In this document: positions 1 to 58,358 of the stretch, in pieces | Numbering within the stretch: position 1 is the first letter of the stretch | How the letters are laid out: every line of letters begins with the position of its first letter | Origin: a bacterium | GTDB taxonomy: Bacteria; SZUA-79; Acidulodesulfobacterales; Acidulodesulfobacteraceae | Direction of reading: 5' to 3' | Assembly (NCBI GenBank): GCA_021845685.1 | Contig: JAJZVN010000011.1 | Location: forward strand, 1 to 58,358 | Length of the DNA stretch: 58,358 nucleotides | Notes under the pieces: model-generated | What the model was told of the DNA's origin: nothing | What the model saw: the letters and a program-made list of their open reading frames with translations, nothing else | Database searches by the model: none | Translations under genes and position numbers: made by a program

Positions 1-28
1 ATATTGATTAATTTTATTTTATAAACAA

Positions 29-282
29 TATATTTATAGGTAATAATTATTTTTATATGCAATATGTATAATAAATAACTTTGTAAATGATAACAAAAAG
101 CAAGAAGTCTTAAATATAAGCAACTTGAGTAAATATTATTTTAGCTATAGTTCTTTATATTTATAGTTAATAATTATTTTTATATGCAATATGTATAATA
201 AATAACTTTATGGATGATAACAAAAAGCAAGAAGTCTTAAATATAAGCAACTTGAGTAAATATTATTTTAGCTATAGTTCTT
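29..282. repeat. 127-bp tandem duplication of the 5' end of the OppF-like gene
   Basis: Positions 29-155 and 156-282 are direct copies with an exact offset of 127 bases. They cover the upstream region and the first ~24 codons of the ABC ATPase gene. I count four differences. Three lie in the four bases over the start codon: copy 1 reads GTAA at 83-86 where copy 2 reads ATGG at 210-213. Only the second copy can therefore start the gene. The first copy could keep a duplicated promoter. Confidence 0.9.
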
Positions 283-1208
283 TATTTAATGTTAGAAAAA
301 ATATTATAAGGGCTGTAGATAATATTTCTTTTAAGGTTTATGAGGGAGATATTTTTTCAATTATAGGCGAAACCGGATGCGGGAAGTCAACATTGTCAAA
401 ATTAATTCTGGGACTTACAAATAAAACTTCAGGCGAAATTTTATATAAAGGCGATATATTAAATTATAATTTAAAAAAATTAAATTTGAGAAAAAAAATT
501 CAGATTGTATTTCAGGACCCGTATTATTCATTAAATCCCAAAAAAAAGATTTATAAAATTGTATCTTTGCCGGCAATAAAGAATAAAATGATTAAAAAAA
601 AAGATGCGTTGCATTATTCAATACAGATGTTGAAAAAGGTTGGTTTAGATGAAAATTATGTTTTTAAATTCCCGCATGAATTATCGGGAGGTCAGCGGCA
701 GAGAATATCTATAGCAAGAAGTTTATCCGTTAATCCAGAAATTCTTGTGCTTGATGAGCCTGTTTCCGCTCTTGACGTTTCTGTTTCCGCGCAAATTTTA
801 AATCTGCTTTTAGATTTACATGAAAAAGATAATTTAACTTATATATTTATAACCCACGATTTAAGGTTGGTAAGACATCTGGCAGATAAGGTCTGTGTTA
901 TGTACGGCGGAAAAATTATGGAGATATCCCCTGTAGACAGATTTTTTAAAGGCCCCGCGCATCCTTATTCAAAAGTTTTATTAGAATCTATATTGGCGTA
1001 CGGTCCGAAAAATATATTGCAATTTGCCGATGCCGATGGGAATATAAATAATATAAATCATATAAATGCAGGAATTCAAAAAAATAACCGCGGATGCGTA
1101 TATTATAATTTATGCAGCAGAAGACAGGATAAATGTATGAATAACGAACCTGAATTAAAAGAAAATGAAGATTATCGGATAAATTGTTTTTTCCCTTATA
1201 ATTTATAG
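210..1208 (+). CDS. oppF: Oligopeptide/dipeptide ABC transporter ATP-binding subunit (OppF/DppF type)
   Basis: Cytoplasmic ATPase that would drive peptide (or nickel/peptide-like) import with OppB/C-type permeases. The 332-residue protein has Walker A GETGCGKST near residue 53, a Q-loop (VFQDPYYSLNP), the signature LSGGQRQR near residue 150, Walker B ILVLDEP, and the H-loop THD. The C-terminus carries the oligopeptide-transporter tail with spaced cysteines (GCVYYNLC...C) that is typical of OppF/DppF. The length is normal for the family. The start at 210 follows the second copy of the duplicated leader; no good Shine-Dalgarno is visible. A DppC-like permease lies at the other end of the window (57.3 kb), but nothing shows that the two work together. 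Substrate is unknown. Confidence 0.9.
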   Translation: MDDNKKQEVLNISNLSKYYFSYSSLFNVRKNIIRAVDNISFKVYEGDIFSIIGETGCGKSTLSKLILGLTNKTSGEILYKGDILNYNLKKLNLRKKIQIVFQDPYYSLNPKKKIYKIVSLPAIKNKMIKKKDALHYSIQMLKKVGLDENYVFKFPHELSGGQRQRISIARSLSVNPEILVLDEPVSALDVSVSAQILNLLLDLHEKDNLTYIFITHDLRLVRHLADKVCVMYGGKIMEISPVDRFFKGPAHPYSKVLLESILAYGPKNILQFADADGNINNINHINAGIQKNNRGCVYYNLCSRRQDKCMNNEPELKENEDYRINCFFPYNL

Positions 1209-1210
1209 TT

Positions 1211-1296
1211 AACCCAAAATTGTCGATAGAAAATTTTAAGCCGTCAGTTTTTGAGCGGCTCACCCTCGTCCGAGAGGGCGAGGTAGTTCACCAACA
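1211..1296. mobile_element. Relic ends of two small mobile elements
   Basis: Just after the OppF-like gene, CCCAAAATTGTCGATAGAAA (1212-1231) matches one end of the inverted-repeat element seen complete at 15457-15621, but no partner end follows. Next comes a hairpin CCCTC...GAGGG followed by GCGAGGTAGTTCAC (to about 1292). That looks like the right end of an IS200/IS605-type element; the intact element at 30.8 kb ends in GTAGTTCAC. No transposase is present. Confidence 0.5.
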
Positions 1297-1314
1297 AAGG
1301 AAGACGTCAAATTA

Positions 1315-1869
1315 TCATTCTTCGTTATGATGATACGTCGTGTCTTCGTCTAAAATTGCTATAGTGTTAAAATTGTCGGAATAACTATCGTTTAATTTTT
1401 CTTTTTCCTCTTTCTCTATTTTGGATTTGCAAATTATACATAAATTAGAATAAGGAATAACAGATAACCTTTTTTTAGAAATTGTTTCTCCGCATTCATC
1501 GCATATTCCATATGTTCCGTCTTCAATTTTAGAAATAGCGCTATCTATCTCTCTAATTTTATTTCTTTCCCTATCTCCAAGCATATATGACAATTCGCGG
1601 TCTCTTTCGTTTGAAGAAATATCGTAAATATCGCCGCTTGGTTCGGACATATCTTTAGAAGAACCTTCTTTAACGCTCATATCTATTTCTTTCAGCAGAG
1701 CTTTTCTCATTTTAATTAAATTTTGTTTTATTTCAATAAGTTCTTCAGATGTGAAATCAGAACCATCTGAATTGACGATATCTTCACGTTGATTTTCTTC
1801 ATAAGAAGATATATCTGTATCGCCATCTATATTTATATTTTTATTTTCTTTGTTTATAATTTTCCTCAT
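1315..1869 (-). CDS. DksA/TraR-family C4 zinc-finger protein
   Basis: Probable RNA-polymerase-binding regulator of the DksA/TraR family. The C-terminal part has the four-cysteine zinc finger CDECG...CIICK preceded by YGIC, and the middle is helical and charged (coiled-coil-like). The N-terminus is acidic and poorly conserved. I chose the start at 1869 (MRKII): the Shine-Dalgarno TAAGGGAG at 1879-1886 is 9 nt from this ATG but only 3 nt from the in-frame ATG at 1875. A further in-frame ATG at 1902 lies upstream of that ribosome-binding site. At about 185 residues it is longer than E. coli DksA (151), because of the N-terminal extension. It is transcribed alone. True DksA versus a paralogue cannot be decided here. 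Confidence 0.85.
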   Translation of the reverse strand: MRKIINKENKNINIDGDTDISSYEENQREDIVNSDGSDFTSEELIEIKQNLIKMRKALLKEIDMSVKEGSSKDMSEPSGDIYDISSNERDRELSYMLGDRERNKIREIDSAISKIEDGTYGICDECGETISKKRLSVIPYSNLCIICKSKIEKEEKEKLNDSYSDNFNTIAILDEDTTYHHNEE

Positions 1870-2259
1870 GGTCATAATCTCCCTTAATTTAAAATTTAAC
1901 ATAATAAAATATACTGCAATTCAAATACAATTCAAATACAATGTAAAATTATATTGCAGTATCAAAGTATTATAATAAGTATTATATAAAATTTGTAAAT
2001 ATAATTATTTTATACTATTATATTGTAATATTTGTATTTCTAAAACTTAAAAAAATTTTATTTAGTATATATTTATTGAAAAATAAAATCAAGTTTTTTA
2101 GAATATTTAAATTTGTCTATATAATAAAATAATAAAATTTTATTATATATTCCCGTTCAGGCGGGAATGACTTTGAGGTATTTAAAAATTTATCCTTTTA
2201 TTTATTAATATTTTAATTAGTAATTAAATAAACATATTAATCATGAGGCAATTTTTATT
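1870..2259. other. Divergent intergenic region, no gene
   Basis: This AT-rich stretch separates the DksA-like gene and the dgt-like gene, which are transcribed divergently, so both promoters should lie here. The only structure I see is a repeat core at 2149-2172 (CCCGTTCAGGCGGGAATGAC). The same core occurs in the interspersed elements elsewhere in the window. No RNA gene is recognised. Confidence 0.5.
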
Positions 2260-3780
2260 ATGATTGAATCTTATAGCGATTTGAAGGATAGCGGCGGCAG
2301 AAATAAAGATTGTTTTAATGCGGAGCGGGTTTTTAATGATTGCAATTATAAAAAAAAAGAACCTTCCTTGAGGAGTTCTTTCTCTATAGATAGAGACAGA
2401 ATAATACATTCAAGTTCTTTTAGAAGATTAAGAAATAAAACTCAAGTATTCGGAGTATTCACTCTTGATTATTACAGAACAAGGCTTACTCATTCGCTTG
2501 AGGTATCGCAGATAGCCCGTTCTATTGCATCCAATATTAATAATAAATATGAATTAAATATTAATCTCGATCTTATGGAAGCCATATCTCTTGCGCATGA
2601 TATTGGACATCCTCCTTTCGGTCATCTTGGAGAAGAAATCATAAATTCTAAATTATTAGAATTAACTGAAGGAAGATGCGGTTTTGAAGCTAACGGACAG
2701 AATATCAGGATACTTAATTTTTTAGAAAAAAAATTATATGACGATAGCGAAGGAAAAATAAAATTATGCGGCTTAAACCCCTCTCTTAAAACTATTGACG
2801 GAATACTTAAATATAAACTCCCTTTTAAATTTTCAGATAAAAAAAATCATTTTATATATGATTCCGACGAGTTTATTTTAAGAAGACTGCATGGCAGCAA
2901 ATTTATCAATTTTATAGAAAATAATTATAATTTATTAAATTCTAATAATTCTGTAAAAGAATATTTTTTTGAATTGACAAGAAGTTTAGAATGCCAGATT
3001 CTCAATGCGGCGGATGACATCGCCTATGCAACGCACGATCTTGAAGACGGCGTGGAATCTAAATTAATAGATATAAACGAATATAATAAAATAAAATTTA
3101 ATTCTAATGAGAAAAATAAAAAAAGTATTGATGTTTTTTTTATTAATTTAGGTAATATTTTTAAAATAAATAATAGTAAAATGCCGCAGCTTGAAATAAA
3201 AATGAAATTGAAAGAATTTTTTTCAAATTATATATCAAAATTTATAATTAACATAGATATAATAGAAAGAAGAGATATTTTTAAATCCGCTAATTTTTTA
3301 TCTAAAAACAACGGTTTTTTTAAATCAGACAATGACAATACGGAACTTATCAATTTTTTTAATTTAATAGAAGACGGAATTCCAGGATTAGATATTAATA
3401 ATGACTATTCTTATAAATATAGCCTTATAGGAAAAAATAACATAAATGAAGAAATTAAAGCGCTAAAAATTATTTCATACAAATTAATAATGGAAAACAG
3501 AAATATCCTGCTTAACAGAAATAAAGCCCGACATATTTTAACTAAATTATTTGATAAGTTTTCGTCAAAAGAAAAATATGGGGAAGAAGAAGAGACGCTG
3601 AAACTTTACCCCGACGATTTTCAAGAGCTTTACAATAACGGTTTTTATGACGAATACAATGAAGACAAACTATATAAAATGTGCGCCGATTATATAAGCG
3701 GAATGACGGATTTATATGCTATGAAGCTATATTCTGCTATGTTTGAAACTGCAAATATTTCAGATTTATCGCCATTTTAA
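2260..3780 (+). CDS. dgt: dGTPase-like HD-domain triphosphohydrolase
   Basis: Probable deoxynucleoside triphosphate triphosphohydrolase (dNTP to nucleoside + tripolyphosphate), cytoplasmic. HD-superfamily metal ligands are visible: H in TRLTHSLEV (~78), HD in SLAHDIGHPPFGH (~113-114), and D in NAADDIAYATHDLEDG (~250). The arginine-rich segment SSSFRRLRNKTQVF before the first histidine is typical of the dGTPase family. The protein is 506 residues; the second half carries a charged, Asn/Lys-rich region of lower similarity. The start at ATG 2260 gives the usual N-terminus; GAGG about 12 nt upstream may serve as a weak ribosome-binding site. It stands alone between divergent and convergent neighbours. 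Substrate preference among dNTPs cannot be told. Confidence 0.88.
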   Translation: MIESYSDLKDSGGRNKDCFNAERVFNDCNYKKKEPSLRSSFSIDRDRIIHSSSFRRLRNKTQVFGVFTLDYYRTRLTHSLEVSQIARSIASNINNKYELNINLDLMEAISLAHDIGHPPFGHLGEEIINSKLLELTEGRCGFEANGQNIRILNFLEKKLYDDSEGKIKLCGLNPSLKTIDGILKYKLPFKFSDKKNHFIYDSDEFILRRLHGSKFINFIENNYNLLNSNNSVKEYFFELTRSLECQILNAADDIAYATHDLEDGVESKLIDINEYNKIKFNSNEKNKKSIDVFFINLGNIFKINNSKMPQLEIKMKLKEFFSNYISKFIINIDIIERRDIFKSANFLSKNNGFFKSDNDNTELINFFNLIEDGIPGLDINNDYSYKYSLIGKNNINEEIKALKIISYKLIMENRNILLNRNKARHILTKLFDKFSSKEKYGEEEETLKLYPDDFQELYNNGFYDEYNEDKLYKMCADYISGMTDLYAMKLYSAMFETANISDLSPF

Positions 3781-3795
3781 TTTTAAATTAATAAA

Positions 3796-4374
3796 TTAAT
3801 CCGGAAATAATGAAGATTCAATAAGCTCACATAAAATATGCCCGATTGTTATATGATATTCCTGAATTCTTGGGGTATTACATGACGGTATCATAATTAT
3901 ATTATCGCATAAATTAGCCATTTCGCCGCCGTCTTTACCTGTTAGACCCAATGTATAAATATTTAATTTTTTTGATATTTTTAATGCGTTAAGTATATTT
4001 TTAGAATTCCCAGATGTTGATATCCCTAGAAAAACATCTCCTTCTTTTGCATTTGCTTCAAGCTGTCTGGAGAAAACCACTGAAAAATCATAATCATTGG
4101 CTATTGCCGTTAAATTTGACGTGTTAACATTTAAAGATTCTGCAGGCAAAGCTTTTCTTTCTTTATAAAATCTTGAAACTAATTCTGCGGTTATATGTTG
4201 CGAGTCGGCGGCAGACCCGCCGTTTCCGGCTATAAAAAGTTTGCCCCCGTTTTGATAAGATTTTATAATCAATTCGGCGAATTTTTGTATTCTATTTATT
4301 GTGTCGTCATTTTCTAAAATAAGCTGATTTATTTCTTTTGATTCATTAAATCTTGAGCGTATAATTTCTTCCAT
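3796..4374 (-). CDS. gmhA: Phosphoheptose isomerase (sedoheptulose-7-phosphate isomerase)
   Basis: First step of ADP-heptose synthesis for the lipopolysaccharide inner core: sedoheptulose 7-phosphate to D-glycero-D-manno-heptose 7-phosphate. The 192-residue single SIS domain has the characteristic AGNGGSAADSQHITAELV (~49-66), LTAIANDYDFS, GISTSGNS phosphate loop (~118), LTGKDGG, and the C-terminal PRIQEYHITIGHILCE with the catalytic Glu/His. Length and motif order match GmhA fully. It lies 19 nt after the small transporter gene and is probably co-transcribed with it. It supports an outer membrane with heptose-containing LPS, as does lpxC at 49.3 kb. Confidence 0.95.
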   Translation of the reverse strand: MEEIIRSRFNESKEINQLILENDDTINRIQKFAELIIKSYQNGGKLFIAGNGGSAADSQHITAELVSRFYKERKALPAESLNVNTSNLTAIANDYDFSVVFSRQLEANAKEGDVFLGISTSGNSKNILNALKISKKLNIYTLGLTGKDGGEMANLCDNIIMIPSCNTPRIQEYHITIGHILCELIESSLFPD

Positions 4375-4393
4375 TTTTTTATAAATTATTGAA

Positions 4394-4780
4394 TTATTTA
4401 TTTACTTTATGTGTTGAAACTATAATATAAACCCCTGCAATAATTATAAATATACCTATCCACCTCTGGATTGTTATTGTTTCGGACAGCATAATTGCTG
4501 CAAGTAATACCGTAAGGATAATTCCTATGCTGACAAACGGGTATGCTGCGGAAAGGTCTATTTTCGACAATACGTTTATCCAGAAAAACATAGAAATAAG
4601 ATAAGATATTATTCCTGACAATACAAACACATTTAAAAACATATAAATAATTTTTATTGAAAATAAATTATTTATATGACCTATACTTTCCATTCCGTAT
4701 TTCATAAGAATCTGGGCAGCAACGCCCATAATAATAGAAATAAAAAGATAGAAATATACCGAATATTTTTTAGCATTCAT
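4394..4780 (-). CDS. Small EamA/SMR-like membrane transporter
   Basis: Inner-membrane protein of about 128 residues with four predicted transmembrane helices, in the drug/metabolite transporter superfamily (EmrE/ArnE-like half-size EamA proteins). Visible features are the first helix with GVAAQILMKYGM, then LSKIDLSAAYPFVSIGIILTVLLA and LSETITIQRWIGIFIIIAGV, which match the end of EamA domains. I chose the start at 4780 (MNAKKYS) because the first helix begins soon after, as in SMR proteins. An upstream ATG at 4828 would add 16 residues without a better ribosome site. Such half-size proteins usually act as dimers; a neighbour in LPS synthesis (gmhA) makes a lipid-linked sugar carrier role possible, but that is inference. 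Confidence 0.8.
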   Translation of the reverse strand: MNAKKYSVYFYLFISIIMGVAAQILMKYGMESIGHINNLFSIKIIYMFLNVFVLSGIISYLISMFFWINVLSKIDLSAAYPFVSIGIILTVLLAAIMLSETITIQRWIGIFIIIAGVYIIVSTHKVNK

Positions 4781-5029
4781 AATTATAGTATATAATAATA
4801 GCTCAAGGGGAAAATTATAGCAATGCATTTATTAAGTTTAATAAGTTTATAATATAATAAAAATTATATATTAATCAATATATTTAAGTATTCAACAAAC
4901 TCAATAAGTAGTAAAGGAATAAATAAATCAGATACTTATTTAACAAGATACTTATTTAACAAAATTGCCGATGGAAAATTTTATTAAAGTTAATATATAT
5001 AATAAAAACATTTAATATTGTAATATTAT

Positions 5030-5192
5030 CTTAAATCACCGTTAGAAATTATTAAAACTGATTCAGCATATGATAAATACTGGATTTCCGCTTTCGCGGA
5101 AATGACATCAAACAGGTTAAAATTTAAATCTTCGCAAAGTCATTCCTGCGTTGGCAGAAATCCATAAAAAGAAATTTCTAACGGTGATTTAA
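5030..5192. mobile_element. MITE-like element, family 1 (short form)
   Basis: An ~163-bp segment is bounded by inverted ends CTTAAATCACCGTTAGAAAT (5030) and its complement ending TCTAACGGTGATTTAAG (~5192). It has no coding capacity. The interior contains GATTCAGCATATGATAAATA and the palindromic core GGATTTCCGCTTTCGCGGAA. Related copies sit at 19.15, 48.79, 50.55 and 56.96 kb. The flanking gap 4781-5470 otherwise holds scattered motifs such as AATAAATCAGATACTT (~4918) and no gene. Confidence 0.8.
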
Positions 5193-5259
5193 GGTAATAA
5201 TATATTAATAAAATGATGTAGGAGGAGGTATCTGATTTATTTCATAAATATAAGAAAAC

Positions 5260-5345
5260 GAGAAAGGTGTCTGATTTTTTTCCGCTTAAGATATTTTTAT
5301 TTAGATTACAACCTTTATGCGGAAAAAAAATCAGACACCTTTCTC
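5260..5345. repeat. Long inverted repeat (26/27-bp arms)
   Basis: Left arm 5260-5285 begins GAGAAAGGTGTCTGATTTTT. Right arm 5319-5345 is its reverse complement with one extra A in the A-tract. The spacer is 33 nt. The short motif TCTGATTTATTT recurs nearby (5231) and, inverted, at 4918, 5418 and 37500. This looks like a REP-type or MITE-type palindrome rather than a terminator. No transposase adjoins it. Confidence 0.75.
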
Positions 5346-5470
5346 AGTTCAAATCATTATTATATTTAAATTTAAATTATATTTAAATATTCAACAAACT
5401 CAATAAGGAGTAAAGGAATAAATAAATCGGATACTTATTTCTTTTCGTTACTTTTGATCCGTTACTTTTT

Positions 5471-5824
5471 TTACTTTTTAGGAATAAGTTTTACATATTC
5501 GCAAGCTACGTTATCATATGATAATCTCAAGTTTATGCAAGCGTTTGCGCCTGACGGAGCGCTATCATTTATAACATTAAGAGCTTTGTCGTAACCGCTG
5601 AATCTTACATATTTTATATAACGTTTTGTACTATTATAAGCATGAACGGTTATAGCGCTTAAATGAACAAACTCCGTGCTGTAATCTGCAACAACCTTTT
5701 TACCCGGTATTTTGGATAGCATAGATATAAAAATATAGCTATGAGCAGATGCTTTTGTAATACCGCCAAAACATACAAAACCCGCTACAATAAACAATGC
5801 TAATAAAAGTTTTGGAATTTTCAT
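5471..5824 (-). CDS. Small exported protein of unknown function
   Basis: A 117-residue protein that I do not recognise. It begins with a clear Sec signal peptide (MKIPK, then a hydrophobic core, then KASA|HS), so the mature part of about 90 residues should be periplasmic or secreted. The mature part contains two cysteines (NACINL and NVACEY) that could form a disulfide. It ends in a short beta-rich segment (RYIKYVRFSGYDKAL...LRLSYDN). A strong Shine-Dalgarno (GGAGGTG) lies just upstream of the ATG at 5824, which supports real expression. It is monocistronic with no informative neighbours. Confidence 0.75.
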   Translation of the reverse strand: MKIPKLLLALFIVAGFVCFGGITKASAHSYIFISMLSKIPGKKVVADYSTEFVHLSAITVHAYNSTKRYIKYVRFSGYDKALNVINDSAPSGANACINLRLSYDNVACEYVKLIPKK

Positions 5825-6049
5825 CTTAACACCTCCATAAATTTATTATACTTTTTTTAAAAATAAGGCAAATGCCTATTTTTTAAAATAGCTTAAACCT
5901 TTTAGTTTTACTTAATTGTAAGTATATTTTTGCATAAACGGTAATTAATTTTTTATATATAAAATAAAAAATTAAAATAAACAAAAATTTTAATTGCTTA
6001 TGTTTTTCTATTTATTTTAGTGATGATTATATATAAATTATTTTAATGA

Positions 6050-6229
6050 TTAATGGTTGCTATTATGAGTAATAGGCGATTGTGCGCCGTAACCTTGTTT
6101 TGCAGCCAAATAACCCGTAGTTCCGGCTAACCCCCCGACTAATAACAAACCGCATCCCGTAAGAAAATTCATAACTACAATAACTAAGAAAATAAGCATA
6201 GCTAATTTGATTTTTTTAAATTTTTTCAT
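6050..6229 (-). CDS. Small lipoprotein with glycine-rich segment (59 aa)
   Basis: A very short gene preceded by a perfect Shine-Dalgarno AGGAGG (in AGGAGGATTAAAAA before the ATG at 6229). The product starts with Lys-rich MKKFKKIK, a hydrophobic stretch, and the lipobox LTGC (Cys at residue 26), so it should be a lipoprotein with a mature peptide of about 34 residues. After the cysteine comes GLLLVGGLAGTTGYLAAKQG, which resembles glycine-zipper small lipoproteins. The tail is polar, with SPITHNSNH before the TAA at 6050-6052. Function is unknown. It faces away from purH. Confidence 0.75.
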   Translation of the reverse strand: MKKFKKIKLAMLIFLVIVVMNFLTGCGLLLVGGLAGTTGYLAAKQGYGAQSPITHNSNH

Positions 6230-6392
6230 TTTTTAATCCTCCTGATTTAACATTTTTTTAATTAATAATTGAAATTATATTATGAATAAAGTATAATACA
6301 TAAAATTTTAAAATCAAGAATAATGCAATAAGAGTTTAATTTTAAAAAAATATATATAATAAATATTTAGTTATTTATATTATAACACTATT

Positions 6393-8363
6393 ATGGATAA
6401 AAAACAGAGCTATGAAAATACAATAAATAAATATGCTTTAATATCTGTTTTTGATAAAACAGGAATAGATGAACTTTCGGCATATTTGAGCATAACGGGT
6501 TATACTATCATAGCAACTGGCAATACTTATAATTATTTAAAAAATATTGCAGGGATAAAGTTAAAAAAAATAGATGAAATAACCAACTTTCCGGAAATTT
6601 TAAGCGGCAGGGTTAAAACTCTTCATCCTGCGGTTTTCGGAGGTATTCTTTCTTTAAGGGAAGACGAAAATCATTTAAGGGATTTAGCCGAAAACTCAAT
6701 AAATTTTATTGATTTTGTGATAGTCAATCTTTATCCATTCAAAGAAATGAAAGATAAAGATATAACTTTTGACGAGAAATTAGAATATATAGATATAGGC
6801 GGAGTTTCTTTATTGAGAGCGGCTGCTAAAAATTTTAAATATGTCACTGTATTGTCGGACCCGCGGCAATATGTCCAAATTATTCCTTATCTCAAAATGT
6901 GCGGTAATAAATTAACCGGCGAATTAAATTCTTGCGGACTTGATGCAGATAAATTTAATAGTATAAATAATTCAGAAAATGCAGCGTATAGCATAAATAA
7001 TGTAAATAATAAAAATAATATAAGTGCGGTAAATAAATCGGATATTAAAAATAACGAAAATGTCGAAATTCCTTTAAGTTTAAAATTTGGATTAGCGGTA
7101 GAAGTTTTTAAGCAAACAAGCGAATACGACGGTGAAATTTTTTCTTTTTTAAATTCGGAATTAAATTCTGAATATAAATCTCAGCATAATAACAATTTAA
7201 TATCACATGATGCTATATCCGAAGAAAACGGTAATTTTAATATTAACGGTGTTTTAAATTCTAAAAGTTTAGACGATGAAAGTTTAATTTTAAAATTAAA
7301 TAAAACTGAAACATTGCGATATGGGGAAAATCCGCATCAACAAGCTTCATTTTATGATATTAATATTATAAATAATAATATTAGCGGCAATAATAACAAC
7401 AATATTAATAATAAGATGAAGGTATGTATTAACCCGACCGATTTAAATAATTCAAATTTTATAAAACTATCGGGAAAAGCAATATCTTATAATAATTTGC
7501 TTGATATTGATTCGTGTTTAGATATTATAAGAGATTTTTATTTTCCCCCTTATAAAGAAGACAAACAAAATAAAGAAAATAAAAATAATAAAGAAAATAT
7601 CAAAGAATATTTTTCTGTAATAGTGAAACACACTAATCCTTGCGGAGCGGCAATAAGCGGTATTTCATTGAAAGATGCATTTATAAAGGCAAAAAAAGCC
7701 GATGAACTATCTTCTTACGGAGGCATTATAGGTTTTAACGGAACTCTTGATGAAGAAACGGCTTTAGAAATAAAACCTATGTTCGTAGAGGTAATAGTTG
7801 CGCCTGATTTTAAAGAAGAAGCGTTAGATATCTTAAAATCTAAGAAAAATACAATTATAATTAAAGTTTCCAAAGATTTTATTTTGTCGTCTTCCCAAGT
7901 TGTCTTGAGATCTGCGGCAGGAGGTATTTTAATTCAGGAAAAAGATATTCAAAAAGATGGAACATCAGGATTTAAAGTAGTTTCGGACATTAAACCCGAC
8001 GAATCTCAATTTAATGATTTGATATTTGCATGGAAGATTGCAAAACATGTAAAATCTAATGCGATTGTATATGCAAAAAACGGCGTTACGTGCGGTATCG
8101 GGGCAGGGCAGATGTCAAGAATAGACAGCGCAAAATTTGCTTATGAAAAGATGCTGTCTTCTTACGGAAGCAAAATAGAAGAATGCGTTATGGCGTCCGA
8201 CGGATTTTTTCCTTTTAAAGATTCAATAGAATATGCTAAAAAGATTGGAATTTCTGCTATCATTGAACCGGGAGGTTCCATAAGAGATAATGAAATAATT
8301 GAAGAGATTAATAAGTCTAAAATGGCCATTGTCTTCACAGGTATCAGGCATTTTAAACATTAA
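6393..8363 (+). CDS. purH: Bifunctional AICAR formyltransferase / IMP cyclohydrolase
   Basis: Catalyses the last two steps of de novo IMP synthesis. The N-terminal cyclohydrolase domain shows ISVFDKTGI, SGRVKTLHP (~72) and NLYPF. The formyltransferase domain shows LRYGENPHQQASFYD (~309), the catalytic VKHTNPCGA (~412), SSYGGIIGFNG, LRSAAGGIL, GAGQMSRIDS and the C-terminal FTGIRHFKH. At 656 residues it is about 130 longer than usual. The excess sits in Asn-rich low-complexity stretches at about residues 176-224, 255-297, 322-348 and 388-403, all between motifs. The usual His after KTLHP (VHGGIL) is Phe here. The start at ATG 6393 gives the normal N-terminus although no Shine-Dalgarno is visible. 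It heads the run purH-purD-purE. Confidence 0.97.
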   Translation: MDKKQSYENTINKYALISVFDKTGIDELSAYLSITGYTIIATGNTYNYLKNIAGIKLKKIDEITNFPEILSGRVKTLHPAVFGGILSLREDENHLRDLAENSINFIDFVIVNLYPFKEMKDKDITFDEKLEYIDIGGVSLLRAAAKNFKYVTVLSDPRQYVQIIPYLKMCGNKLTGELNSCGLDADKFNSINNSENAAYSINNVNNKNNISAVNKSDIKNNENVEIPLSLKFGLAVEVFKQTSEYDGEIFSFLNSELNSEYKSQHNNNLISHDAISEENGNFNINGVLNSKSLDDESLILKLNKTETLRYGENPHQQASFYDINIINNNISGNNNNNINNKMKVCINPTDLNNSNFIKLSGKAISYNNLLDIDSCLDIIRDFYFPPYKEDKQNKENKNNKENIKEYFSVIVKHTNPCGAAISGISLKDAFIKAKKADELSSYGGIIGFNGTLDEETALEIKPMFVEVIVAPDFKEEALDILKSKKNTIIIKVSKDFILSSSQVVLRSAAGGILIQEKDIQKDGTSGFKVVSDIKPDESQFNDLIFAWKIAKHVKSNAIVYAKNGVTCGIGAGQMSRIDSAKFAYEKMLSSYGSKIEECVMASDGFFPFKDSIEYAKKIGISAIIEPGGSIRDNEIIEEINKSKMAIVFTGIRHFKH

Positions 8364-8397
8364 AAAAATGGTTATTTCTTATAATTTTATTGATATA

Positions 8398-8480
8398 CTT
8401 TAATCCTTGCGTAGAAATTTATTTTCTGGATTCCCGCCTACGCGGGAATGACTTTGAAAGGATTTATCGTTTCACCCAAT
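8398..8480. repeat. Degenerate interspersed repeat between purH and purD
   Basis: TTTAATCCTTGCGTAGAAAT is followed by the core GGATTCCCGCCTACGCGGGA and ATGACTTTGAAAGGATTTAT. This is the left half of the repeats found complete elsewhere (for example 26.95-27.18 kb). A clear right end is missing. Confidence 0.55.
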
Positions 8481-8585
8481 AGGTAAATATATTAAAAATA
8501 GAATTTTGGCAAAATAATTAATGTAATATCAGGTTGCTATAAACAACCGATATATTGAATTAAACCTGTTAAATTAATAATAATT

Positions 8586-9881
8586 ATGAAAATTCTTGTT
8601 ATAGGTTCAGGCGGCAGAGAACATGCAATAATCTATTCTATATTGAGATCGAGAAAAAATGTTGATTTGTACTGTGCGCCGGGTAACGGGGGCATATCCG
8701 ATAATGCTAAAATAGTAAATATTAAATATGATGATATTGACGGATTGCTTAATTTTGCTTTATCAGAAAAAATAGATTTAACAGTTGTCGGACCTGAAAT
8801 ACCCCTTTCGCTTGGGATAGCCGATAAATTTTTATATAACGGACTAAAAGTATTCGGTCCGGGTCAAAAGGCCGCGCTTCTTGAATCTTCCAAACAATTC
8901 ACAAAAGAATTTCTAAAAAGAAATAATATAAAAACAGCAGATTATCAATCTTTTACTGATTTTAAAACCGCATACGCATATATTCAAAACAGGTCTCATC
9001 CTGTTGTTATTAAGGCAAGCGGTCTTGCCGCCGGAAAAGGTGTATTTATACCTCAAAGTATTATTGAATCGGAAAATTATCTTGATTTGATTTTTAATAA
9101 AAAAATATTTGGAAAAAGCGGAGAAACAGTAGTTATAGAAGATTATTTAGAAGGTTTTGAATTATCTTATATGATTGCGGCAGACGGCAAAACTTATAAA
9201 CCTTTAGCGACAAGTATGGATTATAAAAAAGCTTATGACGGAGACAAAGGGGAAAATACCGGAGGAATGGGCTCTATTTCTCCGCATCCTTATTTATCTG
9301 CAGCTTTAGAAGAAAAGATAAAAAAAAATATTATTGAACCGGTTCTGCTTTCCTTAAAAAATGAAGGAATTGTTTATAAAGGAATACTGTATGCAGGTTT
9401 AATGATTAAAGACGATGATATTTATGTTTTAGAATTTAATGTAAGATTCGGAGACCCTGAAACGCAATCTATTTTAATAAGATTAAAATCCGATATTGTC
9501 GGTTTATTTGAATCCTGCATAGACGGAACTTTAAATGATTATAATCTTGAATTTGATAATAATCAGGCGGTTTGTTTAGTTTTATCTTCAGCAGGTTACC
9601 CAGGGAAATACGAAACAGGTTTTGAAATATCGTTTGGAGAATATGAAAAATATTTTAATTATAGCGGCAATAATGATATTTACATATTTCATGCGGGAAC
9701 TAAAAAAATAGGCAACAAATATTTTACCGACGGCGGAAGAGTTTTAAATATCTGTTCCAAGAATAAAGATTTAAAAACTGCCTTAGATGATATTTATAAT
9801 GCGGCAGATGCTATTCAATTTAAAAATAAATATTATAGGCACGATATAGGCAATTTAGGTATAAGTATTATAAAAAATTAA
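8586..9881 (+). CDS. purD: Phosphoribosylamine-glycine ligase (GAR synthetase)
   Basis: Second step of purine synthesis: ATP-dependent joining of glycine to phosphoribosylamine. The 431-residue protein starts with the family hallmark MKILVIGSGGREHAI, then VVGPEIPLSLGIAD, an ATP-grasp domain with VIKASGLAAGKGVFIP (~146), EGFELSYMIAADG, the YDGDKGENTGGMGSISP loop (~217) and EFNVRFGDPETQ with the metal-binding Glu/Asn. The C-terminal domain includes VLSSAGYPG and the GGRVLNIC strand. Length is normal and no large insertion is seen. The start at ATG 8586 has no Shine-Dalgarno. It follows purH after a 222-nt gap that holds a repeat relic. Confidence 0.97.
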   Translation: MKILVIGSGGREHAIIYSILRSRKNVDLYCAPGNGGISDNAKIVNIKYDDIDGLLNFALSEKIDLTVVGPEIPLSLGIADKFLYNGLKVFGPGQKAALLESSKQFTKEFLKRNNIKTADYQSFTDFKTAYAYIQNRSHPVVIKASGLAAGKGVFIPQSIIESENYLDLIFNKKIFGKSGETVVIEDYLEGFELSYMIAADGKTYKPLATSMDYKKAYDGDKGENTGGMGSISPHPYLSAALEEKIKKNIIEPVLLSLKNEGIVYKGILYAGLMIKDDDIYVLEFNVRFGDPETQSILIRLKSDIVGLFESCIDGTLNDYNLEFDNNQAVCLVLSSAGYPGKYETGFEISFGEYEKYFNYSGNNDIYIFHAGTKKIGNKYFTDGGRVLNICSKNKDLKTALDDIYNAADAIQFKNKYYRHDIGNLGISIIKN

Positions 9882-9899
9882 ATTAATTATTATTATAAT

Positions 9900-10086
9900 T
9901 TACCTAACTTTTCTATGAATTTTATACATTACATTATAACTATGCGATATTATTATGTTACTTATTTTATAAAATAGATAAATATAGTGTATATTGATAT
10001 ACACTATAAATAAAGATAATATATAAAAATATTTAATAAAAATAGAAAGTTCAAATGTCCTGCATAAAAAATAAGGAAAAGTTAAT
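9900..10086. mobile_element. MITE-like element with TTACCTAACTTTTC end (decayed copy)
   Basis: This copy begins TTACCTAACTTTTCTATGAA and shares most of its interior with the element at 12565-12772, including AACTATGCGATATTATTATG and AAGTTCAAATGTCCTGCATA. Its right end has decayed: GGAAAAGTTAATAAT instead of GGAAAAGTTAGGTAA. It lies between purD and purE and encodes nothing. Confidence 0.8.
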
Positions 10087-10233
10087 AATTTAAGAGACAT
10101 CTGACAGTTCAAGAATCTTTTTAAAAATAAATATTATAAAAATTAAATTAATATCATTAACTAATTAAGGAGGCGCCTAACAAGCTTGGGATTTTTTATA
10201 GATTTTCATAAGCATAAGTTGGCGGTAAATTTT

Positions 10234-10731
10234 ATGGATAATAATAATAAAGTATTAATTGTTGTAGGTTCGCAAAATGATTTACCCATAATGGAAGGCG
10301 CGGCCGAAATTTTAAAAAAATTTGAAATCGGCTATGAAATTCATGTTTCTTCGGCTCATAGAAGCATAAAAAGAACTGTGGCTATTTTTGATGGAGCAAA
10401 AGATAAAGGATTTAAAATTATAATAGCTGCCGCAGGTATGAGTGCCCATTTGCCCGGAGTGGCGGCGGCATGTACTATTTTGCCGGTAATAGGTGTTCCT
10501 ATTGATTCTTCATCAATGCATGGATTAGACAGTTTGCTTTCTATCGTTCAAATGCCCGGCGGAATTCCGGTTGCAACGACTGCTATCGGCAAAAGCGGCG
10601 CAGTAAATGCTGCTTTGCTTGCAGTATCTATTTTATCATTAGATAGCGATGAACTTTCGGGAAAATTAAAAAATTACAGAAAAGAGCTTGAAGATAAAGT
10701 AATCGCGGCAGACAATAATATAAAAATATAA
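10234..10731 (+). CDS. purE: N5-carboxyaminoimidazole ribonucleotide mutase
   Basis: Moves the carboxyl group from N5-CAIR to C4 in purine synthesis. The class I PurE signatures are present: VVGSQNDLPIMEGAA (substrate phosphate loop), VSSAHRSIKRT with the catalytic His, AAAGMSAHLPGVAAACT, LPVIGVPI, and QMPGGIPVATTAIG. From ATG 10234 the protein is 165 residues, the usual PurE length. A TTG at 10186 in the same frame would add 16 residues and lies 12 nt after a strong AAGGAGG (10167-10173). That leaves an alternative start open, but the family-conserved N-terminus favours 10234. It belongs to the purH-purD-purE run; purK is not in the window. Confidence 0.93.
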   Translation: MDNNNKVLIVVGSQNDLPIMEGAAEILKKFEIGYEIHVSSAHRSIKRTVAIFDGAKDKGFKIIIAAAGMSAHLPGVAAACTILPVIGVPIDSSSMHGLDSLLSIVQMPGGIPVATTAIGKSGAVNAALLAVSILSLDSDELSGKLKNYRKELEDKVIAADNNIKI

Positions 10732-10775
10732 AAGAATTAATAAATAATAAATTATTATAAAATAATAATACTAAT

Positions 10776-11438
10776 GTGAAAATTTATAACTTTAATAATA
10801 TAACTAAAGATGATTATGAGGCGATTAAAAAGCATCTGGACTCCTCTAATCTTATAATTTATCCGACAGAGACTTCTTATGCTGTAGGAGCTAACGCATT
10901 AGATAATGAAGCTGTAAAAAAAATATTTTTATTAAAACAAAGAGATAATCTAAAACCATTACCTATTGTTGTTAAAAATCCTGCTATGCTTCTAAATATG
11001 ACATACATAAAAAAAGGCGAAGAAGATTTAATTTCTATATTTTGGCCAGGACCGCTAACGATATTATTTGAAGCGCGGGCAGATAAAAAATATGAATTTG
11101 CATCAAATTCTAAATATATAGGAGCGAGAGTATCTTCTCATATATTTATTGAGGAATTATTTCAAGAAATAGATTATCCTATTATCTCTACAAGCGCAAA
11201 TATATCTTCGCAAGAAAGTCTTATTCAAATTAATGAAAATGAGCTGGAGCATATTTTTGCCGATTACAAAGATAAAGACAGTATAATTGTAATTGACGAC
11301 GGAAAACTAAGCGGCGGATGTTCTACTATTGTTCAAATAGACAGCAATAATGGAAAAATAAATATCGCAAGAGAAGGAAATAATAATATTAAAGAAAGAT
11401 TATTTTGTTATATTAAAAATATTAACAATAATAAATAA
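10776..11438 (+). CDS. tsaC: Threonylcarbamoyl-AMP synthase (Sua5/YrdC/YwlC family)
   Basis: Makes threonylcarbamoyl-AMP from threonine, bicarbonate and ATP for the t6A37 modification of ANN-decoding tRNAs. The 220-residue YrdC-type domain shows LIIYPTETSYAVGANA (~29), KQRDNLKPLPI (nucleotide/phosphate binding), FWPGPLTILF, GARVSSHIF and the ISTSANIS motif (~147). It has no C-terminal Sua5 domain, so it is the short TsaC form. The start is GTG 10776; the overlapping ATG at 10774 is followed at once by TGA and cannot be used. The stop codon falls inside a heptanucleotide repeat that fills the gap to mtnP. Confidence 0.92.
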   Translation: MKIYNFNNITKDDYEAIKKHLDSSNLIIYPTETSYAVGANALDNEAVKKIFLLKQRDNLKPLPIVVKNPAMLLNMTYIKKGEEDLISIFWPGPLTILFEARADKKYEFASNSKYIGARVSSHIFIEELFQEIDYPIISTSANISSQESLIQINENELEHIFADYKDKDSIIVIDDGKLSGGCSTIVQIDSNNGKINIAREGNNNIKERLFCYIKNINNNK

Positions 11439-11504
11439 TAAATAATAAATAATAAATAATAAATAATAAATAATAAATAATAAATAATAAATAATAAATA
11501 ATAA
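11427..11504. repeat. Heptanucleotide tandem repeat (TAATAAA)n, ~11 copies
   Basis: Near-perfect units of 7 bp run from the last codons of tsaC through the whole gap to the start of mtnP, ending just before its ribosome-binding GGAG. Seven is not a multiple of three, but the repeat lies outside the reading frames apart from the tsaC stop. Confidence 0.95.
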
Positions 11505-11520
11505 TTTGGAGAATAATAAA

Positions 11521-12435
11521 TTGAAAGATTCAAAAAATATTCTTGGTATTATAGGGGGAAGCGGATTATACAATATCGACGGACTAAAGAATATTAAGGA
11601 GGTTTCCGCAGATACTCCGTTCGGAAAACCTTCGGATAATCTGATTTTTGGAGAAATAGACGGAAAACAATTGGTGTTTATACCTAGACACGGAAGGGGA
11701 CATAGAATTTTACCTTCGGAAATTAATTATGCCGCAAATATTTACGCTTTGAAAGCAGCAGGTGTTTCAAAGGTTATTTCCGTTAGCGCTGTGGGAAGTC
11801 TGAAAAAAGAAATAATACCCGGCGATATGGTAATTGTAGACCAGTTTTTTGATTTTACAAAAAATAGAAAAAACACTTTTTTCGGAGACGGTATTGTAGC
11901 TCACGTATCAATGGCTGAACCTGTTTGTTCTTGTTTGAGAAATATCGTCATTAATTCATGTAAATCTTTAGGAATTAAATACCATTCTAAAGGAACATAT
12001 ATTTGTATAGAAGGACCGCAATTTTCATCAAAAGCAGAATCTTTGTTTTTTAAAAACAGCGGTTTTGATGTTATCGGAATGACAAATGCAACGGAAGCAA
12101 AGTTTGCCCGCGAAGCAAGTCTTTGCTATACTACAATTGCTATGGCAACAGATTATGACTGCTGGCATGAAGAGGAAGAAAATGTTACCGCCGATATTAT
12201 TATAAAGATTCTAAATGAAAATGCCGAAAAAGCAAAAAGTATTATCAAAGAAGCAATTAAATATATAGATGATATAAATATAAATATAGATAATTCAAAT
12301 AATATAAATAACGGAAAAAATTTGTTGAATATTTGCGCATGCGCTTCGTCATTAGAACATGCCGTTGTAACTGCCAAAAAAGACGTACCTGAAAATATTT
12401 TAAATAAACTTGCTATTTTTGAAATATATAAATAA
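11521..12435 (+). CDS. mtnP: S-methyl-5'-thioadenosine phosphorylase (MTAP/MtnP)
   Basis: Phosphorolysis of 5'-methylthioadenosine to adenine and methylthioribose-1-phosphate (methionine/purine salvage). Family features: GIIGGSGLYNI phosphate site, VFIPRHGRGHRILPSEINYAANI, VSAVGSLKKEI, TYICIEGPQFSSKAES, and GMTNATEAKFAREASLCY followed by ATDYDCW, the Asp-Tyr-Asp that favours 6-aminopurines. A short Asn-rich insertion (IDNSNNINNG) lies near the C-terminus. I chose the TTG at 11521 because GGAG (11508-11511) is 9 nt upstream; a TTG at 11506 in the same frame overlaps that site. It follows tsaC and precedes a PfkB kinase. Confidence 0.93.
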   Translation: MKDSKNILGIIGGSGLYNIDGLKNIKEVSADTPFGKPSDNLIFGEIDGKQLVFIPRHGRGHRILPSEINYAANIYALKAAGVSKVISVSAVGSLKKEIIPGDMVIVDQFFDFTKNRKNTFFGDGIVAHVSMAEPVCSCLRNIVINSCKSLGIKYHSKGTYICIEGPQFSSKAESLFFKNSGFDVIGMTNATEAKFAREASLCYTTIAMATDYDCWHEEEENVTADIIIKILNENAEKAKSIIKEAIKYIDDININIDNSNNINNGKNLLNICACASSLEHAVVTAKKDVPENILNKLAIFEIYK

Positions 12436-12503
12436 TATATAAATAATATATAAATAATATATAAATAATATATAAATAATATATAAATAATATATAAATA
12501 ATA
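12424..12503. repeat. 11-bp tandem repeat (AAATAATATAT)n, ~7 copies
   Basis: Regular 11-bp units begin within the last codons of mtnP and run about 70 bp into the gap. With the MITE that follows, this fills most of the 394-bp space before the PfkB gene. Confidence 0.93.
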
Positions 12504-12564
12504 AATTATAATATATAATCAATATATTAAACAATAAATCATAATATATAAATAATATATTAAA

Positions 12565-12772
12565 TTACCTAACTTTTCTATGAATTTTATACAGAACATT
12601 ATAATTATGCGATATTATTATGTTACTTATTTTATAAAATAGATAATGTACTGTATTTTAATATATACTACAAATAAAAATAATATAAAAATATTTAATA
12701 AAAATAGGAAGTTCAAATGTCCTGCATAAAAAATAAGGAGTAGTGCATAAAAAATAAGGAAAAGTTAGGTAA
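12565..12772. mobile_element. MITE-like element with 14-bp perfect terminal inverted repeats
   Basis: The ends TTACCTAACTTTTC (12565-12578) and GAAAAGTTAGGTAA (12759-12772) are perfect inverted repeats enclosing 208 bp of non-coding DNA. The right part contains an internal duplication of GCATAAAAAATAAGGA. A decayed copy lies at 9900-10086. No transposase with these ends is in the window. Confidence 0.88.
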
Positions 12773-12829
12773 ATTAACTTATTTTTTTTATTAAATTTAT
12801 TTAATTTAATATAGAGGAATGTAAAAAAT

Positions 12830-13735
12830 ATGGCTATAACCGTTGTAGGTTCGATTGCTCTTGATAGCATAGAAACACCTTTTGAAAAAAAGCAAAAAAT
12901 ATTAGGGGGTTCAGCATCTTTTTTTTCTGTTGCATCTTCATATCTTACGGATGTTAATGTTATTGCTGTTGTAGGAAATGATTTTGACGATAAATACATT
13001 AACCTCTTAAAAAGCCGAAACATAAATGTTGACAATATAATTAAAAAGCATGGCAAAACATTTCACTGGGAAGGAAAATATGATTACGATATGTCCGACC
13101 CTCAAACACTCAATACTGAACTTGGCGTATTTTTGGATTTTAAGCCTTCCGTTCCGCATATCTTTAAAAACGATACACTTTTTTTAGCCAACATTGATCC
13201 TGATATACAGCTTGAAGTTTTAGAACAAATGCTGTCTCCTAAATTAATTGCTTTAGATACTATGAATTTCTGGATTGAAAAAAGGAAAAATAAATTGTTG
13301 GAAGTTATAAAAAAATCCGATATATTTATTATAAATGAATCTGAAGCAAGACTTTTAACTGAAGAGGCTTCTATATTTTCGGCAGCCAAAAAAATATTTA
13401 CATACGGCGCTAAAATAATAGTGCTTAAAAGAGGTTCTTACGGGGCTACGCTATTTACCGATAAAATGTTTTTTATGGTTCCCGCATATCCTTTGGAAAA
13501 TATCATAGATCCGACTGGAGCAGGGGATTCATTTGCAGGCGGTTTTTTAGGGTATATTGATAATACGGGTGATTTAAGCGATGAAAATTTAAAAAAGGCT
13601 CTTGTCTTCGGAAATATAATGGCATCGTTTGCCGTTGAATCGTTTAGTATTGACAAGCTTATTTCAATAGACGGCGATAAAATAAAGGACAGATTTACAA
13701 AATTTAGAAATATGACATATTTTGAAACTATTTAA
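12830..13735 (+). CDS. PfkB-family sugar/nucleoside kinase
   Basis: A 301-residue ribokinase-fold kinase. It shows the N-terminal VVGSIALDSIETPF, the GGSASFFSVASSYL substrate lid (~27), VVGNDFDDKYI, IINESEARLLT, and the C-terminal PfkB signature DPTGAGDSFAGGFLGYI (~227) with the catalytic Asp and anion hole. The start at ATG 12830 has GAGGA about 9 nt upstream. The exact substrate (ribose, adenosine, fructose-type sugar) cannot be told. Following mtnP directly suggests purine/ribose salvage, for example of the methylthioadenosine products, but this is inference from position only. Confidence 0.85.
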   Translation: MAITVVGSIALDSIETPFEKKQKILGGSASFFSVASSYLTDVNVIAVVGNDFDDKYINLLKSRNINVDNIIKKHGKTFHWEGKYDYDMSDPQTLNTELGVFLDFKPSVPHIFKNDTLFLANIDPDIQLEVLEQMLSPKLIALDTMNFWIEKRKNKLLEVIKKSDIFIINESEARLLTEEASIFSAAKKIFTYGAKIIVLKRGSYGATLFTDKMFFMVPAYPLENIIDPTGAGDSFAGGFLGYIDNTGDLSDENLKKALVFGNIMASFAVESFSIDKLISIDGDKIKDRFTKFRNMTYFETI

Positions 13736-13838
13736 TTAATTTATTTAATTAAATTAAATAGTTAAATTAAATAGTTAAATATATAGCCAAATATAAAAAT
13801 ATAAATCAATTTAAAACATAACTAAAACATAACTGAAT

Positions 13839-14648
13839 ATGGCTATTAGACTTTTTAACTCAGGAAAAAAATCAGTTGTTAAAATAAGCTTCATTATTAT
13901 ATTGAGCTTATCTTTTTCTCTCATGCTGTATGGATGCGGACTTTCTCAAGTCGGCAGGACGGACAAGCTTAAATCTAATCTTTATTACAGGATTGGCTCG
14001 GGATATTTCAATAGCGGCAATTATGTTAAGGCGTTACAAGAATTTATAAGAGCCGAGACTGTTAATCCTTATTCGGCTAAAAACTATAACGCAATAGGTA
14101 CTGTTTATATGATGACCCACAGGCAAAATAAAGCTATCAAGTATTTTAATAAGGCTGTTTTAATCAATAAAAAATTTTCTTATGCATATTATAATCTTGC
14201 AATGATTTATATAAAAAAAAAGAATTATAGTCTTGCAGTCGCAAATTTGAAATCGGCTCTCGCAAATCCTTTTTATAATGAGCCGTATCAAGCATATACT
14301 CTTCTCGGCAAGATATATATAATTCAAAACAAATTTAAAAAAGCCAAAAGATACCTCTTAATTTCTCAAGCGTTGAATAAAAAATATTTTTTGACTTACT
14401 ATTATTTGGGAAATTATTATTCAAAAAAAGGAGATTTTGCAGAGGCTATAATCAATTATAGGAAAGTATTGAAAATAGATGCTTATTTTGTACCTGCGCA
14501 GTTTAAAGAAGCGGAAAGTTATTTTAAATTAAAAAAGTATAAAAAGTCTTATGCCTTATTTACGAAAATTTATAGCCAAAATAAGCTTAATATATTTGGA
14601 ATTAAAGCTTCAGGTTATCTTAATAAAATAAAAAAAATACTTTATTAA
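13839..14648 (+). CDS. TPR lipoprotein, PilF/PilW-like
   Basis: A 269-residue protein with an N-terminal hydrophobic segment ending in LMLYGCG, a probable lipobox (Cys ~32), followed by about six tetratricopeptide repeats (for example YYRIGSGYFNSGNYVKALQEF, then YNAIGTVYMMTHRQNKAIKYF and YYYLGNYYSKKGDFAEAIINY). It is probably anchored in the outer membrane facing the periplasm. Proteins of this layout next to a RodZ-like gene are commonly PilF/PilW, which help PilQ assembly; pilQ is present at 17.3 kb. No ribosome-binding site is obvious. PilF function is inferred from architecture and neighbour only. Confidence 0.8.
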   Translation: MAIRLFNSGKKSVVKISFIIILSLSFSLMLYGCGLSQVGRTDKLKSNLYYRIGSGYFNSGNYVKALQEFIRAETVNPYSAKNYNAIGTVYMMTHRQNKAIKYFNKAVLINKKFSYAYYNLAMIYIKKKNYSLAVANLKSALANPFYNEPYQAYTLLGKIYIIQNKFKKAKRYLLISQALNKKYFLTYYYLGNYYSKKGDFAEAIINYRKVLKIDAYFVPAQFKEAESYFKLKKYKKSYALFTKIYSQNKLNIFGIKASGYLNKIKKILY

Positions 14649-14715
14649 ATTAATCTAAATCATTAATCTAAATCATAAATCTAATCATTAATATAATATT
14701 AGTATTTATTAAATT

Positions 14716-15447
14716 ATGAAAGATGAAGATATAGAAACCGTCGGCAAATATTTAAGATCCGAAAGAGAAAAGCATAATTTAACACAGGAAGATGTTGCAG
14801 TTATTACAAAAATAAGACATCAGTATATTGATGCAATAGAATTGGATAATTTTTCATCTTTTCCTTCCTCTTATACCATTAAAGGCTATATTAAAGCTAT
14901 TGCAGAAGCAATTAGAGCAGATGAACTTTATGCTATAGAATTATACGAATCGGCTAATAAAAATATTTCGGAGATTAAACACGAAGACATTGTTAAACAA
15001 AAGTTCATAGAAGAGCATCAAAAATTAGAAAAAATAAAAAAAAGAGTTTTTATATCGGTAATAATTATTATTGTTATTGTATTGATTGTTATTGGATTAA
15101 TCAATATTAAAAAAGCAGTTACGCCAAAAATTTTTTCTTCTAAATTATTAGCTAAAAAAAACTTATTAAAAAGCAAATACAATAAAAATAAACCTGATAA
15201 TTATTATGATGTAGTACTTAAAGGCAAAGTCATACATAAAACTTGGGTAGATGTTTCCATTGATAACTCGCGCCAAAAACAAAGTATGTTATATGACGGT
15301 GCTGTTAAAACATGGAAAGCAAAAAAAACATTATGGATTAAAATTGGAAATGCTGGAGGAATATTACTGACTTACAATGGAAAATACCTTGGAAAATTAG
15401 GCGAAAATAAAGAGGTAATAACTTTAAAATTTCCAAAACAAAAATAG
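14716..15447 (+). CDS. rodZ: RodZ-like helix-turn-helix membrane protein
   Basis: A 243-residue protein. An N-terminal Xre-type HTH (GKYLRSEREKHNLTQEDVAV... about residues 10-75) is followed by a charged linker, a single transmembrane helix (VFISVIIIIVIVLIVIGLI, ~110-129) and a C-terminal periplasmic beta-rich domain (WVDVSIDNSRQKQ... GAVKTWKAKKTLWIKIGNAGG) as in RodZ (DUF4115). RodZ links MreB to the membrane in cell-shape control. Length is shorter than E. coli RodZ (337) but usual for this group. It lies 67 nt after the TPR lipoprotein gene. Confidence 0.85.
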   Translation: MKDEDIETVGKYLRSEREKHNLTQEDVAVITKIRHQYIDAIELDNFSSFPSSYTIKGYIKAIAEAIRADELYAIELYESANKNISEIKHEDIVKQKFIEEHQKLEKIKKRVFISVIIIIVIVLIVIGLINIKKAVTPKIFSSKLLAKKNLLKSKYNKNKPDNYYDVVLKGKVIHKTWVDVSIDNSRQKQSMLYDGAVKTWKAKKTLWIKIGNAGGILLTYNGKYLGKLGENKEVITLKFPKQK

Positions 15448-15456
15448 ACCGTATTT

Positions 15457-15621
15457 CCCAAAATTGCCGATAGAAATTATTGGGAATACCGCAATATTTC
15501 AACAATAATGGATACCTGCCTTCGCAGGAATGACACCCGACAGGTGAATTTTTAAAATCCATCAAAATAATTTCCGCGTGGGCGGAAATCCAGTCTATAA
15601 ATTTCTATCGGCAATTTTGGG
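15457..15621. mobile_element. MITE-like element, family 2, with 6-bp target duplication
   Basis: The ends are perfect 21-bp inverted repeats: CCCAAAATTGCCGATAGAAA(T) at 15457 and the complement ending CGGCAATTTTGGG at 15621. The element is directly flanked by GTATTT on both sides (15451-15456 and 15622-15627), which looks like a target-site duplication. The 165-bp interior carries ATGGATACCTGCCTTCGCAG-type palindromic cores and no gene. It sits immediately upstream of the tusA promoter. Confidence 0.9.
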
Positions 15622-15635
15622 GTATTTTGTATTTA

Positions 15636-15664
15636 TTGACAATTTTATAATTTATTAATATAAT
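15636..15664 (+). promoter_or_regulatory. Consensus sigma-70 promoter of tusA
   Basis: TTGACA at 15636-15641 and TATAAT at 15659-15664 are separated by exactly 17 bp, a perfect match to the housekeeping consensus. The start of transcription would fall near 15671, giving a leader of about 50 nt before the tusA ATG. Confidence 0.88.
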
Positions 15665-15721
15665 GTAAAAATATATTTTAATTTAAGAAAACAAATAAAA
15701 TTAAATGGAGGGTATTTTATT

Positions 15722-15955
15722 ATGGCAGTAGCTGCAAGCAAAACTCTAGACGCAAGCGGGTTATCATGTCCGCTGCCAATAGTTAAAACAAAAAAAGAAA
15801 TTGATTCAATGACATCAGGTCAAGTGCTTGAAATTATTTCTACCGATCCGGGTTCTAAAAACGATATGACGGCATGGTGTAAAAGAACAGGCAATGAACT
15901 CTTAGAATCTACAGAAGAAGGCGGAAAATTTAAATTTTTTGTAAAAAAAGCATAA
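15722..15955 (+). CDS. tusA: TusA/SirA-family sulfur carrier protein
   Basis: A 77-residue sulfur-relay protein. The N-terminal motif LDASGLSCPLPIVKTKKEI carries the catalytic Cys in CPxP that forms a persulfide, followed by the typical VLEIISTDPGSKNDMTAWCKRTGNELL. In the cell it hands sulfur to tRNA thiolation, molybdenum cofactor or, in sulfur oxidisers and reducers, to energy metabolism. Here nothing around it indicates which. Strong GGAGGG Shine-Dalgarno and a perfect sigma-70 promoter suggest high constitutive expression as a single gene. Confidence 0.95.
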   Translation: MAVAASKTLDASGLSCPLPIVKTKKEIDSMTSGQVLEIISTDPGSKNDMTAWCKRTGNELLESTEEGGKFKFFVKKA

Positions 15956-15994
15956 ATTTCAACTATATTTTTATAATTTAATAATTTAACTAAC

Positions 15995-16038
15995 ATTGCC
16001 TATCATCCCCTCCCTTACGGAAGGGGATGATAGGCAAT
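15995..16038. repeat. Strong hairpin downstream of tusA
   Basis: Perfect 16-bp arms ATTGCCTATCATCCCC (15995-16010) and GGGGATGATAGGCAAT (16023-16038) are separated by 12 nt. There is no T-run after it, so it is not a classical terminator, though it may end or protect the tusA message. Confidence 0.75.
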
Positions 16039-16468
16039 CAACGGTTTTCAAACATCGCCCGTAAGGCGATACTACCGCAGGAACTGCGGGAAGGGTTATC
16101 CACTCAAAAAACCCATAGCGTCGAAAACTGAGGTTGCATAAAACGAAATGTTCCCCCTCTTTAAGAGAGGTTGCAACGGACTAAACGAAGCCCCTTCCGT
16201 AAGGTAGGATGTAGTTCACAGTCCTCTTCCTGTAAAGTAAGACTCTTTAAATTGCCCTTTATATTTGACCCTAAAAGTATCTTGTTGTTGAATCAAGCAG
16301 CCTCGTTGAATTATCTTATCTCAACTTCATCGTTTTTATTATTATAAAATTATAAATTATTGATATTGTTGCATTTTATTTTTTATTTTGTAGTCCACAT
16401 AGACATTTTTATTGCCCCCATAAATATAGTAATATCAATATGCTGGTGGTAATTATGGTGAAGTTGGG
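16039..16468. other. Gene-free stretch with an IS200/IS605 right-end-like relic
   Basis: This segment is less AT-rich than its surroundings and has no convincing gene. It contains several small hairpins (for example CGCCCGTAAGGCG near 16065) and, at about 16186-16218, GAAGCCCCTTCCGTAAGG followed by TAGGATGTAGTTCAC. That is the shape (hairpin then GTAGTTCAC) of the right end of the IS element at 30.8 kb. It separates the convergent tusA and tatC. Confidence 0.45.
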
Positions 16469-17326
16469 TTAAGTCGCTTTTTGTTGCTTTATTTTTTTAA
16501 ATTTCCAAATAACAGTTGAAATCGCAATGCTTATTTCATACATAGAATATAGCGGTATGGCTATGAAAAACATTGTCACAATATCCGCATGAAATGCCGC
16601 AATAATTAAACTTCCGATTAAAGCATATTTTCTGTTCTTTATTAAAATATCCGGTTTCAGTATTCCTGCCATAGAAAGTAAAGTAGAAATAATAGGCAAT
16701 TCAAATATAACGCCGAATATAATGCTTAATCTTAAAGCAAAATTAACAAAATGGGTCAAGTTTATAAGAGGAGATAAGTTTGGATTTTGATAGCTCAGCG
16801 AAAAGTTTATTACCGCGGGCCATATATAAAATACCATAAAAACCATTCCTGAGATAAAAGAAAGTGTTCCGAAAAATAGAAAAGGCAGCAGGTACATTCT
16901 TTCCTTTTTTAGTAACCCCGGTTTAATAAATTGCCATATTTCAAAAAGTATGAATGGCAAAGCCATCATAAATCCAAGTATAATTGATACTTTTACCTGC
17001 ATAAAAAATGGTTCCAGCGGAGCTGAATAATGCAGTATATGTTTTGTAAACTTTTTGGGAGTTTTATTAAGTCCGAACGAGTAATAAATAAAAGGGAGCT
17101 TTTGCTTGATAATATTTTTTAGTTCTCCCGAAAAGTATGTAATATAAGTCGGTTTTTCTAAAGGCATTTCAATAACATTAACCGCGCTGTAAGATAAATG
17201 CCATGAAAAACCGGTTGCAATTATTATTATTATAAAAATATAAACAATTCGTTTTCTTAATTCTGAAAAGTGTTCAAGGAAAGGCATTCTTGAATCATTT
17301 GACGTATTTTTTTCTTTTTTTTTCAT
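16469..17326 (-). CDS. tatC: Twin-arginine translocase subunit TatC
   Basis: Receptor subunit of the Tat system, which exports folded proteins across the inner membrane. The 285-residue protein has the N-terminal MPFLEHFSELRKRIVY (with the conserved Glu and the ELRKR motif that recognises the RR signal), six hydrophobic helices, QVKVSIILGFMMALPFILFEIWQFIKPGL, FELP in the fourth helix, and HADIVTMFFIAIPLYSMYEISI near the end. Length is slightly over the usual ~250 because of a longer first periplasmic loop (residues ~45-100). It is the last gene of the pilMNOPQ run, 22 nt after pilQ. TatA/B are not in the window. Confidence 0.95.
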   Translation of the reverse strand: MKKKEKNTSNDSRMPFLEHFSELRKRIVYIFIIIIIATGFSWHLSYSAVNVIEMPLEKPTYITYFSGELKNIIKQKLPFIYYSFGLNKTPKKFTKHILHYSAPLEPFFMQVKVSIILGFMMALPFILFEIWQFIKPGLLKKERMYLLPFLFFGTLSFISGMVFMVFYIWPAVINFSLSYQNPNLSPLINLTHFVNFALRLSIIFGVIFELPIISTLLSMAGILKPDILIKNRKYALIGSLIIAAFHADIVTMFFIAIPLYSMYEISIAISTVIWKFKKIKQQKAT

Positions 17327-17348
17327 ATTATAATATAATATATATAGA

Positions 17349-18731
17349 TTATCTAATTATTTTAGGCGAAATGAATATCATGAGCTGTTCTTTATCTACC
17401 TTTTTTTGTCTTGATGAAAATAAATAGCCTAATATCGGTATATTAGATAAAAAAGGAATGCCGTTATTTGAACGTGATTTTTCAGTGTACAGAATACCGC
17501 CTAGAACAAGGGTGGAATTATTTTTTACCGAAACAGTAGTTGTTACGCTTTGGTTGGTTGTGCTTGGAAATCCGTTTACCATCTGTCCAAAATTAGGCTG
17601 AGAATTAGTAACCGTAAGGTTTAAAAGAATATTTTTACTGCTTTCTACGATCGGTGTAACAGTTAATGTCAGTCCTAAAGTTATTGTCTGTAATGTTGAG
17701 GTGATAGGCTGCTGCGTTATTATAGTAGGTCCAGTTGAAGATGTAGGAGCCGCAGTAGTACCGGCTCCTGACGATGCGGTATAGGCTACATAATATAATG
17801 TCGTGCCTGAATTTATAGTCGCAGCGCTTCCGCTTACAACGGAAACATCGGGCGATGAAATTATTTTATCATATCCTAATTGCTGTCCCATTGTTAATTG
17901 GGCTGAAATAAGCCCAAAATTCTGTAAGGAAGTTCCTATGTTAAGATTTAGATTCCCCGAAGAAAGATTAACAGGCGTGCTGAATCCTGTTATGTTTGTT
18001 CCTGTAGAAGTAATCGTACTATTGTGATAAGGAGACAGCGACCATGAAACGCCTAAATTTCTGGTAAAATTATCGCTTATATCAACTATTCTCGCTTGAA
18101 TATGAACAATTCTTTTTTTAATGTCTATATTTCTTATGATTTTATTTACCTGCTTAATATTTGAAGGTAAATCGTACGCTAAAATTTCATTTCCGTTAGG
18201 CATTGCAATAACTTTTCCGCCTTTCGGCATAATAGGAGTTAAAAGAGTTATAGCTTTAGATGCCTGTATGTTTTTTAATTTAATTTTATAGACTTTAAAT
18301 TTATTTTTTAATGAAGAGCTTGTGCCAATAAAAAGAACTTTGTTTTTAACGCTGAAATTCAAATTGCCTGCCTCAAAAATTATTTTTAGCGCCTTATTTA
18401 AATAAATTTTATTTATATGAAGGGTTATCGCTCCCTTAACATCATTGCTCAATGAATAGTTAATATGAAATTCATGAGCCAAGCCGATAATTAACGGTCT
18501 TAACGGAATATCATTTCCATTTATAGTTATTCTATTCTCTGGCAAATTTATACCGTAAAAGTTAATGTATTTAATGTCAGGATTATTATAATTTGTTTTG
18601 CTAAAATTATACTTATTCAGGGTTCCCGCAAAAACTTCGGCATTATTTTGCAGATTAAACAATATAACAGGCAGCAATAGCAATAATATAATAAATAAAA
18701 TAGTTAAAAAATTTCTATTAGTTTTTTTCAT
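17349..18731 (-). CDS. pilQ: Type IV pilus secretin PilQ (short form)
   Basis: Outer-membrane channel for the type IV pilus. Signal peptide (MKKTNRN then a hydrophobic core), an STN-like domain (~residues 70-130, LNKALKIIFEAGNLNFSV), one N1-type domain (~142-205, KLKNIQASKAITLLTPIMPKG), then the secretin domain. The secretin signature near the C-terminus reads IPFLSNIPILGYLFSSRQ with IFISPKII following. At 460 residues it lacks the N-terminal AMIN domains of most PilQ proteins (600-900 residues), so it is a minimal secretin. pilP ends 2 nt before the start. The C-terminal part is Ser/Thr/Gly-rich and less AT-biased than its neighbours. Confidence 0.92.
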   Translation of the reverse strand: MKKTNRNFLTILFIILLLLLPVILFNLQNNAEVFAGTLNKYNFSKTNYNNPDIKYINFYGINLPENRITINGNDIPLRPLIIGLAHEFHINYSLSNDVKGAITLHINKIYLNKALKIIFEAGNLNFSVKNKVLFIGTSSSLKNKFKVYKIKLKNIQASKAITLLTPIMPKGGKVIAMPNGNEILAYDLPSNIKQVNKIIRNIDIKKRIVHIQARIVDISDNFTRNLGVSWSLSPYHNSTITSTGTNITGFSTPVNLSSGNLNLNIGTSLQNFGLISAQLTMGQQLGYDKIISSPDVSVVSGSAATINSGTTLYYVAYTASSGAGTTAAPTSSTGPTIITQQPITSTLQTITLGLTLTVTPIVESSKNILLNLTVTNSQPNFGQMVNGFPSTTNQSVTTTVSVKNNSTLVLGGILYTEKSRSNNGIPFLSNIPILGYLFSSRQKKVDKEQLMIFISPKIIR

Positions 18732-18733
18732 AG

Positions 18734-19102
18734 TTAATCTTGAAAGCCTTCAAATTTTTTTAAAATCAGCTGTAAAATTTTGCCTTCTTTTGTTTCAATC
18801 ATTACGGCGCCTTTTGTTATATTTATTATTTTGCCCGCAGTTAAAATTTTTGAGTTTATATAATAAGGCTTATTATTAATTATTGCAATATTTAAATCAG
18901 GTTCGGAACTTGCAATAATTGCCTGTAAATCGAGATTGTAAGTATTTTGACGACGCTTTATTAAAGTTTGCTTTTTTTTAAACGGCGAAATAAAGGGGTT
19001 TTTCATTGAATAAGAATAAGCAGTATTAGCACATACAGGCAATAATCTAAGCATAGCAATTATTGCAAAAAAATTTAATAAAATAAGGTTAAATTTAAGC
19101 AT
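18734..19102 (-). CDS. pilP: Pilus assembly protein PilP
   Basis: Periplasmic link between the inner-membrane PilMNO complex and PilQ. The 122-residue protein has a signal sequence. The mature part has the PilP beta-domain pattern: NPFISPFKKK, then IIASSEPDLNIAIINNKPYYI and GKIINITKGAVMIETKEGK. A Cys at LLPVC could be a lipid attachment site, but the residue before it is atypical. It is short for PilP (often ~170). Assignment rests on position between pilO and pilQ as well as on the C-terminal pattern. Confidence 0.82.
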   Translation of the reverse strand: MLKFNLILLNFFAIIAMLRLLPVCANTAYSYSMKNPFISPFKKKQTLIKRRQNTYNLDLQAIIASSEPDLNIAIINNKPYYINSKILTAGKIINITKGAVMIETKEGKILQLILKKFEGFQD

Positions 19103-19152
19103 GTTTTGTTATTTTATTTTATCTAATATTATTATTATAATTTATTATAATA

Positions 19153-19340
19153 CCTTAAATCACCGTTAGAAATTTCTTTTTATGGATTCCTGCCAACGCA
19201 GGAATGACTTTGCGAAGGTTTAAATTTTAACCTATTTGGTGTCATTCTTGGTGTCATTCCCGCGAAAGCGGGAATCCGGTATTTATAATATATTTATCAT
19301 ATACTGAATCAGTTTTAATAATTTATAACGGGTGATTTAA
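19153..19340. mobile_element. MITE-like element, family 1, inside the pil operon
   Basis: Left end CCTTAAATCACCGTTAGAAA, right end ATAACGGGTGATTTAA (one decayed base pair). The interior is inverted relative to the copy at 5030-5192: it ends with TATCATATACTGAATCAGTT. It fills most of the 301-nt gap between pilO and pilP, the only large gap in this pil cluster. It may therefore carry or interrupt transcription signals there. Confidence 0.85.
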
Positions 19341-19403
19341 ATTAATATTATTTTTGATTTAAAAAGCTTTTTTATTTAGTATGTAATTATAGTGATAAAT
19401 CTA

Positions 19404-20018
19404 TTATTTATTATAATTTTCTTTTCTTTTTAAAGCAAATGTTTCTGCAATTAAATTGATGTCTAAATACGACGGTATTTTTCTATCGGCTGAAATTTGC
19501 ATATTTTGTATTAAGATTATTCTTTTTAAAGAATTCATTTTTTTTAAAAATAGTAAAGCCTGATTGTATCCGCTTATTATTGAAATAGAAAACGGCATTA
19601 TTCTGTAATTTAATTTTTTAGATTCAATAATTTTGTTAAATTTTATTGATTTTATTTCAAAATTAGTTTCAGGCATATTTTTGGAGATTTGTTTAACTAA
19701 ATCCGAAATTTTAAAGGTATTGGGGAGATAATATTTATTCTGTTTTAATCTTAATTTTAATTTATTAATAGACTTTTCCGTATTTAATAAATTAATTCTT
19801 TCAATGTTTATGGAAGAATATTTTCTCTGCATATTTTTAATTTTATTGTTTAATTTGATAATAGTATTATATTTTAAAGAAATATTTTTATTATATTGTT
19901 GTAAAAAAAAATCATTATTAATTAAATAAATAAATACTAAAAGCAATAAAAATATTAATAAAAATTTATTATTTCTTAAATTAATAAAAAATTCCTTTAT
20001 TTTTTTAAAATATTCCAT
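19404..20018 (-). CDS. pilO: Pilus assembly protein PilO
   Basis: Bitopic inner-membrane protein that pairs with PilN. The 204-residue sequence has a short cytoplasmic part, one transmembrane helix (FLLIFLLLLVFIYLI, ~19-33), a coiled-coil region (LNNKIKNMQRKYSSINIERINLLNTE) and a C-terminal ferredoxin-like fold (FSISIISGYNQALLFLKKMNSLKRIILIQNMQIS), the usual PilO layout. Highly AT-biased, Asn/Lys/Ile-rich. No strong ribosome-binding site. Identification is firm from layout plus position in pilMNOPQ. Confidence 0.88.
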   Translation of the reverse strand: MEYFKKIKEFFINLRNNKFLLIFLLLLVFIYLINNDFFLQQYNKNISLKYNTIIKLNNKIKNMQRKYSSINIERINLLNTEKSINKLKLRLKQNKYYLPNTFKISDLVKQISKNMPETNFEIKSIKFNKIIESKKLNYRIMPFSISIISGYNQALLFLKKMNSLKRIILIQNMQISADRKIPSYLDINLIAETFALKRKENYNK

Positions 20019-20094
20019 AATTTTTTATATATAAATCATTTTTAAAATTTCCATTCTTAATTGTTTTAAATTGTTTTAATTAGTTTGAAAAGTT

Positions 20095-20682
20095 TTAAAA
20101 TTTGCATTCTAAATTAAAAGTATAATAATTATTACCTTTTTTTATTTTTTTTTCAATGCCGGATAAATATATTTTTTTAAATATTTTCATCTTTTTTAGA
20201 TTTTTAATATAAACCGAAATGCCTGAAAATGATATGCTATTGCCATTTATCAGAAAATTCCCGTTATTTGAAGATAAGCTGTTGAGCCATATGTCTTTGG
20301 GCATCGGAAATTTAATTATCTCAATAAATTTCTTATATTCTTTAGTTTTTAAACTTTTTAAACTATTTACTATTGATGAATCATTTTTGAGCGATGTTTC
20401 TATTTTTTCTTTATTTAGAACGGCTTTATGAATTGTTGTATAAATTATATTATTATTTTTGATAATTTCTAATTTTTGATTTAAATTGAAAATAACGACC
20501 CTTTTATTGTTAATATCATTGTAAATTAGATAATCGTATCCTGCTAAAATAAAAATATAGCATATTAAAACAATTAAATAAAAAATTGCTTTATTTCTTT
20601 TGGCTATATTTTGCTTATCGCTTAATGGCAATAAATTTATTCTGGTTTTATTTTTTTTATTTTTAAGTAGCGATTTTGCCAT
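20095..20682 (-). CDS. pilN: Pilus assembly protein PilN
   Basis: Inner-membrane partner of PilO; its cytoplasmic N-terminus binds PilM. The 195-residue protein begins with a basic tail carrying the conserved motif RINLLP (residues ~14-19), the segment known to dock in PilM. It continues with a transmembrane helix (AIFYLIVLICYIFILAGYDYLI, ~32-52), a coiled-coil, and a small C-terminal domain (LNSLSSNNGNFLINGNSISFSGISVYIKNLKKM). Length matches PilN. Confidence 0.92.
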   Translation of the reverse strand: MAKSLLKNKKNKTRINLLPLSDKQNIAKRNKAIFYLIVLICYIFILAGYDYLIYNDINNKRVVIFNLNQKLEIIKNNNIIYTTIHKAVLNKEKIETSLKNDSSIVNSLKSLKTKEYKKFIEIIKFPMPKDIWLNSLSSNNGNFLINGNSISFSGISVYIKNLKKMKIFKKIYLSGIEKKIKKGNNYYTFNLECKF

Positions 20683-20816
20683 AGATTAAATATTGAATTT
20701 GATAAATAATGATTTTTGTTTTAATTTTTAATTTTTAATATATAATATAATATAATATAATATATAATAATTACCATATAACTATTATATAATTTAATTG
20801 GAATATATATATTGGT

Positions 20817-21956
20817 TTATTTTCCTAATATAAGTCCAAATGCCGGAAGCATAACATCTAATATATCAAATAAATTATTTTCATCATACGGAATAGAATT
20901 TGATAATATTTGATTATCGGTTTCTATATCAATAACATCACCGGTATTGTAGATATTTTTGGCAGGCAGTTTTTTTTTATAAATTTTTTTATTTAGTTTT
21001 GACGATAGTTTAATTAAAGGTTTTGCTTTATCATTATTTTTATTTTTATCAGTTTTCTTATCGTTATCGTCGGTGCTATTATTTAATAATTCTATAATGC
21101 TCATTGTTTCTACGGATATATTTGTTAAATTTGATATTATATTTTTCAACATTCCGCTGCTTGAATAAACTCCGGAAAGATATATCTTTTCAATAGGCTC
21201 TATTGATTTACCGGCATAATAGAAATCAACGGTTTTTTGAATTTCGGCGCCTATAATTTCTCCTGCCTCATTTATATTTTTAGTATTTTGAATAATATTG
21301 ATTTCTTCAATATTTCTTTCAAAAATTATTGTATTTTTATATATAATTATTATCTTTATTGAAATAAGATTGACGTCTATTATTAAATAATGCAAACCTG
21401 CTTTATTTCCGTAAATAAACAAATTTGCATTATATAAACCGATTGTTTTAGATTCTATAGATTTAAGTTTAATTTCTGCGCCGGCAAATAAATTTACTAA
21501 TTGTTCGGAATATTCTTTTTTGGCAGTATAAGCAGTAATTAAAAGATTATATCTACCGTCTTCGTTCGGCTGATATACATAAATATAATCATAAACAATT
21601 TGCGATATAGGGAACGGAGATTTTTTTTTAACTTCATATTCTATTGCTTTGGAAAGGTCAGGTTCAGGTATTTCGGGAAGAGAGAAATTATAAGTATTAA
21701 TATAATCATCGTTTAATACAGTAAAAACATTTTTTTTACTAAACTGTTTTAAACCGAATATTTTTTTTATTTCTTCTGTTATTAAATCCTGTCCTATATT
21801 TTTGGAATTAGCATAATTTGTGGTATTATTAATGCTGTTTTGATTGAGCCTGTCAAGCGAGAAGTTATTAATAATATAGGTCTTATTCTTCTTAACCGCT
21901 TCAATAATTTTAATATAATTATAATCTATTATGATTGCCGTAAAAGTTTTTGACAT
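20817..21956 (-). CDS. pilM: Type IV pilus assembly ATPase-like protein PilM
   Basis: Cytoplasmic actin-like protein that recruits PilN to the pilus base. The 379-residue protein shows AIIIDYNYIKIIEAVKK at the N-terminus, FTVLNDDYINTYNFSLPEIPEPDLSKAIEYEVKKKSPFPI (the PilM-specific helix around residue 100), LIIDVNLISIKIII, and IYLSGVYSSSGMLKNIISNL near residue 265. Compared with other PilM proteins there is an extra Asn/Lys/Asp-rich stretch (~295-315). First gene of pilMNOPQ; recJ lies 15 nt upstream on the same strand, so it may be read through from the sec-recJ operon. Confidence 0.9.
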   Translation of the reverse strand: MSKTFTAIIIDYNYIKIIEAVKKNKTYIINNFSLDRLNQNSINNTTNYANSKNIGQDLITEEIKKIFGLKQFSKKNVFTVLNDDYINTYNFSLPEIPEPDLSKAIEYEVKKKSPFPISQIVYDYIYVYQPNEDGRYNLLITAYTAKKEYSEQLVNLFAGAEIKLKSIESKTIGLYNANLFIYGNKAGLHYLIIDVNLISIKIIIIYKNTIIFERNIEEINIIQNTKNINEAGEIIGAEIQKTVDFYYAGKSIEPIEKIYLSGVYSSSGMLKNIISNLTNISVETMSIIELLNNSTDDNDKKTDKNKNNDKAKPLIKLSSKLNKKIYKKKLPAKNIYNTGDVIDIETDNQILSNSIPYDENNLFDILDVMLPAFGLILGK

Positions 21957-21971
21957 ATAATTTATTTCAGT

Positions 21972-24308
21972 TTAATTAATATCTAATATTTTAATATAAT
22001 TATTAAAAAATTCAAATATTATGCTATTAACCGTTTTATTGTTAAAATTATTAAAATCAAAATCTTCGGTTCTGAAGCAAGATATATTTTTAAAAATAAT
22101 AGCTTTATTTGATTTTTTATTTTTATCGCTGCAATTTAATATATCGCATGTAAAATATTCATTGCTTATAATTTTTTTAAAATTAGAATTTGAATTATTA
22201 TTTAATACTTTATTTTCGGGATTCTGGTTTATATTTTCTGAACCGATATTGTTATAGGAATTATATGAATTTTTTACTTTTCTTGTTATGATATTGTCTA
22301 TTAACGGATTTTTTATACAAAATTTAGGCTGTTCATTAAGCACCCCATAAGGCGCCATTAATTTGAGCTTATTTATCAGTTCATTATTGATATTGCATAT
22401 TGATAGTTCCTCGTCATAGTTAAATTTTATATCGGCATTATTTGATTTAAGATTATTCAAATCATTTTCCCCAAATTTTTTGACGGCTTCAATAAATTTA
22501 TTAAATTCGCTTTTTTTAATGCTCAGACCGCATGCTAACTTATGTCCGCCAAATTTTATAAAAAAATTATCAAATTGCTTTAAAATGTAATAAATATCAA
22601 TATTGCCGTATGATCTTGCAGAGCCTATAAAAATATCTTCTTTGTATCCAGATAGCAGTAAAACCGGTTTCATTAAATATTCCGATAATTTTGAAGACGC
22701 TATGCCAATAACCCCGGGATGCCACGAATCATCAAACAAAATAACCATCGGAATAAAATTGTCCGAAGCATTATTTATTTGATTTATTTTTATAATTGCC
22801 TTATTAAAACATTCAGTTTCTAATTTTTTTCTTTTTTTATTAAGTTCGTCTAATTTTAATGCTAAAGTTCTTGCCTTTTCATAATCTTGAGATATTAGCA
22901 GTTCAATAGCTATATTCGGATTTCCGACCCTGCCCGATGAATTAATTTTTGGGGCAATTTTCCATGCGATATCCGATTCCGTTACATTGTCAAAACGAAG
23001 ATTGCAGATTTTTTTTAATTCTTTTATCCCCGGTCTCGGGTCACTATTAATTTTTTTTAGACCATAAGAGACTAATAGCCTGTTTTCATCATACATAGGC
23101 ACAATATCGCCTATAATACCGATACATACAATGTCAAGGAAGTCTTTTAAATTTGGGTATGAATTTATTAAACCGTCATCAAAAAGTTTTTTTCTTAGAG
23201 CCATTGCAAGGTTAAACGCAATGCCGACGCCAGGTAAAAATTTAAAAGGGAATTTATCGTCTTTTTGCTTAGGATTAAGTATCGCAGCGGCAGGCGGAAT
23301 TTTTTCAGGAATTTCATGGTGATCGCATATAATTACGTCTATGTTTTTAGAATTTGCATAAACAACAGGCTCATAGTTGCTGATGCCAAGGTCAACAGTT
23401 ATTATTAACGAAACATTTTTACCTTTACCGATGCCGTTTATAATATCATTATCGCTTATCAGTTCATTTATCGGTTCAACGCCGAGTCCATAGCCATGTT
23501 TAATCCTATCGGGAATCTTATATATTATTGTTTCGCCGTTGTCTATGTTGTCTATGTTGTTATGATTTATGCCGCCTTTATTACTTATACTTTGTGCGTT
23601 ACTGTCTATATTATTGCTTATATTATTGTCTATATTGTTATCAATATTATTATAATTATTATTTATAACATTGTCAGTTTTTATATTTTGCATATTATTG
23701 CCTGAAAGATTATCCTTATTATCATTATCAACTTTTACAATATGTTTATTAATTTCTCTAAGAAAAAGAACTAAAAAAGATGTAGCGGTAATTCCGTCAA
23801 CGTCATAATCGCCAAAAACACAGATTTTTTCATCGTTAACTAACGCTTTAGTTATTCGGTTTACCGCTTTATCCATATCTTTCATAAGAAATGGATTATG
23901 AAGGTTTTTTAATGAAGGATTTATATAATTTAATATATAATTATAAATATAATTATCTAAAGCATCGGCGGCAATATTATTTTGTTTTGGAGTAATATTA
24001 AGAATATTAAATTCTGCTGATTCTGAATTAAGGCAAACATTTGCATTTTCTGCATGTTCAGGCATATTAGCAGATTTAACCGCAGTATCCTCTCTTTTGC
24101 CTAATATTAGTCTTAAAAATGCAGGTTCAAAAATAAGCTGAGAAAATATTCTTTTTAAAATAATAGACTTTGCAGGATTATTTAATTGAAATTTTTCTAA
24201 ATTATTCTTTATTAATGAAAAAATTAATTCATTATTATTGTAGCTGTCATTATTTAAATTGTGTATGCCTATATTGTCATTTTCATTATTATTTGTAATA
24301 TTTTTCAT
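21972..24308 (-). CDS. recJ: Single-stranded-DNA exonuclease RecJ
   Basis: 5'-3' ssDNA exonuclease for recombination and repair. DHH-family motifs: FGDYDVDGITATSFL (~165), DLGIS, the DHH signature CDHHEIP (~328), GIIGDIVPMYDENR, APKINSSGRVGN and, in DHHA1, HPGVIGIASSKLSE with FGGHKLACGLSI (the GGH motif). At 778 residues it is about 200 longer than usual, through an N-terminal extension (1-120) and Asn-rich insertions at about 193-258 (with NNIDNNIDNNISNNIDSN) and near the C-terminus. The start overlaps the end of secF by 20 nt, so it is translationally linked to secDF. Confidence 0.95.
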   Translation of the reverse strand: MKNITNNNENDNIGIHNLNNDSYNNNELIFSLIKNNLEKFQLNNPAKSIILKRIFSQLIFEPAFLRLILGKREDTAVKSANMPEHAENANVCLNSESAEFNILNITPKQNNIAADALDNYIYNYILNYINPSLKNLHNPFLMKDMDKAVNRITKALVNDEKICVFGDYDVDGITATSFLVLFLREINKHIVKVDNDNKDNLSGNNMQNIKTDNVINNNYNNIDNNIDNNISNNIDSNAQSISNKGGINHNNIDNIDNGETIIYKIPDRIKHGYGLGVEPINELISDNDIINGIGKGKNVSLIITVDLGISNYEPVVYANSKNIDVIICDHHEIPEKIPPAAAILNPKQKDDKFPFKFLPGVGIAFNLAMALRKKLFDDGLINSYPNLKDFLDIVCIGIIGDIVPMYDENRLLVSYGLKKINSDPRPGIKELKKICNLRFDNVTESDIAWKIAPKINSSGRVGNPNIAIELLISQDYEKARTLALKLDELNKKRKKLETECFNKAIIKINQINNASDNFIPMVILFDDSWHPGVIGIASSKLSEYLMKPVLLLSGYKEDIFIGSARSYGNIDIYYILKQFDNFFIKFGGHKLACGLSIKKSEFNKFIEAVKKFGENDLNNLKSNNADIKFNYDEELSICNINNELINKLKLMAPYGVLNEQPKFCIKNPLIDNIITRKVKNSYNSYNNIGSENINQNPENKVLNNNSNSNFKKIISNEYFTCDILNCSDKNKKSNKAIIFKNISCFRTEDFDFNNFNNKTVNSIIFEFFNNYIKILDIN

Positions 24309-25200
24309 TGAAAATTACCATAATAGGACTTGCAATGAAAATTGAGGAATATGTTCCGATTATAATGCCGAATAGTAATGTAAACGCAAAATTATGAAGC
24401 ACCGATCCGCCAAGAAAAAATAATGATAAAACAACCAGAACAACAGTTAATGCAGTTACTACAGTTCTTGTTAAAACTTCATTTATGCTTTTATTGACTA
24501 AATTATTTAAATTGATAGATTTTTTTTGTTCGCTTTCAAGTTTAAGATTTTCTCTTATTCTATCAAAAACAACTACTTTATCCGTTAAAGAATATCCTGC
24601 AACGGTCAATAAAGCAGTTATAACAAGAAGCGTAATTTCTTTGTCAAATATTAATATAATTCCAAGAAGGGCAAGGGTGTCATGCGCAAGCCCGATTGCC
24701 GCTGCCGCTCCGAATCTAAATTCGAATCTCCATGTTATATATATGAAAATACTTATTATTGCAATAATTATTGCAATAATAGCGTCTTTAGTCATAGTGC
24801 TGCCTACGGAAGGACCCACCATTTCATTGCTTATAACTTTAAACGAATTTTTAGGAGAAGATTTTCTTATTATAGATTCTAATTTATTTGCATATGCGGT
24901 AATGTTGTTTCCGACTAATTTTGTTTTAATAATATATTCATTTTTTCCTTTAAATTTTATAATTTTTATATCCTTAAATCCTTTTGTAATTAATGATTTT
25001 CTAACTAAAGGAACATTTATTTTATGTTTAAAAAAGAGCTGCATTGTTAAGCCGCCTGTAAAATCTATGCCTATATTGGCAGTTCCGAGAATCATCATTA
25101 TAACTTCAATTATTCCGAGAATAACAAGCACTGAAGATATCGCAAAGGCAATTCTCTTTTTTCCAAGAAAATCAAAATGTGTATTTCTTATAAATTCCAC
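24289..25200 (-). CDS. secF: Protein translocase subunit SecF
   Basis: Inner-membrane partner of SecD, using the proton gradient to help pull proteins through SecYEG. The 303-residue protein has an N-terminal helix, GIDFTGGLTMQLFF (~44), the P1 periplasmic domain, VGPSVGSTMTKDAI (~127), and five further helices with AAIGLAHDTLALLGI, LTVAGYSLTDKVVVFDRIREN (~197) and LNEVLTRTVVTALT-type sequence. All SecF hallmarks are present and the length is normal. It starts 13 nt after secD. Confidence 0.97.
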   Translation of the reverse strand: MEFIRNTHFDFLGKKRIAFAISSVLVILGIIEVIMMILGTANIGIDFTGGLTMQLFFKHKINVPLVRKSLITKGFKDIKIIKFKGKNEYIIKTKLVGNNITAYANKLESIIRKSSPKNSFKVISNEMVGPSVGSTMTKDAIIAIIIAIISIFIYITWRFEFRFGAAAAIGLAHDTLALLGIILIFDKEITLLVITALLTVAGYSLTDKVVVFDRIRENLKLESEQKKSINLNNLVNKSINEVLTRTVVTALTVVLVVLSLFFLGGSVLHNFAFTLLFGIIIGTYSSIFIASPIMVIFNEKYYK

Positions 25201-25213
25201 TTTTATCGGCTCC

Positions 25214-26779
25214 TTATATGCTTAATTTTTCAAGTTTTTTCTTATTTGCGATAATATCGAAAATCACCTTTGTTCCAACTAAAGAAGTGAATAGATTAAT
25301 GATAATACCCAACGAAAGGGTGATAGCAAATCCTTTAACAGGTCCTGAGCCAAAATAAAAAAGAACGGCGGCTGTTATTAATGCGGTAACATGCGAATCA
25401 AGTATGGTAAAAAATGCTTTATTATAGCCGTTTTCTATTGCAATGGGAATAGGCTTATTTTCTCTAAGTTCTTCCCTTATTCTTTCAAATATAAGAACAT
25501 TGGCGTCGACTGCCATACCTATAGTTAGGATTATGCCTGCGATACCTGGTAATGTCAATGTAGCGCCGAAAAGGGCAAGGGCAGCCATAAGAAAAAGAAT
25601 ATTTTCTATTAAAGCAAAATCTGCTATTAACCCCGACAATTTATAATAAAACACCATAAATCCGACAACAAGAATCAGACCGACTATTGCGGCAACAATG
25701 CCGTCATGTATAGAATCGGCTCCGAGCGTAGGTCCTATCGTCTCATCCTGAAGTATTTTTACGGGAGCAGGAAGAGCGCCTGAGCGAAGAGCAATAGCAA
25801 GGTCATTGGCTTTTGCCATAGTGAAATTTCCGGAAATAGTAGCGCTTCCTCCGGTAATCGGTTCTTCAATAACAGGGGCAGAATTTACATTATGGTCTAA
25901 TATAATAGCAAGTCTTTTCCCAGTATATTTTGTAGTAATGTCGGCAAATTCTTTTGTTCCCTTCGAATTAAATGAAATAGCGACTATCGGCTGGTTATAC
26001 TGATTTATTTGAACATTTGCGCTTGAAATATTAGCTCCGCTCATTAAAACGGTTTTATTAATCAGGTAAGGTATTTTTGTAGTTTTATGGGTATATTTAT
26101 TATAAGTAGTATGGTATAAAATTTCATAGCCCTTAGGCAGCTTGCCCGCAGAAACTTTTTTTAGACTATGTTTATAATTGACAAGCTGAAAAGTTAATCT
26201 GGCAGTTTTACCTATCAGGCTAACGGCTTGTTTTACATTCTTCACACCAGGCAGTTCAAGAACAATAGTGTTTTTCCCCTGTCTTGCGATATTAGGATTT
26301 ATTAAACCGAACTGGTCTATCCTGTTGCGCATAACTTCCAGCGCACCGCTGACGGCTTCTTTCTTAAATAATACTACCGCCGATTTTTTAAATATTATTT
26401 TATTTTTAACAAGCTTTAAAGAAGGATGCCGTTTAGAAATAAATTTCATTAAAAGCGAATTATTTTTTAAAAGTTTCCCTTTGACCAATAAATAATTTTT
26501 ATTGTAAACTAAGTTATTTTTGTTAAAACCTTTTGAACCGGCGAAAACGGCAATATCTGAATAATCTTTATATAATTTGTCATTAATAGCCTTATTAGTC
26601 TCAACCTTTTCAATAAGATACAGACCACCCTGAAGATCTAATCCAAGATGCATTTCGGCGTTTCCGATAGCCGCTTTCCACCACGAAGGCGTATTAGGAT
26701 AAATTGACGGAACTATTGAAAATAGAGATATGATAATTAAAACTGTTATAAGAATTACTCTTGTTCTCACAGGTTTCAT
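25214..26779 (-). CDS. secD: Protein translocase subunit SecD
   Basis: Larger subunit of SecDF. The 521-residue protein has the N-terminal helix, LGLDLQGGLYLIEKV (~44), P1 domain strands (VMRNRIDQFGLINPNIARQG, then VLELPGV), SATISGNFTMAKANDLAIALRSGALPAP, GPTLGADSIHDGIVAAIVG (start of the C-terminal helices), LPGIAGIILTIGMAVDANVLIFERIREE and the final ALITAAVLFYFGSGPVKGFA. No insertions are seen. It lies upstream of secF and, after a repeat-filled gap, downstream of yajC. Confidence 0.97.
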   Translation of the reverse strand: MKPVRTRVILITVLIIISLFSIVPSIYPNTPSWWKAAIGNAEMHLGLDLQGGLYLIEKVETNKAINDKLYKDYSDIAVFAGSKGFNKNNLVYNKNYLLVKGKLLKNNSLLMKFISKRHPSLKLVKNKIIFKKSAVVLFKKEAVSGALEVMRNRIDQFGLINPNIARQGKNTIVLELPGVKNVKQAVSLIGKTARLTFQLVNYKHSLKKVSAGKLPKGYEILYHTTYNKYTHKTTKIPYLINKTVLMSGANISSANVQINQYNQPIVAISFNSKGTKEFADITTKYTGKRLAIILDHNVNSAPVIEEPITGGSATISGNFTMAKANDLAIALRSGALPAPVKILQDETIGPTLGADSIHDGIVAAIVGLILVVGFMVFYYKLSGLIADFALIENILFLMAALALFGATLTLPGIAGIILTIGMAVDANVLIFERIREELRENKPIPIAIENGYNKAFFTILDSHVTALITAAVLFYFGSGPVKGFAITLSLGIIINLFTSLVGTKVIFDIIANKKKLEKLSI

Positions 26780-26950
26780 AATATTGAAAATAACCCTCTT
26801 TATTATTATTTATCGATGATAACTTAGATAAAATTAAATAAGACCAATGCAAAGCAAATTAACAATTGTATAAACTTGTTTAATGATAATTAGACAAATT
26901 TATACATTATAGCATATTAATTCAAATTAAAAATTATATCAATTTTTATC

Positions 26951-27182
26951 TTTAACCATTCCATAGAAATTTCTTTTCTGGATGACCGCTTTGCTCTCGG
27001 CTTATAGCCTCGAGATCAGAAACGGCACGCGTTTCTGATCTTCGGAACTTTTCCGCTTTCGTGGGAATGACTTTGAGAGATTTTATAGTTTCACCAGTTG
27101 GGCGTCATTACCGCGCAGGCGGGAATCCAGTATAGCTTATTATTGAAATATCATTGATAGTTTCTATCGCAGGACTAAGGTT
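26951..27182. repeat. Composite interspersed repeat between yajC and secD
   Basis: CCATAGAAATTTCTTTTCTG at the left and AGTTTCTATCGCAGGACTAA at the right bracket ~230 bp. Inside lies a module shared with the long family-1 and family-2 elements (CTTTGCTCTCGGCTTATAGC, then GAAACGG...CGTTTC) and two palindromic cores (CCGCTTTCGTGGGAATGACT and CGCGCAGGCGGGAATCC). It lies within the otherwise tight yajC-secD-secF operon. The 26780-27228 gap has no gene. Confidence 0.75.
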
Positions 27183-27228
27183 TAATCATGCTATAAAACT
27201 ATAGAAAAATTTAATTTATTTTAAAAGA

Positions 27229-27570
27229 TCAAGGTGCTTTCGTTGCTACAGTATTTTTTGCAACTTTAATTTTTACGTCTTTGGCTATTTCAAGCGTAAA
27301 TACCTGATCGGCTATTCCTGATACTACGCCGTATATGCCGCCGTTTGTTATTACTTGATCGCCTATCTTTAAAGAATCAATCATTTTTTTATGATCTTTT
27401 GTTCTTTTTTGCTGAGGCAGTATTACTAGAAGATAAAAAATAACTACTATTGCAATAAGCGGCGCAAAACTCCAAATTTCCGACTGCAAAGAACTTCCTC
27501 CGCCGGCTGCAGGAGCAGCATAAGCCTTTGTGGCATCAAATAAATTAAATACAGAAGATAGAATTTTCAT
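27229..27570 (-). CDS. yajC: Preprotein translocase accessory subunit YajC
   Basis: Small inner-membrane partner of SecDF. The 113-residue protein has an N-terminal segment, one transmembrane helix (FAPLIAIVVIFYLLVILPQQKR, ~35-56) and the conserved cytoplasmic domain KMIDSLKIGDQVITNGGIYGVVSGI ... EIAKDVKIKVAKNTVA. The first 26 residues (to AYAAPAAGG) resemble a signal peptide and are longer than in E. coli. AAAGGAAAAAAAATG provides a ribosome-binding site. Same strand as tgt upstream and secD downstream. Confidence 0.95.
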   Translation of the reverse strand: MKILSSVFNLFDATKAYAAPAAGGGSSLQSEIWSFAPLIAIVVIFYLLVILPQQKRTKDHKKMIDSLKIGDQVITNGGIYGVVSGIADQVFTLEIAKDVKIKVAKNTVATKAP

Positions 27571-27797
27571 TTTTTTTCCTTTTTTTATTTTTTGATTAAG
27601 TTAATGTTAATAATGTTAATTGTTAATATTGATATACTTTAATCCTATTTAATTCTGCAATATAAAATTAATAATCAGCTGATTATGCACTTATGTTTTT
27701 ACCCAAATCTAATAATCCCGTTCAATCATGCAATAGCAAATCAATAATTAGCTATTAAAGTTATTTTATCTATATCATTATTCATCTATTTTTTTTT

Positions 27798-27966
27798 ATT
27801 TTTATTTATTAATTAAGTTATTATAAATTGTTTTATTTTGTTTTATTTTGTTTTAATTAATTTTTATTTATTAATTAAGTTATTATAAATTGTTTTATTT
27901 TGTTTTATTTTGTTTTAATTAATTTTTATTTATTAATTAAGTTATTATAAATTGTTTTGTTTTAAT
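27798..27966. repeat. 62-bp tandem repeat, ~2.7 copies
   Basis: The unit containing AATTAAGTTATTATAAATTG and then TTTTATTTTGTTTTATTTTG repeats with an exact period of 62 bp (unit anchors at 27815, 27877, 27939). The third copy is shortened. It lies in the 647-nt gap between tgt and yajC, which holds no gene. Confidence 0.92.
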
Positions 27967-28217
27967 TTATTATTCTATTTAAATTTTTAATTAAAGTAAA
28001 GGATAAATGAAAAAATAAATGAAAAATAAAGTTTATTGTGGAAAATAATTATAAATTTATAAATGCGTAATATAGAATTTAAATAAATATATTCCTGTTT
28101 AGGAACTGCAATAAGTACACTTTATTGCTTAAAATTGCTTAAATTATTGCTTAAATATATTTGGATAAAACTTAAATGCCCCCTCTTTGTTAAGAAAGGT
28201 TATCAGTGTATCAGGTG

Positions 28218-29321
28218 TTATTTTAGTCTTTTTTCTAAAAAATTATTTCTATAGTTTATAAAATTATCGTTATTAATAGATTGTCTAATATTAAATATCA
28301 TATTTTGATAGAAATGAAGATTATGTATTGTCAGAAGTCTTTGCGAAAATATTTCTTTGCTCATAAAAGCATGTCTTAAATACGCTCTTGAAAAATTTGA
28401 ACAGGCATAGCAATCGCATTCATCGTCTATAGGTTGTTTTTCAAATTTATGAATAGAATTTTTAATATTTAAATTTCCTTTAGATGTAAATACGGATCCG
28501 GTTCTTGCGTTTCTTGTAGGTAAAACACAGTCAAACATATCAATTCCAAGACTTACTGCGGTTATTATATCTTCAGGAGTACCAACCCCCATTAAATATC
28601 TCGGTTTATTTTCAGGCAGTTTCGAAGCGGAAATATTAAGCATCTTATACATTGTTTCTTTGTCTTCCCCTACTGCAAGTCCGCCTATCGCATATCCGTC
28701 GGCATTTAGTTCCGATAAATATATTGCAGATTTTTCTCTTAAATCTTCAAAAAAATTGCCTTGAGATATTAAAAAAATTAAATTATTTTTTTCTTTATTT
28801 TTTGCGTTGATTGATCTTTCAGCCCATTTTAAAGTTATATCAAGATCTTTTTCCGCTCTGTTTTTTGATGCCTCTGGACCAGAGAAAACATCAAGAGGCA
28901 TTATTATATCAGAATCAAAAACTTCCTGAAGTTTAACTACTTTTTCAGGCGTAAAAACATGAATTGCGCCGTCAATATGAGACATAAATTCAACGCTGTC
29001 GTCACTAATTTTTGCGAATTTAGCAAGGCTAAATATTTGAAAGCCGCCTGAATCCGTGAGTATTGCGCCTTTATAATTTATAAAATTTCTAAGAGAACCG
29101 AATTTTTCAATAACTTCCATTCCGGGCCGTAAAAAAAGATGGTAAGTGTTTGAAAGCATTATTTTAAATCCTTCATTGTAAAGTTCTAAAGGAGAAACAG
29201 ACTTAACGGTGCCTAAAGTTCCGACAGGCATAAAAACAGGCGTATCTATTATTCCGTTTTGGGTATGTAATTTGCCTAATCTCGCCTTACTTTTAGAATC
29301 TTTTTTTAAAATTTCAAACAT
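28218..29321 (-). CDS. tgt: tRNA-guanine transglycosylase
   Basis: Exchanges guanine 34 of GUN-anticodon tRNAs for a queuine precursor. The 367-residue protein shows TPVFMPVGTLGTVK, LSNTYHLFLRPG, LTDSGGFQIFSLA with the catalytic Asp, GGLAVGE, MGVGTPEDI, DMFDCVLPTRNARTG with the nucleophilic Asp, and the zinc site CDCYAC...H. Where bacterial enzymes have DECxPYPA in the base-binding pocket (catalytic-site Asp156, Cys158 in Zymomonas numbering) this one reads LDVFSGPEA. The Asp is kept but Glu157 and Cys158 become Val and Phe. queA upstream and queH at 48 kb still argue for preQ1 as substrate. Confidence 0.95.
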   Translation of the reverse strand: MFEILKKDSKSKARLGKLHTQNGIIDTPVFMPVGTLGTVKSVSPLELYNEGFKIMLSNTYHLFLRPGMEVIEKFGSLRNFINYKGAILTDSGGFQIFSLAKFAKISDDSVEFMSHIDGAIHVFTPEKVVKLQEVFDSDIIMPLDVFSGPEASKNRAEKDLDITLKWAERSINAKNKEKNNLIFLISQGNFFEDLREKSAIYLSELNADGYAIGGLAVGEDKETMYKMLNISASKLPENKPRYLMGVGTPEDIITAVSLGIDMFDCVLPTRNARTGSVFTSKGNLNIKNSIHKFEKQPIDDECDCYACSNFSRAYLRHAFMSKEIFSQRLLTIHNLHFYQNMIFNIRQSINNDNFINYRNNFLEKRLK

Positions 29322-29399
29322 AATCGGTTAATTGCAGACCCTTAATATTTATATATAATTATTTTAATATATTTTATTGCGCATTAATAATAATATAGT

Positions 29400-29503
29400 T
29401 TAATCCTGTAATAAAAACTATTTAGAAGTTCTAATACTAAACAACTCTCTCTGGATTCCTGCGTACTCAGGAATCCAGAGTATAAAATTATATCGCAGGA
29501 TTA
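29400..29503. repeat. Short inverted-repeat element between queA and tgt
   Basis: The ends TTTAATCCTG (29400) and CAGGATTAAG (~29503) are inverted, and the centre is the palindrome CTCTGGATTCCTG/CAGGAATCCAGAG (29446-29479). It resembles a short relative of the composite repeats. It is the only structure in the 326-nt queA-tgt gap. Confidence 0.65.
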
Positions 29504-29647
29504 AGGAATTTATTCAAAATTTAACAAAAATACTAATTATCTCAAAATTAAATAAAATTTATAATAACTTAATTAACAAAACAATTTATAATAACTTAAT
29601 TAATAAATAAAATTAAATAAAATTAAATAAATATGTTGTCTTTTTAT

Positions 29648-30829
29648 TTAATCAATATTATACAAAAACATTGCATCGCCGTAACTAAAAAATTTATAGT
29701 CATTATTTATTGCTTCTTCATATAATATTTTCATTTTATCTAAGCCGATTAATGCGCTGATCATTATAAAAAGCGAAGATTTTGGCTGATGAAAATTAGT
29801 TATTAAATTTTTAGTTATTCTAAATTTATAGCCCGGATATATATATAATGAAGTAATTGCATCATTTTCGGAATGAACGGTACCGTCAATGTCGGTTGAA
29901 GATTCTAAGCATCTTACGGATGAGGTTCCAGTTGCTATTATTTTATTGCCGTTTTTAATCGCGTTATTAATTGTATTTGCAGTTTCTTTAGATATTTTAT
30001 ATCTTTCTTCGTGCATATTATGATTTGTAATATTTCTCTCTCTTACTGGCTCAAATGTTCCTAATCCGATATTTAATGAAATATCGGTAAAAATACCGCC
30101 CTTATCTTTTATTTTATTAATGAGCTTTTCCGTAAAATGAAGTCCTGCAGTAGGAGCTGCGACAGAAAAACCGGAGTCTTTATTTGCATATATTGTTTGA
30201 TAATAAACTTCATCGTTTTTATCAGTTTGTCTTTTTATATAAGGCGGCAGCGGAACGGCGGAGCAGTTGTCAAATATAAAATTATAATCGTTTTCGTTTT
30301 GGATTATTATTTCCCATTCGCCTTTTCCGAAGCAGTTTAAAGCCGTAATGAAAATTTCATTATCATTATTATCGGCATTATCATTATTATTATTACTGTT
30401 TTCTTCTAAGCCCGTATATTTTAATGTATTTGGGTTATTTGAGCTGTTAGCGGTATTTTTTTTATTGTTTATCTTATTGTTTATAGGCGAAATAATAATT
30501 AGTTCATTTTCTTTAATTTTTTTATGAGTTTTTATTAAGCATTTTAATTTAAGAGGAAAAGTAATTTTATTTGGAAAATCTAAGACGAAAATTTCAACTT
30601 TGCCGCCCGTTTTTCTCTTGCCGAATATACGGGCTTTTTTAACATAAGAGCTGTTAACTGCTATGACATCGCCGGGGTTAATATAATCAATAATGTCATA
30701 AAATTTTCTATGTTCTATTTTAAATTTTTTTATATCGACTGCAAGAAGTTTTGATTCGTCTCTATTTTTGAGCGGATATTTTGCGACTAATTTTTCATCA
30801 AAAAAATAATTAAAATCTTCTAAATCCAT
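29648..30829 (-). CDS. queA: S-adenosylmethionine:tRNA ribosyltransferase-isomerase
   Basis: Adds the SAM-derived epoxycyclopentane ring to preQ1-tRNA, giving epoxyqueuosine. Motifs: FDEKLVAKYPLKNRDESKLL at the N-terminus, NPGDVIAVNSSYVKKARI, the substrate loop SVAAPTAGLHFT (~233), SLNIGLGTFEPVR, MHEERYKIS, ATGTSSVRCLES and LITNFHQPKSSLFIMISAL. At 393 residues it is ~45 longer than usual because of an Asn-rich insertion (~116-157). The right end of an IS200/IS605 element stops 4 nt before the ATG, so the native 5' region has been replaced. GGGAG within the IS end, 12 nt before the ATG, could act as a Shine-Dalgarno. Confidence 0.96.
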   Translation of the reverse strand: MDLEDFNYFFDEKLVAKYPLKNRDESKLLAVDIKKFKIEHRKFYDIIDYINPGDVIAVNSSYVKKARIFGKRKTGGKVEIFVLDFPNKITFPLKLKCLIKTHKKIKENELIIISPINNKINNKKNTANSSNNPNTLKYTGLEENSNNNNDNADNNDNEIFITALNCFGKGEWEIIIQNENDYNFIFDNCSAVPLPPYIKRQTDKNDEVYYQTIYANKDSGFSVAAPTAGLHFTEKLINKIKDKGGIFTDISLNIGLGTFEPVRERNITNHNMHEERYKISKETANTINNAIKNGNKIIATGTSSVRCLESSTDIDGTVHSENDAITSLYIYPGYKFRITKNLITNFHQPKSSLFIMISALIGLDKMKILYEEAINNDYKFFSYGDAMFLYNID

Positions 30830-30833
30830 ATAA

Positions 30834-31010
30834 GTGAACTACTCCCGCCTTAAGAGGCGTGAACTTCCTGTTTCAATGTATGACGGTGATTGTCCGATAT
30901 TTTGGATACCCGCCGGAGCATACTCCACAGACGTTAATTCCGGCGATTCCCGCCGTATTTTTATTCATTCAAGGAAAAGGTTATCACTGGCGTTTATATC
31001 CCTATCGTGC
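30834..31010 (-). ncRNA. Probable omega-RNA (reRNA) of the TnpB element
   Basis: In IS200/IS605 elements the guide RNA of TnpB covers the 3' end of tnpB and the right end of the element; the guide is the flanking host DNA. Here that region runs from inside tnpB through hairpins such as CGGCGGGAATCGCCGG and TGGAGTATGCTCCGG to the right-end hairpin. The first guide bases would be TTATATGGATTTAGAAG, that is the start of queA. The 5' limit is a guess; expression is not shown by sequence alone. Confidence 0.55.
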
Positions 31011-32065
31011 GTTGTGCCGCATACGGGGCATATCCATTCACGGTCGGACAACTTTAAGTCTTGTTTGATATATCCGCAACCCGGCGTAGAGCAGGTCTTA
31101 CTTGACGGATAGAACCTGTTGACTTTTATTATATCCCGCCCGTACCAGTCGGTTTTATATTTAAGCTGTCCTGTGAATATACCCCACGAAACGTCGGATA
31201 TACTTTTAGACAAATGCCTGTTTTTAACCATTCCTTTGATATTTAAGTCTTCAAGAATGATAACTTGGCTATCGTTTACCGTTCTTGAAGACAACTTGTG
31301 AAGAAAATCTTTACGCTGATTGGCAACTCTTTCATGTAGGATTGACAACTTACTACGGAACCTTGATTTATTCTTACTGCCTTTTGTCATCTTGGCAAAC
31401 TGCCGGTTAAGCGTTTTAAGCCTATTCTGTGCCTTAATTAAGTATTTGGGATTAGCGATTTTAATGCTTTGTTTATCGGATATATTTGTGCCAGTAGTTA
31501 TAACGGCAAAATCCTTAATGCCTAAGTCTATGCCTGATACATTGTTGTTTTTCGGCAGTAAAGCAAAGTCCTTTTCGACAAGCATATTAATATAATACTT
31601 ACTGGACGGATTCCTGGTTATAGTAATAGACTTAACGGTTTCCGATACCTTTCTGTGAAGTTTAATTTTAAGCGGCGTTTTGAGTTTCGGTATATACAAA
31701 AAATTATTGTTTATCGCAAAGTGTTGCGGTATTGTGATAGAGTTTGTGTTTATCTTTTTCTTGAAATTAGGGAACTTAGCTCTATGCTGAAAGAAGTTAC
31801 GAAAAGCCGTATCGAGATTTTTTAGCGTTGCCTGCAAGGATTGAGAGTTAGCGTCTTTCAGGAAAGAAAAGCCCTTTTTGAGCAGAGGCAATATAATAGC
31901 ATTGGTATAGTAATTGGTCTTTATGCCGTAGTTCTTATGCAGGTTAATCGACCTTTCAAGGAAGAAATTATAGACAAAGCGGTTATATCCAATCTGCTCG
32001 TCAAGAAAAGATATTTGCTCTTTGTTGGGATAGAGCCTGAATTTATATGTATATTGCTTAGTCAT
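30965..32065 (-). CDS. tnpB: RNA-guided endonuclease TnpB (IS200/IS605 OrfB)
   Basis: A 366-residue protein, ancestor-type of Cas12. N-terminal TYKFRLYPNKEQISFL, the central SLQATLKNLDTAFRNFF, and RuvC motifs: VSGIDLGIKDFAVI (first catalytic Asp, ~179), VIILEDLNIKGMVK (Glu, ~270) and THDRDINAS (last Asp, ~354). The zinc ribbon CSTPGC...CPVC lies between the last two. All three catalytic acids and four zinc cysteines are present, so it should be active. The C-terminus stops soon after the last motif. Its start overlaps the end of tnpA by 8 nt. Confidence 0.95.
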   Translation of the reverse strand: MTKQYTYKFRLYPNKEQISFLDEQIGYNRFVYNFFLERSINLHKNYGIKTNYYTNAIILPLLKKGFSFLKDANSQSLQATLKNLDTAFRNFFQHRAKFPNFKKKINTNSITIPQHFAINNNFLYIPKLKTPLKIKLHRKVSETVKSITITRNPSSKYYINMLVEKDFALLPKNNNVSGIDLGIKDFAVITTGTNISDKQSIKIANPKYLIKAQNRLKTLNRQFAKMTKGSKNKSRFRSKLSILHERVANQRKDFLHKLSSRTVNDSQVIILEDLNIKGMVKNRHLSKSISDVSWGIFTGQLKYKTDWYGRDIIKVNRFYPSSKTCSTPGCGYIKQDLKLSDREWICPVCGTTHDRDINASDNLFLE

Positions 32066-32471
32066 TATCGCTATTACCTTGAGATTCTACATATTTCTTT
32101 AATATATCTAATGTAACGCCGCCGGTAGTCATTAAAAAATAAGAACGACTCCAGAAGTATTCTTTCCACAATGCTTTCTTTATTTCAGGAAACTCTTTTT
32201 TAATCAACCTACTTGAAGCTGATTTGTAAGAGTTAATGAATTTAACTAATGCTGTTGACGGATTAGAGTTAAACAATATATGTATATGGTCTTTATTATG
32301 GTTAAATTCAATAATCTTTATTTTATATATATATCCTATATATCCAAAAATCTCCTTTAATCTATTGGCAATATTATCATTTATTACTTGTCTGCGATAT
32401 TTTACGACAAATATTAAGTGATACTGCAACAAAAATACTGAATGGAAATTATTATCATATCTTGTAGTCAT
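32058..32471 (-). CDS. tnpA: IS200/IS605 transposase TnpA (Y1 HUH)
   Basis: A 137-residue single-strand transposase. It has the HUH motif in HNKDHIHILFN (~63), the strand YHLIFVVKYRRQV typical of IS200-like proteins, and the catalytic Tyr in LDILKKYVESQ near the C-terminus. Length is normal for the family. A perfect -10 box ends 6 nt before the ATG, so the message probably starts at or next to the start codon (leaderless). Confidence 0.95.
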   Translation of the reverse strand: MTTRYDNNFHSVFLLQYHLIFVVKYRRQVINDNIANRLKEIFGYIGYIYKIKIIEFNHNKDHIHILFNSNPSTALVKFINSYKSASSRLIKKEFPEIKKALWKEYFWSRSYFLMTTGGVTLDILKKYVESQGNSDND

Positions 32472-32477
32472 GTCTTA

Positions 32478-32505
32478 ATTATATCATATTGCAACCTAAT
32501 GTCAA
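32478..32505 (-). promoter_or_regulatory. Consensus sigma-70 promoter of tnpA
   Basis: On the minus strand TTGACA (32505-32500) and TATAAT (32483-32478) match the consensus perfectly with a 16-bp spacer. Only 6 nt (TAAGAC) separate the -10 box from the tnpA ATG, placing the expected transcription start at the ATG itself. Confidence 0.85.
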
Positions 32506-32555
32506 GTGCTTTTGAAAGCAATTCATCTCCCGCTTAAGAAGCCAGAGTTTTCTTG

Positions 32556-32792
32556 CCTATTTTCTGATAAAATTAAAATTAATCGGCAGCGGATATTTAC
32601 CATTTTTGTACGTTATCTTTAAATAAACATCTTTAAATAAACATCTTTAAATAAACTATTTAAATTTATTAAACTTTCAACATAAAAAACTTAAATTGAA
32701 AGTAAAGCTAAATGATTATCGTCAAAAATATTATAGCATAATTATATACAATTATGTAAAAATATAATATAATAATTTTTTATTAAAATTTT
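32556..32792. other. AT-rich gap upstream of tRNA-Leu
   Basis: No gene or repeat family is recognised, apart from a short repeat of AAATAAACATCTTT (~32619-32652). The promoter of the tRNA gene should lie here; TATAAT-like boxes near 32763 are candidates but the composition is too AT-rich to choose. Confidence 0.4.
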
Positions 32793-32877
32793 GCGAAAGT
32801 GGCGGAATTGGTATACGCACTGGACTTAGAATCCAGCGGAGTAATCCATGGGGGTTCAACTCCCCCCTTTCGCACCA
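32793..32877 (+). tRNA. tRNA-Leu(UAG), integration target
   Basis: A complete 85-nt tRNA with CCA encoded. Acceptor GCGAAAG pairs with CTTTCGC, the D-arm is present, the anticodon stem-loop CTGGACTTAGAATCCAG has anticodon TAG (reads CUA), there is a long variable arm of class II type, and the T-arm GGGGGTTCAACTCCCCC. The integrase gene lies 123 nt downstream, and a partial copy of this tRNA occurs at 41423-41483. Confidence 0.96.
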
Positions 32878-32879
32878 TA
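32821..32879. other. Attachment site, tRNA side (attL)
   Basis: From TGGACTTAGAATCCAGCGG (anticodon arm) to the tRNA end plus ATA, this segment recurs at 41424-41486. The 19-bp anticodon block and a 29-bp block from the T-arm to the end are identical. Only the variable arm between them differs. The crossover was probably in the anticodon arm, so the 3' part of this tRNA is supplied by the element. Confidence 0.8.
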
Positions 32880-32999
32880 CAGTAAATAAGCCTTTCCAGC
32901 AACATTCCACTTGACAAGCATATCCTTAAAAATGGTAAAATAAGGTCAAATTTGGTAAAATATTGTCCCAAAATTGTCCCATATTAAAAAGGAGAAAAA

Positions 33000-34034
33000 A
33001 TGTCAGAGAATATCAGGCTGCGGGGTAAATATTACTATTACGATATGATGATTGACGGGATAAGGTATAAAGGGACGACCAAGACCTCAGATAAAAGCCT
33101 TGCCGAGAAGATAGCCAGCACGATAAAGAGCGATATACTCAGGCAAAAGCATGACTTGCCGACGAGCGTTAACTATGCCGACGATTATAATTTTCAGGAT
33201 GCATGGGAACAATATTTAAAATCGCAATTATCCGGCGCAAAAAATCAAGAAAGGAAAATATTTGCCGCTAAAAACTTCCTGCCCTTATTCGGTAATAAAT
33301 CTATTAAAAGCGTTAGCAAGGCAGAGATAGAAAATTATCAGCTTAAAAGAAAACTTGAAATTATGGCAATGCCTAAAAATATAAATAAAAGAGAACAGGA
33401 CATAGCATTCAGGAGTATAAATATAGAAACAGGCACTCTCCGGCATTTCTTTAATTTTTGTATAGATAAGAATTATATCGAGAAAAACCCCTGCACAGGA
33501 ATAAAGAAATTAAACGAGTTATCAAGAATCAAAATTTTATCGGATAACGATATAAATAAGCTCATCGCCGGCGCCACGAATAAACTTACCAGCGACTTAA
33601 TTACTTTTTTAATTTACACCGGTTGCAGGAAAGGCGAAGCATTTAATTTAAAATGGGATGACGTGGATTTGCAAAATAACGTGATAGCTGTAAAGGGGAC
33701 AAAGACAAAATACGATAGGCATATCCCTATTCATTCTCAATTAAAAGTCCTTTTGACAGGCATCGAAAGAAAGTCTGAATATTTATTTACGGGCATCAAC
33801 GGACAAGTAAAGGACTTTAAGGATTCTTTTAAAACCGCCTGCAGAAATGCCGGACTGAAAGATATGCGCATTCACGATTTAAGGCACGTATTTGCAAGTA
33901 AAATGGTTATGGGCGGAACGAGCCTTTATATTACCGGCGAGTTGTTGGGGCATCGGACTACCCAGATGACAAAGCGATATAGCCATTTGGTGCCGGAGAC
34001 GCTAAAGAAAGCCGTTGACGATGTGTTTAAGTGA
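33000..34034 (+). CDS. int: Tyrosine-type site-specific integrase
   Basis: A 344-residue integrase of the integrative element. N-terminal small arm-binding region (RLRGKYYYYDMMIDGIRYKGTTKT), SAM-like core-binding domain (~67-165), and the catalytic domain with all residues: Arg in TGCRKGEA (~209), Lys in GTKTKYDRHIP, His-x-x-Arg in RIHDLRHVF (~296), His in LLGHRTTQ and the nucleophile Tyr in TKRYSHL (~326). The ribosome site AAGGAG lies 6-7 nt before the ATG. It sits directly next to the tRNA-Leu target. Its C-terminal coding DNA is duplicated in diverged form at 36759-36872. Confidence 0.96.
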   Translation: MSENIRLRGKYYYYDMMIDGIRYKGTTKTSDKSLAEKIASTIKSDILRQKHDLPTSVNYADDYNFQDAWEQYLKSQLSGAKNQERKIFAAKNFLPLFGNKSIKSVSKAEIENYQLKRKLEIMAMPKNINKREQDIAFRSINIETGTLRHFFNFCIDKNYIEKNPCTGIKKLNELSRIKILSDNDINKLIAGATNKLTSDLITFLIYTGCRKGEAFNLKWDDVDLQNNVIAVKGTKTKYDRHIPIHSQLKVLLTGIERKSEYLFTGINGQVKDFKDSFKTACRNAGLKDMRIHDLRHVFASKMVMGGTSLYITGELLGHRTTQMTKRYSHLVPETLKKAVDDVFK

Positions 34035-34054
34035 GAAACTATTTTAACTGTTAA

Positions 34055-34911
34055 TTACAAATTATTTTTTTCTTCTCCAGTATAATTGCTTGTCTTTAAA
34101 TATTCTAAAAATTCTTTTCCTAATGGAGTTATTGAAACATATGGATATGGTGCGTCAGGAGGTATTAATTCAATCAATCCATTATTTTTCAAGAAATAAA
34201 TATATTTGTCATAGGGATAATTCCGCATTGTTTCCGGATAATAGTTTTTGAAGATATCATCCCATTTTATTGGTAATCGTGTTAATAACCACAATAACTG
34301 AATTTGACTTTTATAAATTATAGTATAGGTTTTTTCAAAAAAAATCTTTTTAGATAATTCATTATTTTTTCCCATTAATTCAATATTTTCTTTAAATAAT
34401 TTTTCATCTTGAATTGATGATGAAGATATTGCATTAGGTTTATTTGAGTCTTCTATAAGACTTTTAAGTTCATTTGTTTTTTTATTTGAGTCTTCTATAA
34501 GACTTTTAAGTTCATTTGTTTTTTATTAGATTGGAGTTTTTCCATTTCGATGTCGCCTGTTTTCCAATTGGCAGATTTTATCCTATTTATTAAATTAGTT
34601 ATTTCCGGATGAAATTTTTTAATTAAAATTAAGCTAATTATAAATATAATTATCGGCCATGAGATGAATATTTTATAAAAACTAAGTATTAATTTTGGGT
34701 TTTTATTAACAAAAAATAAATCATAAAAGAATAAGACATAGGGTATTAAAATTATTAAAATAAAAAGCGCATAGGAAATATTAAAAAAATTTAAAAACGG
34801 TTTTTCTTTATTAGGGAGATTTATTGTTGGATTCTGTTCTTCAATGTCGGTCGTTACTATTTCTTTTTTTTCTAATTTTTCATTTTTAGGTGTATCAATA
34901 TTTTCTTTCAT
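34055..34911 (-). pseudogene. Frameshifted membrane / coiled-coil / winged-helix-like gene
   Basis: Two pieces read as one gene of ~280 codons. The first (34911 to ~34520) has a charged N-terminus, two transmembrane helices (YALFILIILIPYVLFFYDLFF and WPIIIFIISLILI) and ends in EMEKLQSNKK. The second continues in another frame with TNELKSLIEDSNKK twice, then a C-terminal domain shaped like a winged helix (DKYIYFLKNNGLIELIPPDAP...ITPLGKEFLEYL). The frames join at an A-tract of six (34519-34524); one more A restores a single open frame. The equivalent tract in the next repeat unit has seven. It may be a real pseudogene, a sequencing error, or a slippage-expressed gene. Function unknown; it follows the restriction-modification pair. 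Confidence 0.72.
34441..34523. repeat. 42-bp in-frame tandem repeat, two copies
   Basis: Two near-identical 42-bp units encode TNELKSLIEDSNKK twice on the minus strand. They differ in the length of the terminal T-tract (7 in 34477-34483, 6 in 34519-34524), which is where the reading frame breaks. Confidence 0.9.
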
Positions 34912-35021
34912 TTTGCTTTTAATGCCCTTTTATACAATTTTATTCCCGAAACTTGATTGTTTTATACTCTTTACCTTTCTTTATTGGGATATATAATAAA
35001 TTTTATATTTTCCTCAAAAAA

Positions 35022-35816
35022 TTAAATAATTACCGTTGTTTTTTTATATAACAAAGGCAATTTATCTTGTCTCATCCTGAATTTAGTTCCGTGATTATGT
35101 CCCGTACGAGCATCAAAATCCACCAGAATATTCGCATTTTCAATTTCGTTTAAAAATCCTTCAAAATTGAATTTTTCTAACATCATAACCTTTGAATACC
35201 AATAAAACTCTTTTTTATTATCAGTTTTAACTTCCGCTTGTACATAAAAGCAATTTAGTAATTTTGTTCCTGCTTTGTGTTCTAAGTCGTCAAATCCCCA
35301 ATATGGTTGCGGATTCAATTCTTTTAATCCAATTATATTCTCCACCGATTTTAACCACTCGGAATGTCTTACGTCAACGGCTTTGGAGTCAAAGGAAATT
35401 AGAACCTTTCTTTCTTTTCTGTCAATAACAACCATAAAACCGCGATCGCTTCGGGATAACCCATGAATAGTCTGCCGAAAGCTCATTTCGCCGGCAGGAT
35501 ATTTTTTGCCCGATTCTCCATGCGCCCAACCGTATTTTGGCAATAAAATTTGGGGCACAAAACGAATCGCGCGCGGCGACGGTTCAATATGGAATAAAGT
35601 GGTCAAAGATGATGAGTTGATGCGTTGCGATTTTAATTCCCATTCCGCCGCATTAGGGATAGGTAAATTATTTTCTTTAATACCGATCAAGTCTTCTAAC
35701 GTATTACCGATTCCGCCGTGATTACCTGTTCTGGCATTTGCAATCCATCCAGATGCAGAAATTTCTTTTAACTTTTCGATTAATTTTGGCTTTGTATAAA
35801 TTATAGGTTCAGTCAT
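35022..35816 (-). CDS. Type II restriction endonuclease, MvaI/BcnI family
   Basis: A 264-residue nuclease. It contains the family pattern GNHGGIGNTLEDLIGIKENNLPIPNAAEWELKSQR (~32-66 in pieces), where the Glu/Asp and ELK residues form the catalytic site, then SLTTLFHIEPSPRA and KYGWAHGESGKKYPAGEMSFRQTI, typical of MvaI/BcnI-like enzymes, and a C-terminal DFDARTGHNHGTKFRMRQ. MvaI and BcnI act as monomers on CCNGG-type sites (CCWGG, CCSGG), so a related target is likely but not certain. The start overlaps the end of the methyltransferase gene by 8 nt, so the two are translationally coupled, methyltransferase first. Confidence 0.9.
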   Translation of the reverse strand: MTEPIIYTKPKLIEKLKEISASGWIANARTGNHGGIGNTLEDLIGIKENNLPIPNAAEWELKSQRINSSSLTTLFHIEPSPRAIRFVPQILLPKYGWAHGESGKKYPAGEMSFRQTIHGLSRSDRGFMVVIDRKERKVLISFDSKAVDVRHSEWLKSVENIIGLKELNPQPYWGFDDLEHKAGTKLLNCFYVQAEVKTDNKKEFYWYSKVMMLEKFNFEGFLNEIENANILVDFDARTGHNHGTKFRMRQDKLPLLYKKTTVII

Positions 35817-36567
35817 AATTATATAATAATTTTCCTTGTTGTATATGCAATTTAATTCGTTCTTCGGCCATATTGCAGTATTCCGGAGAATTATCGATGC
35901 CGATATAGTTTCGATTAAAATTTATTGCGGAAATCGCGGTCGTTCCAGAGCCCATAAATGGGTCTAAAATAGTTTTTGCATTAGTCGATGAAACTATCCT
36001 ATCAATTAGATTAATAGGAAAAGCGGCGGGGTGATAGTTTTTCATTTCTTGAGTAAATTCCCAGACATCGCCATAAGCATTTGCTTTTTCAGATAGTTTA
36101 AATTTAGGCTTAGCTATCAAATAAATAACTTCATAAGTCGGCAAGAAATAACCGGGATTAAAATTAAAGCCTCCTTTTCTTTTCCAGATAATAATTTGCC
36201 GGACTGGAAAGCCGTTAACTATATCTTGCCTATCTTGTAAAAGTCCGGCTTGCACCCGCCATTTATGGTTATAAAAAATTGCCCCGTCATCAGATAATAT
36301 TCTCATCATTTCCGCTAAACAATTTCTTTGCCATTTTACGTATTTATCATGTGGCATGCAGTCGTCATGGTGCGAATAGCCTTTTTGCAGGGCGGCATTT
36401 GCCCATTTTCCGGTTTTGCTATTCTTCATTCCGTTGCCGGTGGAGTTTTTTAAATTATAAGGTGGGGATGTAACAATTAAATCAATAGATTCATCGGGGA
36501 TTTGTTTCATTATATCTATTGTATCTCCGCATATTATCTTATTTATGAAGTCCGTCAATAATTCCAT
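35809..36567 (-). CDS. DNA (cytosine-N4 / adenine-N6) methyltransferase, beta class
   Basis: Protective methyltransferase of the type II system. Motif IV TSPPYNLKNS (~33) comes first and the SAM-binding motifs X/I, DPFMGSGTTAISAINFNRNYIGID (~200), last: the beta-class order. TSPPY favours N4-cytosine methylation, which fits the partner of MvaI/BcnI-like nucleases. Length (252) is at the small end but all motifs are present. Upstream is a gap and then the integrase remnant. Confidence 0.92.
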   Translation of the reverse strand: MELLTDFINKIICGDTIDIMKQIPDESIDLIVTSPPYNLKNSTGNGMKNSKTGKWANAALQKGYSHHDDCMPHDKYVKWQRNCLAEMMRILSDDGAIFYNHKWRVQAGLLQDRQDIVNGFPVRQIIIWKRKGGFNFNPGYFLPTYEVIYLIAKPKFKLSEKANAYGDVWEFTQEMKNYHPAAFPINLIDRIVSSTNAKTILDPFMGSGTTAISAINFNRNYIGIDNSPEYCNMAEERIKLHIQQGKLLYNYD

Positions 36568-36758
36568 TTTTTTATAAAATCAAAAAATATTTAATTAAAC
36601 AATGCTATCACACCTTAAGAATACTAAATTTTAGTCCGAACATTGGGGAGTACATTGAAGAATCCTGATATATTTCTAATATTATAACAATTATCGGCAA
36701 TTATGCAAGGATTTATATATTATTTCTAAAAGAATGTTATCTGTTTTATAGGAATACA

Positions 36759-36872
36759 TTAGGGAATAGGACGACCCAGATGACGAAGCGGTATAGTCAT
36801 TTAGTGCCGGAAACGCTGAAAAAGGCGGTTGACGATGTGTGGGGGAAGAAAGATAAAATAATAATTAAATAA
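36759..36872 (+). pseudogene. C-terminal remnant of a second tyrosine integrase
   Basis: A 37-codon open fragment reads LGNRTTQMTKRYSHLVPE and then TLKKAVDDVWGKKD. This is almost the same as the end of the integrase at 34.0 kb (LGHRTTQMTKRYSHLVPE), with many silent base changes. The catalytic Tyr is present but everything upstream is missing, and the active-site His is replaced by Asn. It suggests an older or second element at this locus, with the R-M module between the two integrase ends. Confidence 0.88.
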
Positions 36873-36947
36873 TATGAAAAAATCAATTATACATTATTAT
36901 AAGTTCTCGGGGTTATCTGCAATAATGTTTATATTTTTCTTTTCATC

Positions 36948-37164
36948 TCAAGCTTTTTCTTTCGGCATTTTTAACATTGCCTTTCTTGTTTCTTGTATTC
37001 TTTTAAGGCTTCTCCGGCTAAAACATCAAAAGGATTTACGGCTTTTTTTAATTGCATCTGTTTTTTTCCGCATCGTAATTTAGATAAAATACATCTCCGG
37101 GATTTATATTTATATCCTTTCTTATGCTTTTAGGTAAAGTAATCTGCGGAAGAAAAACGAAGGA
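36948..37164 (-). pseudogene. AbrB/MazE-type antitoxin remnant, frameshifted
   Basis: On the minus strand one frame reads PQITLPKSIRKDININPGDV then FYLNYDAEK, the SpoVT-AbrB DNA-binding fold. A second frame continues KKAVNPFDVLAGEALKEYKK to a TGA at 36948, the usual C-terminal tail of this antitoxin family. The frames meet at an A7 tract (37061-37067) and one extra A joins them. No start codon is visible: stops lie directly upstream in frame. No intact toxin follows; the integrase remnant starts where it would be. Confidence 0.75.
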
Positions 37165-37711
37165 TTAAAGGGTAGGTCATAAAAACAAAAATCAGAAAAT
37201 ACAGGAATAAAATTAATAATATAAATCCTGCTGTTTTTAAGATGTTTGTTTTCATAATCAGGCTATTTTGTATAATTTTATTATTTATTATTTATTATTT
37301 GGTTTTATTTTAATTTGCCGGTTAAGAATATAATTTAAAATTACATATTTACATATAAAGCGGTTTAGATATTGTTTAAATATTTTTGGATAATAGATAA
37401 TAGATAATATAGATGTTTAATTTAAAATTTATCATTAAAATATATAAAAATATATAGTGCTTTTTTGTTTAAAATATTACCAAACGCAACAAGGAGTAAA
37501 TAATAAAATAAATCAGATACCTTAAAAGCCTTAATAAAAGTTAACTCGATTAATTTTTATTTTAAAATAACCGTAAAAATAAAAACCCCTACCCCGCAGA
37601 TTCAAGCGGAAGTAGGGGATAAAATAAATCGGATAGCTATTTTGATTTTCTATTTTCGGCATATTTTTATTCACATTGTTATTATTATAACGGATTATGG
37701 TGAATTTTAGT
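37165..37711. other. Gap with one terminator, no gene
   Basis: No coding region is recognised. AATAAATCAGATACCTT (37500) belongs to the same short-motif family seen near 4918 and 5418. A terminator of the downstream minus-strand gene lies at 37585-37618. Confidence 0.5.
37585..37618 (-). terminator. Rho-independent terminator of the PD-(D/E)XK-like gene
   Basis: On the minus strand CCCCTAC ... GTAGGGG forms a hairpin and is followed by TTTTTATTTTTA. Placed about 95 nt after the stop codon of the gene at 37712. Confidence 0.75.
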
Positions 37712-38221
37712 TTATATTTTTTCTATATATTCTTCACATTCTTTCAATTCCCTTACTTCATTTTTTTTGTTAACGGGAAATTTAACAAAGAAAGTATATT
37801 GATAATTTAAGTTACCTTTATACGCCTTTAATTTTTCTCTATCATTGCCATTGTCACTTGTTGTTGTCTTTTTTGCTTCTATGACTATAAAATTGTCGTC
37901 GTTAGTTCCTCTGCGATGAATAATAATATCAGGATAGACAGTTACGCCATTGGTATCATCGGAGCAAATTTCTTTCTTTAATAAATTTATTAATGAATTT
38001 AAACGTTTTGTTTCTAAACCATTTCTATTATACTCGCAATCCACATTGTGATTAGGAAACTCGTCTTCCAAATAAATCGCAAATCGATGCGTAATGCTTC
38101 TTTCATTTGCATCAACCTCTAACAGATGCGAATCGTTTCTTAATAATTTCAGGTAAGCGTTCTTAATTTTCTCTAAGACTTCTTTATCGTCTATATTTAT
38201 AAAATCATTAGATTTATTCAT
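37712..38221 (-). CDS. PD-(D/E)XK nuclease-like protein of unknown function
   Basis: A 169-residue cargo gene of the integrative element. The centre carries TVYPDIIIHRRGTNDDNFIVIEAKKTT (residues ~101-127 in pieces): PD, a spacer, then E-x-K in a beta strand, which is the layout of the PD-(D/E)XK nuclease superfamily. The N-terminal half is helical and polar (SHLLEVDANERSITHRFAIYLEDEFPNH). I chose ATG 38221 because GGGGCGG lies 5-11 nt upstream; a TTG at 38251 is in frame but lies closer to the preceding terminator. It could be a restriction-like or defence nuclease, but no partner is adjacent. Confidence 0.72.
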   Translation of the reverse strand: MNKSNDFINIDDKEVLEKIKNAYLKLLRNDSHLLEVDANERSITHRFAIYLEDEFPNHNVDCEYNRNGLETKRLNSLINLLKKEICSDDTNGVTVYPDIIIHRRGTNDDNFIVIEAKKTTTSDNGNDREKLKAYKGNLNYQYTFFVKFPVNKKNEVRELKECEEYIEKI

Positions 38222-38251
38222 AATGTCCGCCCCTATTTTAAATAGCTGCAA

Positions 38252-38286
38252 AAATAAAAAACCCCCGATATTTCACATATCGGGGG
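38252..38286 (-). terminator. Rho-independent terminator of the chimeric gene
   Basis: On the minus strand CCCCCGATAT-GTGA-AATATCGGGGG (38286-38262) is followed by TTTTTTATTTTT. A textbook intrinsic terminator 33 nt after the stop of the gene at 38319. Confidence 0.9.
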
Positions 38287-38318
38287 TAAGATTAACTAAT
38301 TCTAACAATATGTTGCTA

Positions 38319-39323
38319 TTAGAATGCTGCTCCTGAAATTAATGTAGCAGTTCTTGTAAAATCGTCAACAGCGTAAAGTTGATAATTACCTCCTGTAAAG
38401 TTAGATCCCGCAAAAGCTTCAAAACCGCCTCCGCAAGAGCTATTTACATTTGACGTACCAACAGGAGCTCCGCCAGCAACTGATGTTGCCTTATACGTAA
38501 GCGGGAATCCTGCGCCTTGCTGAGCAGTAGGACCAGATAAACTAGCCGTGCTGTTGATTGCAACGCCGTAATAGAAATATAGTCTGCCGACAGGAAAAAA
38601 TCCTATATCGCCAAAACCGCCCATTGCTGGTGTCGTTGGTCCACCAGTTAATTTAGCTACCCCAAGCGTATAGGTATTATAACCGCCTTCAGCAGTTAAC
38701 ACACCACCAGTACATGAATATGGACCGAGATCTATATTATATACGCCTGCGCCCTTTGTATTCGTAGCACTGTAGAAAGAATGTATTGGCGAAACTGCGC
38801 CCGCTATAGGCGCTGCTGCAGGAGCAGAACTTTCTCCTGCGCTAATATAAGCCGAATTTGTTGAAGTGAACGCCGTTTCGTCCGTATGCTTTAAAGATTT
38901 ATGAATTTCCCTATTAAAGTTTTCATTCAATTTAAAATCATATGTCCGGTTTAAGTTGTGATTTTGAGAATATTTATTCAAAGCGGTTTCAAACTTATTT
39001 AATGCGGCTTTATCGAGTTCGAATGTTTTATGCGCTATTCCGTCGTTTATTCGGCTATCGAGATAAGCTTTTACGGCTGTGCCGGTAGTTTTAGTTAAAT
39101 CCTTTAGTTTTAAGTTTTCTTTTGCCCAAGTCCCAAATCCGGCTACGCTTATCCTGTATGCGTCGTTCGTCCGGTAACTGTAGATTCCCGTTTTTTCGGC
39201 TATCCCGTGAGAACCGGTTGCGCCTGCAAGTCGGGCTTCGTTTTTAGCTGAGTATTTAGAATTTCCGATCTCTTTTATTTCTTTAAAAATTTCAGTAACT
39301 TGCCATTTTATTGTGCCTTTCAT
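38319..39323 (-). CDS. Chimeric protein: integrase-like N-terminal domain + Gly/Ser/Thr-rich, pilin-like C-terminal half
   Basis: A 334-residue protein I cannot name. Residues 1-~120 (KGTIKWQVTEIFKEIKEIG ... GIYSYRTNDAYR ... FGTWAKENLKLKDLTKTTGTAVKAYLDSRI) resemble the core-binding N-terminal domain of some tyrosine recombinases, but no catalytic domain follows. From ~150 the sequence changes to Ala/Gly/Ser/Thr-rich with two cysteines (YSCTGG, NSSCGGG) and segments such as FFPVGRLYFYYGVAI and FEAFAGSNFTGGNYQLYAVDD. These recall the globular part of type IV pilins; no pilin leader or long hydrophobic helix is present. Codon use in the second half is less AT-rich. It has its own terminator. Both domain calls are by eye and uncertain. 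Confidence 0.6.
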   Translation of the reverse strand: MKGTIKWQVTEIFKEIKEIGNSKYSAKNEARLAGATGSHGIAEKTGIYSYRTNDAYRISVAGFGTWAKENLKLKDLTKTTGTAVKAYLDSRINDGIAHKTFELDKAALNKFETALNKYSQNHNLNRTYDFKLNENFNREIHKSLKHTDETAFTSTNSAYISAGESSAPAAAPIAGAVSPIHSFYSATNTKGAGVYNIDLGPYSCTGGVLTAEGGYNTYTLGVAKLTGGPTTPAMGGFGDIGFFPVGRLYFYYGVAINSTASLSGPTAQQGAGFPLTYKATSVAGGAPVGTSNVNSSCGGGFEAFAGSNFTGGNYQLYAVDDFTRTATLISGAAF

Positions 39324-41097
39324 AATAAATTTACCTATTTTAAGTTAAAATAATTCTCTATATTTGTATTTAAACAAGACTGTAGATGGCAAGTTTAACT
39401 CGTGCGATTGAGTGCCTTAAAATCAGGCTAAAGTTAAGAACGGAACTTTTTTTGAAAGGTAGTTTTCCTTTTGCCTATTTTTTCTTGACTGTCTAAAAAA
39501 GTCTCAATCTCTTTTATTTTTTAGATAATAAGAAAGCGCCGGCGGGCACAAGATTTTTTGCAATTCTCGTCAATAAGCGCTTTGCGCTGGAATTGCTGGA
39601 TAAAAATCTCAAAAAGCCTGATACGTAAATAAATGGGATTGTTATTACAGGAATGACTGCATAACGGTGTATGCAGTTTTTATTATATGTTTTAAATCTC
39701 TATTTTCCCGAATGGAACACGGGCGTTTACGGCGCAAATCTTTCTTTCTCCCTGTATTTAAGGGGGTTGTGGTAATATTAAGAATATTTTTATTTGCGCA
39801 AAAGGGCGGTATATAAAAAATAAAATAAGAGACCGCCAAAAGCAAAAGTATCCAAAAAAAGATAAAAGTATTCCTATATCAAAGAAAATTGATATAAAAA
39901 TAGATTTAAAATTTAATGGGATTTTTTAGGTTTTTATTATTTAAAGAATTATTTATTATTGTCTATTGTTACCAATAAAATCAAGTTCCAGATTCTGGAA
40001 CTTGATACTGATATTTCAAAATCCGACCAATAATAAATAAGATAAATAATAAAACATAGGATTTAAATGAAGTTAATAAATAATTTTTAGGGTTTTCTAC
40101 TTAATTATTTATTACTTGAATGATTTTAGGACAAAACTATACAAATAAGATAGGAAGCGAAAAGAATACTAAAATTTAAAATAGCTATGCTGATTTTAAA
40201 TAAAAATATCCTTATATAATTAAATATACTTTTAAAAATATATTTAATTATGCGGTCTGAACTAAATCTGTCTCCATTAATAATTTGACCGTAAATTAAT
40301 AATGTAACGTCGCTCAGATTTAATTTTAACAAGATTGAATTGAAAGGCTGGTTTGTCAATATTATATGCTCTTGTTGTATATATAATATTATCGCCAGTA
40401 GTATTTGTTTTTTGTTTCTTGCGAAACGATAGAAAACAAATATAAAAAATCTTTAATAATTATAGGATACCAGATAAAAAGATAATGTCAAGAGTTTTTT
40501 TAGGGATACTGAAAAAATATTTATTTACTAATATCCACATCATTTTTTTGGTCTGCATCCTTTTCTCTTATTTGCTATTCGCTCAGTTTGGTAAAACGAT
40601 AAGATTTTGTTCGTTATTAGAATTATTTAAGCAAGGTTTCACAAACATTTGTGAAACCTTGCTATCCTCTTTTTTATCTTTTTTATTACTACAAGGCTCT
40701 GTTTGTATTTAATTCGCTTCGCTATTAAATACAAACAGAGCAGGCGGTTGCCGATCGTCTAAAATTATTTTAATTTTTGTAATAGTGTCGGCGGCAGTGT
40801 CATTTTAGGGTGGTTTTTGCTTGCTCCGTTTTGCTGTTTTTTCTTACTCCATTATCACGCCTACGGCGTAATAACTCCGGCGAAAAAAGAGCGCAAAACT
40901 CCGGCGCAAAAACATTTTTAAAGGCAGTATATTGAGAAACTCGCTTTAATGACAAAGCTATCTCTCAAACTCTCAAAGAAATCGGGAATGGAGTAGAAAC
41001 ATTCCGGCGTCTAAAAGAAAAAACCCTTTATTATTTTAAATATCGGTTGTATAATTGATAAAAACATTAATTTAATTTTAATCGGGGGTATATAATT
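39324..41097. other. 1.77-kb hairpin-rich region of the element, no convincing gene
   Basis: I find no open frame with a ribosome site and sensible composition. Strong inverted repeats are: TCAAGTTCCAGA/TCTGGAACTTGA (39981-40005), GCAAGGTTTCACAA/TTGTGAAACCTTGC (40631-40662, followed by T-rich DNA), and a perfect 17-bp pair CTCTGTTTGTATTTAAT (40697) / ATTAAATACAAACAGAG (40724-40740). The last third is GC-richer, with GCGCAAAACTCCGGCG-type repeats (40860-40920). It could hold a replication/transfer origin or structured RNA; this is not shown. Confidence 0.5.
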
Positions 41098-41328
41098 ATG
41101 CATTATATAAATTTAGGCTTGCTTTTAGTTATAGTGGGTCTTGTCATCGGCGTTTATGTTCATACGGACAGAAAGATTGAAAAATTATCCGATAAAATTA
41201 CAGAAGTCGATAATAAATTATCTGCCAGAATGGACAGGCTATCGGACAGAATGGATAGGATATACGATATATTAGTCCATATGGGATTCAGGGATAAAGA
41301 ATACAGAGATAAAGCTGCAAACGAATAA
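41098..41328 (+). CDS. Small membrane protein with coiled-coil tail
   Basis: A 76-residue protein with one N-terminal transmembrane helix (LGLLLVIVGLVIGVYVH, ~6-22) followed by a heptad-like coiled coil: KIEKLSDKITEVDNKLSARM, then DRLSDRMDRIYDIL. The topology resembles small anchor or scaffold proteins of phages and integrative elements. GGGGG about 8 nt before the ATG at 41098 can act as ribosome site. It is the last gene before the right attachment site. Function unknown. Confidence 0.75.
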   Translation: MHYINLGLLLVIVGLVIGVYVHTDRKIEKLSDKITEVDNKLSARMDRLSDRMDRIYDILVHMGFRDKEYRDKAANE

Positions 41329-41423
41329 GTCCGAATTTAAGCCTTTTGTCTCAAATTTGTCCCATAGCATTTTTTACAATGCTAATTACTTAATAATATT
41401 AATAAGTTATAATATGCGATTGT

Positions 41424-41486
41424 TGGACTTAGAATCCAGCGGGACAACCCATGGGGGGGGGTTCAACTCCCCCCTTTCGCACCATA
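41424..41486. other. Right attachment site: displaced 3' fragment of tRNA-Leu (attR)
   Basis: TGGACTTAGAATCCAGCGG and, after a diverged variable arm and a run of nine G, GGGGTTCAACTCCCCCC plus TTTCGCACCATA repeat the 3' part of tRNA-Leu at 32.8 kb. The acceptor 5' half and D-arm are absent, so it is not a working tRNA. It marks the right border of the element; the distance between the two copies is 8.6 kb. yebC begins 76 nt further on. Confidence 0.9.
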
Positions 41487-41561
41487 TGGCTAAATTATTG
41501 CTCTTTATATATTGTTATCATTATTTTATTTGAAATTTATTTTTTATTTTGGGAGGATTTT

Positions 41562-42302
41562 ATGTCAGGTCATAGCAAGTGGAGCACCATTAAAAGAAAA
41601 AAGGGTGCAATAGATGCAAAAAGAGGAAAGATATTTACGAATATTATACGAGAAATGATAACAGCTACCCGAATAGGAGGGAAAGACCCTTCTTCCAACC
41701 CAAGACTCAGACTTGCTATTGACGAAGCTAAGGCAAATAATATGCCTAAAGAAAATATAGAAAGGGCTATAAAAAAGGGAGCGGGAGAACTTGAAGGAGA
41801 TTCTTACGAAGAGCTGATTTATGAAGGTTACGGACCTGCAGGCGTCGCTATTCTGATAGAAGTTTTAACTGACAATAAAAACAGAACTGTTTCAGAATTA
41901 AGATACGCTCTTTCAAGACATGGCGGAAGTCTCGGAGAATCGGGATGTGTTGCATGGATGTTTAATAAAAAGGGAACAATTGGATTTGATTCTGTGCAAT
42001 ATTCTGAAGATAAAATTATGGAAATAGCATTAGATAATGAAGCTGAAGACGTGAGAACAGAAGAAGACGAGATAATAATGACTACCGACCCTAAAGATTT
42101 TGAAAATATAAAAAAAGCGTTTGAAGATAAAGGAATTAAAATAAAATTTTCCGAAGTTAGTTATATTCCGCAAACTTACATAGAACTTCAAGGAAAAGAA
42201 GCAGAACAGATGATTAAACTTTTGGATGCTCTTGAAGAAATAGAAGGTATTCAAAATGTTAATGCAAATTTTGATATAATAGATAAAGCTGAAACAGCAT
42301 AA
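41562..42302 (+). CDS. yebC: YebC/PmpR-family regulator / translation factor
   Basis: A 246-residue cytoplasmic protein. The N-terminus MSGHSKWSTIKRKKGAIDAK is nearly invariant in this family, followed by DPSSNPRLRLAIDEAKANNMPKENIERAIKKG, the acidic second domain (YEGYGPAGVAILIEVLTDNKNRT), GGSLGESGCVAWMF and a C-terminal domain. YebC-type proteins have been described both as DNA-binding regulators (often next to ruvC, as here) and as factors that relieve ribosome stalling at polyproline. Start chosen at 41562 behind GGGAGG; an upstream in-frame ATG lies inside the attachment site. Confidence 0.96.
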   Translation: MSGHSKWSTIKRKKGAIDAKRGKIFTNIIREMITATRIGGKDPSSNPRLRLAIDEAKANNMPKENIERAIKKGAGELEGDSYEELIYEGYGPAGVAILIEVLTDNKNRTVSELRYALSRHGGSLGESGCVAWMFNKKGTIGFDSVQYSEDKIMEIALDNEAEDVRTEEDEIIMTTDPKDFENIKKAFEDKGIKIKFSEVSYIPQTYIELQGKEAEQMIKLLDALEEIEGIQNVNANFDIIDKAETA

Positions 42303-42363
42303 ATTAAATATATTATTTATTTAATATTTAAATATAAAATAATTTATATAAAAAGTATATAAT

Positions 42364-43008
42364 ATGGTTAACGTCAATACTTTTTACAAAAAAAGCAATA
42401 ATAGCGACAGCATTAATAATAAGAACAATATCAACAATAATAACAATAGCTCAATAAGAATTATAGGAATAGACCCTGGTTCAATATATACAGGGTGGGG
42501 TATTTTAGATTCGTTTCAATTTGGCAGAAAAATCAAATTAGTCTCAATAGGGCTAATTGATGCAAAAAAATATCATTATCCGCATAATTTAGGCTTGATA
42601 TTCAATGAATTAAAAGACGTAATTGAGGAATACAGCCCGTCAATTATGGTTATAGAATCTGCATTTTCAGGTTTAAACCCTTCTTCTTTGATTAAATTAT
42701 CCCAGGCCAGAGGAGCTATTTGCCTTTTGTCTTCATTATTCAGTATTAACCTTAAAGAATATGCGCCAAGATATATTAAAAAAAATGTTGCAGGCTACGG
42801 CGGAGCTGATAAAGAGGCTGTTCGCCGGATGGTTTATAGCTTTATAAAAGAACTTAAAGATATAAATTTTAATGATAACGATGATATTAGCGATAATAAT
42901 ACCACCGGTATAGAAAAAGGCAGGAAAATTTTAATTTTAAACAATAATATATCGGACGCTTTAAGCGCAGCTATCTGCTACGCTACGGATATGTCAAACT
43001 ATATTTGA
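42364..43008 (+). CDS. ruvC: Holliday junction resolvase RuvC
   Basis: Cuts four-way DNA junctions with RuvAB. The catalytic acids are visible: IIGIDPGSIYTGWGIL (Asp ~38), MVIESAFSGLN (Glu ~97), and NISDALSAAICYA near the C-terminus (two Asp region ~200). The protein has 214 residues against ~170 normally. The extra part is an Asn-rich N-terminal tail of ~30 residues (NNSDSINNKNNINNNNNSS) and an Asn/Asp-rich loop before the last motif. No Shine-Dalgarno; a TATAAT-like box touches the start codon. Lies 61 nt after yebC. Confidence 0.95.
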   Translation: MVNVNTFYKKSNNSDSINNKNNINNNNNSSIRIIGIDPGSIYTGWGILDSFQFGRKIKLVSIGLIDAKKYHYPHNLGLIFNELKDVIEEYSPSIMVIESAFSGLNPSSLIKLSQARGAICLLSSLFSINLKEYAPRYIKKNVAGYGGADKEAVRRMVYSFIKELKDINFNDNDDISDNNTTGIEKGRKILILNNNISDALSAAICYATDMSNYI

Positions 43009-43024
43009 TTTATCTGGATACCTT

Positions 43025-43270
43025 AATTTATATTAGAATAATAGAATTTTATATACCGGATTTCTGCTTTTGCAGGAATGACTTTGCGGAGTTTATTATT
43101 TCACCTTTCGGGTGTCATTAACTTGGGCATCATTCCTGCGAAAATAGGAAAGTTCCGAAGATAGAAACGTACGCAGTTTCTGTTTACAAGGCTATAAGCC
43201 AAGAGCGAAGCGTTATTCAGAGTTATTTTGCATTAGAACTTATAATTAGTTTATATTGCAAAATTATAGG
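43025..43270. repeat. Composite interspersed repeat between ruvC and ruvA
   Basis: Contains GGATTTCTGCTTTTGCAGGA, ATGACTTTGCGGAGTTTATT, and a module AGTTTCTGTTTACAAGGCTA with AAGCCAAGAGCGAAGCG, shared with the elements at 26.95, 48.8, 50.6, 55.6 and 57.1 kb. The ends are degenerate (CCTTAATTTAT / ATAGGATTATT). It occupies half of the 491-nt gap; the rest is AT-rich without a gene. Confidence 0.7.
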
Positions 43271-43499
43271 ATTATTTTTTTGCTTGTTTAAATTTTTTAT
43301 ATTATATTATATTATATATAGCAGTTATTATATATGTTTATATAAATAATATGGCTGTATTAGAGTTATCGTTATTGTTTATGAAAATATATTAGTAACT
43401 TATTATTTTGTTATATTAATATATAAATAATTTAATTGATTTATTATTTATTAATAAATAATAAATCAAATTTAACGGCGTATAGTCGGCGTATAGTCA

Positions 43500-44435
43500 A
43501 TGATAGCATTTTTGCGCGGAAACATAATTTACTCCGATATTGAAAAGTCGCTTATTATTTTAGATGTCGGCGGAGTCGGGTATGAAATATTTCTTCCCGT
43601 TAATCCTGTTTATTTTTCTCAATTTTCTGCTCAAAATGTTATAAGTAAATATGCATCTTTATTCATATACACATACGTGAGAGAAGACAGAATTGCCCTT
43701 TACGGATTTCCTAATTTTACTCAGAGAGAACTTTTTAGTATATTATTAGATACTAAAGACATCGGACCTAAACTTGCCGTAACTATTCTTTCAAATATAA
43801 ATGCCGATGATTTTATTAATCTTATTTTAACCAAAAATATTGACGGACTTTCTTTAATCAAAGGTATTGGAAAACTTACGGCGGAAAGAATTATATCCGG
43901 ATTAAAAAATAGAATAATAAAAAGATTTAATTCGTTTAAAGATATTGAAGCAATAAGTATTGGAAATAATAATGAAAATAAAAATGAGAATAATTATGCT
44001 AAAAACAAAACAAATAATGACGACGAGGCTAACCTTAGCATCAACATAAATGCAGACGCCGATTTAAATCCAAATAAAATAAATAATAACATAAAGAATA
44101 AAGAGAATAAAGATATAAATAATATAAGTAGTAATAATAGTTCAGATAATGATATAAATAATATAAATGGTATAAACGACGATTACAATAAATTACATCG
44201 GCAAGATAAAAAACCAAATATAGCAGGTAAAAATATTATTTATGAAACAGCCCTCGCATTAAATGCTTTAGGGTATTCAATGACTGATTCAATTGAAATT
44301 GCAGGACAGATAAGTAAAGAAATGCATGCTGAAATAAATTCTAATAGAAGCGGAACTAAAAAGCTTGATGAAATTAACACGGAAAATTTGACGAAGGAGT
44401 GTCTTAAGCATATATATCAAAACAAAATATCTTAA
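43500..44435 (+). CDS. ruvA: Holliday junction branch-migration protein RuvA, with long linker
   Basis: Binds junctions as a tetramer and loads RuvB. Domain I: MIAFLRGNIIYSDIEKSLII, GGVGYEIFLP, then YVREDRIALYGF. Domain II with helix-hairpin-helix IGPKLAVTILSNI and IKGIGKLTAERIISGL. Domain III at the C-terminus: ETALALNALGYSMTDSIEIA. The linker between II and III, normally short and flexible, is about 95 residues here (~150-245), almost all Asn, Lys, Asp and Ser. Total 311 residues against ~200. No Shine-Dalgarno. Confidence 0.95.
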   Translation: MIAFLRGNIIYSDIEKSLIILDVGGVGYEIFLPVNPVYFSQFSAQNVISKYASLFIYTYVREDRIALYGFPNFTQRELFSILLDTKDIGPKLAVTILSNINADDFINLILTKNIDGLSLIKGIGKLTAERIISGLKNRIIKRFNSFKDIEAISIGNNNENKNENNYAKNKTNNDDEANLSININADADLNPNKINNNIKNKENKDINNISSNNSSDNDINNINGINDDYNKLHRQDKKPNIAGKNIIYETALALNALGYSMTDSIEIAGQISKEMHAEINSNRSGTKKLDEINTENLTKECLKHIYQNKIS

Positions 44436-44529
44436 CCCGAATATCTTAAATATGTATGATATTAAATATTTATGCTGTTGATATATATATTATTAATTTA
44501 TTTTAACTTAACGGATTACAATTTAAATA

Positions 44530-45762
44530 ATGAGTTCATATAAAAAAGATTTTACCGATAAAAGCGCACTAAAACCTGCAATTTCTTCCGAAGGAAATAA
44601 TAATAAAAACGATAATAAGAATAATGGCGCACTATATAAATCAGACATTGATGATATAAAAAATAAAAATATGGACAAAGAAGCAAATAAAACAGACCGC
44701 AGATTTCTTCAGGAAGCAGATACAGGTACAGATGCAGATTTTGATGTCAATACTGATGCAGACGCCGATTTTGATACGGAGATAAACGACAATCCTGTAA
44801 GACCGTTAAGTTTTAACGAATATATAGGGCAGACAAAATTAAAAGAAAACTTGCTGATTTTTATCAATGGAGCAAAAAAAAGGAAAGCTAAAACAGGAAA
44901 ATATGATTTAGATCATCTTTTGTTCTTCGGTCCTCCGGGGCTTGGAAAAACTACTCTATCTTCAATTATTGCAAAAGAGCTTGGAGTAAATATTAAGACG
45001 ACGTCGGGACCTTCAATCGAAAAAACCGGCGATGTTGCGGCTATATTGTCTTCAATCAGCGAAGGAGATATTGTTTTTATAGATGAAATACACAGACTCC
45101 CCAAACCTGTTGCCGAAATGCTTTATCCTGCAATGGAAGATTTTAGGCTTGACATTGTTATAGGCGAAGGTCCTTCGGCAAAATCAATCAGGCTTTCGCT
45201 GCCGCGTTTTACTTTAATAGGAGCTACGACAAGAGCCGGGCTTATACCTTCTCCTTTAAGAGATAGATTTGGTTTTGCAGCGAGACTTGAATATTATAAT
45301 ATTGAAGAATTGACAAATATTATAATCAGGTCTGCTTCAATTTATAAAATTATTATTGAGAAAAAAGCTGCCGAAGAAATTGCCCGAAGGAGCAGGGGAA
45401 CGCCGAGAATAGCAAACAAAATGATTAGAAGATTAAGGGATTATATGCTTCATCTAAAACAAAACGCAATAACATTGGAAGTTGCAAAATATGGTATTAA
45501 CAGACTCGGTATTGACGAAATCGGTTTAGACGACAACGATAAGCTTTTTTTACTTACATTAATAAACAAATTTGCAGGCGGTCCTGTCGGTATTGAAACG
45601 TTAGCTCAGGCTATGAACGACGAAAAGGGAACATTAGAAGAAGTGATTGAACCATATTTAGTGTCATGCGGGCTTATTGCAAGAACTAAAAAAGGCAGAA
45701 TTGCTACCGAAACAGCATATAAGCATTTTAATATAATTAAAGAAGATTCTTTATTTTTATAA
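44530..45762 (+). CDS. ruvB: Holliday junction branch-migration helicase RuvB
   Basis: AAA+ motor of branch migration. Core begins at ~90 with VRPLSFNEYIGQTKLKENL; Walker A GPPGLGKTTLSS (~134), Walker B IVFIDEIHRL, sensor 1 GATTRAGLIPSPLRDRFGF, sensor 2 RSRGTPRIANKMIRRLRDY, and the C-terminal winged helix (RTKKGRIATETAYKHF). An extra ~85-residue N-terminal tail is Asn/Lys/Asp-rich and ends in a repeat of acidic units (TDADFDVNTDADADFDTE). The start at 44530 is not backed by a ribosome site; a downstream start would remove part of the tail. Confidence 0.96.
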   Translation: MSSYKKDFTDKSALKPAISSEGNNNKNDNKNNGALYKSDIDDIKNKNMDKEANKTDRRFLQEADTGTDADFDVNTDADADFDTEINDNPVRPLSFNEYIGQTKLKENLLIFINGAKKRKAKTGKYDLDHLLFFGPPGLGKTTLSSIIAKELGVNIKTTSGPSIEKTGDVAAILSSISEGDIVFIDEIHRLPKPVAEMLYPAMEDFRLDIVIGEGPSAKSIRLSLPRFTLIGATTRAGLIPSPLRDRFGFAARLEYYNIEELTNIIIRSASIYKIIIEKKAAEEIARRSRGTPRIANKMIRRLRDYMLHLKQNAITLEVAKYGINRLGIDEIGLDDNDKLFLLTLINKFAGGPVGIETLAQAMNDEKGTLEEVIEPYLVSCGLIARTKKGRIATETAYKHFNIIKEDSLFL

Positions 45763-46040
45763 GCTTTTATGTAAGCTTATAAAATATAAATATGAATAGT
45801 GAAGCACCCTATTTTACGAAAGAGACTTCAAGTTATAAACTAACATTAAAATCAAAATATTAAATCAGGATTTAGGTTGAAACAATTTTGTAATATGAAT
45901 TTAGTATAAATATAATAATTTTATAACATTCGTTTACTATAATAATAAAGAAATGAAAATTTAATTCATAAATTTAGATATTTTGTTTAAATTTTAGATT
46001 GAAGGCTAATTTAAATTAAATTAAAAGAGAGGATGAAGTT

Positions 46041-47711
46041 ATGGAAAGATTTTGCAGTTTTCAAAAGCGAAAGCTGGAAAGGTACAAGGGTCTTGCAATT
46101 ATTGTCGTATTAGCCGCTGCACTGACTTTTGTTTTTACCATAGGAGCTGCAAAAATGTCTTATGCTGCAGGACAGTCGTCGGTTAGCAGCAATAACGGCG
46201 GAAACGTGAACCTTTATGAAAATTCCGCAACGGGCGAAATATTTTTAAAACCGGGAACAGGAAGAGTAAAGGTCGGCAAGAATGTAATAAGGAAACTATT
46301 AAGCACCGCCGAAACTCAAAGCAAAACGCAAGAAAAGATTCAACAATTACAAAACAAAGAACACTTATTAGAGAAACAGGTAAAAAATGTAAAGACGGTT
46401 GGATTTCCTGCATGGACAAAGCATATTACTCTGGGAACGTTGATTTATATGGGCTACGGGTATTATAACAATACTGGATTTACTCCCGCACTGCAACTTG
46501 AGGAAAATCCAGGAGGTCCGGGCAACAACGGTTATAATGCTTTTAACGTAAACAGGGCATATTTGATATTTCTGTATCATCAGGACGATTGGTTTTTAAA
46601 GATTACGCCTAACATCTATAAGTCAAATAACAGCGGCGGTTCAGCTTCGTCATCAGGTTTCAATTTCGGCAACGAATATTTCAGGCTGAAGTATGCGTTT
46701 CTGCAGTTCAATCATGTGTTAGATTCTAACGGATTTACGGTGAACATCAAGGCTGGACAGTTTCCGACGCCGATGATTGCATGGGAAGACGGTTTATTAG
46801 GCTACCATGTTGCCGAAAGAACGCCTTGGGGTTTTCTCGGTGTGACCTCTACTCAGGCAGGCTTAGGAATATCAGGAAAATTTAGAGCTGACGGAAATAT
46901 TTATATGGCGTATAATGCAGGATATTTTGACAATGCAACCTTTCATCAAGGCGAAAATGTCGACCAAAAATCGCCTCAGGTAAGAATATCATTTTACCCT
47001 ATGGGAACAGATTCAAATTTAGACGGATTAGGCGTAAGCGGATATTATGCATGGTCGGAGCAGACAAACAATTTTGACGGAAACGGAAATGTGGAGAATA
47101 ATTTTCCTACCGCGAGGGCTTCTGCAATACTCGATTATAAAACTTCCCAGTGGCTAATCGCTTTGCAGTATGACTACGGTTTAAATGTTACGAGCGGCGG
47201 TTTTGCAAGCGGCGCAGGTTCCATAAGTCAGGATGCCGGAAGTTGGTGCGGATATAGTTCTTCGGCAAATCATACATATGCGTGTAATGCCGCCGGCGCA
47301 GCCTATCCTTTTAACATATCCCCTGTGTTATTGGGAATTACAGACGCTAATGGAATTATAGGGCATAATGTCGAGCACGGCGCAGACGCCTTCGGGTATT
47401 ACAATATTCCCAATTCAAAATTTGGAGTATTCGGTTTGATTCAGAGATTTTATTACGAAACGCCGTCTTCGTCTCTTGGATTAAATATGCCTTACGGCAA
47501 CCCATTTGATTTCCAGAGGGCGGTTTTGGGCGTAGCTTATCATCTTAACAGTCATATAACTTTGACCCTAGACAAACAGAATTACCAGTTCCTGCATGAA
47601 AAAGACTATATGAATGCGCAGCATGGTTCAGACCCGTCGGCATATTATACTTACGGTCAGTGGATGGGCGATACCAATGCTATATTTGTTCAGGCAAGAA
47701 TTGCATTCTAA
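46041..47711 (+). CDS. Outer-membrane beta-barrel (porin-like) protein
   Basis: A 556-residue exported protein. Long signal peptide with basic N-region and cleavage after SYAA (~43), a coiled-coil segment (TQSKTQEKIQQLQNKEHLLEKQ, ~90-112 in pieces), then alternating aromatic beta strands (WTKHITLGTLIYMGYGYY, FRLKYAFLQFNHVL, GFTVNIKAGQFPTPM, TLTLDKQNYQFLH) ending with the typical terminal Phe (VQARIAF). The barrel part resembles large porins such as phosphate-selective or general OprP/O-like proteins; substrate unknown. Codon use is clearly less AT-rich than neighbours, which suggests high expression. AGAGGATGAAGTT gives a ribosome site. Confidence 0.85.
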   Translation: MERFCSFQKRKLERYKGLAIIVVLAAALTFVFTIGAAKMSYAAGQSSVSSNNGGNVNLYENSATGEIFLKPGTGRVKVGKNVIRKLLSTAETQSKTQEKIQQLQNKEHLLEKQVKNVKTVGFPAWTKHITLGTLIYMGYGYYNNTGFTPALQLEENPGGPGNNGYNAFNVNRAYLIFLYHQDDWFLKITPNIYKSNNSGGSASSSGFNFGNEYFRLKYAFLQFNHVLDSNGFTVNIKAGQFPTPMIAWEDGLLGYHVAERTPWGFLGVTSTQAGLGISGKFRADGNIYMAYNAGYFDNATFHQGENVDQKSPQVRISFYPMGTDSNLDGLGVSGYYAWSEQTNNFDGNGNVENNFPTARASAILDYKTSQWLIALQYDYGLNVTSGGFASGAGSISQDAGSWCGYSSSANHTYACNAAGAAYPFNISPVLLGITDANGIIGHNVEHGADAFGYYNIPNSKFGVFGLIQRFYYETPSSSLGLNMPYGNPFDFQRAVLGVAYHLNSHITLTLDKQNYQFLHEKDYMNAQHGSDPSAYYTYGQWMGDTNAIFVQARIAF

Positions 47712-47815
47712 ACTTAATTAAGACTTTTTTCTCTTCCGAGTCTTCATTTATTTTATAAAAGCATCCGGCAAAAGAGGATAAAATAAATCTTTAATCCTGT
47801 ATCAGAACTATAAAA

Positions 47816-47934
47816 AACCTCCCGATGTGTTATAATTGTTGTGTCTTAAAACAATAAAAATAATCGACGCGGAGGTTTAATCAATATGTATGAAAGATTA
47901 TTTCGGTGCAGGCAGCGAAACGTTTCGGAAATAG
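47816..47934 (+). pseudogene. Possible 5' remnant of an insertion sequence
   Basis: AAACCTCC (47816) and GGAGGTTT (47871-47878) form an inverted pair around a promoter-like stretch. After the GGAGG an ATG at 47890 opens a 14-codon peptide MKDYFGAGSETFRK ending in TAG. It has the look of a transposase start, but nothing else follows. Weak evidence. The rest of the 47712-48028 gap has only a small hairpin AAGACT/AGTCTT (47719-47744) that may end the porin message. Confidence 0.35.
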
Positions 47935-48028
47935 TTTTTGTAAGAATTCCGTAAATAAAGCCTGAATTGTAAAAAATATTTATTGAACTAAATATTAAAT
48001 ATATAAAATATATAATTAAATAAATTTT

Positions 48029-48571
48029 ATGAATGGAAAACTGCTTTTGCATATTTGCTGCGCCCCTTGTTTAATGTATCCTTATAAATTAGTCAAAGAA
48101 GAATTTGATATTGTTATAGGATATTTTTATAATCCAAATATTCATCCATATACAGAGTATTTAAAACGGCAAGATACATTAAAGAATTTTTCGGACAGTT
48201 CTAATCTAAAAGTTATCTATGAAAAAGAATATAAAATAGAGGAATTTTTAAGAAATGTTGTGTTTAGAGAAGAAAATCGCTGTTATTACTGCTTAAGCTC
48301 AAGACTTGAAAAGACTGCTGCCATTGCAAAATCTTCAAAATTTGATTATTTCAGCACAACTCTTTTATATAGCAAACATCAAAAGCATGATTTTATAAAA
48401 GAAACAGGACATAATTTAGAAAAAAAATATGGCGTTAAGTTTTATTATGCGGATTTTAGAGAAGGATACAAAGAAGGAGTTAAATTATCCTATGATTATA
48501 ATTTATACCGACAGAATTACTGCGGATGTGTTTATAGCGAAAAGGAAAGATTCTATAAATCTGTCAAATAA
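48029..48571 (+). CDS. queH: Epoxyqueuosine reductase QueH
   Basis: Last step of queuosine synthesis (epoxyqueuosine-tRNA to queuosine-tRNA), the non-QueG type. The 180-residue protein starts MNGKLLLHICCAPC with the vicinal cysteines, then YFYNPNIHPYTEYLKR, the second pair CYYC with LSSRLEKTA (~90), STTLLYSKHQKHD and the terminal YRQNYCGCVYSEKER. These conserved cysteines bind an iron-sulfur cluster and a second metal in the described QueH. With tgt and queA at 28-31 kb it completes the tRNA-level part of the pathway. No Shine-Dalgarno. Confidence 0.95.
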   Translation: MNGKLLLHICCAPCLMYPYKLVKEEFDIVIGYFYNPNIHPYTEYLKRQDTLKNFSDSSNLKVIYEKEYKIEEFLRNVVFREENRCYYCLSSRLEKTAAIAKSSKFDYFSTTLLYSKHQKHDFIKETGHNLEKKYGVKFYYADFREGYKEGVKLSYDYNLYRQNYCGCVYSEKERFYKSVK

Positions 48572-48793
48572 AAATAAAATAATAAAAAAAATAATTAAAT
48601 AAAAACAATAAAATACTGTGAAAAATTAAATTTTATTTGTTGTTTATAACAGTTTATTTAAATTTTTAACTTCTGATATAAATAAATTAAAAATGAGAAA
48701 CTAACTGCATATATGTATATATCGCAATGATATATATGTGTATATAATTTCACACCAATAATACCCCGTTTACACGGCAGTTTTATATATTAA

Positions 48794-49057
48794 CTTAAAT
48801 CACCGTTATAAATTATTAAAACTGATTCAGCAAGCATATGATAAATACTGGATTTTCGCATTCGCGGGAATGACATCTAATAGATTAAATAGATTAAATA
48901 GATTAAATTAAATAAATTAAAATTTAAACCTTAGCAAAGTCATTCATGCGCAGACAGGGGAGTTCCAAAATATAAACGCATACCGTTTCTGTTTGCGAGG
49001 TTATAAGCCGAGAGCGAAGTAGTCATTCAGAAAAAGAAATTTCTAACGGTGATTTAA
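48794..49057. mobile_element. MITE-like element, family 1 (long form)
   Basis: Left end CTTAAATCACCGTTATAAAT, right end ATTTCTAACGGTGATTTAAG. Same orientation as 5030-5192 (ATTCAGCAAGCATATGATAA near the left), plus an extra module GGGGAGTTCCAAAATATAAA ... AGCCGAGAGCGAAGTAGTCA absent from the short form. The rest of the 48572-49309 gap shows no gene; TATATATGTATATATCGCAA-type low-complexity DNA lies at 48710-48740. Confidence 0.85.
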
Positions 49058-49309
49058 GGTATTAATATCAATATATTATAATTTAATAATAATAAAAGCG
49101 ATGAAGTTGGGCTAATTAAAATAATAAATGTTTTATGATATGGCATGATATTTGCATTATTTATAGACATAAATAATAAATAATTTTAATGAATAAAAAA
49201 TAATATAAAATTGTGGAATAAAATATTAATTAAATTAATTAAATAATAATAAATATAAATTTTATTAAATATTATAAATATTTAATAAAATTTTAGAAGG
49301 AATTTTAAA

Positions 49310-50317
49310 ATGGAAGACAAAAAAATAATTATAGACGAATCCGACGAATTTCAATGTACTGTTAGAAATATTATTTATCTTAAATCGGTAGGGCTTCATT
49401 CGGGGAAAGACGTTTCTATTGTTATAAAACCTGCACAGGCTAATAAAGGAATTACTTTCATAAGAAAAGACCTTTCTCCAGCTGTTATAATAAAGGCAGA
49501 TTCCCAAAATATCTGCTCTACAAATTTAAGAACTAGCGTCGGCAAAAACGGCGTTTGCATATCAACTGTAGAACACCTTATGTCGGCGTTATGGGGAGCA
49601 GGAATAGACAATGCGTCAATAGAAGTGTACGGCGAAGAGATACCTGCTTTGGACGGCAGCGCAAAGATATATTACGAAGCAATATTTGAAAGCGGAATTA
49701 AAGAATTAAACACAAAAAGAAAATATTTGAAAATATTAGAGCCTGTTATAGTATCGTCAAACGATAATATCAAAAACTGCAAAGAAAACGATTATTCTAT
49801 CGCAATTTATCCGTCCGACGATTTTGAAATATCATATTCAATGAATTTTAATCACCCGTTTGTCGGATCAGGATTATTTGAATCAAAAATTGATGCGTCT
49901 AATTTTTATACTGAAATATCTAAAGCAAGAACATTTGGATTTTTAAAGGAAGTTGAATTGTTGAAGAAAAACGGTCTTGCGCTTGGAGGAAGTCTTGATA
50001 ATGCTCTTGTTTTAAACGAAACAGGGGTATTAAATAAAGAAGGATTAAGATACAAAGACGAATTTATAAGACATAAAGTGTTAGATTTAATAGGAGACCT
50101 TTATATATCTGGTTATAGAATCAAAGGAAAAGTTATAGCAAAAAAAACGGGTCACGATATGAATGCAAAACTTGTAAAAGCTATAAATGAAAATAAACAG
50201 GAAATCAAATCTAATCAAAGAATACACGCATACGGCAAAACATTTCAATTAAATAATTTAGCAAATAGAACAGGCGCGGCTTTTAACACTGTCAACATTA
50301 ATGTTCAGCCTGTGTAA
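49310..50317 (+). CDS. lpxC: UDP-3-O-acyl-N-acetylglucosamine deacetylase LpxC
   Basis: Committed step of lipid A synthesis, cytoplasmic zinc enzyme. The 335-residue protein shows VGLHSGKDVSIVIKPA (~24), TVEHLMSALWGAGIDNA with a zinc His (~86), EEIPALDGSA, EISKARTFGFLKEVE, LGGSLDNALVL and FIRHKVLDLIGDL with the other zinc ligands (His, Asp), then the C-terminal His in KKTGHDMN. Length and motif order are normal. Good ribosome site GAAGGA. It proves a lipid A outer membrane. Confidence 0.97.
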   Translation: MEDKKIIIDESDEFQCTVRNIIYLKSVGLHSGKDVSIVIKPAQANKGITFIRKDLSPAVIIKADSQNICSTNLRTSVGKNGVCISTVEHLMSALWGAGIDNASIEVYGEEIPALDGSAKIYYEAIFESGIKELNTKRKYLKILEPVIVSSNDNIKNCKENDYSIAIYPSDDFEISYSMNFNHPFVGSGLFESKIDASNFYTEISKARTFGFLKEVELLKKNGLALGGSLDNALVLNETGVLNKEGLRYKDEFIRHKVLDLIGDLYISGYRIKGKVIAKKTGHDMNAKLVKAINENKQEIKSNQRIHAYGKTFQLNNLANRTGAAFNTVNINVQPV

Positions 50318-50465
50318 ATAATTTAAATTTAAAAATATACATGTAAATATTATGGTTTGATACAATGAGATGCTGCAATCAAATATAGTCAAAAATAATT
50401 AATTATTGATTTGATTAGTATTTTAAAATAACTAATTAAACTAATTAAATAAAAGCAAATTATAT

Positions 50466-50521
50466 AATCCCTTTTGGCAGTTAAATAATATCGATAATTA
50501 ATTGCCAAAAGGGATTTTTTT
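50466..50521 (+). terminator. Terminator-like hairpin after lpxC
   Basis: AATCCCTTTTGGCA (50466-50479) pairs with TGCCAAAAGGGATT (50502-50515), followed by a run of T to 50521. It sits about 150 nt after the lpxC stop. Confidence 0.8.
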
Positions 50522-50548
50522 AATTTTTAATTGTAATTTAATATTATA

Positions 50549-50803
50549 CCTTAAATCACCGTTAGAAATTTCTTTTTCTGAATGACTGCTTCGCTCTCGG
50601 CTTATAGCCTCGCAAACAGAAACGGTATGAGTTTATAATTTGAAACTTCCCTGCCAACGCAGGAATGACTTTGCGAAGGTTTAAATTTTAACTTATTTGG
50701 TGTCATTACTGCGAAAGCGAAAATCCTGTATTTATCTTATGCTTATTTATCATATGCTGAATCAGTTTTAATAATTTTTTAATAATTTATAACGATGATT
50801 TAA
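50549..50803. mobile_element. MITE-like element, family 1 (long form, inverted)
   Basis: Left end CCTTAAATCACCGTTAGAAA, right end ATAACGATGATTTAAG. The order is opposite to the copy at 48.8 kb: CTTCGCTCTCGGCTTATAGC comes first and CATATGCTGAATCAGTTTTA last. It ends about 45 nt upstream of the Pho box of pstS. Confidence 0.85.
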
Positions 50804-50846
50804 GATGATTTAAATTGATATATTTTTTTCTATAATAAAATAAAAC

Positions 50847-50886
50847 TGTAACATAATTGTAATAAAAACTTAACATAAATGTAATA
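50847..50886 (+). promoter_or_regulatory. Double Pho box upstream of pstS (PhoB-binding site)
   Basis: Four heptamers, TGTAACA (50847), TGTAATA (50858), CTTAACA (50869) and TGTAATA (50880), are spaced exactly 11 bp apart. This is the arrangement of PhoB half-sites (consensus CTGTCAT every 11 bp), giving two adjacent Pho boxes. Together with pstS downstream it predicts induction by phosphate starvation. The -10 element should lie about 10 nt further on (TATATC/TATTAT region). Confidence 0.85.
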
Positions 50887-50983
50887 AAACTATATCATAA
50901 AATTTGATATTATATTTATATATAATTTTAAATTTTTTACATACTTAATTTTAAATTGTAATGCGTAAAAAGGAGAAAAATTG

Positions 50984-52090
50984 ATGAAATTTCAATTAAC
51001 AAAAAGAAAAGCGTTAGTGCTTTACGCTGCGATGTTTATTGTCATGATAACGGCTGCCTTAACGGGCTGTGCTAAATCAAAAGCGCCGTCAACATCTGTA
51101 AAATCGGTTTCAAGCGTGCCTTCGGGAACAATTACAATTTCAGGTTCTACGATGTTATACCCTTTAAATAGTGTTTGGGCGGTGCAATACCACAAAATTC
51201 ATCCTAATGTCACGGTTTCTGTCGCAGGGACGGGTTCAGGTTTCGGCATATCAAACGCTGCCGACGGCAATATTACAATTGGCGCTTCGGATGCTTATCT
51301 GACAAAAGCGTTTAAGAAAAGATACCCTGATTTAGTCAATGTTCCGGTGGCTCTTGACGATGCACAGGTAATTTATAATATTCCGGGCATACCAAAAAAA
51401 GTAAATCTTAAGATGACGCCAAAATTAGTCGCAGATATTTATCTCGGTAAGATTAATAACTGGGATAATCCGATAATTAAGAAGTTAAATCCAAAGTATA
51501 AGTTTCCAAATTTGCATATCTCAGTAGTTCACAGAGCAGATGCAAGCGGAACCACTTTTGATTTTACAAGTCTCTTAAACTACACGTCTAAAACATGGGC
51601 AAAAAAAGTAGGAAGAAGTTTATCTCCTAGCTGGCCCACCGGAAGCGGCTATCTTGGAAGCGATGCCGTCGTGTCAGCTGTTAAAAGCACAAAAGGAGCA
51701 ATAGGATATGTCGGACTTGGCTGGATATTGGAATATAATCTTTCAAGCGCCGCTATGCTAAATAAAGCAGGCAATTATGTAGTCGGCTCTGTTAAAACAA
51801 TTGCGGCGGCAGGCGACTCTGCTTTAAAGAGCGGAAATTTTCCTGCAGATTTTGACAAGTCAATAGTCTGGAATATCAGTGCAAAGAATGCATATCCGGA
51901 TTCAAATTTCGAATTCTGGATGATTAGAAAAAAACAGTCTAATCCAAATACTACAAAAATAATAAAAAATCTTGTCAATTGGGCATTAGGTCCTGGTCAG
52001 GCTGCAAAATATACTGTTAAAACAGGTTTTGCTCCGCTGCCGAAATCGGTTATGGGCAATGTTAAAAAATTGCTTGCCGAAGTAAAGTAA
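50984..52090 (+). CDS. pstS: Phosphate ABC transporter substrate-binding lipoprotein PstS
   Basis: Periplasmic phosphate receptor. Lipoprotein signal with lipobox LTGC (Cys ~29), a Ser/Lys linker, then the PstS fold: ITISGSTMLYPLNSVWAV (phosphate-binding Ser/Thr loop), VAGTGSGFGISNAADGNITIGASDAYL, LVADIYLGKINNWDNPIIKKLNP, VVHRADASGTTFDFTSLL (Arg-Asp-Ser phosphate ligands) and GAIGYVGLGWI. Start at ATG 50984, 7 nt after AAGGAGA; a TTG immediately before it is less likely. The upstream Pho box and downstream terminator suggest it is made in excess over pstCAB. Confidence 0.95.
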   Translation: MKFQLTKRKALVLYAAMFIVMITAALTGCAKSKAPSTSVKSVSSVPSGTITISGSTMLYPLNSVWAVQYHKIHPNVTVSVAGTGSGFGISNAADGNITIGASDAYLTKAFKKRYPDLVNVPVALDDAQVIYNIPGIPKKVNLKMTPKLVADIYLGKINNWDNPIIKKLNPKYKFPNLHISVVHRADASGTTFDFTSLLNYTSKTWAKKVGRSLSPSWPTGSGYLGSDAVVSAVKSTKGAIGYVGLGWILEYNLSSAAMLNKAGNYVVGSVKTIAAAGDSALKSGNFPADFDKSIVWNISAKNAYPDSNFEFWMIRKKQSNPNTTKIIKNLVNWALGPGQAAKYTVKTGFAPLPKSVMGNVKKLLAEVK

Positions 52091-52149
52091 AGAGAATTAA
52101 ATTATTTTTTTAAATTAACTTTTAAAAGTAAGTTGAAATAAGTTATAAA

Positions 52150-52192
52150 TAAAAGCCCCTTTTTTATGTATTTATGAAAAAGGGGCGTATTA
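52150..52192 (+). terminator. Terminator-like hairpin after pstS
   Basis: GCCCCTTTTT (52155-52164) pairs with AAAAAGGGGC (52177-52186), followed by GTATTATTTTA. A partial terminator between pstS and pstC would explain surplus PstS, as in other bacteria. Confidence 0.75.
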
Positions 52193-52196
52193 TTTT

Positions 52197-52258
52197 ATCC
52201 CTACCCGCCCCTTACATCCTCTACCTGAAAAAAGAGGTCTTGCGGGGCGGGTAGGGAT
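52197..52258. repeat. GC-rich inverted repeat with 15-bp perfect arms
   Basis: ATCCCTACCCGCCCC (52197-52211) and GGGGCGGGTAGGGAT (52244-52258) enclose a second small stem (CCTCT/AGAGG). It stands out against very AT-rich flanks and is not followed by a T-run, so it is more likely a mobile-element end or repeat than a terminator. Confidence 0.75.
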
Positions 52259-52439
52259 AAATATATACATATCATATATGGAAATATTTAAGGCATTGCT
52301 TATATTTTCATATAAGTTTACTGAATGTTTGATGATGCAGGTTTGATGAAGTTTGTATTTTAAAAAAAGCCAATTAGCGAATTTTAGTAATATTTTTAAA
52401 AATTTCTTGAAATATCTTTCAATAAAATTTATAATTTTA

Positions 52440-52572
52440 AGGGTTACCGGCGATGAAGAACCAAGAAGCCTTATTCGAACCGATTTTTCTTCTTAAAAAA
52501 AGGGATCTGTTTAGGGTTACCGGCGATGAAGAACCAAGAAGCCTTGTCCGAATGGGCGAGGTAGTTCACTGT
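52440..52572. mobile_element. Duplicated relic of an IS200/IS605-type right end
   Basis: A 33-bp direct repeat (AGGGTTACCGGCGATGAAGA... at 52440 and 52513) is followed after the second copy by GAAGCC, TTGTCCGAATGGGCGAGG and GTAGTTCAC (to ~52569). The hairpin plus GTAGTTCAC layout equals the right end of the element at 30.8 kb and the relic at 1.29 kb. No tnpB remains. It lies in the pstS-pstC gap. Confidence 0.6.
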
Positions 52573-52728
52573 ATATTTTTATATTTATATACGATGGGCA
52601 CAAAATAGTGTATTCATATTATATATATAATATATACCATAGTTTATATATAGCGTAATTAATCAATTGTATGTTTGTCTATTTAATGTTAATGTTAATG
52701 TTAATTTACTAAAAATTACCAATATTGA

Positions 52729-53679
52729 ATGTTAAAACTAAAACTAAACCACAAAGATGATTTATTTAAATTTATTCTTTCTATTTTTGTTTTTGGCATA
52801 ATATTAATTTTTCTTACCGTAGTAACCGTTATATTATATTACAGCTATCCTGCAGTCAGCCGTTTCGGAATCGCATTTTTATGGACAAAAGAATGGGATC
52901 CTCCAAAAGAAATATTCGGGGCTGCTACTTTTATAGCAGGAACATTTATGGTGACTATTATTGCATTGATATTTGCAATACCGCTCAGTCTTGGAATAGG
53001 TATATTTCTTGAAGAATATTGTCCAAAATTTTTAAAAGGTTTTTTTACTATTATTATTGAGCTATTAGCAGGTATTCCAAGTGTTGTGTTCGGAGTATGG
53101 GGTGTGCTTACTATTGTGCCATGGCTAAGAAAATATATTGAACCGTTTTTTAAATCCCATTTTTCATTTATACCTTTTTTACAAGTTACAGAAAATATCG
53201 GATACGGTATATTAGCAGCTTCTATAGTTGTTGCTTTTATGGTGGTGCCTATTATCGCATCCATCACGAAAGATTCTTTAGCGGCTGTTCCTAAAATAAC
53301 AAAAGACGGTGCTTTGGCTATGGGAGCCACAAGACTTGATGTTATTAAAGACATATCTTTACCTTTTTCTTACAGAGGTATATACGGCGGAATAATATTA
53401 GGCTTTGGCAGGGCGGTAGGAGAAACAATTGCGGTAGTTCTGCTAATAGGAAACCAGGCAATAATTCCAAAATCAATATTCGGCGTAGGCTATACTATTT
53501 CTGCCGTGCTTGCAAATACTTTTACTTTTGCGGTTATCAGTCCTATTTACGCTTCAAGCGAAGTTGAACTTGCATTGATTTTACTTCTTGTAAGTCTTAT
53601 TATAAATATAATCGGCAGAAATGTATTGCAAAGAGTTATAGGCGGAAAGCTTTCAAGAGCTCAATTCGGCGGCGGTTAA
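52729..53679 (+). CDS. pstC: Phosphate ABC transporter permease PstC
   Basis: Inner-membrane permease subunit. The 316-residue protein has six helices, FLWTKEWDPPKEIFGAATFIAGT after the first, IPLSLGIGIFLEEYCP, ELLAGIPSVVFGVWGV (family hallmark, ~105), and the EAA loop for PstB contact (SLAAVPKITKDGALAMGATRLDVIKDISLP, ~180-209), then FGRAVGETIAVVLLIGNQ. Start at ATG 52729 has no ribosome site. Separated from pstS by 638 nt of repeats and hairpins. Confidence 0.96.
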   Translation: MLKLKLNHKDDLFKFILSIFVFGIILIFLTVVTVILYYSYPAVSRFGIAFLWTKEWDPPKEIFGAATFIAGTFMVTIIALIFAIPLSLGIGIFLEEYCPKFLKGFFTIIIELLAGIPSVVFGVWGVLTIVPWLRKYIEPFFKSHFSFIPFLQVTENIGYGILAASIVVAFMVVPIIASITKDSLAAVPKITKDGALAMGATRLDVIKDISLPFSYRGIYGGIILGFGRAVGETIAVVLLIGNQAIIPKSIFGVGYTISAVLANTFTFAVISPIYASSEVELALILLLVSLIINIIGRNVLQRVIGGKLSRAQFGGG

Positions 53680-53792
53680 TTAATATAATATATATAATAA
53701 TAAGACCTTATTTTCACCATATTAACACTATGCTAATTATAAATTTTCTACAATAAATCTTTATAATATTATTCCAATATAATAATCAGAAT

Positions 53793-54731
53793 ATGGCAGA
53801 AACAGACAATTATAAAAAAACAGGCGATCCAAATAATTATTTTCCTGTTAATAAATCATATATTAAAAGAAAAAAAATATATAATAGAATAGCTTACGGT
53901 TTTGCGGCACTTGCTTTCATATTAGGAGCTTTTCCTGTTTTTCATATAATATACAGCGCGTTTATCATAGGATATAAGTATCTTAACTGGCATTTTATTT
54001 CAACCCTTCCGACAGGTTTTCCTATAGGCGCAAAAGGGGGAATTTTAAATGCGATAGTAGGAGATTTATATCTTGTCGTAATAGCTTCATGCCTTGCCGT
54101 TCCGCTTGGAATAGGTTCAGGATTATATTTATCGCTTTTCGGTAAACAAAGAGCTAATAGCATTATAAGACTGTTAAATGAACTTATGATAGGAATACCA
54201 TCAGTAGTTTGGGGTATTATGGGTTTTTATATTTTTTCCACCAATGCAGGATTAGGTTTTCATTTTGGATTTTCGGCTCTTGCGGGAGGGCTTACTTTAG
54301 GATTTATAATGACCCCTATCGTAACGCTATTAACTGAGCAGGCGGTTCATAGAATTCCGGCTTCGTACATTGAAGGCGCGTTAGCATTGGGTGCCACAAA
54401 ATGGCAGGCGACTAAATCGGTAATAGTTAAAGCGGCTATGGGCGGAATATTTACCGCCATACTTCTTGGCGTATTAAATATTATAGGGCAGACGGCTCCT
54501 TTGCTTTTTACCAATTATTACAATACCGGCACGCCGACGGGCATCACCGGACCAGGCGGAGCGGTCGGTGATATTGCTATGCTTATTTTTATTTATATTC
54601 ATGAACCGTCTCGTATTTTGCATTATAAAGCTGAAGCTGCTGTGGTTGTTTTATTGTTTTTTGTCTTTACGCTTGATATTGGAATGAGACTTATCAGCTG
54701 GTTGACAGTTAAGATTTTTGAAATGTTTTAA
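53793..54731 (+). CDS. pstA: Phosphate ABC transporter permease PstA
   Basis: Second permease subunit. The 312-residue protein shows the cytoplasmic N-tail, [37 protein letters not shown] (~129), the EAA loop [31 protein letters not shown] (~190-220) and [17 protein letters not shown]. Length normal. It follows pstC after 113 nt and precedes pstB by 47 nt. Confidence 0.96.
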
Positions 54732-54778
54732 ATAAAAATATTAATATTTATAAAATAATTATAAAAAAAGGCTTGCAA

Positions 54779-55582
54779 ATGACTGATATTAATAAAAATA
54801 ATATAGATAATATAACGGAAAACAATAAGGATGAAATTAAAATAGAAGTAAAAAATCTTAATTTTAGTTATGGAGATTATCATCTTTTAAAAGATATTAA
54901 TTTATTTTTTAAAAAAAATTCAGTATGCACTATATTAGGTCCTTCAGGGTGCGGAAAGTCTTCATTTTTAAGAACACTTAACAGAATGAATGATTATACG
55001 GAAGGATCAAAACTTACAGGCGAAGTTTTATTAGACGGCAAAAATATATATAGTAAATCTGTTGATGTAGTTGAACTCAGAAGAAATGTCGGAATGGTTT
55101 TTCAAAGCCCGAACCCGTTCCCTAAAACTATATTTGAAAATGTAGCTTTTGGATTAAAAATACACGGCATAAAAAATAAACAATTTATCGTAGAAAGAGT
55201 TGAAAAATGTCTAAAATATGCAGGGCTGTTTGATGAAGTAAAAGATAAGCTTCATAAAAATGCTTTTTCTTTGTCAGGCGGACAGCAGCAGAGACTTTGC
55301 ATTGCAAGAGCTATTGCAACTAATCCGTCAGTGCTGCTTATGGACGAACCGACCGCTTATTTAGACCCTGCAGCTACTGCCACGATATTAGATTTAATAG
55401 CCGATTTCAAAAAATTTTATACTATAATAATTGTAAGTCATAACATACAGCAGGCAGGCAGAATTTCCGATTACAGCGGATTTTTTTTAGACGGAGAGCT
55501 TATAGAATTTAGTAAATCCGGAGATTTTTTCACAAGACCTAAAGATAAAAGAACCGAGAATTTTATTACAAATAGATTTTAA
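54779..55582 (+). CDS. pstB: Phosphate ABC transporter ATP-binding protein PstB
   Basis: ATPase of the Pst system. Walker [20 protein letters not shown] (the NRMND tail is specific to PstB), [23 protein letters not shown] (Q-loop with the PstB-specific PNPFP), signature [16 protein letters not shown], Walker [14 protein letters not shown] (PstB usually has TSALDP), and [17 protein letters not shown]. Start taken as ATG 54779; a TTG 6 nt earlier is also in frame. A family-2 MITE begins directly after the stop codon. Confidence 0.96.
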
Positions 55583-55583
55583 T

Positions 55584-55823
55584 CCCAAAATTACCGATAG
55601 AAAATTTATTTTCTGGATAACCGCTTCGCTCTCGTGCCTAACGATTCTCGCGAACAGAAACAGCATGCATTTCTATCTTAGGAACTTTTCCCGCCTGTGC
55701 AGGAATGACTTTGCAGGTATTTAGCTTTTTACACAACGGATGTCATTTCCGCCCGCGAAAGCGTGAATCCAATGTTCATATAACTTTAAAGCTATTTTAA
55801 AGATTTCTATCGGCAATTTTGGG
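55584..55823. mobile_element. MITE-like element, family 2 (long form), abutting the pstB stop
   Basis: Left end CCCAAAATTACCGATAGAAA (55584), right end TTTCTATCGGCAATTTTGGG (to 55823), flanked by TTAAT on both sides (55579-55583 and 55824-55828), a likely target duplication that includes the pstB TAA. The interior carries the module CGCTTCGCTCTCG...GAACAGAAACAGCATGC also seen in long family-1 elements, though the ends differ. Confidence 0.88.
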
Positions 55824-56046
55824 TTAATGCTTAATATATTATATAATGATAATATATAGCAGGATATTGTAAGGTATTGTAATAGGATAGATATTATCGT
55901 ATTTTATAGTTTTATTATCATTATATAATATATGGCAGGATATTGGAATATATATAACTTATTATTTAATATTAAATAATTAATACTTGCAATACAACAC
56001 TAAAGATTATTATTATATATACTATATAAAAAAAATAATTTTAAGA

Positions 56047-56106
56047 ATATAATAGAATTAGAAATGTTTATTATATATAATATAAACATTTCTAATTATT
56101 ATATTT
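56047..56106. repeat. AT-rich inverted repeat upstream of phoU
   Basis: AATATAATAGAATTAGAAAT (56047) and its near-complement ATTTCTAATTATTATATT (to 56106) enclose TTATTATATATAATATAA, making a long hairpin of about 25 bp stem. A second AT-rich inverted pair (ATTATATAATGATAATATAT near 55838 and its complement near 55912) lies upstream, each followed by GCAGGATATTG. The phoU promoter must be in this 566-nt gap. Confidence 0.7.
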
Positions 56107-56148
56107 TCTTATTGTTATTAATTTTATTTTTATCGGGAGACCTATTTT

Positions 56149-56829
56149 ATGAATGTTTTAGACAGGGAACTTATAAATTTAAAAAAAAGCATTGTAGATA
56201 TGAGCGAATTAGTTAATAATCAACTAAACAAAGCAACAAAATTTTTGTTAGAAAAAGATAAAACATTAGCCGAAGTTACTATTCATAACGATTTGCAAAT
56301 TAATTCTATGGAAGTAACTATAAATGAAAATTGCATAAGACTTCTTGCATTATATCAACCTGAAGCGGCGGATCTTATGTTTATTACAACCTCCATGAAA
56401 ATTATTACCGACCTTGAAAGAATGGGCGATTTGTGTGCTTCTATTTGTCAGATAGGATTAAAATTAACCGACGGAGAGTATTCATCTGAAGAATTTGAAT
56501 GCATATATTCTTATTTTAAAGATGTTGCATGTCGGGGAGATGAAATGTTAAAGTTTGCTATTAAGATGTATGCCGACGGCGTAAGAGAGAATATTGAGCT
56601 TAAAGATATTATAATAAAAGATGAAAATATTATAGATGTTCTTGCTCATAAAATTGTCGTAGATATAATAAATAATTCAATTAAAAACTTCGATTCTTTA
56701 GAAAATAATATAACGCATATATTTATAGCAAGAAAATATGAAAGATTTGCCGACCATGCTCAGAAAATAATGGAACTTTTATTATATATGGAATTAGGCA
56801 AAACCTTAAGAAATCTCTCTGAATTTTAA
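56149..56829 (+). CDS. phoU: Phosphate-signalling protein PhoU
   Basis: Links PstSCAB to the PhoR kinase and represses the Pho regulon when phosphate is plentiful. The 226-residue all-helical protein has two repeats of a three-helix bundle, with DLMFITTSMKIITDLERMGDL (~76) in the first and THIFIARKYERFADHAQKIMELL (~191) in the second, the conserved metal-binding E/DxxxD patterns. Good ribosome site CGGGAG. It follows pstB after the MITE, so its expression may be separate from pstCAB. Confidence 0.96.
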   Translation: MNVLDRELINLKKSIVDMSELVNNQLNKATKFLLEKDKTLAEVTIHNDLQINSMEVTINENCIRLLALYQPEAADLMFITTSMKIITDLERMGDLCASICQIGLKLTDGEYSSEEFECIYSYFKDVACRGDEMLKFAIKMYADGVRENIELKDIIIKDENIIDVLAHKIVVDIINNSIKNFDSLENNITHIFIARKYERFADHAQKIMELLLYMELGKTLRNLSEF

Positions 56830-56960
56830 AAACAAAATAAACAAAATAGATATAATAATATTGAAATTTATAAAAAAAATTTATAATAAACATTTATTAA
56901 ACATATTTATAATATAAATATTATATAAATATTACTTTATTATTTATAAATATACCGTTT

Positions 56961-57195
56961 TTAAATCGCCGTTAGAAATTATTAAAAATGATTCAACATA
57001 TAATAAATACTGGATTCCCGCATTCGCGGGAATGACATCTAATAAATTAAATAAATTAAAATTTAAATCTTCGCAAAGTCATTAATGGGCGGACAGGGGA
57101 GTTCCAAAATATAAACGCATACCATTTCTGTTTGCGAGGTTATAAGCCGTGAGCGAAGCAGTCATCCATAAAAAGAAATTTCTAACGGTGATTTA
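56961..57195. mobile_element. MITE-like element, family 1 (long form)
   Basis: Left end TTAAATCGCCGTTAGAAATT, right end ATTTCTAACGGTGATTTAA. Same orientation and extra module as the copy at 48.8 kb (GGACAGGGGAGTTCCAAAAT ... GAGCGAAGCAGTCAT). It lies in the 429-nt gap between phoU and the permease gene and ends 64 nt before its ATG. Confidence 0.85.
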
Positions 57196-57258
57196 ATGAC
57201 CGTATATTAAAATATTAAATATTAAATATATTGGCAATTATAATTAATTAATTAACCA

Positions 57259-58098
57259 ATGAAAGAACTCATAAATGCTTTTAAAAAAAATAAACTAGCG
57301 TTGTTTTCGCTTTTATTTATCTTATTAATTATTGCCGCTGCCATATTTGCACCCTTCATAGCACCGTATAATCCTGATAAAATCAATGTAAATGCAATAC
57401 TTCAGCCCCCTAGTTTCAGCCACTGGCTTGGAACGGACCAGCTTGGAAGAGATGTATTTTCTCGGCTTATATATGGCAGCAGAATTTCAATAGAAGTAGG
57501 TTTTATAGCCGTTTCTATTTCATTGTTTATTGGAGTAATTATAGGCGCTTTCGCAGGATATTACAGCGGATTAATAGACAGCCTGTTAATGAGATTTGTA
57601 GATATAATGCTTACATTTCCTTCTTTTTTTCTTATTCTTGCAATAAGCGCTATATTAAAACCTTCAATTATAAATATTATGATAATTATAGGGTTGACTT
57701 CATGGATGGGCGTTGCAAGAATAGTAAGAGCCGAATTTATACAAAACAGGCAGAAAGATTATGTTCTTGCTGCGAAAGCTTCGGGTGCTTCCGATTTGTA
57801 TATTATTTTTTCGGAAATTTTGCCAAACTGTATAGCTCCTATATTAGTTTCGGCAACATTAGGCATAGCAGGGGCTATTTTAATTCAGGCATCTTTAGCT
57901 TTTCTAGGAATAGGCATAATGCCTCCTACCCCGAGCTGGGGCGGTATGCTTTCAAGAGGAAAAACCTATATAATGATTGCATGGTGGCTGACTTTATTTC
58001 CCGGAATTGCAATATTAATGACGGTATTGAGCTTTAATCTTATGGGGGAAGCCGTAAGAGACGCGCTTGACCCGAGAATAAATAATAGTTTAAAATAA
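57259..58098 (+). CDS. dppC: Oligopeptide/dipeptide ABC transporter permease (OppC/DppC type)
   Basis: Inner-membrane permease of a peptide-type importer. The 279-residue protein shows the N-terminal helix, FAPFIAPYNPDKINV, the hallmark HWLGTDQLGRDVFSRLIYGSRISIEVG (~50-76), helices, the EAA loop (RQKDYVLAAKASGASDLYIIFSEILPN, ~171-197), LAFLGIGIMPPTPSWGGML and the C-terminal LMGEAVRDALDPR. No ribosome site is visible. No DppB, A, D or F is adjacent on this side; an OppF-type ATPase lies at the window start. Its partners may follow beyond the window. Confidence 0.93.
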   Translation: MKELINAFKKNKLALFSLLFILLIIAAAIFAPFIAPYNPDKINVNAILQPPSFSHWLGTDQLGRDVFSRLIYGSRISIEVGFIAVSISLFIGVIIGAFAGYYSGLIDSLLMRFVDIMLTFPSFFLILAISAILKPSIINIMIIIGLTSWMGVARIVRAEFIQNRQKDYVLAAKASGASDLYIIFSEILPNCIAPILVSATLGIAGAILIQASLAFLGIGIMPPTPSWGGMLSRGKTYIMIAWWLTLFPGIAILMTVLSFNLMGEAVRDALDPRINNSLK

Positions 58099-58230
58099 AA
58101 ATAAATAAATAGATAAAATAGATATATAAAATTAAATAAATAGTTAGATAGATAAATAAATAAATAAATAAAATAGAAAATTAAATAGACAGATAGATAA
58201 AAAAATAGAAAAGTTAATTTTTTATATTAA
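58099..58230. repeat. Degenerate ATAA/ATAG-rich stretch
   Basis: Imperfect tetranucleotide-like repetition (AATAAATAGATA, TAGATAGATAAATAAATAAA) fills the gap after the permease gene. No gene or terminator is seen. Confidence 0.6.
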
Positions 58231-58301
58231 TTGAGACCGTTCAAAATTCTGTGTCAATCCTGTATAATTAAATTATAATTAATTAAAAGGAGATTGATGC
58301 A

Positions 58302-58358
58302 ATGGAACAGACAGATCAAGAAATCTCAAACTGTACACAAAAATTTGATTTTAATAAA
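58302..58358 (+). CDS. Start of a gene running off the window
   Basis: ATG at 58302 follows AAAAGGAGATTGATGCA (ribosome site with 9-nt spacing). The 19 codons available read MEQTDQEISNCTQKFDFNK with no stop. An ATG at 58297 in another frame is also open to the window end but lies only 4 nt after GGAG. Too little to name. Confidence 0.5.
   Translation, partial: MEQTDQEISNCTQKFDFNK

Follow-up and report, generated by a model that had tools for sequence, protein, structure and literature searches.

Here we describe a complete IS200/IS605 element, codirectional with queA, that appears to have inserted after a TTTAT motif in the AT-rich leader of this gene and whose right end now stands 4 nt before the queA start codon. 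The window, by which we mean the whole stretch of 58,358 nucleotides that was analysed, is a contig of a draft genome (G000) from the genus Candidatus Acididesulfobacter, for which the comparison set comprises seven genomes. Our preferred explanation, to which we give a probability of roughly 85% as a whole, joins this insertion with a homing guide directed against the empty site and with transcription of queA as part of a tnpA-tnpB-queA unit. Comparison of the sequences establishes the boundaries of the element, its gene content, the catalytic residues, a covarying hairpin, an uninterrupted site in a relative and an intact queA. The features are collected in Table 1.

Table 1. Features at the queA junction, with positions counted from the first letter of the window.
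Feature	Position	Strand	Details
queA	29648..30829	-	393 aa, intact; PF02547 E 2.2e-103; 94% identical to G001
Predicted guide TTATATGGATTTAGAAG	30817..30833	-	first 17 nt past the element; overlaps the queA ATG at 30829-30827
Right end / predicted omega-RNA scaffold	30834..30962	-	terminal hairpin CGCCT-CTTA-AGGCG
IS200/IS605 element, complete	30834..32566	-	1733 nt; first bases CAGAAAATAGG, last bases GTAGTTCAC
tnpB	30965..32065	-	366 aa; PF01385, PF07282, PF12323
tnpA	32058..32471	-	Y1 transposase, 137 aa; PF01797 E 2.5e-43
TTGACA-16-TATAAT promoter-like site	32478..32505	-	TG before the -10; ahead of tnpA, toward queA
TTTAT, target site and presumed TAM	32567..32571	-	left of the element
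Candidate native queA -10, TATAAT (TGCTATAAT)	32730..32735	-	also in AP1

The ends of the element were set by comparison with other copies. On the right, copies from the same genome and from the genus agree up to TTCAC and differ beyond it, with similarity stopping at 30834, and GTTCAC stands at the same model end in 39 of the 47 right-end model hits from the seven genomes. On the left, TTTAT precedes all eight of the ends that align from base 1, and is also visible by eye before two more that align only from base 6 or 7; the left boundary of the queA-side element, directly after TTTAT, is 32566. Because the right ends are common up to TTCAC and the left ends start after TTTAT, the element spans 30834-32566. 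Read along the minus strand, its junction with queA is ...CGCCTCTTAAGGCGGGAGTAGTTCAC/TTAT/ATGGATTTAGAAG. The start of queA itself is confirmed by 25 other genomes, which align from the first residue and have an ATG there. The 4-nt distance reported by the first-pass annotation is thus upheld by both comparisons.

By several marks this is a normal IS200/IS605 element, an unusually clear example of a known system. TnpA is a Y1 HUH transposase that aligns to the TnpA of ISHp608 with the HIH motif and Y127 kept. The target motif on the left is fixed (TTTAT in 8 of 8 ends) and the target is not duplicated, as seen when the genomes G006 and G004 are compared (see below). The right end is palindromic, with a terminal hairpin that covaries: among 23 aligned copies, both sides have changed in 7 to 10 sequences at five of the seven pairs. 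Judged from these alignments, TTTAT is the target site of the element, and by analogy with ISDra2 it is presumed to be the TAM of its TnpB as well. Other measures of right-end structure are more mixed. RNAalifold recovers the terminal hairpin with the shorter of two alignments (A2) and not with the longer (A1), and the right-end RNA folds only mildly better than shuffled sequences (z -1.8). The match to Rfam family RAGATH-18 reaches 26.7 bits against a gathering threshold of 44.9, and the right end was not assigned to that family.

The predicted nuclease also bears the marks of its class. TnpB carries the TNB domain (PF07282), is related over its length to the TnpB of ISDra2 (8bf8, E 2.3e-66), and its residues D180, E272 and D356 align with the RuvC residues of that protein. 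These three positions, like the HIH motif and tyrosine of TnpA, are active-site residues; for D191 of ISDra2 the role is given in PMC8612924. The window protein is short, its frame being ended at 366 aa by an in-frame TGA, with the loss of the C-terminal tail found in relatives. In five of the eight other copies checked the tnpB frame continues through the right end as far as a TAG 8 bases short of its end; in a sixth (L109) the tail differs but stops at that same TAG, and the remaining two (L160 and L121) are out of frame there. The truncated protein may be less stable. It may nevertheless be active as a nuclease, since the cited part of PMC10097598 describes an ISDra2 TnpB mutant without residues 376-408 that still cut DNA.

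ISDra2 from Deinococcus radiodurans is the closest guide to what such an element could do. In the sections of PMC8612924 that we cite, it has adjoining Y1 TnpA and TnpB and a right-end reRNA that takes about 16 nt of RNA as a guide from the flank; its TAM is found on the left flank, double-stranded DNA is not cut by TnpB unless a TAM is adjacent, and the donor joint that excision creates is proposed as the target. The omega-RNA is made from tnpB mRNA, according to part of PMC10278001. The two systems differ in the TAM, which is TTGAT in ISDra2 and TTTAT here, and in the length of TnpB (408 versus 366 aa). The SisTnpB elements of Sulfolobus islandicus are likened to ours by motif, not by protein: TTTAT or TTTAA adjoins their left ends in the cited part of PMC10640517, although there TTTAT goes with tnpB-only elements and here tnpA is present.

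If the window element works in the same way, TnpB would load an omega-RNA that takes its 3′ guide from the first ~16 bases past the element, and these bases are the start of queA. The suggestion that a flank-derived guide would fall on the queA start, already made from the letters alone, holds, with the first 17 nt past the element overlapping the ATG. Every element of this type draws its guide from the flank, and the start codon is part of this one only through the choice of insertion site. A guide on a downstream start codon is not mentioned in the titles and abstract openings that we surveyed on TnpB and neighbouring genes, TldR and read-through.

Where could this guide act? Across the genome that hosts the element, the junction itself is the only place that matches all 17 nt with zero mismatches, and across the seven genomes of the genus the only other is the empty site described below. 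Allowing up to two mismatches gives nine places in the genome, the junction included, compared with 11 for a reversed-pattern control; this is not beyond chance, and other targets in the genome were rejected on that count. At the junction the match is preceded by TTCAC, not by TTTAT, for as long as the element is in place. Since the whole element lies between TTTAT and the guide match, no action of the guide on queA is expected in the window, and with no TAM beside it the occupied site would be spared. Self-targeting of the occupied queA was rejected on these grounds, and the earlier idea that the guide could act on the queA region is not supported.

The same observations bear on whether TnpB might instead be a regulator resembling the TldR repressors, with its guide repressing queA or another gene. 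TldR proteins are also TnpB-derived, with a guide at the 5′ region of a gene, in the part of that literature we drew on, and the position of the guide and the loss of the C-terminal tail would suit such a role. Here, however, the nuclease residues and the transposon are intact: the RuvC residues are kept, tnpA and both ends are still present, and the genome holds no other zero-mismatch target. TldR is defined by an inactivated nuclease, and we consider this explanation so improbable that it was set aside.

The better candidate for a target is the empty site. Looking for it in relatives had been proposed as a check by the first-pass annotation, and it was found in Candidatus Acididesulfobacter diazotrophicus AP1, where TTTAT is followed by exactly TTATATGGATTTAGAAG. 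We took genome G001 to be AP1 (record SGBB01000006), the sequence upstream of queA being identical. There, too, the locus is flanked by tRNA-Leu and queA, and the element is absent. In sequence, then, AP1 has the presumed TAM next to the flank-derived guide match, and this empty site, rather than the occupied one, is what TnpB would be expected to target as a homing nuclease. Under our preferred explanation, the guide would cut the empty TTTAT plus TTATATGGATTTAGAAG after excision, and the element would be copied back. A sister lineage whose sequence matches the predicted target exactly, TAM included, provides a natural test of the TnpB homing model.

That said, the window locus cannot be derived from the AP1 sequence by insertion alone. 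The AP1 leader contains two copies of TTTAT, the second directly 5′ of TTATATGGATTTAGAAG; the window keeps the first at the left end of the element and the sequence after the second at its right end, and the 56 nt of AP1 leader between them are missing. This stretch is probably ancestral, because part of it has a counterpart in another genome of the comparison (G003), and its loss would be explained if a deletion, either preceding or following the insertion, had run from one TTTAT copy to the other. The element had been described as fused to queA. This is a fair description insofar as the leader directly 5′ of the gene now consists of the element, but it leaves out the missing 56 nt.

This leader has a history of insertion. 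A mini-element whose ends are of the same kind occupies the queA leader of G006, at a distance of 92 nt from the ATG; the precise empty site for it is present in G004, with no target duplication. Given this insertion and the one in the window, the queA leader has been hit at least twice, at different places. The arrangement seen at queA in the window is kept in no other relative that we compared.

What matters for queA is probably transcription: the element brings a promoter, no recognisable terminator follows it, and 56 nt of leader have been lost. The promoter-like site ahead of tnpA matches the consensus at 12 of 12 positions and is the only perfect one between 29600 and 33000, in a region where promoter-like sites as a class are not in excess (12, against a mean of 17 in shuffles). 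A copy in G005 (L083) has TTTACA-16-TATAAT at the corresponding place; a relative in G010 has neither an intact tnpA ORF nor this promoter. As a separate observation, the -10 box in the window is placed such that the tnpA mRNA could be leaderless. A search of the minus strand from the tnpB stop to queA found no terminator-like site. The candidate native -10 of queA, which was not picked up by the promoter scan, now lies some 1.9 kb away from the ATG on its upstream side. On our preferred explanation queA would be the last gene of a tnpA-tnpB-queA unit, transcribed from the promoter of the element, from the old upstream promoter or from both. If so, a mobile element can come to stand first in the unit from which a housekeeping gene is transcribed and still leave that gene intact.

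Sharing a transcript could have a cost. If TnpB binding and the maturation of the omega-RNA removed or masked the queA start, TnpB would set the level of QueA. The guide and the queA ATG do share nucleotides within a single transcript, predicted structure in the right end extends as far as the start region, the stretch between tnpB and queA is free of terminator-like sites, and TnpB can cut its own mRNA 5′ of the omega-RNA in vitro (PMC10278001, in part). However, the same part of that paper describes processing of 5′ but not 3′ sequence, and the queA portion need not be removed. A promoter located inside the right end would remove the conflict, and no other relative has kept the arrangement at queA. 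On balance we regard such a conflict in cis as unlikely.

Does the element also supply a ribosome-binding site? The GGGAG at its end was singled out earlier as the only Shine-Dalgarno-like motif before queA. It is indeed the only one, and the AP1 leader lacks it, which would fit an element that improves queA translation and is retained for that reason. The motif, however, is 12 nt from the ATG and predicted to be more than 90% paired. A Shine-Dalgarno core of 4 nt is absent from the queA starts of 23 of the 25 other genomes, and from positions -20 to -4 of 24 of the 33 window genes checked. The queA ATG of many relatives is closely preceded by a TATAAT, a placement that a very short leader would predict. 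The spacing, the predicted pairing and the native leaders led us to reject a donated Shine-Dalgarno, which we rate as very unlikely, and the need for the motif is not supported. In the explanation we prefer, queA translation would start without a Shine-Dalgarno, like most genes here.

Is the position of this right end typical? The count covers every one of the 47 model hits; 41 of them are followed on the right by a called gene and six are not. With genes called by a simple ORF rule (90 aa), a null drawn from six stretches and kinship among copies ignored, 33 of the 41 right ends face a codirectional gene (p 9e-5 against a TTTAT null of 0.51; p 0.008 against a uniform intergenic null of 0.61). 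Sixteen of the 41 lie within 100 nt of a codirectional start, compared with 13.4% of intergenic TTTAT sites (p 4e-5). Six lie within 50 nt of a start (p 0.11), and two lie within 10 nt of a codirectional one against an expected 1.9% (p 0.18), so the closeness at queA is not beyond chance. In an earlier subset of 38 copies, made up of 36 of the 47 model hits and two other matches, 28 of 34 were codirectional and 16 of 34 were within 100 nt. Outside the test, the other genera of the family contributed 18 copies, of which 11 are codirectional (one with a repeated flank) and seven are not.

Where no tnpB adjoins the right end, the neighbour on its left is usually codirectional as well (20 of 24), a pattern more suggestive of strand-biased insertion than of selection for fusion to gene starts. 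Insertion has been linked to the lagging strand, according to the cited part of PMC6006769, and such a link fits the bias better than selection for gene starts does. Given the rule-based gene calls and the small null, we treat the gene-start bias of right ends as a lead. A stronger reading, in which right ends are recurrent 5′ gene leaders in the genus and TnpB and QueA compete for one transcript at queA, is in our opinion quite doubtful. If the bias holds in closed genomes, it would be relevant to how these elements select or retain their sites.

Some other copies deserve mention in their own right. A mini-element of about 50 nt, TTTAT/CAAAAACCAAGCAAG...GGGAGTAGTTCAC, occurs in G002 (L087, about 1600-1655) and in G003 (L089), and has probably been kept since these two species split, because it lies 21 nt before the same gene start in both. 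Two right ends from different genera, L121 in G000 and L161 in G008, are followed by identical sequence, with an ATG at 0 nt that opens a 111-aa ORF; they may belong to a shared larger mobile unit.

The window also contains an integrated island at tRNA-Leu (32793-41486), with a tyrosine integrase after the tRNA. Two exact copies of the 30-nt tRNA end, GGGGGTTCAACTCCCCCCTTTCGCACCATA, lie at 32850-32879 and 41457-41486. An ORF was called at 41451, ahead of ruvC; its true start is probably later, since the called one falls inside the second copy of the tRNA end. Within the island, the 3′ part of the integrase gene recurs (33945-34026 and 36759-36840; 82 nt, 84% identical) and is probably the remnant of a second integrase, and a unit of 42 nt forms a perfect tandem pair at 34439-34522.

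Follow-up and report, generated by a model that had tools for sequence, protein, structure and literature searches.

The gene at 38319–39323 of the window (the whole 58,358-nucleotide stretch of DNA that was analyzed) very probably arose as a chimera when ca. 4.9 kb was deleted from an integrative element, and it is most likely a relic without function. Both the chimeric gene and the fusion were confirmed as real. The parts of the gene are as follows.

38319–39323, minus strand: chimeric open reading frame (ORF) of 334 amino acids, ATG to TAA, with no internal stops
38886–39323, minus strand: N-terminal half, ~146 codons from the beginning of a XerC-like tyrosine recombinase (arm/core-binding part), whose start codon is retained; ~70–81% identity to intact integrases
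38879–38886, minus strand: junction, an 8-bp overlap, T[A/G]CGGACG, of which CGGACG is identical in integrase, pilin, and chimera
38319–38878, minus strand: C-terminal half, a pilin globular head from pilin codon ~56 to the stop, with two conserved cysteines; 89–90% identity to the L050 pilin head
38250–38287, minus strand: intrinsic terminator that came with the pilin gene; the hairpin also lies 3' of the intact pilin in L050 and, slightly changed, in L051

Integrase, pilin, and chimera were compared base by base. Up to T[A/G]CGGACG the chimera tracked the integrase, and thereafter the pilin; the 8-bp overlap contained one mismatch. The terminator consists of ACCCCCGATATGTGAAATATCGGGGGT followed by a T run. 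Because the overlap is far below the k-mers usually used by assemblers, an assembly join at this point is unlikely. The source assembly (3.04 Mb, 96% complete) is in 199 contigs, which would favor an artifact made from two templates, but merely 6–8 bp are common at the join, and both flanks run unbroken in a 58-kb contig and are collinear with a second assembly; such an artifact was therefore judged extremely improbable.

The first ~120 residues had been described in an earlier note, made from the sequence alone, as a recombinase core-binding domain, and strong homology bore this out. Residues 1 to ~147 were 71% identical to an intact recombinase on contig C130 of the same genome and 79–81% identical to intact recombinases in G004, and they aligned end to end with intact XerC-like tyrosine recombinases (Phage_int_SAM_1 + Phage_integrase) of related genomes. 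Separate profile searches of the two halves, which the note had proposed, gave a weak Phage_int_SAM_1 match for the N-terminal half (E 0.0069, below the curated Pfam cut-off) and no Pfam family for the C-terminal half alone. The presence of the core-binding (SAM-like) domain is indicated by homology to the intact members and by the helical model: structure prediction yielded a confident helical core at residues ~61–90 and ~101–130 (pLDDT 84–95), consistent with a core-binding fold. In a PDB fold search with the chimera model, no match fell below E 0.001; the top matches, which were weak, were the recombinases IntI4 and Xer. Unlike the intact enzymes, the chimera lacks the whole catalytic domain. 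A seven-way alignment placed the catalytic R, K, HxxR, H, and Y of the paralogues entirely beyond the junction, and none of them is retained.

The remainder had been taken for the globular part of a type IV pilin with two cysteines, which was correct. Residues ~147–334 shared 83–90% identity with complete type IV pilins from G004 and G001, two metagenome-assembled genomes (MAGs) of the same genus, and 48% and 51% with complete N_methyl pilins on contigs C25 and C157 of the window's own genome; the cysteines are C204 and C297. In a tree of 27 pilin heads, the chimera head grouped with complete pilins from both of these MAGs (support 100/98). Its sequence, its two cysteines, and the downstream terminator are those of the complete type IVa major pilins (N_methyl) of the genus. 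The pilin is entered at codon ~56, however, past the leader and N-terminal helix, and codons ~1–55 are gone. No prepilin leader, GFTLIE motif, or N-terminal helix was found in the chimera, and the N_methyl match that is present in the pilins of L050, L003, and L004 was absent from it (Pfam); the product could be neither processed nor assembled as a pilin. The head was modelled at low confidence, but an intact-pilin control was equally poor (mean pLDDT 43, with a similar alignment), and low model confidence was dropped as an argument against folding of the head. The different codon bias that had been remarked upon stands as a difference in composition between the halves (GC, 0.37 in the N-terminal half vs. 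0.46 in the C-terminal half; GC3, 0.35 vs. 0.28). As a sign of foreign origin it was ruled out, since the contrast runs in the same direction as that seen in G004 between the genes for intact integrase and pilin.

The decisive evidence for the deletion came from contig C72 of G004 (L050, 10.3 kb), a same-genus relative. Its genes run on one strand in the order integrase, 146-aa gene, HTH_17, DUF3987, RepB primase, lspA, complete pilin, nuclease-like gene. The relevant features of the two sequences are listed here.

L050 9631–8708: integrase, intact, with the catalytic part
L050 4483–3749: complete pilin, N_methyl present
L050 3641–3126: nuclease-like gene, neighbor of the pilin
Window 37712–38251, minus strand: nuclease-like gene with BsuBI/PstI and HsdR-N matches that are weak and fall short of the cut-offs; the syntenic pilin neighbor in G004 contig C72
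Window 39324–40090, minus strand: integrase upstream region (promoter side), in which collinearity with L050 persists until the L050 contig ends

Window positions 37776–38886 aligned to L050 3205–4319 (88%), and positions 38879–39978 aligned to L050 9187–10276 (82%), with a final 65 bp at 98%. Relative to the L050 order, there was a single gap of ca. 4.87 kb, located at the junction. The segment missing from the window comprises the rest of the integrase (beyond codon ~147), the 146-aa gene, the HTH gene, DUF3987, the RepB primase, lspA, and the promoter and N-terminus of the pilin. Both flanks are thus collinear with an intact, ancestor-like arrangement, and a short overlap lies at the join, as a deletion relic should show. 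Of the origins suggested earlier, a recombination-made fusion holds, and a deletion inside an island bearing both genes is what the data indicate. A captured pilin cassette is a poorer fit, given that the terminator and the downstream neighbor are placed exactly as they are beside the intact pilin of G004; insertion of a pilin cassette into an integrase gene was ruled out by this synteny. The terminator credited to the gene itself is real, but it is the pilin gene's own.

We infer that an ancestral island carried the integrase and pilin genes on one strand in an L050-like order, and that illegitimate recombination at the 6–8 bp common to both genes joined their ends. The reading frame would have been kept by luck (one chance in three), and the resulting ORF would have taken its start and upstream region from the integrase and its stop and terminator from the pilin. 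If expressed, the product would presumably be cytoplasmic; weak DNA binding through the core-binding domain is conceivable, and the protein should be incapable of DNA recombination or of entry into a pilus. Most likely the chimera has no function; the lack of catalytic residues and of an export signal speaks against one.

Comparison of the chimera with L050 gave a dS of 0.85 and a dN/dS of 0.17 for the integrase part, as in pairs of intact integrases, and a dS of 0.09 and a dN/dS of 0.72 for the pilin part. Within the pilin head, dS was 0.04 in the last 91 codons vs. 0.15 in the first 96. Judged from these divergences, the window and L050 thus came to share the pilin part recently. The join is probably young, because the N-terminal half shows no excess of amino-acid change, and the open frame says little about function. 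The unequal divergence of the two parts means that the ancestor was a mosaic, not simply a copy of L050; elements that differed from each other may have recombined on the way. The deletion may have occurred inside a single element or while two elements exchanged DNA; both are compatible with the data, and the reading of the junction is the same. The fully open ORF was counted against a deletion relic, as a selected gene would also show it. Together with the retained start and upstream region and the conserved core-binding part predicted at residues ~61–90 and ~101–130, it would suit a working two-domain protein, e.g. a decoy or regulator that binds integrase sites and was retained for that purpose. 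This proposal was nonetheless considered highly improbable: the fusion is recent and confined to a single genome, and the pilin head has no evident role in the cytoplasm.

The distribution among relatives is that of a deletion relic, with no sign that the joined gene is conserved. At least one half was matched in 21 of 30 family genomes, and the junction in one (G000); the search for the same junction elsewhere, another of the checks proposed in the note, found it in no other family genome (29 searched). With both functional ends missing as well, the suggestion of a new two-domain protein was left unsupported. The two halves were found apart elsewhere in the window's own genome. The junction was also absent from a scan of named GTDB genomes, which may omit the window's own genome; the nearest relatives in that scan were Candidatus Acididesulfobacter, including isolate AP1 and contigs of the MAG LSA5.bin79. 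Scans of viral contigs returned no relative of the L050 integrase or of the L050 pilin.

A second integrase–pilin chimera was located on contig C55 of G004 (L060, 6778–7230), beside a tRNA-Val. It is an in-frame fusion of the first ~58 codons of a different integrase with the final ~92 codons of a pilin of the same type, and it is independent of the window chimera because both the integrase and the pilin breakpoint differ. Given this independence, island decay beside pilin cargo can apparently produce such fusions repeatedly, though two in-frame cases are too few for an argument from selection. An in-frame “two-domain protein” can thus arise through island decay, which is a warning for domain-fusion databases. 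Relatives of the pilin head were also observed with a lipoprotein-type signal (LAGC; L059, 6263–6901) and inside a Sel1-repeat protein (L066, 10–1365). These two heads formed their own clade in the tree of 27 heads (support 99/99); they were therefore rejected as instances of the same phenomenon, and pilin heads so appear to be reused as non-pilin domains too.

The island that hosts the chimera has the following features.

32793–32877, plus strand: tRNA-Leu, probable integration site of the island
32850–32879, plus strand: left copy of a perfect 30-bp repeat at the tRNA 3' end, att-like
41457–41486, plus strand: right copy of the 30-bp repeat, bounding an island of ~8.6 kb
33000–34034, plus strand: intact tRNA-type tyrosine integrase (Phage_integrase, E 1e-25)
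35022–36567, minus strand: restriction-modification (R-M) cargo, with an MvaI/BcnI-type nuclease at 35022–35816 and an N6/N4 methylase at 35809–36567

A third element, in G002 (L065), has an integrase of the L050 type and, with it, the 146-aa gene and a gene resembling RepB primase; it also carries the R-M pair of the window, at 88% identity. Cargo of two related elements is thus present in the window island, which has lost their replication module and half of their integrase. A remnant 3' end of a second tRNA-type integrase lies at 36759–36840 (84% to 33945–34026), and such a remnant also adjoins the R-M genes in L065. Just outside the island, at 30965–32471, is an IS200/IS605-type pair (TnpA-like, 32058–32471; TnpB-like, 30965–32065), named from the translations only.

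Truncated pilin copies were also observed in other family genomes.

L052 5557–7422, L053 6295–8029, and L054 2989–4852: complete pilin facing a 5'-truncated pilin copy, start to start
L055 100–724: 5'-truncated pilin copy of the same kind, at the contig start

In all four loci the truncated copy begins at pilin codon ~36 without a pilin start, and in three of them a TAG stands just before it. Inverted repeats of ~110–160 bp in L052–L054 bracket a segment of ~0.6–0.75 kb that contains the promoter and the constant start. The boundary DNA of the silent copies was matched in 9 of 30 genomes, representing three genera; in G011 the boundary was present, with no silent head beyond it in the ORF list. 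The silent heads did not form one clade in the tree of 27 heads, and at least three changes are forced. The L052–L054 arrangement is a possible pilin-head switch in Acidulodesulfobacterales, which would act by inversion or gene conversion; at these loci no switched or inverted state was seen, and no dedicated recombinase was identified. So far as the Moraxella pilin inversion is outlined in PMC5903667 (citing Marrs et al. 1988), it resembles the loci of the relatives, not the window gene, in having two inverted pilin heads that could use one start; it differs in that the segment between the heads of the relatives holds the promoter and constant start. Several genera of an uncultured acid-mine lineage appear to maintain inverted silent pilin copies next to complete pilins, and this could amount to pilin switching in an environmental lineage.

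These loci bear on whether the window head itself could be a silent donor, borne on a mobile island and donating its head sequence to an expressed pilin through homologous recombination, with the integrase half as a mere landing place. The window copy is a partial pilin copy without its own pilin start. In Neisseria, the partial pilin gene copies called pilS serve as donors (PMC3899283); the window copy is like them in lacking a promoter and N-terminal codons, but it is fused to an integrase start, single, and island-borne, and donation by it is only conceivable. The truncated copies in L052–L055 are a much closer likeness. That conserved 5'-truncated copies face complete genes in other family genomes, that silent heads fall in more than one clade, and that the head is almost the same as in L050 over its 3' part (the low dS of its last 91 codons), as frequent exchange could yield, all favor the donor reading. 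Nonetheless, the window break lies at pilin codon ~56 vs. ~36 in the conserved silent copies, with ~20 codons of the shared repeat gone; there is no adjoining complete pilin on the island, and in the same genome the closest complete pilins reach just 48–51% identity. We regard a silent donor as quite unlikely. A broader proposal, under which the mobile islands of Acididesulfobacter and its relatives, with pilin heads of which some are 5'-truncated, would be a shared reservoir of head variation and the window chimera a copy still exchanging, is also improbable. Most likely the explanation of the window gene is the ordinary one, a deletion relic of young age carried by a mobile island, and the pilin loci of the relatives matter more.

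Two repeats were noted near pilin loci. A dispersed palindromic, terminator-like repeat of ~65 bp (CTCCCGACTGCGTTTGACG..GTCGGGAG) occurs, e.g., at L053 8102–8169 and on contigs C86, C104, and C154 of the window's own genome; it is REP-like, with many copies near pilin loci that are sometimes read through in ORFs. Upstream of the pilin in L053 (~7150–7260) is a repeated palindrome, TGACAAAAATTGTCA, perhaps an operator.
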